Source: Synechococcales cyanobacterium bin31.maxbin.ball.101 (lineage in GTDB: Bacteria > Cyanobacteriota > Cyanobacteriia > Leptolyngbyales > Leptolyngbyaceae). Taken from it: a stretch of DNA of 53,572 nucleotides. Under the pieces are notes generated by a model, which did not search any database, had not been told where the DNA came from, and worked only from the letters and a program-made list of their open reading frames with translations. The position numbers were made by a program, and so were the translations under genes. Where the stretch lies: NCBI GenBank assembly GCA_013298165.1, contig JAAFJU010000019.1:1-53572 (forward strand), read 5' to 3'. Numbering within the stretch: the stretch's first letter is position 1; each line of letters begins with the position of its first letter. Below, piece by piece: positions 1 through 53,572 of this stretch.

Positions 1-1
1 C

Positions 2-943
2 GAAGCTCTCTTTGATCTCTGTGCAGGCCATCCTTATTTCACACAGATCATGGGGTTTGCGCTGTTTTCTCAGGCGCGTAGCAGCGATCGGTGGACGGTG
101 GAAGCGGAGGATGTTGCCGCTGTCGTAGATCGGGCCATTGAACTGGGTGGCGGGGGACTCGCTTGGTTTTGGGATGGGTTGCCGATCGCGGAACGAGTCG
201 TCTATGCCGCCGCCGCGACCATTGCCGCCAAAAGTTCCACAGGTGTGGAAGTCCGAGACGGCGAACCCTTAGAACTCCTGGAAGATCGCGGCATCGTCCT
301 CACCGACTGTCTCCACAAAGCCCAAACCAACCTAATCGAATGGAAATTTCTCGATCGCCTCACCAGCAGACCCGAAACCGTCCTAAGAGGCACCTATCGC
401 ATCACCATTGAACTGGTGCGACGGTGGCTGGTGCGACAGCACAGCATCCGAGACGAAGTTTGGGAACTGCAAGACTTAGAGCCAGACCTCAAGCCACTCT
501 ACGAATCCGCCTGCCAAGCCCGGAACCAAGGCGAACTTCCCAAAGCCATCAAGCTATACGAGCGCGTCTTTAGCCGCAACCCCAATCACCTCGGCGCACT
601 CTTTGACCTCGCGGACTGTTGCTTGCACACTCAAGCCTACGGTCGCGCCCTCGAACTTTTCGATCGGGCCTACGCTGTGGATCCAGTGCGCGCTAAGGAT
701 GGACTGCTGCGATCGGGTCTAGGCTATGCCAAACTTTTGCGCGACGAATATCTCATGACCGAAGCTCGTAATGTCTTAGAACATCTCCTGGACATGGGTG
801 CAGACCGCGAACAAATTCGTCAAATGTTTGCTGAAATCCAACAGATGGAAGCGCAGAAGATTGAACCCCAGTCACCTGTGGGGCGGTTTATCCCAGAATG
901 GCGATGGAAACTTTCCCAGGACGACGATCGAACCTTGAGCTAG
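2..943 (+). CDS. STAND/AAA-like ATPase with TPR repeats, C-terminal part (5' end outside window)
   Basis: The frame is open from the first bases of the window, so the ATG at 50 is not the true start. The residues just before it read GHPYFTQ, the hallmark that follows the ATPase core in cyanobacterial AAA-like/STAND proteins. Next comes a winged-helix-like segment (around TYRITIELVRRWLV), then about three TPR helix pairs (around YESACQARNQGELPKAIKLYERVF and ALFDLADCCLHTQAYGRALELF, roughly residues 150-250 counted from the ATG at 50). Such proteins use the ATPase as a switch and the TPRs for partner binding. The Walker motifs and any N-terminal effector lie to the left and cannot be seen. The family call is fairly safe; the function is unknown. 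Confidence 0.75.
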   Translation, partial: EALFDLCAGHPYFTQIMGFALFSQARSSDRWTVEAEDVAAVVDRAIELGGGGLAWFWDGLPIAERVVYAAAATIAAKSSTGVEVRDGEPLELLEDRGIVLTDCLHKAQTNLIEWKFLDRLTSRPETVLRGTYRITIELVRRWLVRQHSIRDEVWELQDLEPDLKPLYESACQARNQGELPKAIKLYERVFSRNPNHLGALFDLADCCLHTQAYGRALELFDRAYAVDPVRAKDGLLRSGLGYAKLLRDEYLMTEARNVLEHLLDMGADREQIRQMFAEIQQMEAQKIEPQSPVGRFIPEWRWKLSQDDDRTLS

Positions 944-994
944 CAGAAAATGACGGGAGAGGTCCCGGTCTTAAATTAGTTTTTACGATCGCAC

Positions 995-1024
995 TTGAAG
1001 AACTCACCCTTTTGCGCTTATAAT
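995..1024 (+). promoter_or_regulatory. Probable sigma70 promoter for rbp-rpsU
   Basis: TTGAAG at 995-1000 and a perfect TATAAT at 1019-1024 are separated by 18 bases. Transcription would start near 1031, leaving a leader of about 110 nt before the rbp ATG at 1143. A long leader is typical of cold-regulated cyanobacterial rbp genes, so post-transcriptional control is plausible (inference). Confidence 0.6.
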
Positions 1025-1142
1025 CAATCCTTGCAGAGAACTAGTCTTTCGATTTTTGAGCGCACCCTTGTTGTATATTTTCATGCCAGCATAGACGCTC
1101 CGAAACTTGCCTCTCATTTTCATTTTTCCTTTGGAGCGTCCT

Positions 1143-1508
1143 ATGTCGATTTATGTGGGCAACTTGTCCTACAACGTTACCCAAGAAGACTTAAGTGAAG
1201 TCTTCGCAGAATATGGCACCGTCAAACGTGTCCAAGTCCCTACGGACCGCGAAACTGGCAAGCCTCGCGGATTCGCCTTCGTTGAAATGTCTACCGACGA
1301 AGAAGAAGAAGCTTCGATCGCAGCACTTGACGGTGCTGAGTGGATGGGTCGCGACCTCCGCGTCAACAAAGCTAAACCTCGTGAAGAACGCCCCGCTGGT
1401 GGCGGCGGTGGTTATCGCGGCGGTGGCGGCGGCGGTGGCGGCGGCTGGGGTGGCGGCGGCGGCGACCGTGGCGGTCGTGGTGGCGGCGGTGGCCGTCGCG
1501 ATTACTAG
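1143..1508 (+). CDS. Glycine-rich RRM RNA-binding protein (cyanobacterial Rbp)
   Basis: A 121-residue protein with one RRM: RNP2 is seen as IYVGNLSY near residue 3 and RNP1 as GFAFVEM near residue 42. A glycine/arginine-rich tail starts near residue 85. This is the classic cyanobacterial Rbp architecture, an RNA chaperone usually induced by cold. The start is the ATG at 1143 (MSIYVGN), preceded by GGAG; an in-frame start at 1107 would add a non-conserved stretch. rpsU follows 51 bases later, the pairing known from Anabaena rbpA1-rpsU. A family member is certain; which paralogue is not. Confidence 0.93.
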
Positions 1509-1559
1509 TTTCCCCCTAGCAATCCCTTTACCTGTTCACCTATTTGAAGGAGCGTAATA

Positions 1560-1739
1560 ATGGCTCAGGTCGTTGTGGGAGAAAATGAAGGCATTGAGTC
1601 AGCATTACGACGCTTTAAGCGTCAGGTCTCTCGTGCTGGAATTCTCCAAGATGTTCGCAAGAACCAACATTTTGAAACCCCCCAAGAGAAGGCAAAGCGT
1701 AAAGCTAGTGCCCGTCGTCGTCGAGGCGGTCGTCGCTAA
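1560..1739 (+). CDS. rpsU: 30S ribosomal protein S21
   Basis: A 59-residue basic protein beginning [20 protein letters not shown] and ending in an Arg/Gly-rich tail (RRRRGGRR). Length and sequence match bS21, a small-subunit protein that helps 16S rRNA base-pair with mRNA during initiation. A clear AAGGAG ribosome binding site lies about 8 bases upstream of the ATG at 1560. It lies just downstream of the Rbp gene with no terminator between them, so the two are probably cotranscribed; a strong hairpin follows at 1791. Confidence 0.95.
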
Positions 1740-1790
1740 TTGAGCGATCGTTCAAAATTAATAGCTTAGACTCAGTTCTAGGTTTGAATG

Positions 1791-1823
1791 CCTGCTTTGG
1801 TTCGCCAAGGCAGGTTTTGTTTT
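1791..1823 (+). terminator. Rho-independent terminator after rpsU
   Basis: A 10-bp stem (CCTGCTTTGG pairing with CCAAGGCAGG, one G-U pair) is closed by a TTCG tetraloop and followed by TTTTGTTTT. It ends the rbp-rpsU unit before lysS. Confidence 0.9.
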
Positions 1824-1854
1824 GGGATGCAGAGTAGCGGGCGCAATCTATCGA

Positions 1855-1860
1855 TATAAT
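1855..1860 (+). promoter_or_regulatory. Probable -10 box for lysS
   Basis: A perfect TATAAT lies 38 bases upstream of the lysS ATG and just after the rpsU terminator. No convincing -35 hexamer is visible at standard spacing. Confidence 0.4.
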
Positions 1861-1897
1861 TAATAGCTGCCTTTATTCTTGAGACTGAGATTTCCCA

Positions 1898-3412
1898 ATG
1901 GCCTCCGAAGACTTACGCGCCACACGCATTGAAAAGCTGGACCAACTCCGAGCCGTCGGCATGAACCCCTTTGCCTACCAGTGGAAATCCAGCCACACCA
2001 TGGCAGAACTCCAGACCCACCATGCGGCATTACCCAATGGAGAAGAGGACACCACTGAAGTGGCCGTCGCCGGACGCATCATGGCAAGGCGCGTATTTGG
2101 GAAACTCGCATTTTTCACCCTGCAAGACGAAACAGGCAACATCCAGCTTTACCTCGACAAAGGCCGCATTCAAGAATTCATGGGCGATCGCTTCCCCGAA
2201 GCCTTTACGAATTTAAAACAGCTCACCGACATGGGCGACATCATCGGCGCAAAGGGCACCCTCAAGCGCACCGACAAAGGCGAACTCTCCGTCTACGTCA
2301 AGGAATTTGAAATGCTAACAAAATCCTTGTTGCCATTGCCCGACAAATTCCACGGACTCACCGACATCACCACCCGCTATCGTCAGCGCTATGTGGATCT
2401 CATTGTCAATCCCGAAGTCCGCGAAACGTTTCGGCGTCGGGCCTTAATCACGGCATCTATTCGTCGCTACTTGGATCAGCAAGGCTTCATCGAAATCGAA
2501 ACCCCCACCCTCACCTCCGAAGCAGGTGGTGCAGATGCACGTCCGTTCGTGACCTATCACAACACAATGGACATGGAGCTATACCTCCGCATCGCCACCG
2601 AACTCCACCTCAAACGGCTTGTGGTGGGCGGGTTTGAAAAGGTTTTTGAAATGGGACGGATTTTCCGAAACGAAGGCATTTCAACGCGGCATAATCCAGA
2701 GTTCACATCGATCGAAGTGTACCAAGCCTACGCTGACTACAACGACATGATGGAACTGACGGAAACACTAATCACAACGGCAGCGAAAGAAGTGATTGGC
2801 ACGACAGAGATCAGTTACGGCGGCGTCCCTGTCAGTTTAACCTCCCCTTGGAAACGCATCACCATGCATGATGCCGTCAAGGAAGCGACAGGCGTAGACT
2901 TTGCAAGCTTCACCGATTTAGAAGCGGCGAAATCGGCAGCGAAATCGGCAGGTATTCACAACATTGATGACTGTCCATCCATTGGCAAACTGCTCAACGA
3001 AGCCTTCGAACAAAAAGTCGAAACCACCTTAATTCAACCCACCTTCATCACCGACTACCCCGTCGAAATCTCGCCTTTGGCCAAACCCCACCGATCGAAA
3101 CCTGGACTCACTGAGCGATTTGAGTTATTTATCGTGGGACGTGAGACGGCTAACAGCTTCTCCGAGTTGACCGATCCTTTGGATCAACGCGATCGGCTCG
3201 AAGCCCAAGCGGCCCGCAAAGCCGCTGGAGATCTGGAAGCTCAAGGCGTTGATGAAGATTTCATCACAGCGTTGGAATACGGGATGCCTCCTACGGGTGG
3301 TTTAGGAATCGGGATCGATCGGCTCGTCATGGTCCTAACCGATTCCCCCAGCATTCGCGACGTAATTGCCTTCCCATTGCTAAAACCAGAGAAGACTGAG
3401 TCGGAGGAGTAA
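1898..3412 (+). CDS. lysS: Lysine--tRNA ligase (class II)
   Basis: A 504-residue class II lysyl-tRNA synthetase of normal length, which charges tRNA-Lys in the cytoplasm. An N-terminal OB-fold anticodon-binding domain (about residues 50-150, [21 protein letters not shown]) precedes the catalytic domain. Motif 1 is around [10 protein letters not shown], motif 2 is [18 protein letters not shown], and motif 3 is [11 protein letters not shown] near the C-terminus. The ATG at 1898 gives the standard N-terminus. The next gene begins 1 base after the stop, so read-through into a nuclease-like gene is likely. Confidence 0.97.
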
Positions 3413-3413
3413 T

Positions 3414-4019
3414 ATGAGCAAAAAGGGCATCAAGAAAAAGAATTTTTCGAGCTTTAAATTAGCGGATGCATTCAAGCAATTAAATCTCACGGATTTACAA
3501 CCCTGGAATTTAGACTTTGATCCGATCGAACCGAGTACCTTTTTACAGGAACGATTGCATCGAATGCGCTGCTTTGATTTGCAGAGTTATGAGGAGTCGA
3601 AAAAACTGGTCATTGATGCCCTTTGCGAGGAAGCCCTGCAAAGCTTTGAAACGTTGCGGATGTGGAAAGGAGGAAAGCTTGAAGGCGCGTCTACGGCAGG
3701 ATATGTCGATTATCTTTTAGCCGCAAGGCGACGGTATTTAGAAGCGCCTATGCTCTGTGTAGTGGAAGCCAAAAAAGATGATTTTGAACAGGGGTTAGCG
3801 CAATGTCTCGTTGAAATGCAAGCTTGTCAGTGGAGTAATGAACAAATTGGCAAACAGATTGATGTTCATGGAATTGTCAGTAATGGCCAAGGTTGGAGTT
3901 TTTATAAATTAGACCTTGCAGGTCAAGTTTATGAAACAGAGACCTATGCGATCGCACGAATGTCCGACGTTCTCGGAATGCTACAAAAAGTCTTTGAACT
4001 TTGCGATCGTGCCATTTAA
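3414..4019 (+). CDS. Hypothetical protein, possible PD-(D/E)XK nuclease-like fold
   Basis: A 201-residue protein with a basic N-terminus. The segment GYVDYLLAARRR followed by LCVVEAKKDDFEQGLAQC has the D...ExK arrangement of restriction-endonuclease-like proteins, including the helix rich in Gln/Glu after the ExK strand. This resembles the N-terminal domain of type I R subunits, though it is shorter. The ATG comes 1 base after the lysS stop, so it is probably cotranscribed with lysS. No methyltransferase is nearby, so a classical restriction role is not supported. Fold assignment is moderately sure; function is unknown. Confidence 0.6.
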   Translation: MSKKGIKKKNFSSFKLADAFKQLNLTDLQPWNLDFDPIEPSTFLQERLHRMRCFDLQSYEESKKLVIDALCEEALQSFETLRMWKGGKLEGASTAGYVDYLLAARRRYLEAPMLCVVEAKKDDFEQGLAQCLVEMQACQWSNEQIGKQIDVHGIVSNGQGWSFYKLDLAGQVYETETYAIARMSDVLGMLQKVFELCDRAI

Positions 4020-4022
4020 ATT

Positions 4023-4078
4023 CGTGGGCTGAGCGGAGTCGTAGTTTACGTCCGTAAGGACTAGCCCAAACCCAACTA
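4023..4078. repeat. 56-bp dispersed repeat, copy 1
   Basis: This 56-bp block is repeated at 48883-48938 with 54 of 56 bases identical. It starts with CGTGGGCTGAGCGGAGTC, contains the palindrome TTACGTCCGTAA and closes with AGCCC complementary to the early GGGCT, so it can fold into a branched hairpin. The first half recurs alone near 14009 and, inverted, near 48752. Confidence 0.85.
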
Positions 4079-4100
4079 AATCACCGATCGGAGCATCACC

Positions 4101-5081
4101 ATGTCAGGCATTTCCGTCAAAAACCTCAGCAAAATGTATCCCGTTGCGGTGAAGGAACCCGGACTCAAAGGGACGATCGAACATTTTTTCAAACGCACTT
4201 ACAAAGAGATCAATGCCGTTCAGGACGTGAGTTTTGAAATTGCGCCGGGGGAAGTCGTCGGGTTCCTGGGCGCAAACGGGGCGGGGAAAACTACAACACT
4301 CAAAATGTTGACTGGGTTGATCTATCCATCAACAGGCCAAGTGCTTGTCGGGGGACATCGGCCCTACGATCGTAAGCCTGCTTTTCTCAAAGACATCACC
4401 CTGGTCATGGGTCAAAAGCAGCAATTGATTTGGGATTTGCCTGCGTTGGATTCGTTGCGAATTAATGCGGCGGTGTATGGCATCAGCGATCGCACCGCCA
4501 ACCGTCGCATTGAAGAACTCAGCGACATGCTCTCCCTCTCGGGCAAACTCACGCAGCCCGTCCGCAAGTTATCCCTAGGGGAACGGATGAAAGCGGAGCT
4601 TTTGGCGTCGCTGTTGCATGAGCCGAAGGTGCTGTTTTTAGATGAGCCGACGTTGGGATTGGATGTGAATGCACAGTTGGCAGTGCGGCAGTTTTTGCGG
4701 GATTATAATCAGCGGTTTAATGCGACGATTTTGTTGACGAGTCACTATATGGCGGACATTACGGCGCTGTGCGATCGGGTCTTGACGATTCACCAGGGGA
4801 AGCTGATTTACGATGGCAGTCTGGATGGGTTGATTGAGAAGTTTTCACCGAAGCGCGAAGTCACGGTGGAGTTCGCCTATGCCTACCACCGGGCTAAGCT
4901 TCAGGGCTATGCGGATGTTCATGAGATTGATGGCGTGAGAGCGCGGTTTTTAGTGGGACAGGAAATGCTGACGAAGACGGTTTCGACCATGCTGGCGGAG
5001 TTGAATATTGTGGATTTGTCTGTGGGTGAACCACCGATCGAAGAAGTGATTGGGCAGGTGTTTCAGGCGGGAACGGTGTAG
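4101..5081 (+). CDS. ABC-2 type transporter ATP-binding protein
   Basis: A 326-residue ABC ATPase. Walker A is GANGAGKT (about residues 57-64), the signature is the family-specific LSLGERMKAEL, and Walker B is VLFLDEPTLGLD, followed by the H-loop TSHYMADI. The long N-terminal insertion (FFKRTYKEINAV) and C-terminal domain match the ATPases that work with pairs of ~265-residue DUF990/ABC-2 permeases. Exactly two such permeases lie at 13162 and 14072, about 8 kb away on the same strand, and are its probable partners. GGAG precedes the ATG. The substrate is unknown. Confidence 0.88.
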   Translation: MSGISVKNLSKMYPVAVKEPGLKGTIEHFFKRTYKEINAVQDVSFEIAPGEVVGFLGANGAGKTTTLKMLTGLIYPSTGQVLVGGHRPYDRKPAFLKDITLVMGQKQQLIWDLPALDSLRINAAVYGISDRTANRRIEELSDMLSLSGKLTQPVRKLSLGERMKAELLASLLHEPKVLFLDEPTLGLDVNAQLAVRQFLRDYNQRFNATILLTSHYMADITALCDRVLTIHQGKLIYDGSLDGLIEKFSPKREVTVEFAYAYHRAKLQGYADVHEIDGVRARFLVGQEMLTKTVSTMLAELNIVDLSVGEPPIEEVIGQVFQAGTV

Positions 5082-5091
5082 GGGTTCGGGT

Positions 5092-5144
5092 GGCCCCCTA
5101 ACCCCCTTTCTTAGATGCCCGCAGGGCTATATTCTGGGGGGACA
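5092..5144. repeat. GC-rich palindromic dispersed repeat (interrupted copy)
   Basis: The arms GGCCCCCTAACCCCC and ATTCTGGGGGGAC match the C-run/G-run repeat seen at 6573, 12999-13112, 16735 and 31720. Here about 20 bases separate the arms. It lies between the ABC ATPase and the thioesterase genes. Confidence 0.6.
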
Positions 5145-5168
5145 AGAGAAGAGAGTTTTGAGGGTTTT

Positions 5169-5579
5169 ATGTCTTTTACTTATCATCGGACGATTCATTT
5201 TAAGGATACGGATGCGGCGGGGGTCGTTTACTTTTCTAATGCGCTTAGCATTTGTCATGAGGCTTATGAGGCGTTGTTGGAAACATTGGTAATCGATTTA
5301 AAAAGCTATTTCTCAGGGAAGACATTAGCCGTTCCGATCGTCCATGCTGAGATTGATTTTATGCGTCCCATGCATTGCGGCGATCAAATCTATGTGGCGT
5401 TGTCAGGGACGATGCAATTAGAGAATACGTTTACCTTGAAGTATGAGATGTTTCATAATGATCTCGATGCCGATCGCCCGATCGCGACCGCGAGTACTCG
5501 TCACGTTGCGATCGATCCTCTCACGCGAAAACGATCGGCCCTTCCATCAGAACTGCTACAATGGTTGGCAATGAAGTGA
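5169..5579 (+). CDS. 1,4-dihydroxy-2-naphthoyl-CoA hydrolase (hotdog thioesterase)
   Basis: A 136-residue single hotdog domain. The N-terminal motif FKDTDAAGVVYFSN carries the catalytic Asp (D15) of the 4-hydroxybenzoyl-CoA thioesterase family, and the sequence is close to the cyanobacterial Slr0204 type that releases DHNA from its CoA ester in phylloquinone (photosystem I quinone) synthesis. The ATG at 5169 starts exactly at the conserved N-terminus; an upstream in-frame codon at 5115 lies in repeat DNA. No other menaquinone/phylloquinone genes are nearby, which is usual in cyanobacteria. Confidence 0.85.
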   Translation: MSFTYHRTIHFKDTDAAGVVYFSNALSICHEAYEALLETLVIDLKSYFSGKTLAVPIVHAEIDFMRPMHCGDQIYVALSGTMQLENTFTLKYEMFHNDLDADRPIATASTRHVAIDPLTRKRSALPSELLQWLAMK

Positions 5580-5592
5580 TGACGCTCTCAGT

Positions 5593-5811
5593 ATGCTTTC
5601 CATCGATTTAGCTGCTTTTCCATTTCTCACATCCCTTTGTTGGCAGGGGGAGAAGCCGTCTATTGAAGGTCTGACGGAAGCTGAAATTCTTAGCATTTAC
5701 GAACGAAATTGGCGGTGGCGCGGGGTGATGGCTAGTTTGAGTGATGCTGAAGTTACATGGATTCAAACCTATGGAAAACTCCACGATTCTTGGCTAATCA
5801 ATGAGCTATGA
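5593..5811 (+). CDS. Small protein coupled to an AbiEii-like nucleotidyltransferase
   Basis: A 72-residue protein (MLSIDLAAFPF...) with no motif I can name; it is Trp-rich in the middle (NWRWRGVMA) and predicted soluble. Its TGA overlaps the next ATG by 4 bases (ATGA), so the two are translationally coupled. The position suggests an antitoxin or accessory partner of the downstream nucleotidyltransferase, but it does not resemble the winged-helix AbiEi antitoxin. Function inferred from position only. Confidence 0.65.
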   Translation: MLSIDLAAFPFLTSLCWQGEKPSIEGLTEAEILSIYERNWRWRGVMASLSDAEVTWIQTYGKLHDSWLINEL

Positions 5812-6563
5812 ACTTTCAATATCCCTTTCATAATCAGATTTTTCAAGTTTTGCAATGTCTCGATCGGAGCTTTCTCGATCGCTGTCACATTGCCTTTGGC
5901 GGTGGAACGTTGCTAGCACTAGCCTATGGAGAGTATCGGTTAAGTCGAGATATGGATTTCCTTTGTCCGTACGGAGAGCCGTTTTCAAGGTTGCGTCGTG
6001 AGATTTACGATCGGGGTTACGAAGCTCTTTTTCAACCGAACATTCCATCTAATATTCAGTTTCCCCATGAGATTCGGACCGATCGGGATGGGGTGAGATT
6101 GACCATCAAAGTTGATGATACGAGTTTAAAGCTTGAAATTGTGGCGGAAGGGCGGATTCAATTAGAGCGGCCTGAGGTGCGATCGGGGTTTCCGGTGTCT
6201 TGTTTGAGTGAAACAGATCAGATTGCGGAGAAGTTGCTGGCAAATGGCGATCGTTGGGCAGATGCTTCGACGGATTCACGAGATTTGATTGATTTGGCAA
6301 TGTTGATCCAATCGATCGGCTTCTCGGATATTGCAATTAATAAGGCTGAGGCCGCGTACCGTTGTATTGATCCACTCAAACGATCGATCGTTAATTTTCA
6401 ATCCAAACCAGATTACCGATCGCGTTGTTATTCCCGTTTGCAGATCAGTCGTCCTAGTGAGATCATGAATGGCATTGATGCGTTGGCGCTATGGTGTGGG
6501 CTTGAGGTGTGCGATTCTCTAGGAGAGAGGCTTCACCAACGGATTTCGGAAGAACTGTTTTAG
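5808..6563 (+). CDS. AbiEii/AbiGii-family nucleotidyltransferase (toxin-like)
   Basis: A 251-residue protein with the nucleotidyltransferase signature FGGGTLLALAY followed by RLSRDMDF; D48 and D50 would be the metal-binding pair. The downstream segment ETDQIAEKLLANGDRW...SRDLIDLAML matches the helical region typical of AbiEii-type enzymes. AbiEii is the toxin of type IV toxin-antitoxin and abortive-infection modules, adding nucleotides to RNA. It overlaps the 72-residue gene upstream. Family is well supported; toxicity or phage defence is inferred. Confidence 0.82.
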   Translation: MNFQYPFHNQIFQVLQCLDRSFLDRCHIAFGGGTLLALAYGEYRLSRDMDFLCPYGEPFSRLRREIYDRGYEALFQPNIPSNIQFPHEIRTDRDGVRLTIKVDDTSLKLEIVAEGRIQLERPEVRSGFPVSCLSETDQIAEKLLANGDRWADASTDSRDLIDLAMLIQSIGFSDIAINKAEAAYRCIDPLKRSIVNFQSKPDYRSRCYSRLQISRPSEIMNGIDALALWCGLEVCDSLGERLHQRISEELF

Positions 6564-6572
6564 TTTACGATC

Positions 6573-6611
6573 GGCCCCCCAGCCCCCAATTCTGGGGGAG
6601 CCGGACCGTTT
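6573..6611. repeat. GC-rich palindromic dispersed repeat
   Basis: The core GGCCCCCCAGCCCCC-AATT-CTGGGGGAGCC forms a hairpin and is the same element found inside the CHAT gene signal-peptide region at 31720. It begins ten bases after the AbiEii stop and could act as a transcript end. Confidence 0.65.
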
Positions 6612-6627
6612 GGAGTCGATCGAAGCG

Positions 6628-6858
6628 CGATCGGAGTTGCTCAAGTCACGATCGGAGTTGTTTGAAGCGCGATCGAAGCCGTTCAAAGCACGTTCGGGAT
6701 TGCTCAAAGCGTGTTTCGAGTTGCTTGAAGCACGATCGGAATCGCTCAAATTACGATCGGAGTTACTTGAAGGGCGATCGGAGTTAGCCAAATCACGATT
6801 GGAGTTACTTGAAGGGCGATCGGAGTTAGTCGAAGCAGGATTGGGGTTACTCGAAGCG
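6628..6858. repeat. 21-bp tandem repeat (minisatellite), 11 units
   Basis: Eleven consecutive 21-bp units, most starting CGATCGGAGTT and ending in CTxxAAGxx, so the HIP1 core CGATCG recurs every 21 bases. Because 21 is a multiple of 3, several frames are open: the plus strand reads heptads like RSELLEA and the minus strand reads SDRASSN. No ATG with a ribosome binding site precedes them (only a TTG at 6610). I treat this as non-coding repeat DNA, but a heptad-repeat peptide is not excluded. It lies directly upstream of the NACHT two-gene unit. Confidence 0.85.
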
Positions 6859-6952
6859 CGATCGATGCCATAACGATCGTTGTTGATCCTGTGAAGTCGG
6901 GATGAATAGTTATTTCCGCAGTAGAATAAGGCTAGAATTTGGAGCTTTATTC

Positions 6953-7414
6953 ATGTTGGACAAGCTTTTTGGGAAGAAGGGAAAGGCGGAAGCTGAGACG
7001 CCGAAGCAATCGCAGAGCATGAGTGGCATTGGGGGAAGTGGTCAGCAGGTTCAGGCGGGGCGGGATGCGATCGCGACCCAACAAGCGCAACAAGCAACCC
7101 AGCAGCAAGGACTGACGGGGACTGAAGTGGTGGCTTTACTGGCTCAGTTGCAGGGGGCGATCGAGGCATCGGGACTGACACCGGATCAGAAGGAAGAGCT
7201 TCAGGATTATCTCAAGGCGGCGAAACGGGAGGCGGGGAAGGAGTCTCCAGATAAGGAGTTTGTCGGGAAAAATCTGAAGAATGTCGGGGAGACGATGAAA
7301 AATTTGAAGGAGACGACGGAAGCGGGGAAGAGTCTGTGGCAGACGGGCGGAGAGGTGTTTAAGACGATCGCCCCTTGGCTCGGGATTGCGGCGTCGGTAT
7401 TTGGGGTGATGTAG
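6953..7414 (+). CDS. Small NACHT-partner protein with QAGRDAIA motif and hydrophobic C-terminus
   Basis: A 153-residue protein. Residues 23-43 (MSGIGGSGQQVQAGRDAIA) nearly match residues 16-36 of the NACHT protein encoded next (MSAMGGDGQQTQAGRDAIA). A Gln-rich linker, a helical central part (LTPDQKEELQDYLKAAKRE) and a C-terminal hydrophobic stretch (TIAPWLGIAASVFGVM) that could insert in membrane follow. The ATG at 6953 has GGAG upstream; a longer start at 6902 lacks support. The shared motif and 75-base gap suggest the two proteins act together. I do not recognise a named family for the C-terminal part. Confidence 0.7.
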   Translation: MLDKLFGKKGKAEAETPKQSQSMSGIGGSGQQVQAGRDAIATQQAQQATQQQGLTGTEVVALLAQLQGAIEASGLTPDQKEELQDYLKAAKREAGKESPDKEFVGKNLKNVGETMKNLKETTEAGKSLWQTGGEVFKTIAPWLGIAASVFGVM

Positions 7415-7489
7415 GGACAAATCGGGAAATTACCGGATTTCCTCTTGATGTGGGGAATAATGCTAAGGATGCTGTGAGTGCTGGGGCGG

Positions 7490-9301
7490 ATGATGGAGAA
7501 GCGTTTTAATCCCGATCGATCGCAAGACCAAGACATGAGTGCTATGGGCGGTGATGGTCAGCAGACTCAAGCGGGCAGAGATGCGATCGCGTTGCAGAAT
7601 TCGCAGATGACGATTAATAAGTCATTTATTGCATTGTTTGGCGGTCGTTCTGTTGCGCCGGGGGTCGATTGGGATTGGGCGATGAAGATTTTGAAGCAAC
7701 AGCAACCGGATCTTAAGAAACGGTTGAGGGAATCGTTGTTTGGGTTGGCTCAGGTGGATGCGGTTGAGGTGGAGGCGAGGGGGCAAGAAGCGTCTCCGGC
7801 CTTGATGTTGGAGGCGAAGAAGACGTTGACGGTAAATGGAACTGAGGCTGGGACGATCGATGCAGATTTGCCCATTATTGCAACCTATGCGAGGGAGGAT
7901 ATTGATGGGTCGCTGTTGATTTTGGGAACGCCGGGTGCGGGGAAGACGATTACGCTGCTGAAGTTGGCGGACCAGTTGGTGGGGGAGGCGATCGTCAACC
8001 CGGAGACGGTGATTCCGATCGTTTTTGAGCTTTCGACTTGGCGCGAGGGGCAGAGCATTGAGGCTTGGTTGATTGAGCAGTTGTATGAAAATTATGGTGG
8101 GAAGCGAGAGTGGAAGGTATATGAGACTTGGTTAGAGCGGCGGGTGTTGTTGCCGTTGTTGGATGGGTTGGATGAGTTGGGGATGGTGCGGCAGAAGGCT
8201 TGTACGGAGAAGGTGAATGCGTTTGCGGCGCAGTATCCGCAGGTGGTGGTGTGCTGTCGGGTGAAGGAGTTTCAGCAGGCGGGGGTGAATCTGTCGAATG
8301 TGCGGGGGAAAGTGCAGTTGCAGCCGTTGACCGATCGGCAGCTTGAACAGTATTTGCAATCCATGGGGAAAGTAGGGCTGTGGGAGCAGATTTTGTCGGT
8401 GCCGGAGATGGGGAAGTTATTGGAGCCTGTGATTGATAAGGAGAATGCTGATTATGATGAGCCGGGATTGCTGCGGGTGCCGTTGTTTATTTCGCTGGCG
8501 GCGAAGGTTTATGAACCGGGTCAGCCGTTGAAGGGGAAGACGGATCTGTTCGATCGGTATATCGATCGGCAGCTTTCGTGGGATGCGCGGGTGGGCGATC
8601 GGCGCAAGGAAGTCAAGAAGCGGGATTGGTCATTTAAGGCTGTGGATCAGGAGCCGAAGCCGGAAGCGGCGAAACGATCGATAACTTGGGTCGCTCGGCA
8701 ACTTCAGCGGCAAGGTCAAGTGGAGTTGTTGATTGAGAAGATGCAACCGAGTTGGTTAGACAGCAACATTACCAAATGGCAATATCGGCTGATTGGAGGG
8801 CTGATTGTCGGGCTGATTTTCGGGCTGATTGTCGGGCTGATTGGAGGGCTGAAGCAGGACTTAAAAGTACGATCGCATCCAAATCAAGGCATTTGGAATT
8901 CACTTCAAAGTACTGTTTTTACAATGCTTTTTATGTTTCCCGGCGGCATCATTTTGACCTATTTTCCTCGTGTGATTAGCGATGGGATCAAGAATGGAAA
9001 ATCATGGGAAGCGATCGGCGCTCTACTCTGGAAAAACTTTCCCAACTTCATTATTCCGGGATTATTGATGACACTATTCTTAGGAATATTTTTAGGCGGT
9101 GGGGCTGCCATAGTCCAGCACATTTGTCTCCGCATCATTCTCACCTGCCACTATCCCGTCCCCTGGAATCTCGCCCAGTTCCTCACCTATGGTCACGAGC
9201 GCCGCTTACTTCAGCAGATCGGCGGGCGGTATCGGTTTATTCATCGGGAGTTGTTGGAACACTTTGCAAGAATGGAGAATCTCTTCAAAAATAGCTTGTG
9301 A
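7490..9301 (+). CDS. NACHT-domain NTPase with C-terminal membrane segments
   Basis: About 603 residues. After the N-terminal QAGRDAIA motif comes a NACHT ATPase: Walker A GTPGAGKT (about 146-153), Walker B LLPLLDGLDEL (about 221-231) and sensor strand VVVCCRVKEF. Beyond it, PLTDRQLEQYL and LLRVPLFISLAAKVY are typical of cyanobacterial NACHT proteins. Roughly residues 425-560 contain three or four hydrophobic segments (LIGGLIVGLIFGLIVGLIG, MLFMFPGGIIL, FIIPGLLMTLFLGIFLGGG), then the family-typical ending YRFIHRELLEHFA. NACHT proteins are signal-sensing switches, several being anti-phage. The start is the ATG at 7490 or 7493. The last residues are antisense to the truncated vapC, marking a recombination junction. 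Confidence 0.85.
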   Translation: MMEKRFNPDRSQDQDMSAMGGDGQQTQAGRDAIALQNSQMTINKSFIALFGGRSVAPGVDWDWAMKILKQQQPDLKKRLRESLFGLAQVDAVEVEARGQEASPALMLEAKKTLTVNGTEAGTIDADLPIIATYAREDIDGSLLILGTPGAGKTITLLKLADQLVGEAIVNPETVIPIVFELSTWREGQSIEAWLIEQLYENYGGKREWKVYETWLERRVLLPLLDGLDELGMVRQKACTEKVNAFAAQYPQVVVCCRVKEFQQAGVNLSNVRGKVQLQPLTDRQLEQYLQSMGKVGLWEQILSVPEMGKLLEPVIDKENADYDEPGLLRVPLFISLAAKVYEPGQPLKGKTDLFDRYIDRQLSWDARVGDRRKEVKKRDWSFKAVDQEPKPEAAKRSITWVARQLQRQGQVELLIEKMQPSWLDSNITKWQYRLIGGLIVGLIFGLIVGLIGGLKQDLKVRSHPNQGIWNSLQSTVFTMLFMFPGGIILTYFPRVISDGIKNGKSWEAIGALLWKNFPNFIIPGLLMTLFLGIFLGGGAAIVQHICLRIILTCHYPVPWNLAQFLTYGHERRLLQQIGGRYRFIHRELLEHFARMENLFKNSL

Positions 9302-9409
9302 AATGAGAAGCGTTTCACCTTGCAAAATCTGACGCAATGCGATCGCAGGCTGAGACGATCGAAACAAAACTGCACTAACCAACACATTGGTATCAACAAC
9401 AACGCGCAA
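9206..9409 (-). pseudogene. Truncated PIN-domain (VapC-like) toxin
   Basis: Starts from a TTG at 9409, four bases after the antitoxin stop and behind GAGGAG. The first ~45 residues (MRVVVDTNVLVSAVLF...GETLLISQAIFEEIL) are a clear PIN N-terminus with the first catalytic Asp. Homology then stops, and the remaining residues are simply antisense to the NACHT C-terminus. PIN toxins are usually about 130-140 residues and need three further acidic residues, all missing here. The toxin is therefore almost certainly dead, cut near 9275-9285. Confidence 0.8.
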
Positions 9410-9413
9410 GACC

Positions 9414-9641
9414 CTACTCCTCTAACAGCGTTGCTAAAATGTCTGGTGTCAACCCATTTGCTTCCGCCTGTTGACTGATCTCATCCATAATCTCAATCGC
9501 ACTTCGTCTCGGACGCACAGCCTCTCGCAACTTGAGATTCAGCAGCGCACTCAATTTCTGCCGACCTTGAACCGACGCAGCCTGATAAAACTCTGCGACC
9601 TCTGCATCGACTTCGATCGTGATCGTCTGCATTCCATCCAT
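9414..9641 (-). CDS. Antitoxin of a VapBC-like module
   Basis: A 75-residue protein from the ATG at 9641 (MDGMQTITIEVDAEVAEFYQ). The N-terminal beta strand, the sequence GRQKLSALLNLKLREA and the ending GLTPDILATLLEE match the small cyanobacterial antitoxins encoded just before PIN toxins. It would bind the toxin through its C-terminus and its own promoter through its N-terminus. The partner at 9409 is truncated, so this is an orphaned antitoxin. A TTG at 9668 would add nine residues without conservation. Confidence 0.75.
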   Translation of the reverse strand: MDGMQTITIEVDAEVAEFYQAASVQGRQKLSALLNLKLREAVRPRRSAIEIMDEISQQAEANGLTPDILATLLEE

Positions 9642-9990
9642 CACTGAAATACCTGAAACTTTCCTCAATTATAGATCAAGACTCCGATCGCAAATGCCAT
9701 TAGCTTCATCGACTGCCAACTCATGAGCAGCAATGGTAAACTGAAGATGCTAGGTAGCGATCGGTAATCGCTTTAAACCAATCGATCGTCCTGTGCGAGC
9801 AGAATTTCTATCGTTGTTGCAATTGCGATCACAACGCACGACTCGATCGCTATGACGAAGATTCCCGTTGCCCCATCATGGTCGCCATTCGTTCAGAAGA
9901 AGTTATTTTCGATCGACATCCACCCACGTAAATCCAACCGATCGCGATCATCATCGTACAATTGACTCAGCACTGTTTTAATCAACTTCC
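9642..9990. other. Gene-poor stretch with degraded coding remnants
   Basis: About 350 bases without an intact gene. It holds the relic at 9693-9768 (see next entry) and, from about 9755 to 9930 on the plus strand, an open stretch lacking a usual start codon that reads YRCCNCDHNARLDRY then DSRCPIMVAIRSEEV, a possible remnant of a small Cys-containing protein. No promoter or terminator stands out. Confidence 0.45.
9693..9768 (+). pseudogene. Relic copy of the 3' end of the 78-aa gene at 10367
   Basis: About 76 bases from ATGCCATTAGCTTCATCGAC to the TAA nearly repeat 10530-10605, the last ~25 codons of the intact gene. Differences include CCC to CTC (Pro to Leu) and a TGA created in place of the TAA-adjacent codon (CATAAG versus CATGAG). 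No upstream coding part remains. It shows a local duplication followed by loss. Confidence 0.8.
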
Positions 9991-10362
9991 ATGCGCGATC
10001 GAGAATGGATTAACACCCAAGCCAGACAATTTCTCAGTCTGCTCAATAGTCTTCCCTTCACGGACTGCCATGAACTGACTCGAAATTTTTCAGATGTCAC
10101 GCCTCGCCCAGGTCTTTATGCTTTCCGTCATTCACCCAGCGGTATTCTCTACATCGGAAAATCTCAAAATGTTCGCAAACGGCTTCGAGGCGGACATAAA
10201 GCACTGGGCTGGGCATTTATCGATCGATTAGATCCCAACGATGTTCGCATTGCAGTTGTTACACTGGACTGGGAAACCGCACAATATACGCTCGACATCG
10301 AAGCACGGATGATCCAAACCCTCCGTCCACGTTATAACGTTCAAATACGTCAAGGAGAATAA
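9991..10362 (+). CDS. GIY-YIG nuclease family protein
   Basis: A 123-residue protein with a single GIY-YIG domain: GLYAFRHSPSGILYIGKS (about residues 45-62) carries the two Tyr motifs, NVRKRLRGGH holds the catalytic Arg, and DIEARMIQTLRPRYN near the C-terminus supplies the metal-binding Glu. Such stand-alone domains cut DNA or are repair/mobile-element nucleases. A 78-residue gene follows 4 bases later behind the AAGGAG in its own 3' end, so the two form an operon. Target unknown. Confidence 0.85.
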   Translation: MRDREWINTQARQFLSLLNSLPFTDCHELTRNFSDVTPRPGLYAFRHSPSGILYIGKSQNVRKRLRGGHKALGWAFIDRLDPNDVRIAVVTLDWETAQYTLDIEARMIQTLRPRYNVQIRQGE

Positions 10363-10366
10363 CCTC

Positions 10367-10603
10367 ATGCAACAACTCACCGCCCCTCACCTATCTAATA
10401 CCGCCGCCCAAGCATTACTCAATGCCATCCCAGAAAAAATCAAATTGGGATTAGTTGCCTATGCCGCTGAACTCGAATATCCGATCGAAGCCGTCATCGA
10501 AATGGCGATCGCAGGATTCCTCGATGAGGATGCCATTAGCTTCATCGACTGCCAACCCATAAGCAACAATGGCAAACTTAAAATGCTGGATAGCGATCGG
10601 TAA
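10367..10603 (+). CDS. Hypothetical small acidic protein after GIY-YIG gene
   Basis: A 78-residue, probably helical protein (IPEKIKLGLVAYAAELEYPIEAVIEMAIAGFLDEDAISF is its core, described in two halves around residues 20-60). No known motif. The AAGGAG ribosome binding site lies within the 3' end of the GIY-YIG gene, and the next nuclease gene starts 6 bases after its stop, so it sits in a three-gene operon with two predicted nucleases. A degraded copy of its 3' end lies at 9693. It could be a regulator or inhibitor of a neighbour, but nothing in the sequence proves it. Confidence 0.65.
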   Translation: MQQLTAPHLSNTAAQALLNAIPEKIKLGLVAYAAELEYPIEAVIEMAIAGFLDEDAISFIDCQPISNNGKLKMLDSDR

Positions 10604-10609
10604 ACTACT

Positions 10610-11287
10610 ATGCTGACCCTAACTTCCCAAGACGTCACCCTCGGAACACTCAAAGAAGCATTTGGATTACAGCATATTCAGGATTCAGCTTTTTTCTCAG
10701 AATGGCAAATCACTGAAAACTCGCCTGAAAATTGTGTGTCTCCCCTAGAAGCTGAAAGTCTCGATCGGATCAAAGCCAATTTTACAAGCCTGATGGACAG
10801 ACCTCCACTCCTTGAAAATAGCGTCAAAATGGTTGTTCTCGCGCCTCTTCTTGACCTGTTGGGCTTTTACCAACCGCCTTTCAGTCTCCAAACAGAACCC
10901 AGTATCGAAATCATCGCCGAAGATGAAGGCACCTCCGTTCGGGGACGCATCGACATTTTGGTGCTTAAAAATCGTCTCTGGCTCACCGTCATCGAAACGA
11001 AACGAAGTGACTTCTCCGTAACCCGAGCCATTCCTCAAACCCTCTCCTACCTACTAGCCAATCCCGCTGGTAAAGACGCAGAGAATAAAGACGCAGAAAA
11101 CGAAAATCGTCCGACCTTTGGACTCATCACCAATGGCAACGAATTTCTATTCCTCAAAGCCAATCCCCGCCCCATCGCCCAATATGCTAATTCCCGACTT
11201 TTCTCGTTGATCAACCCCAATAACGATCTCTACCAAGTCCTCAGCATCCTGAGGGAACTCGGACAAACTCTCCACAGGAGTTCCTGA
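10610..11287 (+). CDS. HsdR_N-like restriction endonuclease-fold protein
   Basis: A 225-residue protein. The segment VRGRIDILVLKNRLWLTVIETK has the Asp and the E-x-K of a PD-(D/E)XK nuclease core, and the rest resembles the N-terminal nuclease domain of type I R subunits (restriction type I N-terminal family), without a helicase. A low-complexity insert (KDAENKDAENENR, about residues 155-168) looks like a recent in-frame duplication. It follows the 78-residue gene by 6 bases. No methyltransferase or specificity subunit is present, so it is a solitary nuclease of unknown role. Confidence 0.75.
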   Translation: MLTLTSQDVTLGTLKEAFGLQHIQDSAFFSEWQITENSPENCVSPLEAESLDRIKANFTSLMDRPPLLENSVKMVVLAPLLDLLGFYQPPFSLQTEPSIEIIAEDEGTSVRGRIDILVLKNRLWLTVIETKRSDFSVTRAIPQTLSYLLANPAGKDAENKDAENENRPTFGLITNGNEFLFLKANPRPIAQYANSRLFSLINPNNDLYQVLSILRELGQTLHRSS

Positions 11288-11318
11288 ATCAACGCTGAGA
11301 AAGGTGATCCATTAAGTT

Positions 11319-11324
11319 TATAAT
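11319..11324 (+). promoter_or_regulatory. Probable -10 box for crtI-like gene
   Basis: A perfect TATAAT lies 33 bases before the ATG at 11357. No good -35 is visible. Confidence 0.35.
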
Positions 11325-11356
11325 TGTTCACACTGTTCATCATTTCAGAGCGTCGT

Positions 11357-12997
11357 ATGGATCGTAAGAAAGCCATCATCATCGGTTCAGGGATCGGCGG
11401 ATTGTCCCTTGGGATTCGTCTACAGAGCCTCGGATTCGACACCACCATCTTTGAAAAGCTCGATGCTCCGGGCGGACGAGCCTACGTGCGCCGCGAAGCA
11501 GGCTTCGTCTTTGACATGGGACCGACGGTGATCACCGTGCCTCACTTCATCGAAGAACTCTTTTCTCTCGATCGCGACTGTGCCGATCTCGGTAGCCCCG
11601 ACTTCTCCCCAGAACTCCTCGACATCAACAGCCGCATCACCACAGGCGTCAGCGGCGGACCCAATACCTCTAAATACGTCAAAATCGTCCCGATCCTCCC
11701 CTTCTATCGAATCTACTTCGACGACGGAACCTACTTTGACTACGACGGCGACCCCGAAAGCACCCGCCGTCAGATCGAAGCGATCGAACCCGAGGACCTC
11801 GCAGGCTACGATCGGTTCCACGACGCGGCCAAAGCGATCTTCGAGCGGGGCTTTGTAGAACTGGGCTACACCTACTTCGGCAACGTCATGTCGATGTTGA
11901 AGATCGCACCGGATCTGGTCAAACTCGACGCCGTTCGGCCCTTGTTCTCCTTCGTCAAGAGCTACTTCAAAAGTCCAAAACTCCAGCAGGTCTTCAGTTT
12001 TGAGCCATTGCTCGTCGGGGGCAACCCGATGAACGTGCCTGCGATCTACGCCATGATTCACTTCGTGGAAAAAACCTGGGGCATTCACTTTGCCATGGGC
12101 GGCACCGGAGAACTCGTCAAAGGATTCATCAAAAAATACGAAGAACTCGGCGGCACCATCCGCTACGACAGCGAAGTCACCAGCATCGAAGTCGAAGGAA
12201 AACGGTTTGGGAAAAAAGTGGCGAAGGGCATTACCTTAGCGGACGGCAGCAGCTACAAGGCCGACGTGATCGTCTCCAACGGTGACTACGCCAACACCTA
12301 CATGAAGCTGATTGAGCCGAAATATCGCCTGATCAACCAAGATCTGCGCGTCAAGACCATGAAGCAATCCATGTCGATCGTCGTCATCTACTTCGGCTTC
12401 AAATCCAACGGACTCGAAGACCTCGATCTGCGCCACCACAACATCATCCTCGGCCCGCGCTACGAAGAACTCCTCGACGAGATTTTCGAGCAAAAAGTCC
12501 TCAGCCCGGACTTCTCCCAATACCTCCACGTCCCGTCCCTGACGGACCCAAGCATGGCTCCCCCCGGACACCATGCCGCCTACACCCTAATCCCTGTCCC
12601 CAACAACGCCAGCGACATCGACTGGTCCGTGGAAGGCGACAAGCTTGTGGACAAGGTCTTGGATTTCCTAGACGATCGCAACTACATTCCTGGGTTGCGC
12701 GATCGGCTGGTCCACAAGAGTTTCGTCACGCCGGACTACTTTGAAGGCACGCTCAACAGCTACCTGGGCAACGGCTTCGGCGTCGAACCCGTGCTAGTCC
12801 AAAGCGCCTTCTTCCGTCCCCACAACCGCAGCGAAGACATCGAAAACTTCTACCTAGTGGGAGCCAATTCCCAACCCGGTGGCGGTACCCCAGCGGTAAT
12901 GATGTGCGCCAAAATGACCGCCCGCGAAATTGCCAAGAACTATGGTGTAGCGGAGTCGATCGTCAACGGTGTGGCGAAACCGTTGGTTACGGCGTAG
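11357..12997 (+). CDS. CrtI-type phytoene desaturase-family flavoprotein
   Basis: A 546-residue FAD protein. The Rossmann motif [19 protein letters not shown] starts at residue 7 and continues to [13 protein letters not shown]; the C-terminal signature [19 protein letters not shown] is the bacterial CrtI hallmark. Length fits CrtI (about 490-550). CrtI desaturates phytoene, usually to lycopene, at the membrane. Most cyanobacteria use the plant-type CrtP/CrtQ/CrtH instead, with Gloeobacter the known exception, so a paralogous role (another carotenoid or isoprenoid, or a CrtO-like ketolase) is possible. The ATG at 11357 is used. No crtB is adjacent. Confidence 0.8.
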
Positions 12998-13112
12998 GCC
13001 CGATCCCCCTAGCCCCCTTGGAAAGGGGGGACCGGACTTTAGAGCAAACTTAAAAGATAAGCAATACCTTCTCAAAGTCCCCCTTACCAAGGGGGATTTA
13101 GGGGGATCGGGC
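12998..13112. repeat. Inverted pair of GC-rich palindromic repeats
   Basis: The left copy (12999-13040, CCCGATCCCCCTAGCCCCC...) and the right copy (13073-13112, ending GGGGGATTTAGGGGGATCGGGC) are inverted relative to each other, separated by about 32 bases. Each copy is itself a hairpin of C-run and G-run. The arrangement is MITE-like and sits between crtI and the permeases. Confidence 0.75.
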
Positions 13113-13161
13113 TTCACAACGCAGACCCGAATCATTCTCAATTCAAAATTCTGTATTCAAA

Positions 13162-13959
13162 ATGCTGTCTCTTCGTCGCATCTACCGCATCTCCACCACC
13201 CTCCTTACCACCTACTACGCCTACATGCTGGAGTATCGAGCGGAACTCGTGCTGTGGGCATTGTCGGGATCGCTACCGTTCATTCTCATGGGCGTCTGGC
13301 AAAAGGCAGCGGCGAGCGGAAGCTTTGGGTTAACCGCGATCGACTTTACCCGCTATTTTCTCGCCAGCTTTTTGATTCGGCAGTTGACGGTGGTGTGGGT
13401 GATTTGGGATTTTGAGCGGGAGATTAATGAAGGGAAACTGTCGTTTCGATTGTTGCAGCCCTTAGATCCCGGTTGGCATCACGTCGGAACCCACGTCAGC
13501 GAACGCTTTGCCCGAATTCCATTTGTGGCGCTTCTGATCGCATTCTTTTTTGTGCTGTATCCCAGTTCATTTTGGGTTCCTAACTTCGTTTCTGTTTTAC
13601 TGTTTTTACTTGCCGCAGGCTGCGCCTTTGCGTTGCAGTTTTTGATTCAATATACGTTGGCCATGTTTGCCTTTTGGACGGAGAAAGCCACGGCCTTGCA
13701 GGACATGTGGTTTATTGTTCATCTGTTTTTATCGGGTGCGATCGCCCCCGTCAGCGTATTTCCCAAAGGGGTCCAAGCCGTCCTCACCTATCTCCCGTTT
13801 CCCTACATCATTAATTTTCCCGCCAGCATCCTCGTCGGACTCCCGGTTAATTTAGCGCAAGGATTTAGCGTGATTTTGTTTTGGTTAGTCGTTTTCCTAG
13901 GACTCAACCGCTACCTCTGGCGCAAAGGCATCAAACAATTCTCTGGCATGGGAGCGTAG
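13162..13959 (+). CDS. ABC-2 family (DUF990-type) permease, first of pair
   Basis: A 265-residue membrane protein with about six hydrophobic segments. The cytoplasmic motif IWDFEREINEGKLSFRLLQPL is typical of this family (short loop carrying G-x-L/LLxP). These proteins pair with a second ~265-residue permease and one ATPase; the second permease is at 14072 and the matching ATPase at 4101. Substrate unknown. The ATG at 13162 follows repeat DNA. Confidence 0.85.
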   Translation: MLSLRRIYRISTTLLTTYYAYMLEYRAELVLWALSGSLPFILMGVWQKAAASGSFGLTAIDFTRYFLASFLIRQLTVVWVIWDFEREINEGKLSFRLLQPLDPGWHHVGTHVSERFARIPFVALLIAFFFVLYPSSFWVPNFVSVLLFLLAAGCAFALQFLIQYTLAMFAFWTEKATALQDMWFIVHLFLSGAIAPVSVFPKGVQAVLTYLPFPYIINFPASILVGLPVNLAQGFSVILFWLVVFLGLNRYLWRKGIKQFSGMGA

Positions 13960-14034
13960 GCTTCGGCTCCGCTCAGCCTACAAAGGACTTGGGGGATAAA
14001 GACGAGGGCTGAGCGGAGTCGAAGCCCGGCACCA
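13957..14034. repeat. Palindromic repeats with GGCTGAGCGGAGTCG core
   Basis: Two inverted short copies: AGGCTTCGGCTCCGCTCAGC near 13957-13975 and GGGCTGAGCGGAGTCGAAGC near 14009-14030. The core is shared with the 56-bp repeats at 4023 and 48883 and with 48752. Confidence 0.7.
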
Positions 14035-14071
14035 TGAACAACAGACTTGAATTAGAGTGGATTTATTTACT

Positions 14072-14854
14072 ATGAAACGTCATTTCAAACTCATTCGGTT
14101 GTTTTGGAGTACGGCGATCGCCGCCGCCATGGAATATCGCCTCAACTTTTGGTTCGCGGCAATCAGCAGTCTAGGCGGCTTGGCCGGAAGCTTGTTTGGA
14201 CTTTCACTCTTTTATCGAGGCGACTATCAATTTGCAGGCTGGAGCTGGGAAGAGTCGCTGCTGCTCGTGGGCATTTTTACCCTCCTGGAAGGCATCGCCA
14301 CCACCTTCCTCGCCGGAAGCCTCGGCAAACTGTTTAAACATATCGAACAGGGCACCCTGGACTTTATTTTACTCAAACCCATCAGCTCACAGTTCTGGCT
14401 TTCCACCCACAGCGTCTCCATCTGGGGCATCCCCAACATCTTCTTTGGCCTCAGCGTCATTCTCTATGCTGGATCAAAACTGGGACTAGGGCCGATCGAC
14501 TACCTGGCCGGACTCCCACCGATCGCCAGTGCCGTCATGATTCTCTACAGCCTCTGGTTCGTCATGAGCGCTACGAGCATCTGGTTTACCAAGATCTACA
14601 ACCTCACCGAAGTGTTGAAAGGACTCCTCGAAGCAGGACGATTTCCCATGGCCGCTTACCCGGCAGCCTATCAGTTCTTCTTCACATTTGTAGTCCCGAT
14701 CGGATTCATCACCACCGTTCCCGCCGAAGCTATTTTGGGCCGGATTTCTCCAGCAACAGCCACCACATCCCTGCTAACAGCAGGCGTTCTGTTCTTTTTA
14801 TCCAATCGATTTTGGAAATTTGCGTTGCGATTCTATACCAGCGCATCAAGCTAA
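14072..14854 (+). CDS. ABC-2 family (DUF990-type) permease, second of pair
   Basis: A 260-residue membrane protein from the ATG at 14072 (MKRHFKLIRLFW); a GTG at 14057 would add five residues. Around six membrane segments are visible, with the family loop GTLDFILLKPISSQFWL matching the G-x-L/LLKP motif of the first permease. The two permeases are separated only by short palindromic repeats. They should form a heterodimeric channel with the ATPase encoded at 4101. The export substrate is unknown. Confidence 0.83.
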   Translation: MKRHFKLIRLFWSTAIAAAMEYRLNFWFAAISSLGGLAGSLFGLSLFYRGDYQFAGWSWEESLLLVGIFTLLEGIATTFLAGSLGKLFKHIEQGTLDFILLKPISSQFWLSTHSVSIWGIPNIFFGLSVILYAGSKLGLGPIDYLAGLPPIASAVMILYSLWFVMSATSIWFTKIYNLTEVLKGLLEAGRFPMAAYPAAYQFFFTFVVPIGFITTVPAEAILGRISPATATTSLLTAGVLFFLSNRFWKFALRFYTSASS

Positions 14855-14905
14855 CCGTCCGTGCGATAAAGTACAGTATCAGAACGCGATTACTCTGGGA
14901 CTGTC

Positions 14906-15937
14906 ATGATCGAAGTCGAAAAGCTGAGCAAAATCTATGGGTCTGCCGCTGCCATTCAAGACGTTAGCTTTTCGGTAGAAGCAGGGGAAATCATGGGATT
15001 CCTCGGTCCCAATGGTGCAGGCAAAACCACGACGATGCGGATCCTGGCAGGATATCTACCAGCCACAACAGGAACAGCAAAGGTTGCAGGATTTGAAGTT
15101 CACGCAGACTCGATTAAAGCAAGGCAAAAGATTGGCTATCTCCCCGAAACGCCTCCCCTTTACCCGGAAATGACGATCGAAGGATTCCTGGCCTTTGTCG
15201 CAAAAATCAAGGGTGTGAGCGCAGGCGATCGGTCCACTCGAATTAATTACGCTTTGGATAAATGCAACCTCACCGAGCGCCGCAATGTCTTAATCCGTAA
15301 GCTTTCCAAGGGATTTCGGCAACGAGTGGGCATTGCTCAAGCGATCGTCCATGATCCACCCGTCATTATATTAGATGAACCTACCGTCGGCCTGGATCCC
15401 AAACAAATCATTGATGTTCGGGAATTAATCAAAGGTTTGGCAGGCGACCATACTGTGATTCTCTCAACCCACATTTTGCCAGAAGTCAGCGCTGTCTGCG
15501 ATCGGGTCACAATTATCAAGCAAGGCCAAATCGTCGCAACTAATAAGCCTGAGAATTTATTAACAGGTTTAGCCAAGGGAACAAGCTATGAGATTGAGGT
15601 GGATGCCGATAGCGATCGGGTTCGTGAAGTTCTAAGTGGACTTCAACATCTGAGTCAAATCGAAGCTCTGTCTGTTTTGAACGATCGGCCTAGGTTTCGA
15701 ATTACAGCCGAAACCTCCCATGATATTGGTCGAAACATCGCGACAGCATTGGTTAATAGCGGAATTCCGCCCTACGAGATGCGCCGAACCCAGGCCAGTT
15801 TGGAAGATGTGTTTTTAGAATTGACCACAGAAGAACGATCGTCTGATAAAGCGATTGATGAAACAACGCTACCTACACCTGAGTCCAATCCTTTAGAAGC
15901 ATCGATCGACGACGAAAATCAGGAGGCACAACTATGA
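14906..15937 (+). CDS. GldA-like ABC transporter ATP-binding protein
   Basis: A 343-residue ABC ATPase. Walker A is GPNGAGKT (residues 34-41), the signature is LSKGFRQRVGIAQ, Walker B is VIILDEPTVGLDP and the H-loop is STHILPEV. The signature LSKGFRQ and the C-terminal domain are typical of the GldA/ABC-2 group. An acidic tail (about residues 310-343) follows. Its stop overlaps the permease ATG (ATGA) at 15934, so the two are coupled. Together with the permease and the GldG-like protein it forms a complete exporter-type unit; cyanobacterial function is unproven. Confidence 0.88.
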   Translation: MIEVEKLSKIYGSAAAIQDVSFSVEAGEIMGFLGPNGAGKTTTMRILAGYLPATTGTAKVAGFEVHADSIKARQKIGYLPETPPLYPEMTIEGFLAFVAKIKGVSAGDRSTRINYALDKCNLTERRNVLIRKLSKGFRQRVGIAQAIVHDPPVIILDEPTVGLDPKQIIDVRELIKGLAGDHTVILSTHILPEVSAVCDRVTIIKQGQIVATNKPENLLTGLAKGTSYEIEVDADSDRVREVLSGLQHLSQIEALSVLNDRPRFRITAETSHDIGRNIATALVNSGIPPYEMRRTQASLEDVFLELTTEERSSDKAIDETTLPTPESNPLEASIDDENQEAQL

Positions 15938-16722
15938 AAATTATCTGGGCAAACGTTCTGGCTATTTATTCCCGTGAATTACAGAGTTATTTCGTAACGC
16001 CCTGGGGTTACTTGATTGCGGGAATTTTCTGGTCGGTGTCTGGGTTCTTCTTTTCAGTGCTTTATTACAATCTGATGGGCCAAAGTGTGCAGATGGGCAG
16101 TGACCCAAACCTGCCACCGATCGACTTCGCCTACGAATTAATTCGCACGTTCCTCCGGGTTTTAGGCCAAGTATCGATGTTCATTTTGCCAATTCTTTCG
16201 ATGAACCTCTACACCGAAGAACGCAAACGCGGAACCCTAGAACTCCTCGCTACTTCTCCAATCACTAACTGGGCCGTCGCTCTAGCAAAACTCAGTGCAG
16301 CGGTGACGTTCTTTTTCACCATGCTGCTTCCCATACTGGCCTATCAAATCTTTGCACTCAATGGTGCAAACCCTGCTATCCCCCTAGAACCACTGCTTTG
16401 GGGATATTTTGGGTTATTGCTGTTAGCCTCTGCGATCTTATCCTTGGGAATGTTTATCTCATCGTTGACGGAAAGTACGATCGTCGCTGCGATCGGAACG
16501 TTTGGCTTAGTATTGCTGCTGTCGTTGATTGATACGATTTCTAATTCCACGACAGGTTTAGTCACTGACGTTATTTCTCATATTTCACTGTTGAAACACT
16601 ATGAAAATTTAGTTCAAGGTGTGGTGGATACGAGTTCTATGGTGGCGTTTGGGAGTTACATTTTGCTGGGAATTTTCTTGACGGCTCAGTCGGTTGAGGC
16701 GTTTAGGTTCCAGCGATCGTAG
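15934..16722 (+). CDS. GldF-like ABC-2 permease
   Basis: A 262-residue permease with six predicted membrane segments. The loop EERKRGTLELLATSPITNW is the typical ABC-2 motif of the NatB/GldF type. It overlaps the ATPase gene by 4 bases and is followed, after 93 bases including a palindromic repeat, by the GldG-like gene. In Bacteroidetes the related complex supports gliding; in cyanobacteria its substrate is unknown. Confidence 0.87.
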   Translation: MKIIWANVLAIYSRELQSYFVTPWGYLIAGIFWSVSGFFFSVLYYNLMGQSVQMGSDPNLPPIDFAYELIRTFLRVLGQVSMFILPILSMNLYTEERKRGTLELLATSPITNWAVALAKLSAAVTFFFTMLLPILAYQIFALNGANPAIPLEPLLWGYFGLLLLASAILSLGMFISSLTESTIVAAIGTFGLVLLLSLIDTISNSTTGLVTDVISHISLLKHYENLVQGVVDTSSMVAFGSYILLGIFLTAQSVEAFRFQRS

Positions 16723-16734
16723 GGGCTTGAAGTC

Positions 16735-16768
16735 CCGATCCCCCTAGCCCCCTTAAAAAGGGGGGACA
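16735..16768. repeat. GC-rich palindromic dispersed repeat
   Basis: CCCCCTAGCCCCCTT followed by AAAAAGGGGGG folds as a hairpin of the same family as 13001-13040. It lies inside the GldA/F/G-like operon. Confidence 0.7.
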
Positions 16769-16815
16769 TGAGTGTGGAATGAAGGTTTTGGGTTGTTGTT
16801 ATTATTGCTTTTGTT

Positions 16816-18666
16816 ATGAATGCTCTGAAATCACTGGTTAAGTTCTTTCTGAAAAATGCGGTTTGGTTGGGCGTGGGCTTGATCAGTGCGGCCTGTACGT
16901 CGGGGTTGATTGCAGGGTGGACGACGCTGCAGACTGGATTGTCGATCGCAGGCATTGTTTTAATTGGCATCTGGCTTTTGGCTCTGGGACAATTTGGCAA
17001 TCAGCCGAACTTTTGGCAGCGACGATCGACTCAGGCCGGAACCGGAGCGCTGATTTCGACGGTTTCAGTGGCTGTGATTTTGGTGGTGTTGAATTTCTTA
17101 GCGGTGCGACATCTTTATCGACTTGATTTAACCGATACGGGGCGCTTGTCACTGGCTCCAGAGACGCAGCAAGTATTGAAAAATCTCAAACAACCCGTCA
17201 CACTTTACCTATTCGACAAGGAGCAGCAGCCCGAAGATCGCGACTTACTACAAAACCTGCGTCGCCAAAGCCCAAATTTTGCGTTTGAATTCGTCGATCC
17301 CGATGCAAATCCCGCACTGGCGAAGAAGTTTGAGGTCAAAAACGCCAATCAATCTCGCGATGTTCATCTAGAACTCCCCAGCAAAAATCGCAAACAATTT
17401 GTCCAGTCCCTCAGTCCGAAACAGCGCCTATCTGAAAGCCGATTGGTCAATAGTTTGCTGCAAATTGAGAGCGATCGAAAACCCCGCGTCTACTTCACCC
17501 AAGGCCATGGAGAACGCAGTCTGGATGCGGGAGAAAAGAACTTTGGCGCGGCGTTGAAGGTGTTACAAGACAAGAATTTTGAACCGTTACCGCTGAATTT
17601 AGCGCAGACCTTACAGGTGCCGATCGATGCTACAGCAGTGATCTTAGCAGGTCCCTCCAAACCGTTTTTTGACGCAGAGTTGAAGGCGATTCAGGATTAT
17701 CTGGATCAAGGCGGAAACCTGATGGTTTTAATTGATCCCGAATCAGCGGCGAATTTGACAGAGTTGCTGAAAACCTGGGGTTTGGCATTGGATAATCGGG
17801 TGGCGATCGATGCGTCTGGCTCTGGCCAACTGCTAAAACTCGGACCTGCTGCGCCGATCGTTCAGGATTACAACGGCAATACGCACCCGATTACCAAAGA
17901 GTTTGGCAATAACATCACCTTCTATCCCCTAGCCCGCCCGATCGAAATCAAAGAAGTCCCAGGCGTACAAGTGACCCCGATCGCCCTCAGCAACAAGCAA
18001 AGCTGGGGCGAAAGCAATCTTCAGGAAAAACCGATCAAACTCGGTGAAGGCGATCGGCCTGGTCCCCTCCCCCTAGGCGTCGCCCTTTTCCGCCAAGTCA
18101 CCCCAAAACCCCAGCCCACGCCACCAACGCCCACTCCAACCGCCACCCCAACCGCCACCCCTGAAAATCCCGACGAGCAACCCACCCCCACCGTCTCTCC
18201 CACTGTCACCCCCACCCCTTCCGCCAGCCCAACCGCAACTCCTACAGCCAGCCCAACCACTAGCCCAACGCCCAACGCCTCCGTAACCCCCACCGCTAGC
18301 CCCACAGCTAATCCCACAGTTTCTCCAACAAGTAGTCCTTCTGTTTCCCCCTCGCCGAGTCCTTCTGTTTCTCCTACGCCCTCGACCAGCGGACCCAAAG
18401 AGTCTCGCTTAGTGGTCTTTGGGAATTCCGCCTTTGCCACCGATCAGTTCTTCGGGGCACAGCTCAATGGCGATATGTTCCTGAACTCCGTCACTTGGGT
18501 GAGCCAGACGGATGGCCAAGCGCTGTCCATTCGGCCTCGGGAAGTGAAGCGTCGTCAACTTAGCTCTACGCCGCAACAGGTGACGATCGTGATGCTCCTC
18601 AGTGCTGTATTCCTGCCGATCGTAGGCTTTGGATTAGCCACGCTGACCTGGTGGCGACGACGCTAG
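16816..18666 (+). CDS. GldG-like auxiliary protein with Pro/Thr/Ser-rich linker
   Basis: A 616-residue membrane-anchored protein. Three N-terminal hydrophobic segments (within residues 1-100) lead to an extracytoplasmic region with the GldG/IFT52-like features VTLYLFDKEQQPEDRDLL and YFTQGHGERSL, and a final membrane helix (about residues 590-611, VTIVMLLSAVFLPIVGFGLA). A stretch of about 95 residues (roughly 432-525) is made almost only of Pro, Thr, Ser and Ala repeats, an unusual insertion likely acting as a surface linker. Shares the operon with the ATPase and permease. Confidence 0.83.
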   Translation: MNALKSLVKFFLKNAVWLGVGLISAACTSGLIAGWTTLQTGLSIAGIVLIGIWLLALGQFGNQPNFWQRRSTQAGTGALISTVSVAVILVVLNFLAVRHLYRLDLTDTGRLSLAPETQQVLKNLKQPVTLYLFDKEQQPEDRDLLQNLRRQSPNFAFEFVDPDANPALAKKFEVKNANQSRDVHLELPSKNRKQFVQSLSPKQRLSESRLVNSLLQIESDRKPRVYFTQGHGERSLDAGEKNFGAALKVLQDKNFEPLPLNLAQTLQVPIDATAVILAGPSKPFFDAELKAIQDYLDQGGNLMVLIDPESAANLTELLKTWGLALDNRVAIDASGSGQLLKLGPAAPIVQDYNGNTHPITKEFGNNITFYPLARPIEIKEVPGVQVTPIALSNKQSWGESNLQEKPIKLGEGDRPGPLPLGVALFRQVTPKPQPTPPTPTPTATPTATPENPDEQPTPTVSPTVTPTPSASPTATPTASPTTSPTPNASVTPTASPTANPTVSPTSSPSVSPSPSPSVSPTPSTSGPKESRLVVFGNSAFATDQFFGAQLNGDMFLNSVTWVSQTDGQALSIRPREVKRRQLSSTPQQVTIVMLLSAVFLPIVGFGLATLTWWRRR

Positions 18667-18754
18667 ATATTCGCTGAAGTGAAATCACGTCAGTAAAAAG
18701 TATTGAATGTCTTAACGGTCACTTCGGGTTGAAAGCGTCACTATAGAACTATGC

Positions 18755-18774
18755 GGGGAATCACGATGATCCCC
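18755..18774. promoter_or_regulatory. Possible TetR operator palindrome
   Basis: GGGGA and TCCCC flank a 10-base centre, 24 bases before the TetR-family ATG. TetR proteins often bind such inverted repeats at their own promoter. Weak evidence. Confidence 0.25.
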
Positions 18775-18797
18775 TCAGTTCCTTATGGCGGTGGGTT

Positions 18798-19421
18798 ATG
18801 ACAACGTTCCAACGAGTCCAACGGATTAGTCCAGCGGAGACTGAAACGCGCGATCGCATTCTCAAGGCGGCTTTGCGACTCTTTTCTCAAAAGGGCTACG
18901 ACGGTACGACGACGCGGGAATTGGCTGAAAAAGCAGGTGTAGCTGAAGGAACGCTCTTTCGACATTTTGAAAATAAAAAGGCCATTCTTGCGAAAGTGGC
19001 GACGGATGGCTGGATTGAGATTTTGACGGACTTGTTGACGGAACTGAGCGAAATGGGCAGCTACAAGGCGGTGGCCCAGGTGATGCGGCGGCGCATGGCC
19101 CACCTTCAGGAAAATGCCGACCTGATGCGAGTTTGTTTTATGGAAGTGCAGTTCCATGAAGATCTGCGAGAACAAATCCAAGGTGATGTGATTGAAAAAA
19201 TGACCGATGTTGCCGAAGCCTTTTTTCAAACCGCAATGGACCAAGGCATCTACCGCAAAATGAATCCTCGCTTAGTGGCGCGGGTGTTTTTGGGCATGTT
19301 TGCGATTTCGGGATTTAGTCAGACGACGATTACGGATCCGGGGGCTTCGGTGTTGGAATTGAAGGATATGGCGGAGGGGATTTCGGAGATTTTCCTGAAT
19401 GGTGTGCTAGAAAAGGAGTAG
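18798..19421 (+). CDS. TetR/AcrR family transcriptional regulator
   Basis: A 207-residue repressor-type protein. The N-terminal helix-turn-helix reads TTTRELAEKAGVAEGTLFRH (about residues 36-55), preceded by the conserved RILKAALRLFSQKGY. The C-terminal ligand domain is divergent, as usual, so the effector cannot be named. It starts about 130 bases after the GldG-like gene and ends 21 bases before the L,D-transpeptidase gene, which it may be cotranscribed with. Confidence 0.9.
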   Translation: MTTFQRVQRISPAETETRDRILKAALRLFSQKGYDGTTTRELAEKAGVAEGTLFRHFENKKAILAKVATDGWIEILTDLLTELSEMGSYKAVAQVMRRRMAHLQENADLMRVCFMEVQFHEDLREQIQGDVIEKMTDVAEAFFQTAMDQGIYRKMNPRLVARVFLGMFAISGFSQTTITDPGASVLELKDMAEGISEIFLNGVLEKE

Positions 19422-19442
19422 ATCCCTGCTGCGCTGATTCTC

Positions 19443-20012
19443 ATGACCGCCGGACGTAATCAATCTGCTCAGTCTGTCACTCGTCCCTTAATGGCGATGT
19501 GTATGGTGGTGTCTGGACTGACGCTATACCTACAAATGCGAACGCCAAAGCCACCCGCTGAGCCAACCGAGGCTCCGAAGTTTGTGGCGGTGAAGCCTGT
19601 GGAACCTGCTTGGGGCGATCGGGCGGAGGATACGCGACTGGTGGTGGACTTGAGCGATCGGGTGGTGTACCTATATCGCGACGAAAAACTAAAGCTGAGC
19701 TATCGAGTGGCCGTGGGTCAGCCTGGATGGGAAACGCCCGTCGGCACCTTCCGCATTCGCCAAATGGTCCAAAACCCCGTCTGGAAGCATCCCATCACCG
19801 ACGAAATTTACCCACCCGGTGGCGCGAATCCCTTGGGTGCGCGCTGGATTGGGTTTGCGGCGGATGAGCATATGAAATTGGGGTTCCATGGCAGTGGGGA
19901 GAGTTCGATCGGGCAGGCGGTCTCCCATGGCTGTCTACGGATGAAGAATAGTGATGTGAAGGTCTTGTTTAGTCAAGTGTCTTTGGGAACGGTGGTGCTG
20001 GTGCGTCCCTAG
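19443..20012 (+). CDS. L,D-transpeptidase (YkuD family)
   Basis: A 189-residue protein with an N-terminal membrane anchor (about residues 14-31) and a YkuD domain. The catalytic motif is H149-GSG then SHGCLRM with C164. It forms 3-3 peptidoglycan cross-links or links proteins to the wall in the periplasm. Strands RLVVDLSDRVVYLYRD and GWETPVGTFRI are typical. A bidirectional terminator follows at 20048. Confidence 0.92.
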   Translation: MTAGRNQSAQSVTRPLMAMCMVVSGLTLYLQMRTPKPPAEPTEAPKFVAVKPVEPAWGDRAEDTRLVVDLSDRVVYLYRDEKLKLSYRVAVGQPGWETPVGTFRIRQMVQNPVWKHPITDEIYPPGGANPLGARWIGFAADEHMKLGFHGSGESSIGQAVSHGCLRMKNSDVKVLFSQVSLGTVVLVRP

Positions 20013-20047
20013 GGCTAAGATGCTGAGTGCTATTTAATTCATATAGC

Positions 20048-20080
20048 AAAAAAGCTTCTCTGCAACAGAGAAGCTTTTTT
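20048..20080. terminator. Bidirectional Rho-independent terminator
   Basis: A 15-bp perfect stem (AAAAAAGCTTCTCTG and its complement) with a CAA loop, flanked by an A-run on the left and T-run on the right. It lies between convergent genes (L,D-transpeptidase and ComFB). Confidence 0.93.
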
Positions 20081-20128
20081 AATGGATTGGATTTTGTATA
20101 GAGTATTTGTTTTTCTGAGAGAGAGGAC

Positions 20129-20680
20129 TTAGCGGCGGGTTCCGACGGGTTCCATGCCGGGGGCGTAGGCTTGAAGGAGGCTGCTGACTTGGTTGAGTAG
20201 CTCTTGCTTGGTGCCTTTGTTGGCGATGCCTGTGCGTTCTGGGAAGAAGTCGGGCCGATCGAGGCTGGTGGCGATCGCTTCGTTGACGCAATGGGCAATC
20301 AAATCGTGGAGTTCTTCCTTGGCTTTGTCACGCTGGTAGCTGGCACCTTCCTCAGTGGTCGCATAGAGCGGCGGGAGTCGGTTGAGAGCATGGGCGGCAA
20401 TATCCCCGAGGTCTAGGGTTCGTTCACTACTGGCCTCGATCTCAGCGACGCGGGCGATGGCTTCCGTCAGGACGAGTTCTTCCATGACGTTAATGAACTG
20501 CTTACGAGGCACGGCTACGACTTCGCCTGTCAAGAGGGCACCCATAAGCCGATCGAGAGCCATGTACTCTTCGATGGACAGTTCGGAGGCGGTGTCACAG
20601 ATGCGTCCAACCTCAGCTTCCATGGCAGGAGTCAGGTATCCGTCTTGCAGCGCTTGTTCGACAATCTTTTCAATACTCAT
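20129..20680 (-). CDS. ComFB family protein (likely cyclic dinucleotide receptor)
   Basis: A 183-residue protein. The core NVMEELVLTEAIARV followed by LGDIAAHALNRLPPLYATTE and KEELHDLIAHCVNEAI is the late-competence ComFB domain. ComFB-type proteins in Synechocystis are reported to bind cyclic di-nucleotides and influence cell size, motility or competence. The N-terminal extension (residues 1-50) and C-terminal tail are helical and polar. It is a single-gene unit on the minus strand. Confidence 0.88.
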   Translation of the reverse strand: MSIEKIVEQALQDGYLTPAMEAEVGRICDTASELSIEEYMALDRLMGALLTGEVVAVPRKQFINVMEELVLTEAIARVAEIEASSERTLDLGDIAAHALNRLPPLYATTEEGASYQRDKAKEELHDLIAHCVNEAIATSLDRPDFFPERTGIANKGTKQELLNQVSSLLQAYAPGMEPVGTRR

Positions 20681-21064
20681 ATTACTAATCCATACGCAGA
20701 ATGACAGCAGAGACGCATATCCGTTGGCTTATGATGCCCCAGTTGTTGAAGGAAGCAACGGGTCTTCTTTCTATTGGTTGATAAATTGTAGATTAAAACG
20801 GCTCTAAATCGTAAGATTACTTAATCCCAGTCTCGTATAAATTTTAACAGAGGTTGCGTAGAAATGCTGTTAAAAAGTTGCCGCATCAATCAACACTACC
20901 GAACTATAGCGTCTAAATCAGGGTTGCGGTTGTGGGGCATTTTGGCGAAGACGTTGGCGATCGGGGGGCGTTTTTTGGGGCGGGGGTGCTGTTATTGGCC
21001 GCTGGCGTAGTATGGTTAGGTTAATAGAACGTAACAATTCGCTCATAAATCTACGGCTTCCCCT
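20681..21064. other. Divergent intergenic region (384 bp)
   Basis: Lies between the minus-strand ComFB gene and the plus-strand antiporter, so it must hold both promoters; no clear -35/-10 pair was found. At 20926-21022 a stretch reads like a short membrane peptide if one frameshift within the G-run at about 20963-20968 is allowed (LWGILAKTLAIGG, then AFFGAGVLLLAAGVVWLG and a stop). This may be a decayed small gene. Confidence 0.4.
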
Positions 21065-23305
21065 GTGCAAGAAGATTTTCGTTTAATTTTGGATTTGGTG
21101 ACGGTGCTGGCGGCGGCGGCGGGTGGTGGCTTGCTGGCGGCGCTGTTGAAGCAGCCCGTGCTGTTGGGGTATTTGATTGCGGGGATTATTGTGGGTCCGG
21201 CTGGGCTGGGGCTGATTAAAGAGTTGATCCAGGTGGAGACGCTGGCGCAGTTTGGGGTGGCGTTTTTGCTGTTTGCGTTGGGGGTGGAGTTTTCGTTTTC
21301 TGAGTTGAAGAAGGTTCAGGCGATTAGTCTGGGTGGTGGTGGGTTGCAGATTGTGTTGACGATCGGCATTACGGCATTGGCTTCTTTGGGGTTGGGTTGG
21401 GTGACGTCGCCGCAGCAGGGGGTTTTTCTCGGGGCGATTTTGTCGTTGTCTTCGACGGCGGTGGTGTTGAAGTCTCTGATGGAGCGAAATGAGACGGAGA
21501 CGCCCCATGGACAGGTGATGCTGGGCATTTTGGTGGTACAGGATTTGGCGCTGGGGCTGATGTTGGCGGTGCTGCCTGCGTTGGATAAGCCTGTGGAGCA
21601 GATTGGGATTGCGGTGGGTTGGGCGTTGGTGCAGACGGGGTTGTTTGCGTTGGGGGCTGTTGCGGCGGGGATTTGGGTGATTCCGAGGGTGTTGCAGTTG
21701 TTGGCGAAGACGGAGAGTCGGGAGTTGTTCCTACTCGGGGTGGTGACGATCGCGCTGGGCATTGCGCTGTTGACGGAGCGTTTGGGGTTGGGGATTGAGA
21801 TGGGGGCGTTTGTGGCGGGGTTGATGATTTCGGAGGCGGAGTATGCGGATCAGACGCTGACCTATGTGGAGCCATTGCGGGATATTTTTGCGTCGATCTT
21901 TTTTGTTGCGATCGGGATGTTGATTGATCCGGTGTTCTTGTGGCAGAACTTGGAGTTGATTCTGGGTCTGGTAGCATTGGTTTTAGTGGGTAAGTTTTTA
22001 ATCATTACGCCGTTGGTGCGATTGTTCCGTTATCCATTGAAGACGGCGTTGATTGTGGGGTTGGGGTTGGCGCAGATTGGGGAGTTTTCGTTTGTGTTGG
22101 CGAGTGAGGGCCAGATTTTGGGCTTGGTGTCGCGGCGGGTATATTTGTTGATTTTGGGGACGACGGCGGTGACGTTGGTGGTAACGCCGTTTATTTTGCG
22201 GGCGATTCCGACGTTGTTTGAGTGGGCGGAGTCGGTGCCGTTTTTTGCAAAATATTTGAAGGAGTCGGATCAGCCGTTGGGGGTGGCGGAAGAGTTGCCG
22301 GAGCGCAACCATGTGGTGGTCTGCGGCTATGGCCGGATTGGGCGAAATATTGTGAAGTTGTTGCAGGAGCAGGATTGTCCGGTTGTGGTGGTGGAGCAAG
22401 CGGAGAGTCGGGTGCAGTGGCTCAGAGATGCGGGGATTCCTTATATCTATGGCAATGCGGCGAGTCCCTACGTTTTAGAAAAGGCGGGGGTGTCGGAGGC
22501 GCGCGGGATGGCGATCGCGTTGCCGGATCCGATGAGTACAAGGCTGGCCTTGAAGCGATCGTTGTCGATTTCGCCGGAGTTAGACATTGTGGTGCGGGCG
22601 AGTAAGCCGAAGGATATTGAGGCGTTGTATCAGTTGGGGGCGCGTGAGGTGGTGCAGCCGGAGTTGGAGGCGAGTTTGGAGTTGGGGGCGCATTTGTGGA
22701 ATGGGTTGGGGGTGTCGCTTTCGAGTTCGCAGAAGCGGATTCAGTCGATTCGACAGTCGCGCTATTCGGAGATGTTGCCCGATCGATCGCTGTCGCAGAT
22801 GGCGCGGGATGTGAAGTCGGTGGTGGGTGAGCTGAATAGTCGTTGGTATGCGTTGCCGGATGAGTCGCCGATTTTGGGGATGACGATCGAGGAGACGGAT
22901 CTGCGGCGCTTGACGGGGGTGGCGGTGATGGCGATTCGACGGGTGGGGGATCAGGAGATTGATTATCCGGATGCTTCGGAGTCATTGGAGCAGGGCGATC
23001 GGTTGCTACTCGTCGGCGAGGATGCGGAGATTGAGGCGTTTGAGGAGTTGGCGAAGGGGGAGGCGGCGGTGCCTTCGCCGGAGTCGTCTTGTCAGTGGAT
23101 TCGGATTGGGGTGGAGAGTTCGATGGTGGGGGCGACGATCGAGGGGTTGGATTTTGTGAAGAACGATCGGGTGCAGGTGCAGGCGATTCGGCGGGATGGT
23201 CGGTTTTTGCGGTTGCCGGAGGGGTCTGTGGTGGTGGAGGCGGGCGATCGGATGTTGGTTTGTGGGTCGATCGAGGCGTTGGGGATTGTGGGGGAGAGGG
23301 TTTGA
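21065..23305 (+). CDS. CPA2 cation:proton antiporter with RCK domains
   Basis: A 746-residue KefB-type antiporter. Residues 1-390 carry about 12 membrane segments with typical motifs (LLGYLIAGIIVGP, SLSSTAVVLKSL, GAFVAGLMIS). Then RCK_N/TrkA_N near 415-530 (VVVCGYGRIGRNIV, the nucleotide-binding glycines) and two RCK_C domains at about 585-665 and 670-746. Exchanges K+ or Na+ for protons at the membrane under nucleotide control. The start is the GTG at 21065, as no ATG is near. Codon use is strongly G+T-rich, producing long antisense frames with no meaning. Confidence 0.9.
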   Translation: MQEDFRLILDLVTVLAAAAGGGLLAALLKQPVLLGYLIAGIIVGPAGLGLIKELIQVETLAQFGVAFLLFALGVEFSFSELKKVQAISLGGGGLQIVLTIGITALASLGLGWVTSPQQGVFLGAILSLSSTAVVLKSLMERNETETPHGQVMLGILVVQDLALGLMLAVLPALDKPVEQIGIAVGWALVQTGLFALGAVAAGIWVIPRVLQLLAKTESRELFLLGVVTIALGIALLTERLGLGIEMGAFVAGLMISEAEYADQTLTYVEPLRDIFASIFFVAIGMLIDPVFLWQNLELILGLVALVLVGKFLIITPLVRLFRYPLKTALIVGLGLAQIGEFSFVLASEGQILGLVSRRVYLLILGTTAVTLVVTPFILRAIPTLFEWAESVPFFAKYLKESDQPLGVAEELPERNHVVVCGYGRIGRNIVKLLQEQDCPVVVVEQAESRVQWLRDAGIPYIYGNAASPYVLEKAGVSEARGMAIALPDPMSTRLALKRSLSISPELDIVVRASKPKDIEALYQLGAREVVQPELEASLELGAHLWNGLGVSLSSSQKRIQSIRQSRYSEMLPDRSLSQMARDVKSVVGELNSRWYALPDESPILGMTIEETDLRRLTGVAVMAIRRVGDQEIDYPDASESLEQGDRLLLVGEDAEIEAFEELAKGEAAVPSPESSCQWIRIGVESSMVGATIEGLDFVKNDRVQVQAIRRDGRFLRLPEGSVVVEAGDRMLVCGSIEALGIVGERV

Positions 23306-23330
23306 GGTTTGGAGCGGTGTGCCGTGGGGG

Positions 23331-23361
23331 GTGATGCGTTGCTTCGCTTAATGCATCTTAC
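23331..23361. repeat. REP-like palindrome, left copy
   Basis: GTGATGCGTTGCTTCGCTTA with the following bases is the inverted match of the copy at 23965-23995. GATGCGTT and its near complement AATGCATC form the stem. Confidence 0.85.
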
Positions 23362-23431
23362 GGTTTTTGGGGTGTATGGGGTTTTGGGTGAGGGATGGGC
23401 ATTCTTGGGGGGATGTTTTTGGGTTGGGTGG

Positions 23432-23935
23432 ATGGAGTATCGGCGGATTTGGTTGCTGGGGGGATGCTATGCGTTTACGGTTGTGACGTTCCGACGATCG
23501 CCTTGGTTATGTCAAGATGTCGCACGGGCGGCACTTCGAGAGGCGATCGTGCATGTGCGTAAACGGTATCCGTTTACGATCGAGGCGATGGTATTGTTGC
23601 CCGATCATTTGCATTGTGTTTGGACGATGCCAGAAGGTGACTCGGATTATGCGACCCGATGGCGATTGATCAAAACGTATGTGACTCGAAAATGTGTCGA
23701 TCGCTTAGAGCTTCCCGTCAAAATCAGCAAATCCCGGTACAAACGCGGCGAACGAAATTTATGGCACCGACGCTATTGGGAACATTGCATTCGGGACGAT
23801 CGTGATTTCACAAATCAATGCAATTACATCCACAACAACCCCGTCAAACATGGATATTGTGCTATGCCCAAAGATTGGGAATATTCCAGTTTTCACCGTT
23901 TCGTATCCGAAGGCAAATACCCCAAAAATTGGTAA
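23432..23935 (+). CDS. REP-associated tyrosine transposase (RAYT)
   Basis: A 167-residue Y1/HUH transposase of the REP-associated family. The HUH motif is LLPDHLHCVW (H59, H61), and the C-terminal signature is YIHNNPVKHGY with the probable catalytic Tyr (Y133). The ATG at 23432 gives the usual N-terminus (MEYRRIWLL); upstream in-frame sequence is repeat DNA. Inverted REP copies lie on either side, 70 bases before and 30 bases after, as expected for a RAYT with its own substrate. RAYTs are domesticated single-copy transposases that spread REPs. Confidence 0.9.
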   Translation: MEYRRIWLLGGCYAFTVVTFRRSPWLCQDVARAALREAIVHVRKRYPFTIEAMVLLPDHLHCVWTMPEGDSDYATRWRLIKTYVTRKCVDRLELPVKISKSRYKRGERNLWHRRYWEHCIRDDRDFTNQCNYIHNNPVKHGYCAMPKDWEYSSFHRFVSEGKYPKNW

Positions 23936-23964
23936 AAACATCAAAATCACAAAACGAAATCCCC

Positions 23965-23995
23965 GTAGGATGCGTTAAGCGAAGCAACGCATCAA
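23965..23995. repeat. REP-like palindrome, right copy
   Basis: GTAGGATGCGTTAAGCGAAG and the following CAACGCATC is the inverted counterpart of 23331-23361, with about 28 of 31 positions agreeing. Confidence 0.85.
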
Positions 23996-24074
23996 CCCGA
24001 GACCCCGCAACCCCCCGATCGCCCAAAATTCCCCCCACCCGAACCCCCAAAAACGATCGCCCCAACCCCAAAAA

Positions 24075-24926
24075 TCACCCATTATGAAACGGCACCATCA
24101 TCAACGGCAAAACCCCCGCCAAAACGATCGCCCCCATCAACCACCCTGGAATCGGCGACAAGGGTTCCGCCGCCAAAATCGCCTCAATCCGCTCCGAAAA
24201 CCGATCGTCCAACCGCTGCGGATGTAACGTCGCACTCCAATCCGACTGCACCATCGGCGATCGTACCAACGTCACCAACGCCTCCGCCAACACCAACGAA
24301 TCCGTCGTCTGCGCCGCCACCCGATCGGCCCGCAACTCCCGCAACAACAGCAACTCTTGCCAAAGCCCATCCGTATTCGGCAACCAAACCGTCAACCGCC
24401 GCAACGCCCCAAAACAAAAGAACCAAAACGTATCATGATAAGTCGCATGAGCCTTCTCATGAGCCAAAACCGCCCGTAACTGCTCCGCACTCAACGCCGT
24501 CAACAGCCCCTGACTCACCACAATCTCCGGCGTCCAAAACCCCACCTGCGCCACAAACGGCAACTCCATCGGCAAAATCCGCGCGATCGTCCCCGTCGAA
24601 ACCAGACAAGCCTCAGGATACTCTCGCAACTGCCCCAACTCCTGCACCGCTTGCGAAGACTGCCGATACCCGATCGCTCCCGCCGCCATCAGAAACCCGA
24701 TCGCACTGCCATAGGTGCCCCAGCCTTCCCAGACCGTGATTCCCATGCCCTGCGGACCCATCCACAACAACGCGATCGCACTCGTGATTAATAATGTGGG
24801 CGGCAACGCAAACGTGAACATCGCTGCAATCCACCGCTGATTCCAACTGCCATCACTATCCGATCGCCACAACAACCGCAGACCGATCGCGCTGATTAAC
24901 GCAAGAGCCAATAGTAATCCATGCAT
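24075..24926 (-). CDS. M56 family metallopeptidase (BlaR1/MecR1-like, no sensor domain)
   Basis: A 283-residue membrane peptidase. Membrane segments lie at about residues 2-20, 34-56, 72-87 and 262-280. The zinc site is HEKAH (156-160), with E197 or D201 in LLLRELRADRVAA as third ligand. In BlaR1 such a protease, when triggered, leads to cleavage of the BlaI repressor. Here the C-terminal penicillin-binding sensor is absent, so the signal differs. It lies 3 bases after the BlaI-type gene, in one operon. The target repressor is most likely that neighbour. Confidence 0.88.
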   Translation of the reverse strand: MHGLLLALALISAIGLRLLWRSDSDGSWNQRWIAAMFTFALPPTLLITSAIALLWMGPQGMGITVWEGWGTYGSAIGFLMAAGAIGYRQSSQAVQELGQLREYPEACLVSTGTIARILPMELPFVAQVGFWTPEIVVSQGLLTALSAEQLRAVLAHEKAHATYHDTFWFFCFGALRRLTVWLPNTDGLWQELLLLRELRADRVAAQTTDSLVLAEALVTLVRSPMVQSDWSATLHPQRLDDRFSERIEAILAAEPLSPIPGWLMGAIVLAGVLPLMMVPFHNG

Positions 24927-24929
24927 GAC

Positions 24930-25346
24930 TTATTCTCCCCTTGCCGCCCGCAAGTCTTTCAGCCGTTGTGCGATCGCGTCCAGTTTATCTAAACTGGTCT
25001 GGTCCAGGTTGTCGGCGAAGGCGACGACCAGATCCGGATTGCTAATGTTGAGAAATTGATTCAACTGATCGTAAGAATTCAGCGCATTGGTCTCTTCGCG
25101 AGTGATGCAAGCCTGCCAATAATGAACCTTATCCCGATCGTTACAACGTAGCCAGCCCTTTTGAGTCAGCCGTTTCAGGACCGTCGTGACACTCGTGTAG
25201 GCCAATTCTCGGTTGGGATCGCTGAGGATTTGCTGATGGACATCCTTCACCGTCGCCCCACCCAAATCCCAAATAATGTTGAGAATTTCTTGCTCTAGGG
25301 GTCCGAGGGACATCTGCTGGGGACGATAGTTCGGGAGGCTAGCCAT
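24930..25346 (-). CDS. BlaI/MecI/CopY family repressor
   Basis: A 138-residue winged-helix protein. SLGPLEQEILNIIWDLGGATVKDV then TSVTTVLKRLTQKGWL is the recognition helix region of the BlaI/MecI family, and the C-terminal half is a dimerisation part. Probably represses its own operon with the M56 protease gene and is inactivated by cleavage. No beta-lactamase lies near, so other envelope or photosynthetic targets are possible. Confidence 0.9.
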   Translation of the reverse strand: MASLPNYRPQQMSLGPLEQEILNIIWDLGGATVKDVHQQILSDPNRELAYTSVTTVLKRLTQKGWLRCNDRDKVHYWQACITREETNALNSYDQLNQFLNISNPDLVVAFADNLDQTSLDKLDAIAQRLKDLRAARGE

Positions 25347-25376
25347 ACGTACTGGGAGTAAAATCTCCCAGCTATT

Positions 25377-26558
25377 CTAGCGCGTTTTTGTTAGCAGGGT
25401 TTCATACTTTTGTGTCAATTGAGGGGCGATCGCTGCCCAGCTATAGGTGGTATTCGCAAATTTGGCTGCATTTTGGCCTTTGGTGTCACGCAGGGTTTTG
25501 CTGGTTAGGGCTATTTTGAGCGATCGGGCTAAGCTATTGGCCTCACATTCACACACCCAACCGGAATCTGAATGGGTAATGTCAGTGTGAATATGAACCT
25601 GATCAGAAATTACAACCGGAACGCCAACGGACATTGCTTCTGCTACAGCAATTCCAAAATTTTCATAATAAGACGGTAAAACAAATAGATCTGCTAATTC
25701 GAGTAAATCCCGTTTTAACGCACCAGAGACAAAGCCTGTGCAAGTCAGTCGATCGGAGCCAATTGCCTGCTCTACTTGCTTTTTAATGGCTTCGGCGTAA
25801 TTTGGATCTTGGGGATTTGCGCCTGCGAGGATGAGGTGAAAATCGGTGTCTGAAGCGATCGCTTTTAACGCAGGAATCAGTAAGTCAAATCCTTTCTTCG
25901 GTTCGATGCGGGACATGTAGAGCAGAATGGGCCGATCGGTTGCAATTTGGTACTGCGATCGGAGGGTTTGCAAATCCTGTTCTGGTGCAGGTAATTGCAC
26001 ACCGAGAGGCAAGACCCAATCGATCGTGTTCACCCCAAACCGTTCGGAAATCTTTGCTTCCTGGTCGCTGGTGAAATGAAGGGCGCTCGATCCCGCAAGG
26101 TTAGGGCGTTCAAGGAGTTGGGCGTAGAGTTGTTTGGCGAGGCGCTTTTTTTGGAGATCGGCGGGGTCTAGGGTGCCGAGGGGACGCAAAATATAGGGGA
26201 CGTTTTGCAGTCGGGCGATCGTGGCCGCGATCGAACTCACGGGAGAAAACAAGGCGTGAATATGTACGACATCGTAATCACGAATGTGTTGGTTTAACCA
26301 TTGGAATAACCCAAGGGAAAACTTATACCGCTTGAAGGGTTTGCAGTTGAAGTAGAGAATGTCAAATCCCGCCTCTTGGCGAAGGGGAATGCCGATCGGG
26401 ACGTCGAGAGCGGCTTGGCCCCGATCGCCGTTGGAATTGGTGGTGACGATCGTGACCTCATGCCCCAGGGCCGCCAATGCCCCACACAGTCCAATGACCA
26501 TTTGGCTGGGTCCGCCGTAAACAAGGGAGACGCTGGGGATGACGTGGAGAATTTTCAT
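25377..26558 (-). CDS. Glycosyltransferase family 4
   Basis: A 393-residue GT-B fold enzyme. N-terminal MKILHVIPSVSLVYGGPSQM and a C-terminal GT1/GT4 domain with PSYYENFGIAVAEAMSVG, which has the two Glu of the E-x7-E motif. It would transfer a sugar from a nucleotide donor during polysaccharide synthesis. Two genes of polysaccharide O-acetylation type precede it on the same strand, so a joint role in exopolysaccharide is likely; the sugar is unknown. Confidence 0.87.
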   Translation of the reverse strand: MKILHVIPSVSLVYGGPSQMVIGLCGALAALGHEVTIVTTNSNGDRGQAALDVPIGIPLRQEAGFDILYFNCKPFKRYKFSLGLFQWLNQHIRDYDVVHIHALFSPVSSIAATIARLQNVPYILRPLGTLDPADLQKKRLAKQLYAQLLERPNLAGSSALHFTSDQEAKISERFGVNTIDWVLPLGVQLPAPEQDLQTLRSQYQIATDRPILLYMSRIEPKKGFDLLIPALKAIASDTDFHLILAGANPQDPNYAEAIKKQVEQAIGSDRLTCTGFVSGALKRDLLELADLFVLPSYYENFGIAVAEAMSVGVPVVISDQVHIHTDITHSDSGWVCECEANSLARSLKIALTSKTLRDTKGQNAAKFANTTYSWAAIAPQLTQKYETLLTKTR

Positions 26559-26645
26559 GGGGCCTTTTGTTCGATCGACTGTCCTTAACTTTCCTCATTT
26601 GGGGTTAGAAGTAACAGTCGAGAATCCCATGATGTGTATCTGTTC

Positions 26646-27644
26646 CTAAGTCTTGGATTTGGAATCCGCGATCAATGGCTTGAGTAAGGAGACTAATTCC
26701 TGGGTGCGAGTGGTGACAGCCTGATCATGTAAATGATAAATAGTGTCATAAAAATAAGACTTGTCATACATAAACTGTCGTGACTTGCCTGCAAGGGAAA
26801 CGTTGTTTTTTGCGTAAAATGTCTGAATATCGTGAAACAATCGCTGATAGCTGGCTTGCTGATAAACGTCAAACCACAATGTATTGGGCCAAGTTGCCAT
26901 GACCTTGACGTTATTCGATCGGCACCATTCAATAAATTTAGCGATTTTCTCAAATGCCGCTGGGTTTTCTAATATGTTGGCTTTCAGGGGAATGGGCCTG
27001 AGATCCTTGAGTTTGTTTAACTGCACTTCCCCGATTTGACTTTTCTGATTGGCCGTAGTGTCACCATTTTGATTTAGCTCTTCCGCATGGTAGCCATTCG
27101 TGTCTATGGTGGGCAGTAACCGAAGCTTGACTCCAACCCCATAAATCATTCGCTCAAGAGGGAGTTCGAGCAACACCTTTGGATGTGACAGAATGTAGCC
27201 TGGATCGTGACCAAAAACATAACCGACTAACGTATTCGATCGCTTGTAGTCGGCCATATACAACTCGTATTCAGGCGCGAGTAAAACGGTATCCCCTGGT
27301 TTTACAAATTCTTTTGTTCGATGTAGTAGGTAGTCTACTCCTAGCCCTGCATGGGTTCCTAGATTGAACGTGGGAACTTTGGTTTCCTGTTGGATGGTCG
27401 CTGCACTAATCCCAAATAGGGCACTTGATCCCGCCATGATGACCATTTTTGGAGATTCAACCGAATCCATCAAGCGATGTCGAGTGGCATACAAACCTGC
27501 AATCCAAGTTGCAGCCGGGGTTGATGAACCGATTTGTGCGATCGCAGCCATTCCAAAGATCAGCCAGCAACTTAAAAAACCAATCAATGTTGATTTGAGA
27601 TATCGACGATAATTCAAACGATCGGGATGAGTAGCTTGAGTCAT
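26646..27644 (-). CDS. Membrane-anchored SGNH/DltD-like hydrolase family protein
   Basis: A 332-residue protein with one N-terminal membrane helix (about residues 17-38) and an extracytoplasmic domain. KMVIMAGSSALFGISA resembles the nucleophile block of SGNH enzymes (GSS), and FYDTIYHLHDQAV near the end resembles the D-x-x-H block. It sits 40 bases downstream of an MBOAT acyltransferase, the pairing seen in alginate (AlgI/AlgJ/AlgX) and Dlt systems. I infer a periplasmic partner in O-acetylation. The remote similarity is not proven. Confidence 0.6.
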   Translation of the reverse strand: MTQATHPDRLNYRRYLKSTLIGFLSCWLIFGMAAIAQIGSSTPAATWIAGLYATRHRLMDSVESPKMVIMAGSSALFGISAATIQQETKVPTFNLGTHAGLGVDYLLHRTKEFVKPGDTVLLAPEYELYMADYKRSNTLVGYVFGHDPGYILSHPKVLLELPLERMIYGVGVKLRLLPTIDTNGYHAEELNQNGDTTANQKSQIGEVQLNKLKDLRPIPLKANILENPAAFEKIAKFIEWCRSNNVKVMATWPNTLWFDVYQQASYQRLFHDIQTFYAKNNVSLAGKSRQFMYDKSYFYDTIYHLHDQAVTTRTQELVSLLKPLIADSKSKT

Positions 27645-27684
27645 GAGATTAGCGGTATGGGATGAGAAATTTAGAGATTAAGAC

Positions 27685-29250
27685 TTAGAAGTTGAAGTAT
27701 AGGAACTCACTCGTGGATGCAGACAAAAATAACTTGCTGCAAAGAAAGAAACTAAATCCAAGGCCGAGTCCAAATAGCGTGCTAGATGACTTTTTCAGGA
27801 TCATCATCCACTGTTCGGATTTCAGGTTTGAGATAACGGGCAAAAACCTTGATCCGATCGATAAGCTAGGAAATAATGTTTGCCGATCGTTGAACTGGAT
27901 GATTTTTTGTGTGTTGGGTGCAAACCCAATGATGCCCAGCAAAATCCCTAAAACTCCTAACGTTAATATCAGCTCTAAACCACGCCAATTATTAGAAGCG
28001 ATTCCTGTGAACCCGGATAGGCCGATTATGATTTGGCGAGCACTAGAGAGGGTTTCGGCGCGAAAAAAGATCCAGGAGGTCATGACGGTGACAAAAGTGA
28101 CCCCCACTGCGAGGCGACGAGTCCAGGGATATCGATCGGCATAATCAAAGCCCCGTTGCTTTTGCCAACTGTTCCATTGGTGATTGATGATTAGGCAAAT
28201 GCCATGCATTCCACCCCAAATTACAAAGGTCCATCCCGCCCCATGCCAAAGTCCGCCGAGTAACATGGTGATCAACAAATTCAGATGTCGTCGCAAGGGT
28301 CCGAGACGACTTCCTCCCATGGGAATATAGAGATAGTCGCGTAGGAAGTTCGATAGTGTGATGTGCCAACGCCGCCAGAAATCAACAATACTGATAGCTT
28401 TGTACGGGGAGTTGAAGTTGATGGGAAACTGGATATTGAACAGCATTGCGGAGCCGATCGCCATATCTGAATAGCCAGAGAAGTCAAAATAAAGTTGGAT
28501 GGTATAGGCGATCGCTCCAATCCAACTATCCATTAAACTGGTGCTAGCAGAATGAGCGGCTTGATAAAAAACAGTGTTCGCATAACCTGCTGAATAATCG
28601 GCGAAAACGACTTTTTTGAAGAGACCTATGCCAAAAATTGTCAAACCAATGGCAACATTTTTAAGCTGAATTTGATTAATGTTAGATGATTTAAATTGAG
28701 GGATTAATTCATGATGGTGAATGATGGGTCCTGCGATGAGATGGGGGAAGAAGGTGATGAATAGCGAGTAGTCAACTAGACTGTATGCTTTTGATGTTCC
28801 GCGATAGGCGTCAACTAGGTAGGCAATTTGAGTAAACGTAAAGAAAGACAGTGCTAATGGTAAGACAATGGCCTGGAGCGTAAAGTTACTACTGAATAGT
28901 CCGTTCAGACTGTCTATAAAGAAATTTGTATATTTGAAATAGCCGAGCGCAACTAAATTAAGAAGTAAACCTAAAAATAACAGACCTTTTCGGGGTCTGA
29001 TGCTCGCAGCCAAAGGCTCTTTTTCATCTGCTGTGAGATGTTGAAGATAGTGCCCGATTGTGTAATTAACCGCGATCGAGATCAACAGCAATCCTAGATA
29101 GCTGACATTCCACCATGCATAGAAAATCAGGGATGCAATCGTCAGAAAGATTTTTGCAAGCTGCTGCTGACCGCACTGTATCAGTACAAAGAATAAACTG
29201 ACTGTAAGTGGCAGGAAGAGAAAAATAAATTCCGCTGAGCTAAATATCAT
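27685..29250 (-). CDS. MBOAT family O-acyltransferase (AlgI-like)
   Basis: About 521 residues with about 11 membrane segments. The start MIFSSAEFIFLFLPLTVSL is typical; a GTG nine bases earlier would add three residues. The conserved MBOAT block RRWHITLSNFLRDYLYIP and the catalytic-His motif WHGAGWTFVIWGGMHG are present. AlgI-like proteins move acetyl groups across the membrane to exopolysaccharides. It is first in a minus-strand unit with an SGNH-like protein and a GT4. Confidence 0.92.
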   Translation of the reverse strand: MIFSSAEFIFLFLPLTVSLFFVLIQCGQQQLAKIFLTIASLIFYAWWNVSYLGLLLISIAVNYTIGHYLQHLTADEKEPLAASIRPRKGLLFLGLLLNLVALGYFKYTNFFIDSLNGLFSSNFTLQAIVLPLALSFFTFTQIAYLVDAYRGTSKAYSLVDYSLFITFFPHLIAGPIIHHHELIPQFKSSNINQIQLKNVAIGLTIFGIGLFKKVVFADYSAGYANTVFYQAAHSASTSLMDSWIGAIAYTIQLYFDFSGYSDMAIGSAMLFNIQFPINFNSPYKAISIVDFWRRWHITLSNFLRDYLYIPMGGSRLGPLRRHLNLLITMLLGGLWHGAGWTFVIWGGMHGICLIINHQWNSWQKQRGFDYADRYPWTRRLAVGVTFVTVMTSWIFFRAETLSSARQIIIGLSGFTGIASNNWRGLELILTLGVLGILLGIIGFAPNTQKIIQFNDRQTLFPSLSIGSRFLPVISNLKSEQWMMILKKSSSTLFGLGLGFSFFLCSKLFLSASTSEFLYFNF

Positions 29251-29440
29251 AAATGTCACTAGTTAAAATATTGTTTTGACCTTTACAGTCAATAAATCTC
29301 TTTCTAAAGATAGAGAATTTAGATTTCCTACTCTACTTGAGACGTACGTGACAATACTGACTTACGGATTACGCTTTATTTAAGCTTCACTAAAAATAGG
29401 TAAATAAGACGATATTTTCATCTTTTGAGTAAATTCTCTT

Positions 29441-31777
29441 TTATCGTCCGACCAGTGTGAAAGCGGACCAGTCCTTAGGGGATGGGTATTTTTTAATCGT
29501 TTTTAGCATGGCGGTGCGAAGGGCGATCGCGCGATCGGGATTGGTTTTCAGGGCTTGGTAGAAGTTGACCATTAGGGTTTCGGTGGAGCGATCGTTGACG
29601 GCCCAGAGTGACACCACGACACTGGGCGTTCCGGCGACGAGCCACGATCGCGATAACCCCAATACGCCATCCCCCGTCAACGTTCCTCGCCCCGTATCGC
29701 AGGCACTCAGCACCACGAGTTCAGCTTGAATGGATAGATTGAAAATGTCGTTGGCGGTTAGAATGCCGTCGTCGGTGGGAGAACTGGCGAGGACGATCGC
29801 TCCGGGGGTGTCTATGGCTTCGAGTTGACCATATTCGAGCAGGCCGTGGGTGGCGAGGTGAATGTGGGTGGCGCGTTCGAGTTTTGGGAAGAGGGTCTGG
29901 CGGGTGGCGGTTTTGCCGATGTAGGGTGGGGTGTTGAAGAGGTTGCTAATGGCGATCGCTTCGGTTTCGGAGGCGGGAAGGGCCGCGAGTCCGGTGGGCA
30001 TGGGGGAGGGATTGCCGATGATGAGAGGGGAGGGAGTTGGGGATTTTGTGAGGGGCGGGATTAGGTTGAGGACTTGGATGGAGGGGGCGTAGGCGATCGT
30101 GTGCTGTTCAATCAGGTATTTGCCGTTGCGATCGGGGAGGGCGGCGAAGGGGACGAGGAAGAGTTGTTCCTGGGGGATGATGATGATGCGATCGTTGGGA
30201 TTGTTTGGGAGGAGGTCTGCGATCGGTTCGATGAGTGTTTTGTAGAGTTCGGGGAGGGCGGGGTAGGTGAGGGAGGCGGGGAGGTTTTCGGGCTGTGGGG
30301 TTTCGGGGAGTTTGAGTTGTTCGGCTAGGCTGGGGCAGGCGGGGGATAGACAGCGGGCGATGTTGATGGTTTGTTCTAGTGTGCCTTGGGTTTTGCGTTT
30401 TGATCGTAAATCAACGTCACGCATTGTAATTTTACCGTTGGGTTGAACAACCCAAATTAGAACTCGTGAGGCATCTGCTCGCTGTTTCCCTCGGAATTTA
30501 AAATCGTCGTCGGGGACAATCGCGTATTCAATCAGTGTAGCGTTTTGAGTTTTGGCTGTTTTGCGAATGTCTTCTAACGTGATGGTGGCGAGTTCTGTGA
30601 AGGTGCTTTTGGATTTTGTTTGGCGTTGGTTGAGAAGTTCGGCGAAGGCACGGGCGCGGCCTTGTTCTGCGGCTTCGAGGGCGGCTTCGTCTTTGTGGGC
30701 GGAGACGAGGACTTGCTGGAGGAGGCTGTAGGTGTGGAGTTGGGTGTCGAGTTTTGAGACTTTGTAGGTGTCGCTCAGGTTGAGGCGAAGCCTGTCGAGT
30801 AATTTGATGGATTGTCGTAGGGCGGTTTCGGCTTCGGTGAGGCGATCGTTGATGTGGTAGGTGTGGCCGAGGTTGTTGAGGGCTTGGGCTTGGATTTCGG
30901 GGTCGGCGAGTTGGCGGGCGATCGTTAGGCTTTGGCGGTAGGTGGCGATGGCGGTGGGGTAGTCTTTCAGGTCTTCGTAGAGGAGTCCGAGGTTGCTGAG
31001 GATTTTGGCTTGGAGGGATTGGTTTTTGAGGGTTTGGGCGAGGGTGAGGGCGGTTTTGTATTCTGCTTGGGCTAGTTCCTTTTGGTTGCGAATGTGGTAG
31101 ATGCTGGCGAGACTGAAGTGGGTGTTGGCTTGACTGGTGCGGTCTTCGAGGGTTTGGCTGAGTTTGAGGGATTGTTGGAGTTGGGTCAGGGCTAGGTCGT
31201 CTTTGCCCATGATGGAGTAGAGACCTCCGAGGTTGTTGAGGATGAGGCTTTCGAGGTTTGGGGTTTGGGTAAGCTGAGCGAGGCGGAGGCTTTGGTTGTA
31301 GGCGCGGAGGGCGCGATCGTAGTTGCCGAGGGATTCTTGGGTGTTGCCGAGGTTGAGGAGAATTTGGCTCAGATCTCGGCGGTAGCGTTGTTTTTTGGAA
31401 TCGCTTTTTGATTCGTTAATCAGTTGTAGGATCTGTTTCCCTGCGGCGCGATGGCGATCGGCGGATTTGCTGTATTGGCCGAGGTTGCGGTAGGCGATGC
31501 CGAGGTTGCTGAGGAGTTTGGTGTTGTAGTCGGGTTTGTTTTCGGGAATGAGCAGGAGTTGTTCGAGGGCGGTGGCGGCGGTTTGGTAGCGTTCTTCTTG
31601 GATGGCTTTTTCGGCTTGGGTGGCGAGTTCTAGGGGGGAGGCGGCGATTTCCGTTCCAGGAGGCGTTGCCAACGTGAGGGTTGCGAAGAGTAATACGAAG
31701 GTGAATGCTAGGGTGAAGAGGCCCCCTAACCCCCAATTCTGGGGGGACCGGAGTTTGGGGTTCGATCGGTTAATCAT
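29441..31777 (-). CDS. TPR-CHAT domain protein, exported
   Basis: A 778-residue protein: signal sequence (hydrophobic at about 19-37), eight or more TPRs (about 45-340) and a C-terminal CHAT domain. Catalytic His and Cys are in HLATHGLLEY (H644) and VVLSACDTGRG (C693), the caspase-like pair, followed by SLWAVND. CHAT proteins are cysteine peptidases; some are activated by partner proteins bound to the TPRs. The ATG overlaps the stop of the exoprotein gene at 31774 (ATGA), implying coupled translation. Residues 8-20 are encoded by a GC-rich dispersed repeat, which may have extended the signal peptide. Confidence 0.9.
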   Translation of the reverse strand: MINRSNPKLRSPQNWGLGGLFTLAFTFVLLFATLTLATPPGTEIAASPLELATQAEKAIQEERYQTAATALEQLLLIPENKPDYNTKLLSNLGIAYRNLGQYSKSADRHRAAGKQILQLINESKSDSKKQRYRRDLSQILLNLGNTQESLGNYDRALRAYNQSLRLAQLTQTPNLESLILNNLGGLYSIMGKDDLALTQLQQSLKLSQTLEDRTSQANTHFSLASIYHIRNQKELAQAEYKTALTLAQTLKNQSLQAKILSNLGLLYEDLKDYPTAIATYRQSLTIARQLADPEIQAQALNNLGHTYHINDRLTEAETALRQSIKLLDRLRLNLSDTYKVSKLDTQLHTYSLLQQVLVSAHKDEAALEAAEQGRARAFAELLNQRQTKSKSTFTELATITLEDIRKTAKTQNATLIEYAIVPDDDFKFRGKQRADASRVLIWVVQPNGKITMRDVDLRSKRKTQGTLEQTINIARCLSPACPSLAEQLKLPETPQPENLPASLTYPALPELYKTLIEPIADLLPNNPNDRIIIIPQEQLFLVPFAALPDRNGKYLIEQHTIAYAPSIQVLNLIPPLTKSPTPSPLIIGNPSPMPTGLAALPASETEAIAISNLFNTPPYIGKTATRQTLFPKLERATHIHLATHGLLEYGQLEAIDTPGAIVLASSPTDDGILTANDIFNLSIQAELVVLSACDTGRGTLTGDGVLGLSRSWLVAGTPSVVVSLWAVNDRSTETLMVNFYQALKTNPDRAIALRTAMLKTIKKYPSPKDWSAFTLVGR
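31720..31760. repeat. GC-rich palindromic repeat inside the CHAT gene
   Basis: GGCCCCCTAACCCCC-AATT-CTGGGGGGACCGG, the same element as at 6573, lies within the 5' coding part and is translated as KLRSPQNWGLGGL ahead of the signal helix. Confidence 0.75.
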
Positions 31778-34404
31778 TTGAGTATCTTCAGGATTTCGTC
31801 GTCGTTGTCATTGGGTTTGCAAGGATTTTTGATGGCGTTTGGATCGGTGGTGCGATCGGGTGATCGGGTTGCTTCTTGTGGGGCGCTGGCGATCGTTGTT
31901 GTTTGGGGGCAGGTGGCGAGGGTTTTGGTGTTGCGGGTTTCGAGGTCGATCGGGGGGACTTTTAGGTCAACTTTCGGGTCAATCTTAATATCGAAACTTT
32001 GGTCCTGAAGGCCAACGCTAATTGTCCCGTTTAGTGAAACTTCTCGAACGATCGCTCCGACGGTTCCACTGGCTCCTTCAGAAAGGACGATCGGTTGATA
32101 GGTGGCATTCTTTTCGATATCAAAGGGGGTATTGATGAAGTTTGCAAATTGATCGCCCGCGTTCACCGGACGATAGGCATCGCCTGCACCCAAGGTTTCC
32201 TTCGCTCCCACTTCAAATCGACTTTTCTCACCTTGCAGTGTTACGCCTGCAAGCGGTGTCCTCTCAGGTCCGGTGCCCCCACTGTAGCGAAGACGAATGC
32301 CACCGCCTGAGACAAAGATACTGACGGGAGATGGAATGAATAGTTTTTTCGTAAATTCACCATTTTTAAGTAATGCAGTTTTAATTTCTTCAGTTGTTTT
32401 GCCTGTTTTACTTTCTAAAAATTTGAAGGCTGCTGCATCGGAAATCTCTGTTAGAGCGGGATTGTCTGAATTAACTAAGGTGTAATCGAAACTGGGGAAT
32501 GCGGTTCCGATCGCTTGAAACGTCCCCCCTGCGAAGATGTCGAGTGCGAGACCTGGATTGGGTACTCCTTGTTGACCTGCTGTAATACTATTTACTTCAA
32601 TGTTGCCAGCGTTTGCAATGAGTAACGTTGGTGTTGTGTTTGTCGATTTTAAATCTCCGGCCTTGATGTTTCCATTGGTTGATTTCAATACGATCGCGCC
32701 TAGATTGGTCGTGATATTCCCAACTTTAAGATCTTGACGGGTTGCGACTTCGACGGCGACTTGCTGGTTTGATGCTTGCGCGGTTAGATTCCCGAGATTG
32801 ACGCTGCCGGAGGTGATCTGAAGTGTGCCATTGGGAATTACGATCGAATCCCGCGCATCAAGGGTTTGAACGCTGCCATTGGTCCCTGTTTTTAAGGTTA
32901 AAGATTTTAGATTGAATCCAAACGTTAATTCATTATCATTCAAGTCTTCGATCGTAATTTTATTGGTTGCTTCTAAGGTGACGTTTCCGATGAGGGCTTC
33001 AAGTGCATTTTCGGAGATGGTAAAAATCCCAGCTCCATCGGTTGATAAAATAGAACCATCTGCAATCTCTGCATCATTCGCACCACCATTTCCATTGACA
33101 ATCCTGATTTCGTCTGGATCTAAGAGCAATGTGCCCGATCGGCCTTGCGGAGCCGAGACATCGACCGATCCGGTAAAGCCAAGCTGCTTGCGTCCAGAGA
33201 CCTCTACCGAGCCACCATTACCGCCCTGTGCGCCCCCTTTGGCTTCAATGCTTCCTGCAAATCTTGTCGTTCCATCAGACCAAATAATCGCTTCTCCCGC
33301 ATCGCTCCGATCGATCGAATTGACGCGAATCTTACTGGTGCGATCGACGATGGTGGTCATTGCGTTGGGGGCTGGTCCTGAACCTTGGTAGTCTCCGCCC
33401 ACCCGAACGTTTCCGCCACCCGATCGTCCTGATGCTTCTAAGGTTGCATCGATCACCCCAACAGTCTTGCCAAAGATCCCAATTTTGCCGCCCTTTTCGC
33501 CTGAGACATCAATGGTATTTGAGACTACGGCTACGCTGGGTTGATTTGGGATTTGGGTTTGCGATTCTTGTATCGAGAGGCTACGCCAACGGGTGAGTCT
33601 GACAATGCCATCTTTGACTTCAATGCCTGTTGCATTTGAGGCATTTTTGCCTGTTAAGAGTTCTGGAAGGGAGACAGGGCTACCGATTGTGGGGTTAATA
33701 GCAGTAATGGATTCGATCGGTAGGGTATAGCTTAATAGGTTTCCTGGTGCTGAAATCTGAACGGCTTTTCCGCCTTCGACAGCGACGATCGTTACGCTTC
33801 CCCCTGGAGTATTCAACGTTCCGGTATTAATCACTGTACCCCCAATCAGATTTAGAGATTGGTTCGCAGGTAATGTGAGAGTTCCGGTGTTGACGATCGC
33901 GCCAGGATTGCTACTCGTGAATGCGAACTGGGTTGGATCGCCTGTTAAAGCGTTGAGATTGCTATTGCCTGCTGCGTTGAACCAATTGTTGTTGCCGAAG
34001 CCGATCGCGTTGGCCGTTGTCGCGGTAAATGACCCATTGAGATTCAAACTCGCGCCATTGCCAAACAAAATTCCCGAAGGATTCATCAGAAATAGATTGA
34101 TGCCATTAGTGGATTGGATCACGCCTTGAATTTGAGATGGCGTGCCACCGGAGACTCGGCTGAGAATGTTTTGAATCGTGGCGTTATTAGGAATGAAGTT
34201 AGCAGTCTGGCCAGCGTTGACGTTGAAGGTCTGGAAATTGTGGAACTGGTTTTTTCCTGAGACTTGAGTGCCTGTGATATCGAGGCGATTGCCAGTAGGT
34301 GTGACGATCGTTCCCGCTTGAGGTTGAATCTGGGCGATCGTCGGCATCACCCCAGGCCCGAGGGCAATCGTCAAGGCGAAGACAGTACAACAGGAATAAC
34401 GCAT
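31774..34404 (-). CDS. Two-partner secretion exoprotein (FHA N-terminal domain), paralogue 1
   Basis: An 876-residue TpsA-type protein. Signal peptide (residues 1-24, MRYSCCTVFALTIALG), then the haemagglutination/TPS domain with NLFLMNPSGILFGNGAS and NTGTLTLPANQSLNLIGG. The rest is a beta-helix-like region with NxG-rich repeats. The final 55 residues carry two Cys (LATCPQTT, KNPCKPN) and the ending DDEILKILK, shared with the paralogue at 35283. It would be secreted through a TpsB pore, none of which is in the window. The CHAT gene overlaps its stop. Confidence 0.92.
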   Translation of the reverse strand: MRYSCCTVFALTIALGPGVMPTIAQIQPQAGTIVTPTGNRLDITGTQVSGKNQFHNFQTFNVNAGQTANFIPNNATIQNILSRVSGGTPSQIQGVIQSTNGINLFLMNPSGILFGNGASLNLNGSFTATTANAIGFGNNNWFNAAGNSNLNALTGDPTQFAFTSSNPGAIVNTGTLTLPANQSLNLIGGTVINTGTLNTPGGSVTIVAVEGGKAVQISAPGNLLSYTLPIESITAINPTIGSPVSLPELLTGKNASNATGIEVKDGIVRLTRWRSLSIQESQTQIPNQPSVAVVSNTIDVSGEKGGKIGIFGKTVGVIDATLEASGRSGGGNVRVGGDYQGSGPAPNAMTTIVDRTSKIRVNSIDRSDAGEAIIWSDGTTRFAGSIEAKGGAQGGNGGSVEVSGRKQLGFTGSVDVSAPQGRSGTLLLDPDEIRIVNGNGGANDAEIADGSILSTDGAGIFTISENALEALIGNVTLEATNKITIEDLNDNELTFGFNLKSLTLKTGTNGSVQTLDARDSIVIPNGTLQITSGSVNLGNLTAQASNQQVAVEVATRQDLKVGNITTNLGAIVLKSTNGNIKAGDLKSTNTTPTLLIANAGNIEVNSITAGQQGVPNPGLALDIFAGGTFQAIGTAFPSFDYTLVNSDNPALTEISDAAAFKFLESKTGKTTEEIKTALLKNGEFTKKLFIPSPVSIFVSGGGIRLRYSGGTGPERTPLAGVTLQGEKSRFEVGAKETLGAGDAYRPVNAGDQFANFINTPFDIEKNATYQPIVLSEGASGTVGAIVREVSLNGTISVGLQDQSFDIKIDPKVDLKVPPIDLETRNTKTLATCPQTTTIASAPQEATRSPDRTTDPNAIKNPCKPNDNDDEILKILK

Positions 34405-34727
34405 TATAAATGACCTTAATTTGAGGTTTGCAATTTTCTATTTCAGTACTTTAAGAAGACTCTGAATTTAAATCTGTTGTAGATGCGATATCTTTAGGAT
34501 TTATCGTAACTGGACTAAGGATTCAAAATAAACCGATCGTTTTTTGTTTGGTTTCTATTGTAAGACGAGGATGCAGGTTGGGCGAGATTTCTCAATAATT
34601 ATGGGTAAATCATGAATACGCTTGAATATTTCCTATACATCCTGTTACAGTCCCTTGAATAGAGATCAGTAAATGTACTGCTTTTATTGATTTATAAATA
34701 TTTTGCACGAAAAATAGTGGGTCAGGA
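34405..34727. other. Divergent intergenic region (323 bp)
   Basis: AT-rich DNA between the minus-strand exoprotein gene and the plus-strand DUF3365 gene. It must carry promoters for both. I see no unambiguous -35/-10 pair, hairpin or repeat in it. Confidence 0.5.
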
Positions 34728-35279
34728 ATGATGAAAGTAATGCGTTTGAATCGGTCTATCGCTCAGGGTTTGGTGGCGATGGTGTTGGTGGTGGGGTTGA
34801 GTCTTGCGACGATTAGCAAGAGTTATGCTTATTTCCATAATCGTCAGCCGTCGCCCCAGCAGGTCGCCTTTGCGGAGCGGACGGGAGAGCTGATGTTCCA
34901 GACGATTTTGGCAGCGCTGTTGCAGGAGTTTAAGGAGACGACGGATGCGAATGTGGCGGAGGGAAGTCATTCGATTTCGCTGATTTTTAATGACAAAAAC
35001 CGGGATATGCGATTGATCGGGACTCGTGATCCTCTGCGTCGCAACGATCGGCCTAGCGATAGTTTTGAGCGTCGGGCTAACAATTTGGCATTGACAGCGG
35101 GACAGCCTTTGACGGGGGTTGAACTGGTGGATGATCAATGGGTGTATCGCCGATCGGTTCCGTTGACTAATTTTGATCCTTCCTGTGCCAAGTGCCACAT
35201 TAATTACAAACCGTTCCCCAGTACCGAGCGTGTGGGTGCGTTGGTGTTGAGAGTGCCGATTAAGCCTGAAATGAATTAA
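34728..35279 (+). CDS. DUF3365 (Tll0287-like) c-type haem protein
   Basis: A 183-residue exported protein: N-terminal hydrophobic signal/anchor (about 11-35), then a DUF3365 domain with the haem c attachment site CAKCH at residues 153-157 (context DPSCAKCHINYK). Members such as Tll0287 bind haem c and are thought to be redox or gas sensors. Here it stands alone, without a kinase. Two or three Met codons (34728, 34731, 34740) are possible starts. It is the only plus-strand gene in the exoprotein/CHAT locus. Confidence 0.88.
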   Translation: MMKVMRLNRSIAQGLVAMVLVVGLSLATISKSYAYFHNRQPSPQQVAFAERTGELMFQTILAALLQEFKETTDANVAEGSHSISLIFNDKNRDMRLIGTRDPLRRNDRPSDSFERRANNLALTAGQPLTGVELVDDQWVYRRSVPLTNFDPSCAKCHINYKPFPSTERVGALVLRVPIKPEMN

Positions 35280-35282
35280 GCC

Positions 35283-37505
35283 TCACTTTAGGATTTTCAA
35301 GATTTCATCGTCACTATTGTCGGGGAGACAAGGATTTTTGCTGACGCTTGAAGGGCTTGGATTGCCTGGAGTTTCAGACGATCGCGTCGCTTCTATTGGA
35401 GCGATCGCGATCGTTTTTGTTTGAGGGCAGGTGGCGAGTTTTGCGGCATTGCGGTTTTCGAGGTCGATCGTGGGGATTTTGGAATCAGGTCTGGAATCAG
35501 GTCTGGAATCGGGTTTGGTGTCAGGTTTGGTGTCAGGCTTAGGATCGGGTTTAGTGGGTAAAAGGCCAAAGGCTTGATCTTGTAGCCCAACACTGAAGCT
35601 ACCATTTACCTCTTTGCTCCGAACGATCGCACCCACTGTTCCACTAGCTCCGTCTGAAATCGAGATCACTTTATAAGTAGCGTTTGTGGAAATATTGAAA
35701 GGGTTATTAATGAAATCACTAAATGATTTAGAGGGATCTAATGGAATATAAGCATCCCCTGTTCCGGCTGTTGCTTTTGCTCCGGCTTCAAATCTTGCTG
35801 TTCCACCTTGTAATACCACGCCATCAATGGGCTTATTCTCAACTCCGCCGCCCCCAGCATATCGAATTCTTATCTTGCCTAAATCTGACCTAATACTCAC
35901 TGGAGATAAGACATAGAGTTGTGTGCTAAATAACCCTGGAATTGCTGCTTTCACCTGTGAAGGTGTTGATGCTGTCTTACTAGCTAGAAAATCAAAGACT
36001 GAATCATTAGCGTTTAGTAATGAATAGGCATAACTATCCGCCAATGTTCCGATCGCCTTAAATGTTCCACCTGCAAAAATATCGATCGAAAACTGACTCG
36101 TCTGACCATCATCAAGACCTAAAACACCTGCTTTAATACTGTCTACTTCAATATTGCCGATCGGTGCTGTGATTGTGGTGGGAAGTCCAGCATTGCCGGA
36201 TCTAATGGCTCCTGTTTTGATATTGCCATTTGTACTGAGTAGGTCGATCGCGCCTGTGGGCACAGTGATATTCCCCACTTTAATGTCTTGACTTGTTGAA
36301 ATTTGGATTGCAACTTTATCCTCTTTTGGCGCAAAAGCTTTCAAATTACCTAGGTTCACACGACTCGACGTTATTCTGATAGTCCCACTGCTACTGATTA
36401 AATCTTGTCTATTGATTGACTCAATGGTGCCATTTGTAGAAGTTGTTTGTATTTTTACGGATTTGTTGTTATCTCCGAATGGCAATTCAGCTCCTCCCAA
36501 ATCTTCAAATACAATTCGATCGCCTGCTGTGAGTGAAATATTTCCTACATTAAGTGTTGGATTTGTAACTGCGATCGTTTTTCCCACAACATCCATTCTG
36601 CTACTGGTTAAGTTTCCAGAAACAACTGCCAAGCCCGATCGGTCTTGTAATGGCGTTTGCGATCGAACTAATGTTACAACTCCGTCTTTAATTTCAACTC
36701 CTGATGCGTTATTTAAAGGGTTTCCAGTCAGCAGTTCTGGAAGGGACACAGGGCTGCCGATCGCGGGATTGATGGAATTAATCGCATCGACGGGAAGCGT
36801 ATAACTTAGAATGCTTCCTGGTGCTGAAATCTGAACCGCTTTTCCACCTTCGACAGCGGCGATCGTGATATTTCCCCCTGGAGCGTTTAAAGTCCCGGTA
36901 TTAATCACTGTGCCGCCAATCAAATTCAGGGATAGGTTTGCGGGTAATGTGAGATTTCCAGTGTTGACGATCGCGCCAGGGTTATTACTAGTGAATGCAA
37001 CCTGGGTTGGATCGCCTGTTAATGCGCTGATATTGCTATTCCCTGCGGCGTTGAACCAGAGATTGTTGCCGAAGCCGATCGCGTTTGCCGTCGTTGCTGT
37101 AAAGGACCCGTTTATATTCAAACTCGCGCCATTCCCAAAGATAATTCCTGAAGGATTCATCAGGAATAGATTTACGCCATTGGCAGATTGGATCACGCCT
37201 TGAATCTGCGACGGGGATCCGCCTGTGACTCGGCTGAGGATGTTTTGGATAGATGTGTCGTAGGGGATGAAATTGGCAACTTGCCCGGACTTGAGATCGA
37301 ATGTTTTGAAATTGTGGAACTGGTTCTTCCCAGAGATTTGGTCGCCTGTAATTTTAAATATATTCCCTTGTGTTGTTACGATCGTCCTTCTATCTGCGCT
37401 CGTAGGAATTGGTATTTCCGTGGGCAGCGCGATCGCCGGAAGCCCGCTGCACCCTAACGCAGCGGCTAATGTCAAAATTGTGCAGCAGGAATATCGCATG
37501 ACCAT
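35283..37505 (-). CDS. Two-partner secretion exoprotein (FHA N-terminal domain), paralogue 2
   Basis: A 740-residue paralogue of the 31774-34404 product; N-terminal halves are near-identical in long blocks (KNQFHNF, NLFLMNPSG, AIGFGNN, AVEGGKAVQISAPG). Signal peptide MRYSCCTILTLAAALG, TPS domain, shorter passenger. A Pro/Asp/Lys repeat (KPDTKPD/RPDSRPDS, about residues 650-672) precedes the same two-Cys tail ending DDEILKILK. The aligned Met is at 37499, with another at 37505. The stop is 4 bases from the DUF3365 stop, convergent. Confidence 0.92.
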   Translation of the reverse strand: MVMRYSCCTILTLAAALGCSGLPAIALPTEIPIPTSADRRTIVTTQGNIFKITGDQISGKNQFHNFKTFDLKSGQVANFIPYDTSIQNILSRVTGGSPSQIQGVIQSANGVNLFLMNPSGIIFGNGASLNINGSFTATTANAIGFGNNLWFNAAGNSNISALTGDPTQVAFTSNNPGAIVNTGNLTLPANLSLNLIGGTVINTGTLNAPGGNITIAAVEGGKAVQISAPGSILSYTLPVDAINSINPAIGSPVSLPELLTGNPLNNASGVEIKDGVVTLVRSQTPLQDRSGLAVVSGNLTSSRMDVVGKTIAVTNPTLNVGNISLTAGDRIVFEDLGGAELPFGDNNKSVKIQTTSTNGTIESINRQDLISSSGTIRITSSRVNLGNLKAFAPKEDKVAIQISTSQDIKVGNITVPTGAIDLLSTNGNIKTGAIRSGNAGLPTTITAPIGNIEVDSIKAGVLGLDDGQTSQFSIDIFAGGTFKAIGTLADSYAYSLLNANDSVFDFLASKTASTPSQVKAAIPGLFSTQLYVLSPVSIRSDLGKIRIRYAGGGGVENKPIDGVVLQGGTARFEAGAKATAGTGDAYIPLDPSKSFSDFINNPFNISTNATYKVISISDGASGTVGAIVRSKEVNGSFSVGLQDQAFGLLPTKPDPKPDTKPDTKPDSRPDSRPDSKIPTIDLENRNAAKLATCPQTKTIAIAPIEATRSSETPGNPSPSSVSKNPCLPDNSDDEILKILK

Positions 37506-37663
37506 ACCTATAGAGTGACGACAGTTCTGGGGGGAGATGCTGTTCTAATAGGGATGATGCGCGTAAGCTATGCAATAGATTAAGGATTCGATCGCACCAA
37601 AATACCCTGCTGCGATCATTATAGAGATGTCACTAATGTGCCTCAGTCCTAAGATATAAATCG

Positions 37664-38371
37664 TTAGGGGGTAGGTTCTGACGTGTTGGAATCTCGTACG
37701 ATCGCATTCCAAAGCGCTTGGGCAGCGGGGTTTTGCGGGTCTTCACTGAGGAGGCATTGGACAAGGCTGGCGGCTTCATGCCAGATGCCTTCTTCCGCGT
37801 AGAGCTTTGCTTTCAGTAAGGGGTCTCCCGTGGGTTCAGCTAACTCAACTCGTTGGACGGAACCATTGACTTCGATCGCAGGATTGTCTTTTCGTTTGCC
37901 GAGCAGTGCCCAGTTGTAGGATTGTCCGACTTTGAGGGAGACATTTGCGGGCAGTTGAACGGCAAAGGGTTTGTCATTGCTGGGCATTTTGACAGGGCCG
38001 CGATAGAGCGTGAGACCCCGATTGCTTTTTAAGACAAATTCTAAGGTTGCACAGGTTTCATCCAGGGTCGTCGAGAACCAGAAATCAGGACGTTCTGAAG
38101 CCGTCAAGCCACCCACGGTTTTGTCGGGGGCAATGGGGGCGATCGCCTTTAGAGAGGGATTTTCGACTTTACAATCACCACGACTTCCGCCTGTGGTTGC
38201 TGTACCGGGTGAGCCGTTGTTTGGGGGTTTTTTGAATTTGTAGGGCGGCTTAGTTGTGAGTGCGCCTGCGCTAGAAATACCAATGATAAAACTTGAGGTA
38301 CACAACACTAGAGGCATTGTGATAGTGATGGTAAGTGTTAATAAAATAGAGCTGAAATAAGTGGGTTTCAT
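37664..38371 (-). CDS. DUF928 domain exported protein
   Basis: A 235-residue protein with a signal peptide (about residues 1-37) and a DUF928 domain (GDCKVENPSLKAIAP, then RPDFWFSTTL and GQSYNWALLGK). DUF928 proteins are restricted mainly to cyanobacteria and often sit near CHAT, CHASE2 and FHA genes, as here. Biochemical function unknown. The next gene upstream on the strand is the CHAT-CHASE2 gene 24 bases away, so they are cotranscribed. Confidence 0.88.
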   Translation of the reverse strand: MKPTYFSSILLTLTITITMPLVLCTSSFIIGISSAGALTTKPPYKFKKPPNNGSPGTATTGGSRGDCKVENPSLKAIAPIAPDKTVGGLTASERPDFWFSTTLDETCATLEFVLKSNRGLTLYRGPVKMPSNDKPFAVQLPANVSLKVGQSYNWALLGKRKDNPAIEVNGSVQRVELAEPTGDPLLKAKLYAEEGIWHEAASLVQCLLSEDPQNPAAQALWNAIVRDSNTSEPTP

Positions 38372-38395
38372 AGTACAAACTCGTCATAAATAATA

Positions 38396-40750
38396 TCACT
38401 TCGATCGCACTGCGCCGATCGCTTTCATTGTTCCTGCACCCATCACGATCGACCCTAGAGCGGGAATCCAAGGTGTCCATAATGCTACCGTGACCATCAT
38501 GACTCCACAAGCGATCGATACAATTCCGTAAAGAATGCCAATCCCAATGCCGATATAAAGACGACGACGAAACGTGCCCGCATAAGTTCCCGCGAGTCCC
38601 CACAGCCCAATCCATAGGAGGTCGCCCCAGACTGGCCACGTGGTCATAAAAGGCCGATCGTCTAGGACGTGGCTAATTAGATGGCTGGTCATTTGGGCTT
38701 GCATGATCACGCCAGGAATGATGATGCGTTGCGAATTCTTGCGGAAGGGCGTGACCACACTATCTTTAAAACTTTCGGCAGTGGTGCCGATCAGAATGAT
38801 CTTGCCTTCGACATCTGCGCGCTTGAGTTTGCCCGATCGGACTTGGCTGAGCGTCACGCGGGGAGCGACTTCGGCGGGACTGCGATAGTTGCGGTAATTG
38901 AGCAAAAGCTGATGGCCCCAGGCATCCACGCCTTGATATCCGCCCGCATGAGATTCAATGCCGCGAAATTTCTTTTTACCCAGTAGCCAATTTCCCGCTG
39001 CATCAAAGTCAAGATGGATGGATTTGGTGGCCAAGTATTGCAGGGCTAATTGGGTGCTTAGCGCATAATCTGCGTTGCAATTTGAATTGGGGTCTGGGGC
39101 GAGGGAGAGCAGGTGGCGACGTATGGTGAGATCGCTGTCCACGACGAGATTACTAAAGCTAAGTCGATCGGAACTGACTTCCGGTGGAGGATCGATCGCA
39201 GCGAGTTTTGTGATGGGGTCGCTGGTGCGACAGATGGCGACGAAATGGGGATTGGTTTTGAGTTGGGTGGCCAGTTTTGGAAAGGGTTTGCTGACGGCGT
39301 AGTCGCGGTAAATGTCTAGACCGATCGCAGCGGGCTGCAAGGGTTTTAGCTTGTCCATGATCTCGGAAAAAGCTTGATCTGATAGCGATCCCCGTCGGGT
39401 TTCGTTCTTTTGCTTTTGCACATCCTCTTCCGTGACTTCAATGACGAGAATCCGATCGTCTGGTGGCTCATTCGATCGCACCTGTAGCATTGTGTCGTAC
39501 CCTGCTAGCTCGATTGATTGAAATAGTCCCAAGTGTCGCAATCCTGATGTGGCGATCGTTGTGGCGATCGCTGCGGCTGGAATCCATTTTAGTAATGGTC
39601 TTGAGATCAGAGACCTAAAACTAAAGCGTCTTCGATTGGTTTTCAGATCGACTTCGCCGAGGAGACTGAGCCAAGTGGGGGCCTGGGCGATCGGATGTTG
39701 CACCACGAGCGGTAGCCAACTGGCACAGAGAAATTCTCCTTCTAAGCCCTGAAGGCGTTCGCGGGCTTCTCGTACGGATTCGTAGAGTGAGGCTCCCGTG
39801 GAAAAAGAAGATAGAAAAAAGCGTAAAAAGGTTTGGGCGACGCGATCGGGGACGGGTTCGCGCATGACAATGATCAGGGGAATTTGTAAATCCGACAGTT
39901 CTTTAGCCAGTCCCAATCCATCACAGGAGTTGAAAATAGCCAATTGCAACCCCTGGTCGATCGCTTTTTTCAACGCATAGCGCAATTCTTTGAGGCTTAA
40001 ACTCTCGGTTTGGTTGATGAATACTCGCCCTGTTGCGCCTTGGCTGGAACTATGTCCCGCAAAAAATAGAATATCGATCGGTTTAGCCCAAAGCGTCTCT
40101 GACAAATCCTCGCGTTGAGGCTCTACTAAAAAATCGACTTTGGCTTGGGGTAATGCGGCGAGTAAAGCCCGATCGGTTTGGATATCAATGCCTGAAGCAT
40201 CCCCGAGGATGGCTAAAATCTTGACGAATTTATGGTTGTGATGGGATTCGACGATTGGATTGGATTGATAATTCGTCGCGGCGATCGTCACTTCCAAGGT
40301 TCCGTAGCGATCGATTAAGTCCCACAAATGCCAGGGCAACTGCTGAAGTTCTGGACTTTCCGTCTGAATCATCACCTGAATTCGCTGATCGCTCTGCAAG
40401 CTTTCTAACCAGGTTTCCCGCACTATTCTAAAGCTGGGCGACTGCAACCATTGATTGAACTGCTGAATTAAGGTCTGCGAGGCCGATCGGCAATCCTGTT
40501 GACGATCCTGGGGATGTTTGGTTTGTCCGGGTTTGCCCTTGGCGCGGGTGTTGGAGGCGCTGCCGCTGAAATCGAGTTGCTGGTAGGCCGATCGCCAGAG
40601 TTGTAAGGCATTGGCGAGTGCGGGATCAGCGGGGAGGGTGGCCGATCGCTCGATCGTGGGGCGTGCTTGAGCGTCGCCCACCTGCATCGTGACTTGAAAG
40701 CCTTGGGCGATCGTCTCTCCCGCAAATTTTAAAACCACCAACTTATCCAC
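38396..40750 (-). CDS. CHAT-CHASE2 membrane protein
   Basis: A 784-residue protein. An N-terminal CHAT peptidase domain has His and Cys in FFAGHSSS (H233) and AIFNSCDGLG (C276). A membrane helix near 395-410 leads into a CHASE2 extracytoplasmic sensor (about 415-690, e.g. DRILVIEVTEEDV and DIYRDYAV), and three more helices end the protein (about 700-775). The likely logic is external signal to cytoplasmic peptidase. It starts at a GTG at 40750 behind GAGGA. First gene of a unit with DUF928. Confidence 0.9.
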   Translation of the reverse strand: MDKLVVLKFAGETIAQGFQVTMQVGDAQARPTIERSATLPADPALANALQLWRSAYQQLDFSGSASNTRAKGKPGQTKHPQDRQQDCRSASQTLIQQFNQWLQSPSFRIVRETWLESLQSDQRIQVMIQTESPELQQLPWHLWDLIDRYGTLEVTIAATNYQSNPIVESHHNHKFVKILAILGDASGIDIQTDRALLAALPQAKVDFLVEPQREDLSETLWAKPIDILFFAGHSSSQGATGRVFINQTESLSLKELRYALKKAIDQGLQLAIFNSCDGLGLAKELSDLQIPLIIVMREPVPDRVAQTFLRFFLSSFSTGASLYESVREARERLQGLEGEFLCASWLPLVVQHPIAQAPTWLSLLGEVDLKTNRRRFSFRSLISRPLLKWIPAAAIATTIATSGLRHLGLFQSIELAGYDTMLQVRSNEPPDDRILVIEVTEEDVQKQKNETRRGSLSDQAFSEIMDKLKPLQPAAIGLDIYRDYAVSKPFPKLATQLKTNPHFVAICRTSDPITKLAAIDPPPEVSSDRLSFSNLVVDSDLTIRRHLLSLAPDPNSNCNADYALSTQLALQYLATKSIHLDFDAAGNWLLGKKKFRGIESHAGGYQGVDAWGHQLLLNYRNYRSPAEVAPRVTLSQVRSGKLKRADVEGKIILIGTTAESFKDSVVTPFRKNSQRIIIPGVIMQAQMTSHLISHVLDDRPFMTTWPVWGDLLWIGLWGLAGTYAGTFRRRLYIGIGIGILYGIVSIACGVMMVTVALWTPWIPALGSIVMGAGTMKAIGAVRSK

Positions 40751-40796
40751 GATGAATCCTCAAATAATCCTCAAACACGAATGAAATTAGAATCGC

Positions 40797-40802
40797 TATA
40801 AT
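40797..40802 (+). promoter_or_regulatory. Probable -10 box for the type III PKS operon
   Basis: A perfect TATAAT 75 bases before the PKS ATG, in the 126-bp divergent region; no strong -35 found. Confidence 0.35.
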
Positions 40803-40876
40803 AAAGCAAAATCATCAGAAGTACCTTTATTCACCTGAATTTCAAAATCCATGTTCCATAATTGGGGTGATACGGT

Positions 40877-41989
40877 ATGCATACAGTCTTAGAGTCGATC
40901 GCCACGGCCAATCCACCCTTTGAACTAACGCGCTCCCAATCGTTGACATTTATGTCTCAATTGGAGGGGCTGTCGCCTGCATTATACGATCGGGCCATCA
41001 ACGTTTATGCAAACTCCAGCATCGATCGTCGCTACACTTGCATTGCAGACTTTTTAACTGAACCTCCAAATTTTACCTTTTATCCTAATCATTGGACTCT
41101 CGAACCTGCCGTCACTACCTTCGATCGGAATCAACATTACCAAACCTATGCCGCCAAGATTGCGACATCAGCGGCATCGGATGTTTTGCAATCCTTACAA
41201 TTAGAGCCTGAAGCCATTAGCCATTTAATTGTGGTGAGTTGCACTGGGTTTTCGGCACCGGGATTAGATGTGCATTTGATTGAGCAATTGGGACTGCGAT
41301 CGGATATCGATCGGACGATGATCGGCTTTATGGGCTGTTGTGCGGCGTTTAATGGTTTAAAGACCGCCCATGCCATTTGTCAAAGTAATCCCAAAGCAAA
41401 GGTCATGCTGGTTTGTGTAGAGCTTTGTACGCTGCATTTTCAAGTGAAAAACACGTTGGAAAGCGTCGTGGTCAATGCATTATTTGGGGATGGTGCTGCC
41501 GCCGCAATTCTATCTGCCCAATCTTCCGATCAGGCGGTTGGGAAGCTTGCCTATGTGGATGGCGCGAGTGAATTGGCTCCGGAGTCCCGTGATCTGATGA
41601 GTTGGACGATCGGGAATAGCGGCTTTCTGATGGGTTTGTCGTCGCAGGTCCCGAAGGCGATCGTCAAGCATTTGCCGAGTTATTTAGAGCAGTTTTTAGG
41701 TCGGAATGGTTTGGTTCAATCGGATCTCGACTTCTGGGCCATTCATCCTGGCGGACGACAGATCGTCGATAAAATTCGAGATTGTTTTGACTTGGACGAT
41801 TCATTGGTTCAAGATTCTTATGCTGTTTTACGGGATTATGGAAACATGAGTTCCTGTACTATTTTGTTTATTTTGAAACGACTTCTATCACAGCATCAAA
41901 ACGGTGCTGGATTGGAACGAGGATTAGCGTTGGCGTTTGGGCCAGGGTTGACGATCGAAGGTTGTTTGTTTCAACAAGTCAGGATGTAG
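40877..41989 (+). CDS. Type III polyketide synthase
   Basis: A 370-residue chalcone/stilbene synthase-family enzyme. The catalytic triad is visible: C154 in FMGCCAAFNGL, H290 in WAIHPGG and N323 in DYGNMSS. These enzymes extend an acyl-CoA or acyl-ACP starter with malonyl-CoA to give resorcinols, pyrones or related rings. The following methyltransferase (4-base gap) and FAD oxidoreductase suggest tailoring to a methylated quinone or alkylresorcinol, as in the Streptomyces srsABC arrangement. Starter and product cannot be read from sequence. Confidence 0.93.
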   Translation: MHTVLESIATANPPFELTRSQSLTFMSQLEGLSPALYDRAINVYANSSIDRRYTCIADFLTEPPNFTFYPNHWTLEPAVTTFDRNQHYQTYAAKIATSAASDVLQSLQLEPEAISHLIVVSCTGFSAPGLDVHLIEQLGLRSDIDRTMIGFMGCCAAFNGLKTAHAICQSNPKAKVMLVCVELCTLHFQVKNTLESVVVNALFGDGAAAAILSAQSSDQAVGKLAYVDGASELAPESRDLMSWTIGNSGFLMGLSSQVPKAIVKHLPSYLEQFLGRNGLVQSDLDFWAIHPGGRQIVDKIRDCFDLDDSLVQDSYAVLRDYGNMSSCTILFILKRLLSQHQNGAGLERGLALAFGPGLTIEGCLFQQVRM

Positions 41990-41993
41990 AACG

Positions 41994-42734
41994 ATGATTT
42001 CATTTAAAACTCGAACCGATGAAGATGAATTAATGGATGATTTTTCCATTACGGACATTCGGTTGACCAGCGCTTTAGAAGAATTGCGCGTCGTGAATCG
42101 CTTCCTCGGCGGTTACGACACCACCATGGCCGTCCTGAAACCCTGGCTCAAAGCCCATCCCAAGGCACAAAATTCCGCGCAGCCCATCCGAATTTTAGAT
42201 CTCGGCACGGGCATTGCCGACTTTCCCGAATACATTGTGAATTGGGCTTACAAACAATCACCGCCCATTAATCTTGAAGTTGTTGCGATCGATGCCAATC
42301 CCGTCACCGTAGACTACGCCCGCGAGTCGTTAACCAAACGCTTACTCCCCGAACTCAATGTCAAAGTTCGGGTTGAAGTGGCGGATGCATTGGCCTTGCC
42401 TTATGCGGATGGCGAGTTTGATCTGGCTATGGGAGCAATGTTTTTGCATCACTTTGCGGAGGAACGAGCGATCGCCATTGTCCGATCGATGAGCCGAGTT
42501 TCCAGAGGTGCGGTTTTGATCAATGATCTTCATCGTCATCCCTTGGCTTATTACAGTTTTTACAGTTTAAGTCGAATGTTTCGCGCCTCTGAAATGGTGC
42601 AGAATGATGGGCCGATTTCGGTGCTGAGAGGCTTTCGGGGCGAGGAATTGGGGACGATCGCCCAGAAAGCAGAACTGAAAGATTTCACCGTCCGTTGGCG
42701 TTGGCCATTCCGTTGGTTATTAAGTACAATCTAG
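41994..42734 (+). CDS. Class I SAM-dependent methyltransferase
   Basis: A 246-residue methyltransferase. Motif I is ILDLGTGIADFPEYI and the acidic residue after strand 2 is VVAIDANP; motif VFDLAMGAMFLHHF is typical of the UbiE/methyltransf_11 type. It starts 4 bases after the PKS stop and ends 10 bases before the oxidoreductase ATG, in one operon. It most likely methylates the polyketide ring on carbon or oxygen (inference). An internal ATG at 42033 is a possible alternative start. Confidence 0.9.
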   Translation: MISFKTRTDEDELMDDFSITDIRLTSALEELRVVNRFLGGYDTTMAVLKPWLKAHPKAQNSAQPIRILDLGTGIADFPEYIVNWAYKQSPPINLEVVAIDANPVTVDYARESLTKRLLPELNVKVRVEVADALALPYADGEFDLAMGAMFLHHFAEERAIAIVRSMSRVSRGAVLINDLHRHPLAYYSFYSLSRMFRASEMVQNDGPISVLRGFRGEELGTIAQKAELKDFTVRWRWPFRWLLSTI

Positions 42735-42744
42735 TGTGATTTTT

Positions 42745-43845
42745 ATGATGTATGACGTAATCATTGTTGGCGGTGGATTGTCGGGCTGTAGTGCGGCGAT
42801 TCAATTGGCCGATCGGGGCTATAAGATTCTACTGCTTGAACAACAAAAGTATCCGGTTCACAAGCTCTGTGGTGAATTCCTATCCGTTGAAGTGATTGAA
42901 ATTTTTGAAACGCTTGGCATTCTCGATGCAGTGAATGCGATCGGTGCCCATCCAATTCACCATGCCGTCTTAACCGCTACATCTGGCGCAACCTTTGAAC
43001 ATTCTTTGCCTGGAACGGCCCTGGGATTAAGTCGCTATCAATTAGATCCCTTGCTATTCAAACGCGCTGAATCATTGGGTGCAGATTGCAAAGAAGGGAC
43101 TGTTGTGCGGGAGATTTCCGGCGACTTTGCTTCAGGATTTCGGGTGATGACCAGTGGTGGTGAATTCACGAGTTGTGTGGTGTTGGCCGCCCACGGTAAA
43201 CGATCGGCCCTTGATTCAAACCGTCCCTTTGCAGCCCGCAAATCCCCTTGGGTGGCCTTCAAATCCCACTGCGATGGATTGGACTTGCCAGGAACGATCG
43301 AACTCCATGCCTTTCCAGGCGGCTATTGCGGGCTGTCGATGATCGAAACAGGACAGGTGAATCTTTGCTGGATTGGTCATGAAACCATTTTGCAAGGGTC
43401 TGCCGATCGCAATTTACCCGATGCCCTTTATGAAAATCCAGCCCTGCGCGATCGGCTGGATCATTTGGTTTGTAGTCCAGCCGTTAGAACTCGTCTAAGT
43501 CAAATTTCGTTTGAACTCAAGGGTAACTTTGATGGCGATATTTGTATGATTGGGGATACGGCGGGGATGATTACGCCCTTGTGCGGGGATGGGATGGCGA
43601 TGGCGCTGCGATCGGCAGAAATTGCTGTGCCGCTGGTATCTGACTATTTAGACGGCACCTTGAGTTCATCTCGATTTAAACAACAATACCAGCGCAATTG
43701 GCAACGGGAGTTTAGACTCCGATTACAACTCGGTCGGATGATTCACACAGCATTCATTCAGCCTAAAATTGCGCAGGCCAGTTTGAACATCTGTCGATCG
43801 GTTCCCGCGATCGGCCATTGGATTATCCAAAATACGCGAGGCTAA
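42745..43845 (+). CDS. FAD-dependent oxidoreductase (geranylgeranyl reductase/monooxygenase-like)
   Basis: About 366 residues. The N-terminal FAD motif is VIIVGGGLSGCSAAIQLADRG, followed by HKLCGEFLSVEV typical of the geranylgeranyl-reductase/FixC branch, and the FAD-ribityl motif GDTAGMITPLCGDGMAMAL. In PKS-methyltransferase-oxidoreductase operons such an enzyme hydroxylates the aromatic ring, leading to quinones. The Met codons at 42745 and 42748 are plausible starts; a GTG lies at 42736. Its end overlaps the convergent Rpn gene by 4 bases. Confidence 0.88.
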   Translation: MMYDVIIVGGGLSGCSAAIQLADRGYKILLLEQQKYPVHKLCGEFLSVEVIEIFETLGILDAVNAIGAHPIHHAVLTATSGATFEHSLPGTALGLSRYQLDPLLFKRAESLGADCKEGTVVREISGDFASGFRVMTSGGEFTSCVVLAAHGKRSALDSNRPFAARKSPWVAFKSHCDGLDLPGTIELHAFPGGYCGLSMIETGQVNLCWIGHETILQGSADRNLPDALYENPALRDRLDHLVCSPAVRTRLSQISFELKGNFDGDICMIGDTAGMITPLCGDGMAMALRSAEIAVPLVSDYLDGTLSSSRFKQQYQRNWQREFRLRLQLGRMIHTAFIQPKIAQASLNICRSVPAIGHWIIQNTRG

Positions 43846-44798
43846 TCAGCACGCAATTGATTTAACCAGATTTCCAAATCTTGGATGCTGGTGAAATCAA
43901 AGAGTTCTTCGCCCAGTCGGTCCAAGTTGTCGATCGCGAGTGCTTCGATCGTCTCCAACACTGATGATTCCAATTCCCCAAACCGTCGGGTAAGTTGCCG
44001 TTGGATCAGCGATCGGGCCTTTCTCGCTTCACCGAGTTCAATACCTCTGGCCTCGGCTCTTCGTTCGATTGTCGTGACGTACTTCATTTTCTTAGTCTCC
44101 TCAAAGGCTTCTAATTCGGTATCGAACTGTCGAGACAACGACCCTGGAAGGGTCATCATGTAATCAAGGAAGTTGTACAGTTCTAGTATATCTTTCTTTT
44201 TGTAGCCTCGATCGTAGAGCATTGTCGTGAGTCGAAACTTCCATCGTTTGCGGGCTTCGGGATCGTTGTGAGTTTCTTTGGTTTTCAGGTGTGCCATGGT
44301 GATGATGGCGAAGGGGTTTTCGTTCTGTTCGAGGGCGTCCCAGTCGTTTTTGTAGTCCAAAAGTTTGACGACTGGAAATTCAAAGGCGATCGAACAGCCC
44401 CATTTGGAATCTTGGTAGCTGGAAGGTCGCCAATTGCTGGAGTCATCGGCTAGAAGCGCAAGACTGACGATTGTACAGTTGTAACGATCGCGTAATCGAT
44501 AATTGTAGGTCAGCATTCGTCTTGGAAAAATGGCTTCCTGCTGACTCTGAACTTCGATATGGCAAACCACGATCGCATCTTCGCCGTCTAGGGTTCTGAC
44601 TTGCACGAGTTTGTCGGCGTACCGTTTTCCAGTTTCGCTATCGCGAACGATTTTTTGCAGTTCTTGATCGAGAAAGATCGGGGGATAATTCCAATCAATC
44701 TGTGCTTCGATTGCAGGAAAGAAAAAGGCTAGAAATTGACGAAAGTAAAGTTCGATCACCGATTTCCATGGGCTGTCATATTCGGCGTTAGGCATCAT
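43842..44798 (-). CDS. Rpn-family nuclease/putative transposase with DUF4351
   Basis: A 318-residue protein. The N-terminal PD-(D/E)XK-like region includes QVRTLDGEDAIVVCHIEVQSQQE, with the E-x-Q variant common in this family. The C-terminal DUF4351 domain is RSLIQRQLTRRFGELESSV onward. Rpn proteins are DNA endonucleases linked to recombination and phage defence; cyanobacteria hold many copies. A highly related but broken member lies at 53100. Whether it is active is unknown. Confidence 0.88.
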   Translation of the reverse strand: MMPNAEYDSPWKSVIELYFRQFLAFFFPAIEAQIDWNYPPIFLDQELQKIVRDSETGKRYADKLVQVRTLDGEDAIVVCHIEVQSQQEAIFPRRMLTYNYRLRDRYNCTIVSLALLADDSSNWRPSSYQDSKWGCSIAFEFPVVKLLDYKNDWDALEQNENPFAIITMAHLKTKETHNDPEARKRWKFRLTTMLYDRGYKKKDILELYNFLDYMMTLPGSLSRQFDTELEAFEETKKMKYVTTIERRAEARGIELGEARKARSLIQRQLTRRFGELESSVLETIEALAIDNLDRLGEELFDFTSIQDLEIWLNQLRAD

Positions 44799-44838
44799 GG
44801 CTTAAGGCTTTGATGATGGATGTGAGTAGAATCTTAGG

Positions 44839-45516
44839 TTACAGCAGCGTACTGGGATCAATGCCGAGTTCGCGTAGCTTTTGTGCCATGGCTTCCGATC
44901 GCGATCGTTCAGCTTCATAGCGCGATCGTTCTACTTCGTAGGTTGTGAAGAGCCGATCGTTTGAGTCAAAGATTTGTAATTCCTCACCTGACAGATCAAA
45001 TCGAATCCCTAATCTGGGACTGATCCAAGTTTCATCTGATGCCACCAGTTCTAAGTGAATGCTATTGCGAACCCAAGCTCGAAAATGATTGGTATCGGGA
45101 TCATAAATGTAATATTCTTCAACGCCATGCTCGTTGTAGAACATGAGTTTCTTTTCCATTTCTTGACTGGTATTGCAGTGAGACAAAATCTCAAAGGTGA
45201 CTTGTGGTGCAATGTTCCCCTCTTTCCATTGCTGGTACGATCGGCGATGATCTTTATTGCGCCCAAACACGACCATCACATCCGGGGCCGCTGATTTCTT
45301 GTTTTGGCCTTCGATCGGATACCAGAGTAAGTCTCCTGCAACAAAAATCAAGGGATTTTCTGCGAACAGGGCGTCGAGATTGGTTTTGATTAAAATAATC
45401 CAAGCAAGCTGTTTTGTATTGTCTGACAAGGGTTCTCCGTTATCGTCAGGATAATCAATTTCAGGTTCGATCGTTGGCAGGACTGGTTTTGACTGGATTG
45501 GTTTAGTGAAGGTCAT
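44839..45516 (-). CDS. Uma2 family endonuclease (DUF820)
   Basis: A 225-residue protein of the restriction-endonuclease-like Uma2 family, very abundant in cyanobacteria. Conserved blocks are APDVMVVFG, VTFEILSHCNTSQEMEKKLMFY and VEEYYIYDPD. A short coiled-coil tail with RYEAERSRSEAMAQKL follows. Biological role unknown. It has its own upstream region and no evident partner. Confidence 0.88.
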   Translation of the reverse strand: MTFTKPIQSKPVLPTIEPEIDYPDDNGEPLSDNTKQLAWIILIKTNLDALFAENPLIFVAGDLLWYPIEGQNKKSAAPDVMVVFGRNKDHRRSYQQWKEGNIAPQVTFEILSHCNTSQEMEKKLMFYNEHGVEEYYIYDPDTNHFRAWVRNSIHLELVASDETWISPRLGIRFDLSGEELQIFDSNDRLFTTYEVERSRYEAERSRSEAMAQKLRELGIDPSTLL

Positions 45517-45603
45517 CGCGATACTCCGATCGAAAGACTCTACTTATTGTAGCGAAATAACTAGAAACTGATAAGTCCGACGTTCTCTGGGTTTGAGTTG
45601 CGC

Positions 45604-46785
45604 CTATCTCGCCGCTTTTACTAATAAACCAGCGCCTAATGTCAAACCTACGATCGTCGGCAACCAAGCCGCAACAAAGGGAGACAGCACTGAGGTATTA
45701 CCCATGGCATCACAAATGAACGCCAACAAATAATATCCAAAAATAATGATGATACTAATGGCAAAACTCGCACCCTTACCCGATCGGCGATTGGGCCGCA
45801 TTCCCAACGTTGCACCGACTAACGCAAACACGAGGCAAACAAACGGAGTTGCGGTTTTTTGTTGAATTCGTAGAAGTGTGGTTTGGGATTCTTTGAAATT
45901 TCCGCTCTTGTCGTAGATTGCTTTTAGGTCTTGCAATTCTGCGATCGTCATCTCTTCCCAATTCTTTTTACGATTGGCCAAGTCCAATGGCGTCCGCGAA
46001 AAGTTCACCACCGCCTTTTGGAATTTCAAAATCTCCCGCCGCGTTCCATCCACCGAATAGGTGTACGACGTCCCATCAAAAATATCCCAAAAACTCTTCT
46101 CGTTATTCCACACCGCCCGCTGCCCCGCCACAAACACCTGCATCCCCGGCTCCGATAAATCCAAAATCGTTACGCCATTCATTTCTTTGCCATTGGTATT
46201 TTGGGCATAGAACAGTTTGGTGAGCATTTGTGTCTTAGTGCCATCGGGAAAGGTGACAGTCTCATAGACCGGATTGACAATATTACTCACAATATTGACG
46301 CGGCCTTCATTCAACGCCTCTTGAAGCAATTCAGTCCCGCGTGAATTGGCCATGGGAACGATCGCCTCATTAAACGCAAAGCTCATCCCCGTCACCACAA
46401 TGCCCGCCAAAATCGTCGGCACCACCAAACGGTACGCACTAATGCCCGCACTTCTCAAGGCAATCAATTCACTATCAGTAGACAGACGGCTGTACAAAAT
46501 CAAGGTTGATAACAACATCGACATTGGCAGCGCATAAAAAATATAGAGCGGCATTTGCAAGAAAAAGACCTGCACCGCAATCTCAAAAGACAGGTTCGCC
46601 GTGGTGATTTTCCGAATTAATTCAAACAGCGCACCGATCGACACCCCAATGGACGAAAACGCCGCCACCCCAAAACTAAACGGCAGCATCAACTGCGTCG
46701 CCAAATAGCGATCGAGAACAGAAAGTTTTGGGAAACCCGGCGAGAAAGGCTTTTTCTGGCTGGTTGCGATCGTCGGGCTAGACAT
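45604..46785 (-). CDS. LptF/LptG family permease
   Basis: A 393-residue inner-membrane protein of the YjgP/YjgQ family: about three N-terminal membrane segments (residues 25-140), a periplasmic jelly-roll domain, and three C-terminal segments (310-390). VLDRYLATQLMLPFSFG is the conserved N-terminus. Cyanobacteria often have one such gene instead of separate lptF and lptG. With LptB, encoded 60 bases upstream, it would extract lipopolysaccharide from the membrane for export. Confidence 0.92.
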   Translation of the reverse strand: MSSPTIATSQKKPFSPGFPKLSVLDRYLATQLMLPFSFGVAAFSSIGVSIGALFELIRKITTANLSFEIAVQVFFLQMPLYIFYALPMSMLLSTLILYSRLSTDSELIALRSAGISAYRLVVPTILAGIVVTGMSFAFNEAIVPMANSRGTELLQEALNEGRVNIVSNIVNPVYETVTFPDGTKTQMLTKLFYAQNTNGKEMNGVTILDLSEPGMQVFVAGQRAVWNNEKSFWDIFDGTSYTYSVDGTRREILKFQKAVVNFSRTPLDLANRKKNWEEMTIAELQDLKAIYDKSGNFKESQTTLLRIQQKTATPFVCLVFALVGATLGMRPNRRSGKGASFAISIIIIFGYYLLAFICDAMGNTSVLSPFVAAWLPTIVGLTLGAGLLVKAAR

Positions 46786-46844
46786 AAGCTACAAAAAAGC
46801 GTTCAATTCAGAATTTCTATTGTAAAGCAATCCTAAGACGAAAC

Positions 46845-47573
46845 CTAGGGCTGAAAATTATCACCCAAATAATATTGACGCACTAAGGGATTGGCATAGA
46901 GTTCCGAGGAATTACCCGCTGCGAGGATTTCGCCATCCCTAAGAATGTAGGACCGCGTGGTGATCGATAAAGTTTCCCGGACGTTGTGGTCGGTGATCAG
47001 GATGCCGAGGTTTCGATCGCGGAGTTTGGCGATGATTTCTTGAATTTCGGCGACGGCGATCGGATCCACGCCTGCAAAGGGTTCGTCTAAGAGTAAAAAC
47101 TTCGGCCCATCGGGTCCTGAGGCCAAGGCTCTGGCCAGTTCAGTTCGTCTGCGTTCACCGCCAGAGACGGCGATCGCTTCGGTTTTGGCCACCTTTTCGA
47201 GACGAAACTCTTGGAGAAGTTGGTCAAGGCGATCGGTCCATTGATGACGGGGAACTCCGGTTTGTTCTAAAACGAGAAGAATATTGTCCTGGACGGTGAG
47301 GTAGCGAAAAATGCTGGCTTCTTGGGCCAGGTAGCCGACGCCGAGGAGCGCGCGCTTATCAATGGACAGGTTGGTGATGTCACGATCGTCGAGCCAGACC
47401 TTGCCCTCGTCGGGTTTTTCCAGTCCCGTAGCCATGTAAAAGGTGGTCGTTTTCCCAGCCCCATTCGGACCCAGCAAGCCCACGACTTCGCCCTGCTCGA
47501 ACGCCAAACTGACATGGTTGACGATCGATCGCTTGCCGTAGGACTTTTGTACGTTTTCCAGTGCCAGTTTCAA
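46845..47573 (-). CDS. lptB: LPS export ABC transporter ATP-binding protein
   Basis: A 242-residue ATPase with Walker A GPNGAGKT, signature VSGGERRRTELARAL, Walker B FLLLDEPFAGVDP and H-loop ITDHNVRETL, the last being characteristic of LptB. The start is the TTG at 47573, supported by AGGAG five bases upstream and by the lack of any in-frame ATG before Walker A. It powers transfer of LPS across the envelope with the LptF/G-like permease. Lies between the OstA-like and permease genes. Confidence 0.95.
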   Translation of the reverse strand: MKLALENVQKSYGKRSIVNHVSLAFEQGEVVGLLGPNGAGKTTTFYMATGLEKPDEGKVWLDDRDITNLSIDKRALLGVGYLAQEASIFRYLTVQDNILLVLEQTGVPRHQWTDRLDQLLQEFRLEKVAKTEAIAVSGGERRRTELARALASGPDGPKFLLLDEPFAGVDPIAVAEIQEIIAKLRDRNLGILITDHNVRETLSITTRSYILRDGEILAAGNSSELYANPLVRQYYLGDNFQP

Positions 47574-47599
47574 GGGGACTCCTAGAAGGGATTGTGGGG

Positions 47600-48175
47600 T
47601 TATTTGGGGTCCTGTTTTTCAGGATTAGGGCCAGGAAGGACGACGCCTTCAGGTTTTGGCGCAGTTGGGAACGGCATTTTCGCGGGTTTGACGGGTGCGG
47701 GATTAGTGGGGATGGCGGCGGGTGCGGGTGTAGGGGCGGGGCTGTCTTGGATGGTGTAGGTGGCTTCGACTTGGCGTCCTTCTTGAGGGGTTGCGGTAAA
47801 TCGGCCTTCTTTGACGAGGTAGGTGATGGTGTCACCTCTGAGACTATTGCCGCCGCCATCTTGCAGGACGACGACATTGCCGCTGAGGACAATTTTGTTT
47901 TCTTTGCTGAAGTAAATGGCTTGGGCAGCAGTGGCTTCGATGCTACGGGCGGGATAGGTGATCAGGACGTTGCCACGGGCGACGACGACACCTGTGATGG
48001 CATTGGCTTCAGTGGTGTTGGCGCGAAGCTGTAGGGTTTGAGCGGGGGCGGCTTGGGCGATCGGGGCTTGGGTCGCGATCGGCAAGGCGATCGGCAGTGC
48101 CAACATCAAGGGCAGTGCGAGCGTTGAAATTGGGTGGGCCGATCGGCGTGAAAACTGATGGAGAGTTGAAAGCAT
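47600..48175 (-). CDS. LptA/OstA-like periplasmic protein
   Basis: A 191-residue protein with a signal peptide (about residues 1-42) and an OstA-like domain (NAITGVVVARGNVLITYPARS, IYFSKENKIVLSGNVVVLQD), then a Pro-rich tail. LptA forms the bridge that carries LPS through the periplasm. It is the first gene of the three-gene lpt unit, 26 bases before lptB. Confidence 0.88.
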   Translation of the reverse strand: MLSTLHQFSRRSAHPISTLALPLMLALPIALPIATQAPIAQAAPAQTLQLRANTTEANAITGVVVARGNVLITYPARSIEATAAQAIYFSKENKIVLSGNVVVLQDGGGNSLRGDTITYLVKEGRFTATPQEGRQVEATYTIQDSPAPTPAPAAIPTNPAPVKPAKMPFPTAPKPEGVVLPGPNPEKQDPK

Positions 48176-48278
48176 AAAATCGCTCAGGGAAATCTATTGG
48201 GCAAGCCAACCAAGCCAACCTTGACTGGATAGTATCACAAGATCAAAGCCCCAGAATTAGGGGTTGGGGGATGCCTTG

Positions 48279-48725
48279 TTAGGGAGCTTGATCGGAACTT
48301 AAGGGGTTGAATTCCGTCAAATAGGGCTGCGATCGGCTTAATCCATCCAAACTGGTTTCGGCTTGTTTTCCTGCTGGACCGATGGTGAGCTTGAGTTCTG
48401 AGAGCCGATCGGACCCCAGGGTTTGCAAAAACTTCAGGAGGTCGCTGGATTGGGCGATGAAGTCTGCCATGTCGAGTCCGGCGTGATCGTCGGGAACGGC
48501 GCGCAGTCGATTTAGACCCTCACCCATGAGAATGACGCCGCCTCGCCAGTTTTGGTTCCCGAGATGATAAAGGGCGACAGCGATTTGTAAAATCCCTTGA
48601 TAGAACTTTTTGTCGGCTTCTGGTGCTTCGATCCAGATGGCTTCGAGGGTGTCGTGGCAGGCATAAAATTCGCCTTGATTAAATTGCTCAACCCCAACCC
48701 AAAACTCTTGCGGAACGTCGTCCAT
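48279..48725 (-). CDS. DUF309 domain protein
   Basis: About 148 residues; the motif FNQGEFYACHDTLEAIW followed by FYQGILQIAVALYHLGN is the DUF309 signature (conserved His/Glu in two helices). Function unknown. The start is the ATG at 48725 with AGGTG upstream, rather than the GTG at 48734. Located 100 bases upstream of the lpt genes on the same strand. Confidence 0.87.
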   Translation of the reverse strand: MDDVPQEFWVGVEQFNQGEFYACHDTLEAIWIEAPEADKKFYQGILQIAVALYHLGNQNWRGGVILMGEGLNRLRAVPDDHAGLDMADFIAQSSDLLKFLQTLGSDRLSELKLTIGPAGKQAETSLDGLSRSQPYLTEFNPLSSDQAP

Positions 48726-48734
48726 GGATTTCAC

Positions 48735-48938
48735 CTAATAATTTTGTCGGGCTTCGACTCCGCTCAGCCCTCGACTCGGGTGTTTATTTACTATCTCATC
48801 TGAACTCCACGTATCTCTCAACCTAAGACCCCGTGGGCTTATTGTCTCATCTGAACTCCAGGTATCTCTCAGCCCAAGATTCCGTGGGCTGAGCGGAGTC
48901 GTGGTTTACGTCCGTAAGGACTAGCCCGAACCCAACTA
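48735..48938. repeat. Repeat-rich intergenic stretch including the second 56-bp repeat
   Basis: Holds, in order: an inverted GGGCTTCGACTCCGCTCAGC palindrome at about 48752; a 51-bp direct tandem duplication with units starting near 48792 and 48843 (TCTCATCTGAACTCCA... to CGTGGGCT); and the 56-bp dispersed repeat at 48883-48938, which is 54/56 identical to 4023-4078. The repeat end supplies the stop codon of the DUF58 gene. Confidence 0.88.
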
Positions 48939-50063
48939 ACTCCCCAATCGAGCCAACTGAAGCTCGATCGCCTCTACCCCATTGATCCCGATCGTCTCTG
49001 CTCCTGCACCCATCCCATTCCAAATCAACGATCGACTCCCAAACGGTAAACTTTGATCCCCTCCACTCGTCAACCATAGAATCGGTGAATCCGGTAGTGC
49101 CTCAGCTTGGCGGAGTTCGTTGGGGTTGGTGGCGGCGAGGCTGTCGAGGACATTCCGATCGCCTGTCACGAGTCCGGTACTAGCCGTCCAAAGCTGCACT
49201 TGAAGCTGCTGCTTGACCGCATAAAAATAAAGCGTCGCCGCCGCACTCACCGCCTGCTCAAAATCTTCTGGCTGCCAAGACTTTGCACTATCCAAGGCGA
49301 TCACAATGCGTTGGCCACTCGTGAAGGTCTCCAGTTCTCGTACCCTCAGTTCCCCCGTTCTGGCACTGGTGCGCCAATGAATCAACCGCGTCGAATCGCC
49401 CCAACGGTAAGGTCGCAGCGATCGGGTCTGTCCTGAAGTCGCGCCTTGGGCCATGCGGTTGCTGAGTTGCGATCGGCTGGGATCGTTGCCCATTTGGTCA
49501 ATCAGCGGACAGTGGGAGAGGGGTAGGATGCGGGGATGGACGATCGCCTGAATCGGACTGTGACATTGACGACTAGCCCACACCAACCCCAACGGTGCCC
49601 CCGTGCGAATCTGAACGCGCTGCCAACGATAGATGCCCCGATGCTGGGCCATTAAATCGTAATGAAGATGAGCGGCTTGACGAGCGGGAACCTGGGACAC
49701 GACTTCAGTGTGGGGCTGGTTGAGTAATCCCGGTGGTAAATGTTCGATCACCTGAAGCAATGTCTTGGGCTGAGCGCTGTTATTTTGCAGAACTAGGTGA
49801 ATTTTTAACGCCTCTCCAGCTTGAACGGGTTCCAATTTGGGCCGCTGAATCTCGATCCCTCGCAGGGCTTGCCGAACCGAGAAAATTGCAATCCCCACCA
49901 TCGCCACAATCAGCCCACTCATAACGTAGAGCCAACCCGCCATGGTATTAGTTGCTGCGATGAAAAAGAACAGACTAATGCTGAGCAGTAGACCGCCGCT
50001 GTAGGATGGAATCGCGAGGCGATGCTCTAGGGCGTGGGTGAGGGCTTTGAAACGGTTCAGCAT
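48936..50063 (-). CDS. DUF58 domain protein
   Basis: About 375 residues. Two N-terminal membrane helices (about residues 25-60) and a DUF58 domain with the signature LRPYRWGDSTRLIHWRTSAR, followed by a vWA-like part (IVIALDSAKSW). DUF58 proteins usually work with MoxR ATPases and transglutaminase-like proteins; neither is in the window. The ATG at 50063 is preferred over a TTG at 50081. Its last codons lie in a dispersed repeat. Confidence 0.88.
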   Translation of the reverse strand: MLNRFKALTHALEHRLAIPSYSGGLLLSISLFFFIAATNTMAGWLYVMSGLIVAMVGIAIFSVRQALRGIEIQRPKLEPVQAGEALKIHLVLQNNSAQPKTLLQVIEHLPPGLLNQPHTEVVSQVPARQAAHLHYDLMAQHRGIYRWQRVQIRTGAPLGLVWASRQCHSPIQAIVHPRILPLSHCPLIDQMGNDPSRSQLSNRMAQGATSGQTRSLRPYRWGDSTRLIHWRTSARTGELRVRELETFTSGQRIVIALDSAKSWQPEDFEQAVSAAATLYFYAVKQQLQVQLWTASTGLVTGDRNVLDSLAATNPNELRQAEALPDSPILWLTSGGDQSLPFGSRSLIWNGMGAGAETIGINGVEAIELQLARLGS

Positions 50064-50211
50064 AGGGTTCAATGGGTTCAAGCGAGTGAAGACGATCGTT
50101 CAGATGTCGGTAAATGTAGGTAAAAATCGCAATAAATTCTAAAAAAACTCAACACTTGGCGGAAATAGTCTGGCCGATCTGAGGATTTTTAAGTACATTT
50201 GCTAGAGTGGC

Positions 50212-50217
50212 TATAAT
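50212..50217 (+). promoter_or_regulatory. Probable -10 box for pilT-like gene
   Basis: A perfect TATAAT lies 77 bases before the ATG at 50294. No strong -35. Confidence 0.35.
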
Positions 50218-50293
50218 TTATAAAAACGAACAACCGCTGAATATATTTAGAGTCACAGGCTGAATATATTTCCGTGTACTGTCTAGGCGCATT

Positions 50294-51688
50294 ATGAATC
50301 AGTTTAACTCCGACGATCGATCGAAGCGTGAAATGCCCATGGGAATCCCTCCCCGCTCTATGGCAGACTCGCCTGTTGCTCCGCCGCCCCCACCCGGTAA
50401 TCCGCCGCCGCCCCAGATGCGTCCGGTGGCTCCTCCTAATATGCCCGCTACCGCTCAGCAGATGCGCCCGTCCGGGACTGTTCAGCAACAGGCCACTGTG
50501 GCTCAAACCCGCACTACCGCCCAACCCGCCAATCCCATCGTAGCCCCCGTCGCAACGATGAATACGATCGAGCAGATGGTGCGTGATGCCCATACGAAGG
50601 GAGCCTCCGATATTCACCTGCGAGTCGAGGAAGTGGTTCGATTCCGGATCCGGGGTTCGATGATGACTCAGACGGACTATGGTGTCGTGACGGCAGAACA
50701 GTTCGATCGCTACATGGCTGAAATCTTAAATCCGAACCAGCGCAGACTGTTTGCGGAGACGATGGAGCTGGATACGGCGATTTACTATCCTGGCTTCCTG
50801 CGTTGTCGGGTCAACTGTTTTGAAAGCTTGACGGGCGGCGCATTGGTTCTCCGACTGATCCCCTTGGATGTGCCGACGATCGATGGCTTGGCCCTACCCC
50901 AAGTCCTGAAAAATTTCATCTCTCAACCCCAAGGATTGATTCTGGTCACTGGCCCGACGGGTTCCGGGAAATCCACCTCGATCGCGGCGATGATTCGTCA
51001 CCTGAACGACACCGATACTCGCCATATTGTGACGATCGAAGACCCGATCGAGTATGTCCACCAGTCCAACCACTGTCTCGTCAGCCAACGGGAAGTCGGT
51101 CTTCACACCCGCGAGTTCGCTCAAGCGCTGCGGGCCGTACTGCGGGAAGATCCTGACGTGATCCTGATCGGGGAAATGCGGGACCGAATTTCGGTCGATA
51201 CCGCGCTAAAAGCCGCTCAAACGGGTCACTTAGTCCTGGGAACCCTGCACACCAAAGATGCGATCGGAACCCTAAACCGTCTGCTCAACATCTTTAACCC
51301 CGACGAGCAAGCCTCCATGCGGGTCCAGATTTTGGAATCGCTGATTTCCGTGGTGTCGCAGCAGTTGTTGCCAACGACGGATGGTGGACGAACGGCGGCG
51401 CACGAAATCATGGTCAACACGCCTGCGATTTCGGACTACCTGCTCAAGGGCGAAGACACCGAAGCCTTCCGCATGATGGAAACCGACACCAATGAAGGGA
51501 TGCAGGTGATGAACCAAGCCCTTTGTGAGTTGGTCTTGCTGGGTCGGATTAGCCCGGATGATGCCGTGCGATCGAGTCCGGATGCGGGCGATCTTCGTCG
51601 TCGCGTGCGGAACGAAGGCTACGATCCCGGTCGTGCTTCTAACCGTGAATTTGAAGGCGATAATGCTCGGGACTATCACCCGGTGTAA
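50294..51688 (+). CDS. PilT-family twitching motility ATPase with Pro-rich N-terminus
   Basis: A 464-residue retraction ATPase. Walker A is GPTGSGKS (220-227), Asp box IVTIEDPIEYVH, Walker B VILIGEMRD and His box GHLVLGTLHT. Residues 1-90 are a Pro/Gln/Met-rich extension absent from canonical PilT (about 345-370 residues), as in the PilT2 paralogue that affects phototactic direction in Synechocystis. It would disassemble type IV pili. Single-gene unit with its own terminator at 51721. Confidence 0.92.
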   Translation: MNQFNSDDRSKREMPMGIPPRSMADSPVAPPPPPGNPPPPQMRPVAPPNMPATAQQMRPSGTVQQQATVAQTRTTAQPANPIVAPVATMNTIEQMVRDAHTKGASDIHLRVEEVVRFRIRGSMMTQTDYGVVTAEQFDRYMAEILNPNQRRLFAETMELDTAIYYPGFLRCRVNCFESLTGGALVLRLIPLDVPTIDGLALPQVLKNFISQPQGLILVTGPTGSGKSTSIAAMIRHLNDTDTRHIVTIEDPIEYVHQSNHCLVSQREVGLHTREFAQALRAVLREDPDVILIGEMRDRISVDTALKAAQTGHLVLGTLHTKDAIGTLNRLLNIFNPDEQASMRVQILESLISVVSQQLLPTTDGGRTAAHEIMVNTPAISDYLLKGEDTEAFRMMETDTNEGMQVMNQALCELVLLGRISPDDAVRSSPDAGDLRRRVRNEGYDPGRASNREFEGDNARDYHPV

Positions 51689-51720
51689 GCATCCTCTACA
51701 ACAAAACAAAACAAACAAAA

Positions 51721-51756
51721 ACGATCGGAGGCTATATGTGCTTCCGATCGTTTTTT
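51721..51756 (+). terminator. Rho-independent terminator after pilT-like gene
   Basis: A 12-bp stem (ACGATCGGAGGC with GCTTCCGATCGT, one G-U pair) and a 7-base loop, followed by a T-run. It faces the convergent DUF4168 gene. Confidence 0.9.
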
Positions 51757-51771
51757 GTTATTGAGTCTTGA

Positions 51772-52242
51772 TTAAAAGAACAGATTCAGTCTTCTTCTTT
51801 CATCGGCCATGCGCTTGTTCATCGCGCGACTGACATCTGGATTTCGACTCTTGGTCTGCTGTTGGAAACCATTGAATTCGTTGGTGATCTTGTATTTCTC
51901 TACAATTTGCGAGGCTGACTGATTAAATCGATTGCAGAAGTCCCGCACAGAAGACTGAAAATTGCCTGGGACTTGTTTAAAGCCGTCACCACAGAGGTTA
52001 TCTGGTAAATTACCGCCTGTGATTCCCTTCAGCTCAGACATTCTAGCTCGGCGCTCTACCTCGATTTCAAAGGTGGCACGGACATATCGGGTGAAGCTGG
52101 ACTCTTGGGCGTAGGCTTGTTGAGAGTCGGTCTGGCTCAGGAGCCGATCGGGGGTCAAGCCCGAGAGGACGCTGGTGGTCGCAAGGGCCGCAATGGTGCA
52201 AAACTGAAGAAGGCGTGAGGTAATCATAGGGGTTTGTGACAT
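51772..52242 (-). CDS. DUF4168 domain exported protein
   Basis: A 156-residue protein from the ATG at 52242, with a signal peptide (about residues 6-32) and a DUF4168-like helical domain (FTRYVRATFEIEVERRARM, VEKYKITNEFNGFQQQ). Two or three Cys in the middle (NLCGDGF, RDFCNRF) may form a disulphide in the periplasm. Function unknown; the family is widespread in cyanobacteria. GTG at 52257 is less likely as start. Confidence 0.75.
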   Translation of the reverse strand: MSQTPMITSRLLQFCTIAALATTSVLSGLTPDRLLSQTDSQQAYAQESSFTRYVRATFEIEVERRARMSELKGITGGNLPDNLCGDGFKQVPGNFQSSVRDFCNRFNQSASQIVEKYKITNEFNGFQQQTKSRNPDVSRAMNKRMADERRRLNLFF

Positions 52243-52369
52243 TCTGAAAACTAGCACATGGGTCTAACTAAAGAGATAGATTCATTCTATTGGTAATAAG
52301 TTCCTGGTTTGGAAAACTTTTTTGGTCTTTTTGCAAGTGACGAATGTCACGAGTTTTTGGGAGGATAGT

Positions 52370-52963
52370 TTGGAGAATAAAATAATCAGGCTTGGGCTGA
52401 TGGGGCTGTACCTCCCAGCGATCGCCTCCCTGTTCTGGCAGTCGATCGTCCAACCCGACTTAGCGCAGAAACTGTTGGCGATCGCCCTGTTTCTGTTGAG
52501 TTTGGATCTACTAAAGATGGCAATTTTTGATCTAGAGCAGGTGGCGCTCGTTCGATCTCGATGGGCAGCGGCATCGGATCAAACAGCGCTAATCGATGTG
52601 ACCGATCCCAGACTGGGTTGGTTCCAGCGAGTCACGATCGTTACGATCGTCGTTGAGCTTTTGGGATTGTATGGTGCTTGGATGTCCCTGTCTTGGGGGG
52701 CGATCGTGATTTTGCTCAGCCAAGTTGGGTTTAATGTATTGGCTCAGGTCCAACTGTTCCCCGACCAATCGGACATGATTCAACGCTTTGGGATTCGCGA
52801 TCGGGCGATCGTGTTGATTGCGGATGTTTTGGGATTGGTGCTGGTGACGATCGGCCTGGGCGGCAGATGGTCTCTGGAAACTTCAGCCGGACTGTTGGGT
52901 ATGGTCCTGATTTATGGCTTGGTGAAATTCAGTCAGGAACGATCGGGTGAGTCTAATCCGTGA
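52370..52963 (+). CDS. Hypothetical membrane protein
   Basis: A 197-residue protein from a TTG at 52370, chosen because GGGAGG lies six bases upstream and no ATG precedes the first membrane segment. About five hydrophobic segments (LGLMGLYLPAIASLF, LLAIALFLLSLDLL, VTIVTIVVELLGLYG, AIVILLSQVGFNVL, LLGMVLIYGLVKF). No motif or family recognised. Divergent from the DUF4168 gene. Confidence 0.7.
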   Translation: MENKIIRLGLMGLYLPAIASLFWQSIVQPDLAQKLLAIALFLLSLDLLKMAIFDLEQVALVRSRWAAASDQTALIDVTDPRLGWFQRVTIVTIVVELLGLYGAWMSLSWGAIVILLSQVGFNVLAQVQLFPDQSDMIQRFGIRDRAIVLIADVLGLVLVTIGLGGRWSLETSAGLLGMVLIYGLVKFSQERSGESNP

Positions 52964-53099
52964 TTTGGGAATTCAAATTAATAATGGAAGGTGTTCTATT
53001 CACCCTATATTGTGGACTGGTGTTTGCCTATGCCACGATCGTTGCAGGACTTTGCCTCAGCATCGCATTTAAAATTAAGCTCTCAAATAGACAATGCTC

Positions 53100-53449
53100 T
53101 CAAATCGACCTTTGGTCATCGCGAAGTTTTGCGATGGCTTCGATCGGTAAATCCAAAACTCTGGAAATCACTTCAGGAGATATCCCTTCACGCAAAAATC
53201 CGATCGCAGCTTCCAACTTACCTTCCAACTTACCTTCCAACTTACCTTCCTCCTTCCATTCTTCTTGTTTTTTTAAATAGGCCACAGATAGGTTCATAAT
53301 CAGTTCCTCCTCGTCAGGGGTAAGCGATCGACTCCGTTCTAGCTTGGCGCGATAGTTCGCTAGAATGTCTTCAATACTATTATAGAGCGCAGATTGAGCA
53401 GGGTTTGTTACCAGTTCCTGAATTGCCCGCTCTTGATTTCCAGCCCGAC
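53100..53449 (-). pseudogene. Rpn-family nuclease, 3' exon cut off by a group II intron
   Basis: The minus-strand frame is open from the intron boundary (RAGNQERAIQELVTNPAQS) through LTPDEEELIMNLSVAYLKKQ to the typical Rpn C-terminus with a KLEG x3 repeat (a 12-bp tandem repeat) and the last helix SPEVISRVLDLPIEAIAKLR. Only about 115 residues are present; the N-terminal nuclease part is on the other side of the intron, outside the window. If the intron splices, the gene could still be functional. Confidence 0.72.
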
Positions 53450-53572
53450 GTTAGGGTCGAGTGACAAGTCACCTTGTCACCCTCCCATTCAAAACCGTGC
53501 TTGCTAGTTTCCCGGCACACGGCTCCTCAACAATCCGGCTGTTGACATCAGAACCATTCACCTATTGTTTGG
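53450..53572 (-). mobile_element. Group II intron, 3' end (domains V-VI), continues beyond window
   Basis: On the minus strand, domain V starts GAGCCGTGTGCC near 53525 and ends CACGGTTTTG at 53490, with a GAAA loop and the CGTG/CACG basal helix. Domain VI is a perfect 8-bp hairpin (GTGACAAG/CTTGTCAC), and a bulged A at 53457 is seven bases from the 3' end CCCTAAC at 53450, the expected branch-point spacing. The reverse transcriptase gene would lie to the right, outside the window. Confidence 0.85.

Follow-up and report, generated by a model that had tools for sequence, protein, structure and literature searches.

A small four-helix protein and a neighbouring NACHT protein of a cyanobacterium share an N-terminal motif that co-varies within gene pairs

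A small protein gene and a NACHT gene with a common motif

The DNA analysed here, a stretch of 53,572 nucleotides referred to as the window, contains two adjacent genes on the + strand, a small effector-like gene and a NACHT sensor gene, separated by a gap of 63 bases (Table 1). The small ORF was called from its ATG, and several relatives likewise open with M(L/F)xKLFGKK or MFGKK.

Table 1. Features of the gene pair in the window (positions in the window) and motif classes found in related loci
Feature	Position or locus	Strand	Basis or remark
Small effector-like gene, 153 aa	6953..7414	+	ATG start; ORF calling, relatives found by homology
Motif of the small protein, residues 23-43, MSGIGGSGQQVQAGRDAIATQ	7019..7081	+	BLASTP, co-variation
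Predicted four-helix bundle domain, about residues 54-146	7112..7390	+	AlphaFold2, domain profile A2, PADLOC PDC-M14B
NACHT sensor gene, 607 aa	7478..9301	+	start GTG 7478; in-frame ATG 7490 or 7493 possible
Motif of the NACHT protein, residues 20-40, MSAMGGDGQQTQAGRDAIALQ	7535..7597	+	BLASTP, in-register matching
NACHT ATPase core, Pfam match residues 147-240	7916..8197	+	Walker A GTPGAGKT, LLPLLDGLDE
Membrane-type region, ~residues 434-550, containing GLI(V/F)GLI repeats	8777..9127	+	hydropathy segments start 434, 521; tandem repeat
Motif class GGxVxGSxIxxGDxNT	L038		nSTAND1 partner
Motif class SGQIAVG	L034		divergent partner gene, weak NB-ARC match
Motif class GGxQAAxGxxN	L035 and L085		
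Motif class GSxGVGQQAA	L114		NACHT partner
Motif class of QGDNN-type repeats	L077, L110, L113		

Both window proteins carry the motif M-S-x-x-G-G-x-G-Q-Q-x-Q-A-G-R-D-A-I-A-x-Q. BLASTP aligned the small protein with the NACHT protein over one segment with 19/33 residues identical (E 4e-9) and gave no second significant similarity, the next segment having E 2.5, which confirms the first-pass annotation of a motif common to both N-termini with no other similarity between the proteins. A search of the organism's own genome (5,388,309 bases, i.e. 5.39 Mb, in 356 contigs) with the small protein returned the protein itself and the neighbouring NACHT gene (E 9.8e-6) and, up to E 1, nothing further except one chance-level match (E 0.144). 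Other NACHT relatives are present in this genome, and the motif is absent from the N-termini of three of them (C244, C315 and C67; first 150 residues per ORF). In ORFs outside the paired set used, totalling 831,455 residues, a loose QAGRD-type pattern, which catches 25/57 effectors and 18/43 partners and so misses some motifs, matched 15 times, and 11 of these matches are, judged by eye from their sequence context, effectors or motif-bearing partners themselves. A chance resemblance and a common low-complexity sequence, the latter a concern of the earlier annotation, are both rejected by the BLASTP comparison, the pattern counts and the own-genome search, in which only this pair matches below E 0.1.

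The Pfam NACHT match of the window protein (E 3.6e-5, 24.1 bits) lies slightly under the curated cut-off of 26.7, and a relative (L044) clears it with 32.4 bits. With Walker A and Walker B motifs and the NACHT profile match, the protein has the sequence features of a NACHT/STAND NTPase and is predicted to be one. Its membrane-type region is longer in its relatives. Structure prediction from two sequences gave a mean pLDDT of 37, too poor for use.

For the small protein, AlphaFold2 with four input sequences predicted helices at residues 56-72, 77-94, 101-119 and 123-143, with a mean pLDDT of 91-96 per ten-residue block over residues 61-140. The N-terminus is of low confidence (residues 1-3, 7-38 and 45-50 under pLDDT 50), and the motif region is modelled as unstructured or as a low-confidence helix (residues 37-51), not as beta, a model that neither supports nor excludes an amyloid. 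By hydropathy, the terminal helix and the tail behind it range from amphipathic to hydrophobic, the best 19-residue Kyte-Doolittle mean (1.56) falling at residues 135-153, and W142, G144 and A146 are invariant across nine aligned sequences. The C-terminal helix is thus hydrophobic, as first annotated, but it is borderline as a membrane helix and forms the end of the predicted four-helix bundle.

No Pfam or NCBIfam family matched the four-helix domain above cut-off. Foldseek with the small-protein model gave no match at E <=0.001 (best E 0.45), a PDB sequence search with profile A2 reached E 0.053 at best, and the VIA-align rows listed were generic four-helix bundles with Z up to 10, below the level that the tool advises for helical bundles. 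An identity as Bacterial TRADD-N, an RRM-like alpha/beta fold according to passages of PMC7159879, was rejected, the AlphaFold2 domain being all-helical with high confidence. The PADLOC model PDC-M14B matches residues 19-139 of the small protein with profile residues 149-262 of 267 (E 1.1e-9); PDC-M14B is a candidate defence label only, the small protein resembles part of the profile, and one search of open-licence PMC full text brought up no paper carrying the name. No PDC-M14 model matched the window NACHT protein or any of ten scanned partner proteins.

Conserved pairing and co-variation of the motif

The four-helix domain was found in 64 of 388 sampled genomes of the class, own genome included (profile A2, E <=1e-6), and the whole small protein matched in 11 of 42 genomes of the order, again own included, two of them weakly (E <=0.01). 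In a sample across the phylum, matches at E <=0.001 came from 144 of 386 genomes, 123 of them outside the class and nearly all of these in family f31; the matches outside the class are partial (~20-34 bits, within ORFs of ~440-650 aa) and were discounted as likely chance similarities of helical sequence. In the window, as in those relatives that were aligned or listed, the motif lies ahead of the four-helix domain. Most family members are small stand-alone proteins with little beyond motif and bundle, 66 of 83 domain ORFs, including a few truncated ones, being <=220 aa long between stop codons. These 83 derive from 86 domain ORFs after removal of three duplicates (L043-L045, identical in DNA to L026, L050 and L027); excluding four whose effector N-terminus was shorter than 40 aa and five that had <500 nt downstream left 74 loci, of which 57 remained after thinning at 75% N-terminal identity.

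At each of these 57 non-redundant loci, the stretch before the four-helix domain was compared, without gene calling, with the three-frame translation of 960 bases ending 900 bases past the gene. The motif co-varies within pairs: own pairs scored 59.2 on average and mismatched loci 36.7, and the own-pair sum was unmatched in 20,000 permutations (0/20,000, z 16.1), with z 13.0 for the QAGRD class alone (42 loci). The window pair scored 96 and ranked 1/57 in both directions, and the own neighbour was top-ranked in 15/57 rows. Downstream, 42/56 windows scored >=45, compared with 1/56 upstream on the same strand (L112), 1/56 upstream on the other strand (L034), 0/56 on the opposite strand downstream and 0/51 at 3.5 kb away (windows <700 nt are excluded, so that this table covers 56 or 51 of the 57 loci). 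The L034 match corresponds to a real divergent partner gene with a matching motif. The effect persisted when a single locus was kept per four-helix-domain cluster in 100 random draws of 1,000 permutations each: with 20 clusters (50% identity) z was at least 6.65, and with 7 clusters (40% identity) p was at most 0.005.

Fourteen of the 57 loci score below 45. Five of these (L047, L050, L053, L065 and L116) keep an adjacent P-loop gene with a diverged but recognisable motif, and no recognisable partner motif was found in the other 9/57. Near-identity of the motifs is not required, since L053, L055 and L059 reach scores of just 35-36 with the NACHT protein next to them. As own pairs are closer than mismatched ones, and one ancient duplication would give equal distances, the two copies have changed in concert. 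The recurrence beside adjacent genes in cyanobacteria that the first-pass annotation had proposed to look for is present, and is pair-specific; the pairing itself is conserved, the motif recurring beside the small gene elsewhere, contrary to the possibility of a small gene not conserved beside its NACHT neighbour. Both results uphold the proposal that the motif is a docking or coupling module. Homotypic sensor-effector coupling by the motif is the best-supported part of our interpretation, and the way in which the tags change together across dozens of relatives suggests that the tag plugs each sensor into its own executioner, much as cell-death signalling works in fungi and animals.

Partner proteins, fusions and genomic setting

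Beside QAGRD there are several motif classes, each matching within its pair (Table 1). A P-loop pattern occurs in 23 of the 43 non-redundant partners (score >=45) and is absent in 17, the remaining 3 being truncated ORFs; a NACHT switch as the partner, as first proposed, thus holds for the NACHT/STAND partners but is too narrow for the family. Most P-loop partners have several C-terminal membrane segments, and in one (L112) NACHT is joined to a Tll0287-like domain. Among the scanned partners without STAND we found PDZ (L082, L087), SH3 (L075; L088 weakly), GUN4 (L031) and FGE-sulfatase (L077) domains; no informative domain match was obtained in others (e.g. L085, L091, L099, L113, L115). In seven partners (L082, L085, L087, L088, L097, L113 and L115) a lone membrane segment begins at residue 44-81, shortly past the motif. 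At L079 the motif lies in two neighbouring genes, twice in one of them, and at L092 the gene for a CHAT-containing effector precedes four genes that all bear the motif.

These architectures are compatible with a plug-and-socket system, to which we give a little less than an even chance. Its constant would be the self-matching motif and not the NLR: a single family of small four-helix executioners would be connected to switches of the NACHT, nSTAND1 and possibly NB-ARC types and, just as much, to receptors lacking STAND. Some of these receptors have a lone membrane helix shortly beyond the motif, followed by a PDZ or weakly matched SH3 domain; others have GUN4 or FGE. Motif classes that differ from one another would prevent cross-talk between parallel circuits.

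As to the role of the unit, it may be anti-phage; a stress or developmental switch (redox, tetrapyrrole or envelope state) is a serious alternative, which we put at clearly under one in two. The GUN4, Tll0287-like, PDZ and SH3 domains of the partners would suit such a switch, and no relative was found in phage records, nor in viral contigs searched with two peptide patterns. The general defence-island setting of the earlier annotation is not borne out either: at E <=1e-10, 60 flanking ORFs of 20 relatives' loci matched 6 PADLOC families with 8 member-hits, and 60 control ORFs of the same 20 genomes matched 22 families with 24 member-hits (one protein may count in several families; mean ORF 330 aa in flanks and 383 aa in controls). 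In the window itself, the unit has AbiEi/AbiEii-like genes as its upstream neighbours; those downstream are a PIN fragment and genes for a GIY-YIG and an HSDR_N protein. Because the flanks of relatives are not PADLOC-enriched, these AbiE and nuclease neighbours may be local; the AbiE-like genes speak against a stress switch, as do the PDC-M14B match of the four-helix domain and features resembling those of conflict genes, namely a patchy distribution, small-protein matches in 14 public plasmid records, all cyanobacterial, and the existence of broken copies among relatives.

A membrane-damaging action of the four-helix protein is a plausible conjecture. The protein may form a pore, as the first-pass annotation suggested; its modelled bundle has a hydrophobic last helix, but Foldseek returned no significant match. 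It could instead be an adaptor or membrane anchor, the output coming from enzymes that are fused to it or recruited, CHAT proteases for example, and with the bundle regulating another target in two-gene units. The domain and its motif stand behind CHAT in L092 and L106, and in L037 with a weak four-helix match, and follow pentapeptide repeats in 6 of the 10 long proteins examined, fusions in which the bundle may act as an adaptor or anchor instead of a killer; the generic four-helix fold would agree with this. The prevalence of small stand-alone ORFs, in which the bundle must act on its own, argues the other way, together with the amphipathic and hydrophobic last helix and its invariant residues, and we hold an adaptor or anchor to be unlikely, though a competitor to be reckoned with.

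In-register matching and proposed mechanism

Pairs were further compared after alignment on QAGRD. From 64 pairs, 11 of which were low-scoring adjacent pairs added by hand to avoid favouring high scorers, 42 have a QAGRD-like anchor on both sides and 31 of these are non-redundant; the 31 include related loci, so that independent events are fewer, and at least one (L074) was anchored off its obvious motif, which works against the result. Outside QAGRD, partners match in register, with 199 identical residues within pairs where 113 were expected; none of 10,000 permutations gave more than 155. The excess is clearest at positions -4, -3, -2, -13 and +7. The two window motifs are both, by eye, 3 residues shorter than those of the same-genus locus L028 between the Q-x-Q start and QAGRD. 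Identical residues, and not complementary ones, are what a homotypic parallel stack would require, and the matches are of this kind.

By likeness to the BASS motifs of bacterial signalosomes discussed below, the motif is likely an amyloid (passages of PMC7889193 and PMC8086366). A non-amyloid homotypic docking module, such as a small beta-roll or coiled assembly forming a defined oligomer with the sensor ring, is accommodated equally well by co-variation and in-register matching, which cannot separate amyloid from other homotypic assembly. It could also draw on the low-confidence helix modelled over residues 37-51 and on the QGDNN repeat-type class, in which the L077 partner motif has a weak Pfam likeness to an ice-binding beta-roll (E 3.4e-5, below cut-off). 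However, an element of ~20-30 residues that abounds in Q, N, S and G and lies in a low-confidence part of the model is closer to known signalling amyloid motifs than to a globular domain, judging from passages of PMC8086366, and we regard the non-amyloid alternative as improbable, with perhaps a quarter of the weight. A functionless by-product of recent duplication or gene conversion, conceivable in that neighbouring genes can exchange sequence and the window pair is unusually similar, is hardly credible and was rejected by the codon comparison, as codons at identical residues are the same in 290/651 cases with 278.5 expected from codon usage alone (43 pairs; 10 same and 8 different in the window pair), matching is common to partners of unrelated families, and the window similarity is confined to the motif. 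Codons agreeing barely above this expectation, the match is kept by protein-level selection and not by recent copying.

The mechanism that we favour, and consider probable without calling it firm, combines a sensor with a dedicated effector, in which a homotypic, most likely cross-beta stack would recruit the small protein and lead to membrane damage or another form of cell arrest. A membrane-associated NACHT protein would sense a cue, and its ATP-dependent assembly, presumed from the NACHT family, would gather its N-terminal motifs. This cluster would seed an in-register homotypic stack, most likely cross-beta and amyloid-like, to which the matching motif of the small protein would be recruited. 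Four-helix bundles with their hydrophobic C-terminus would then be concentrated at the membrane, which would presumably be damaged, or the cell would be stopped otherwise.

The bacterial amyloid NLR signalosomes known as BASS/Bell were reportedly described by Dyrka et al. 2020, with motif families BASS1-10. They are the closest known kind, and on our best reading the present system would be a variant of them. In passages of PMC7889193, PMC8086366 and PMC12261475, BASS/Bell systems pair an NLR with a small helical effector that contains a hydrophobic helix, the two genes adjoining or overlapping each other, with a matching motif of several families at the NLR N-terminus and the effector C-terminus, filamentous cyanobacteria among the hosts and occasional CHAT effectors. 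The window pair resembles them in having two adjacent genes, one of them NLR/STAND, and in that the NACHT N-terminus carries a short motif matching that of the effector. It differs in that the effector motif lies N-terminal to the effector domain, whereas it is C-terminal in Bell effectors, in that many partners in the family are non-NLR, and in a four-helix domain without Pfam or NCBIfam match. The pairing of a sensor with a four-helix protein did not come up in searches of open-licence PMC full text or in passages of PMC7889193, PMC8086366, PMC12261475, PMC8195603, PMC7159879 and PMC10907252.

EADs offer a second comparison. As described in passages of PMC7159879 and PMC8195603, they are small, mostly all-alpha domains tied to ternary vWA-MoxR, GAP1 and similar systems, which couple homotypically, are more alike in adjacent genes and often occur in many copies per genome. 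Homotypic coupling and the closer likeness of motif copies in adjacent genes, seen in the co-variation and in the thinned clusters, are common to both, but here the motif is short and restricted to two genes of its own genome. The Pfam matches of the window proteins (E up to 1) name no EAD, and the motif region is of low confidence in the model. The fungal HET-S/NWD2 and HELLP systems and the animal RHIM necrosome are similar in that an amyloid fold passes by templating from a receptor to a partner that targets membranes or induces death (see also passages of PMC7889193). A RHIM-like pattern matches one relative (ILTGDSNTV in L038) and neither window protein.

If the proposed mechanism is true, amyloid-type sensor-effector wiring would reach beyond NLR pairs with C-terminal effector motifs, to a wider and modular range of cyanobacterial receptors, and would act through an effector domain to which no Pfam or NCBIfam family could be assigned. 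The plug-and-socket arrangement, if true, would mean amyloid-type signalling straight from membrane receptors in bacteria. The many natural matched and mismatched motif pairs offer a direct test of the specificity of short homotypic motifs, a problem still unsolved in RHIM, HET-s and BASS signalling.

Repeats and a PIN fragment at the gene pair

The tandem repeat within the NACHT gene codes for GLIVGLIFGLI, a membrane-type stretch that is far longer in relatives (e.g. loci L044 and L030), and the length of this region is thus variable. At its 3′ end, the NACHT gene is overlapped by a PIN-domain fragment, which may be the remnant of a toxin gene. The 21-base-unit array lies just 5′ of the small gene.

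Repeats and gene fragment in the window
Feature	Position	Strand	Description
Tandem array	6620-6864		21-base unit TCGAAGCGCGATCGGAGTTAC, 11.7 copies, 66% match
Tandem repeat	8787-8852		12/24-base, within the NACHT gene
PIN-domain fragment	9206-9409	minus	short, 67 aa

Broken units and multiple motifs in relatives

In locus L029, an in-frame stop (6895-6897, in locus coordinates, as below) lies between the N-terminus that carries the motif and the body of the NACHT protein; together with the broken copies also present in L033 and L048, this suggests that some units are decaying.

The QAGRD motif occurs twice in one partner protein of L079 (5757-6662). In L092 (5560-12999), a single effector, composed of CHAT, motif and four-helix domain, is followed by four genes, each starting with the QAGRD motif; there, one executioner possibly serves several sensors.
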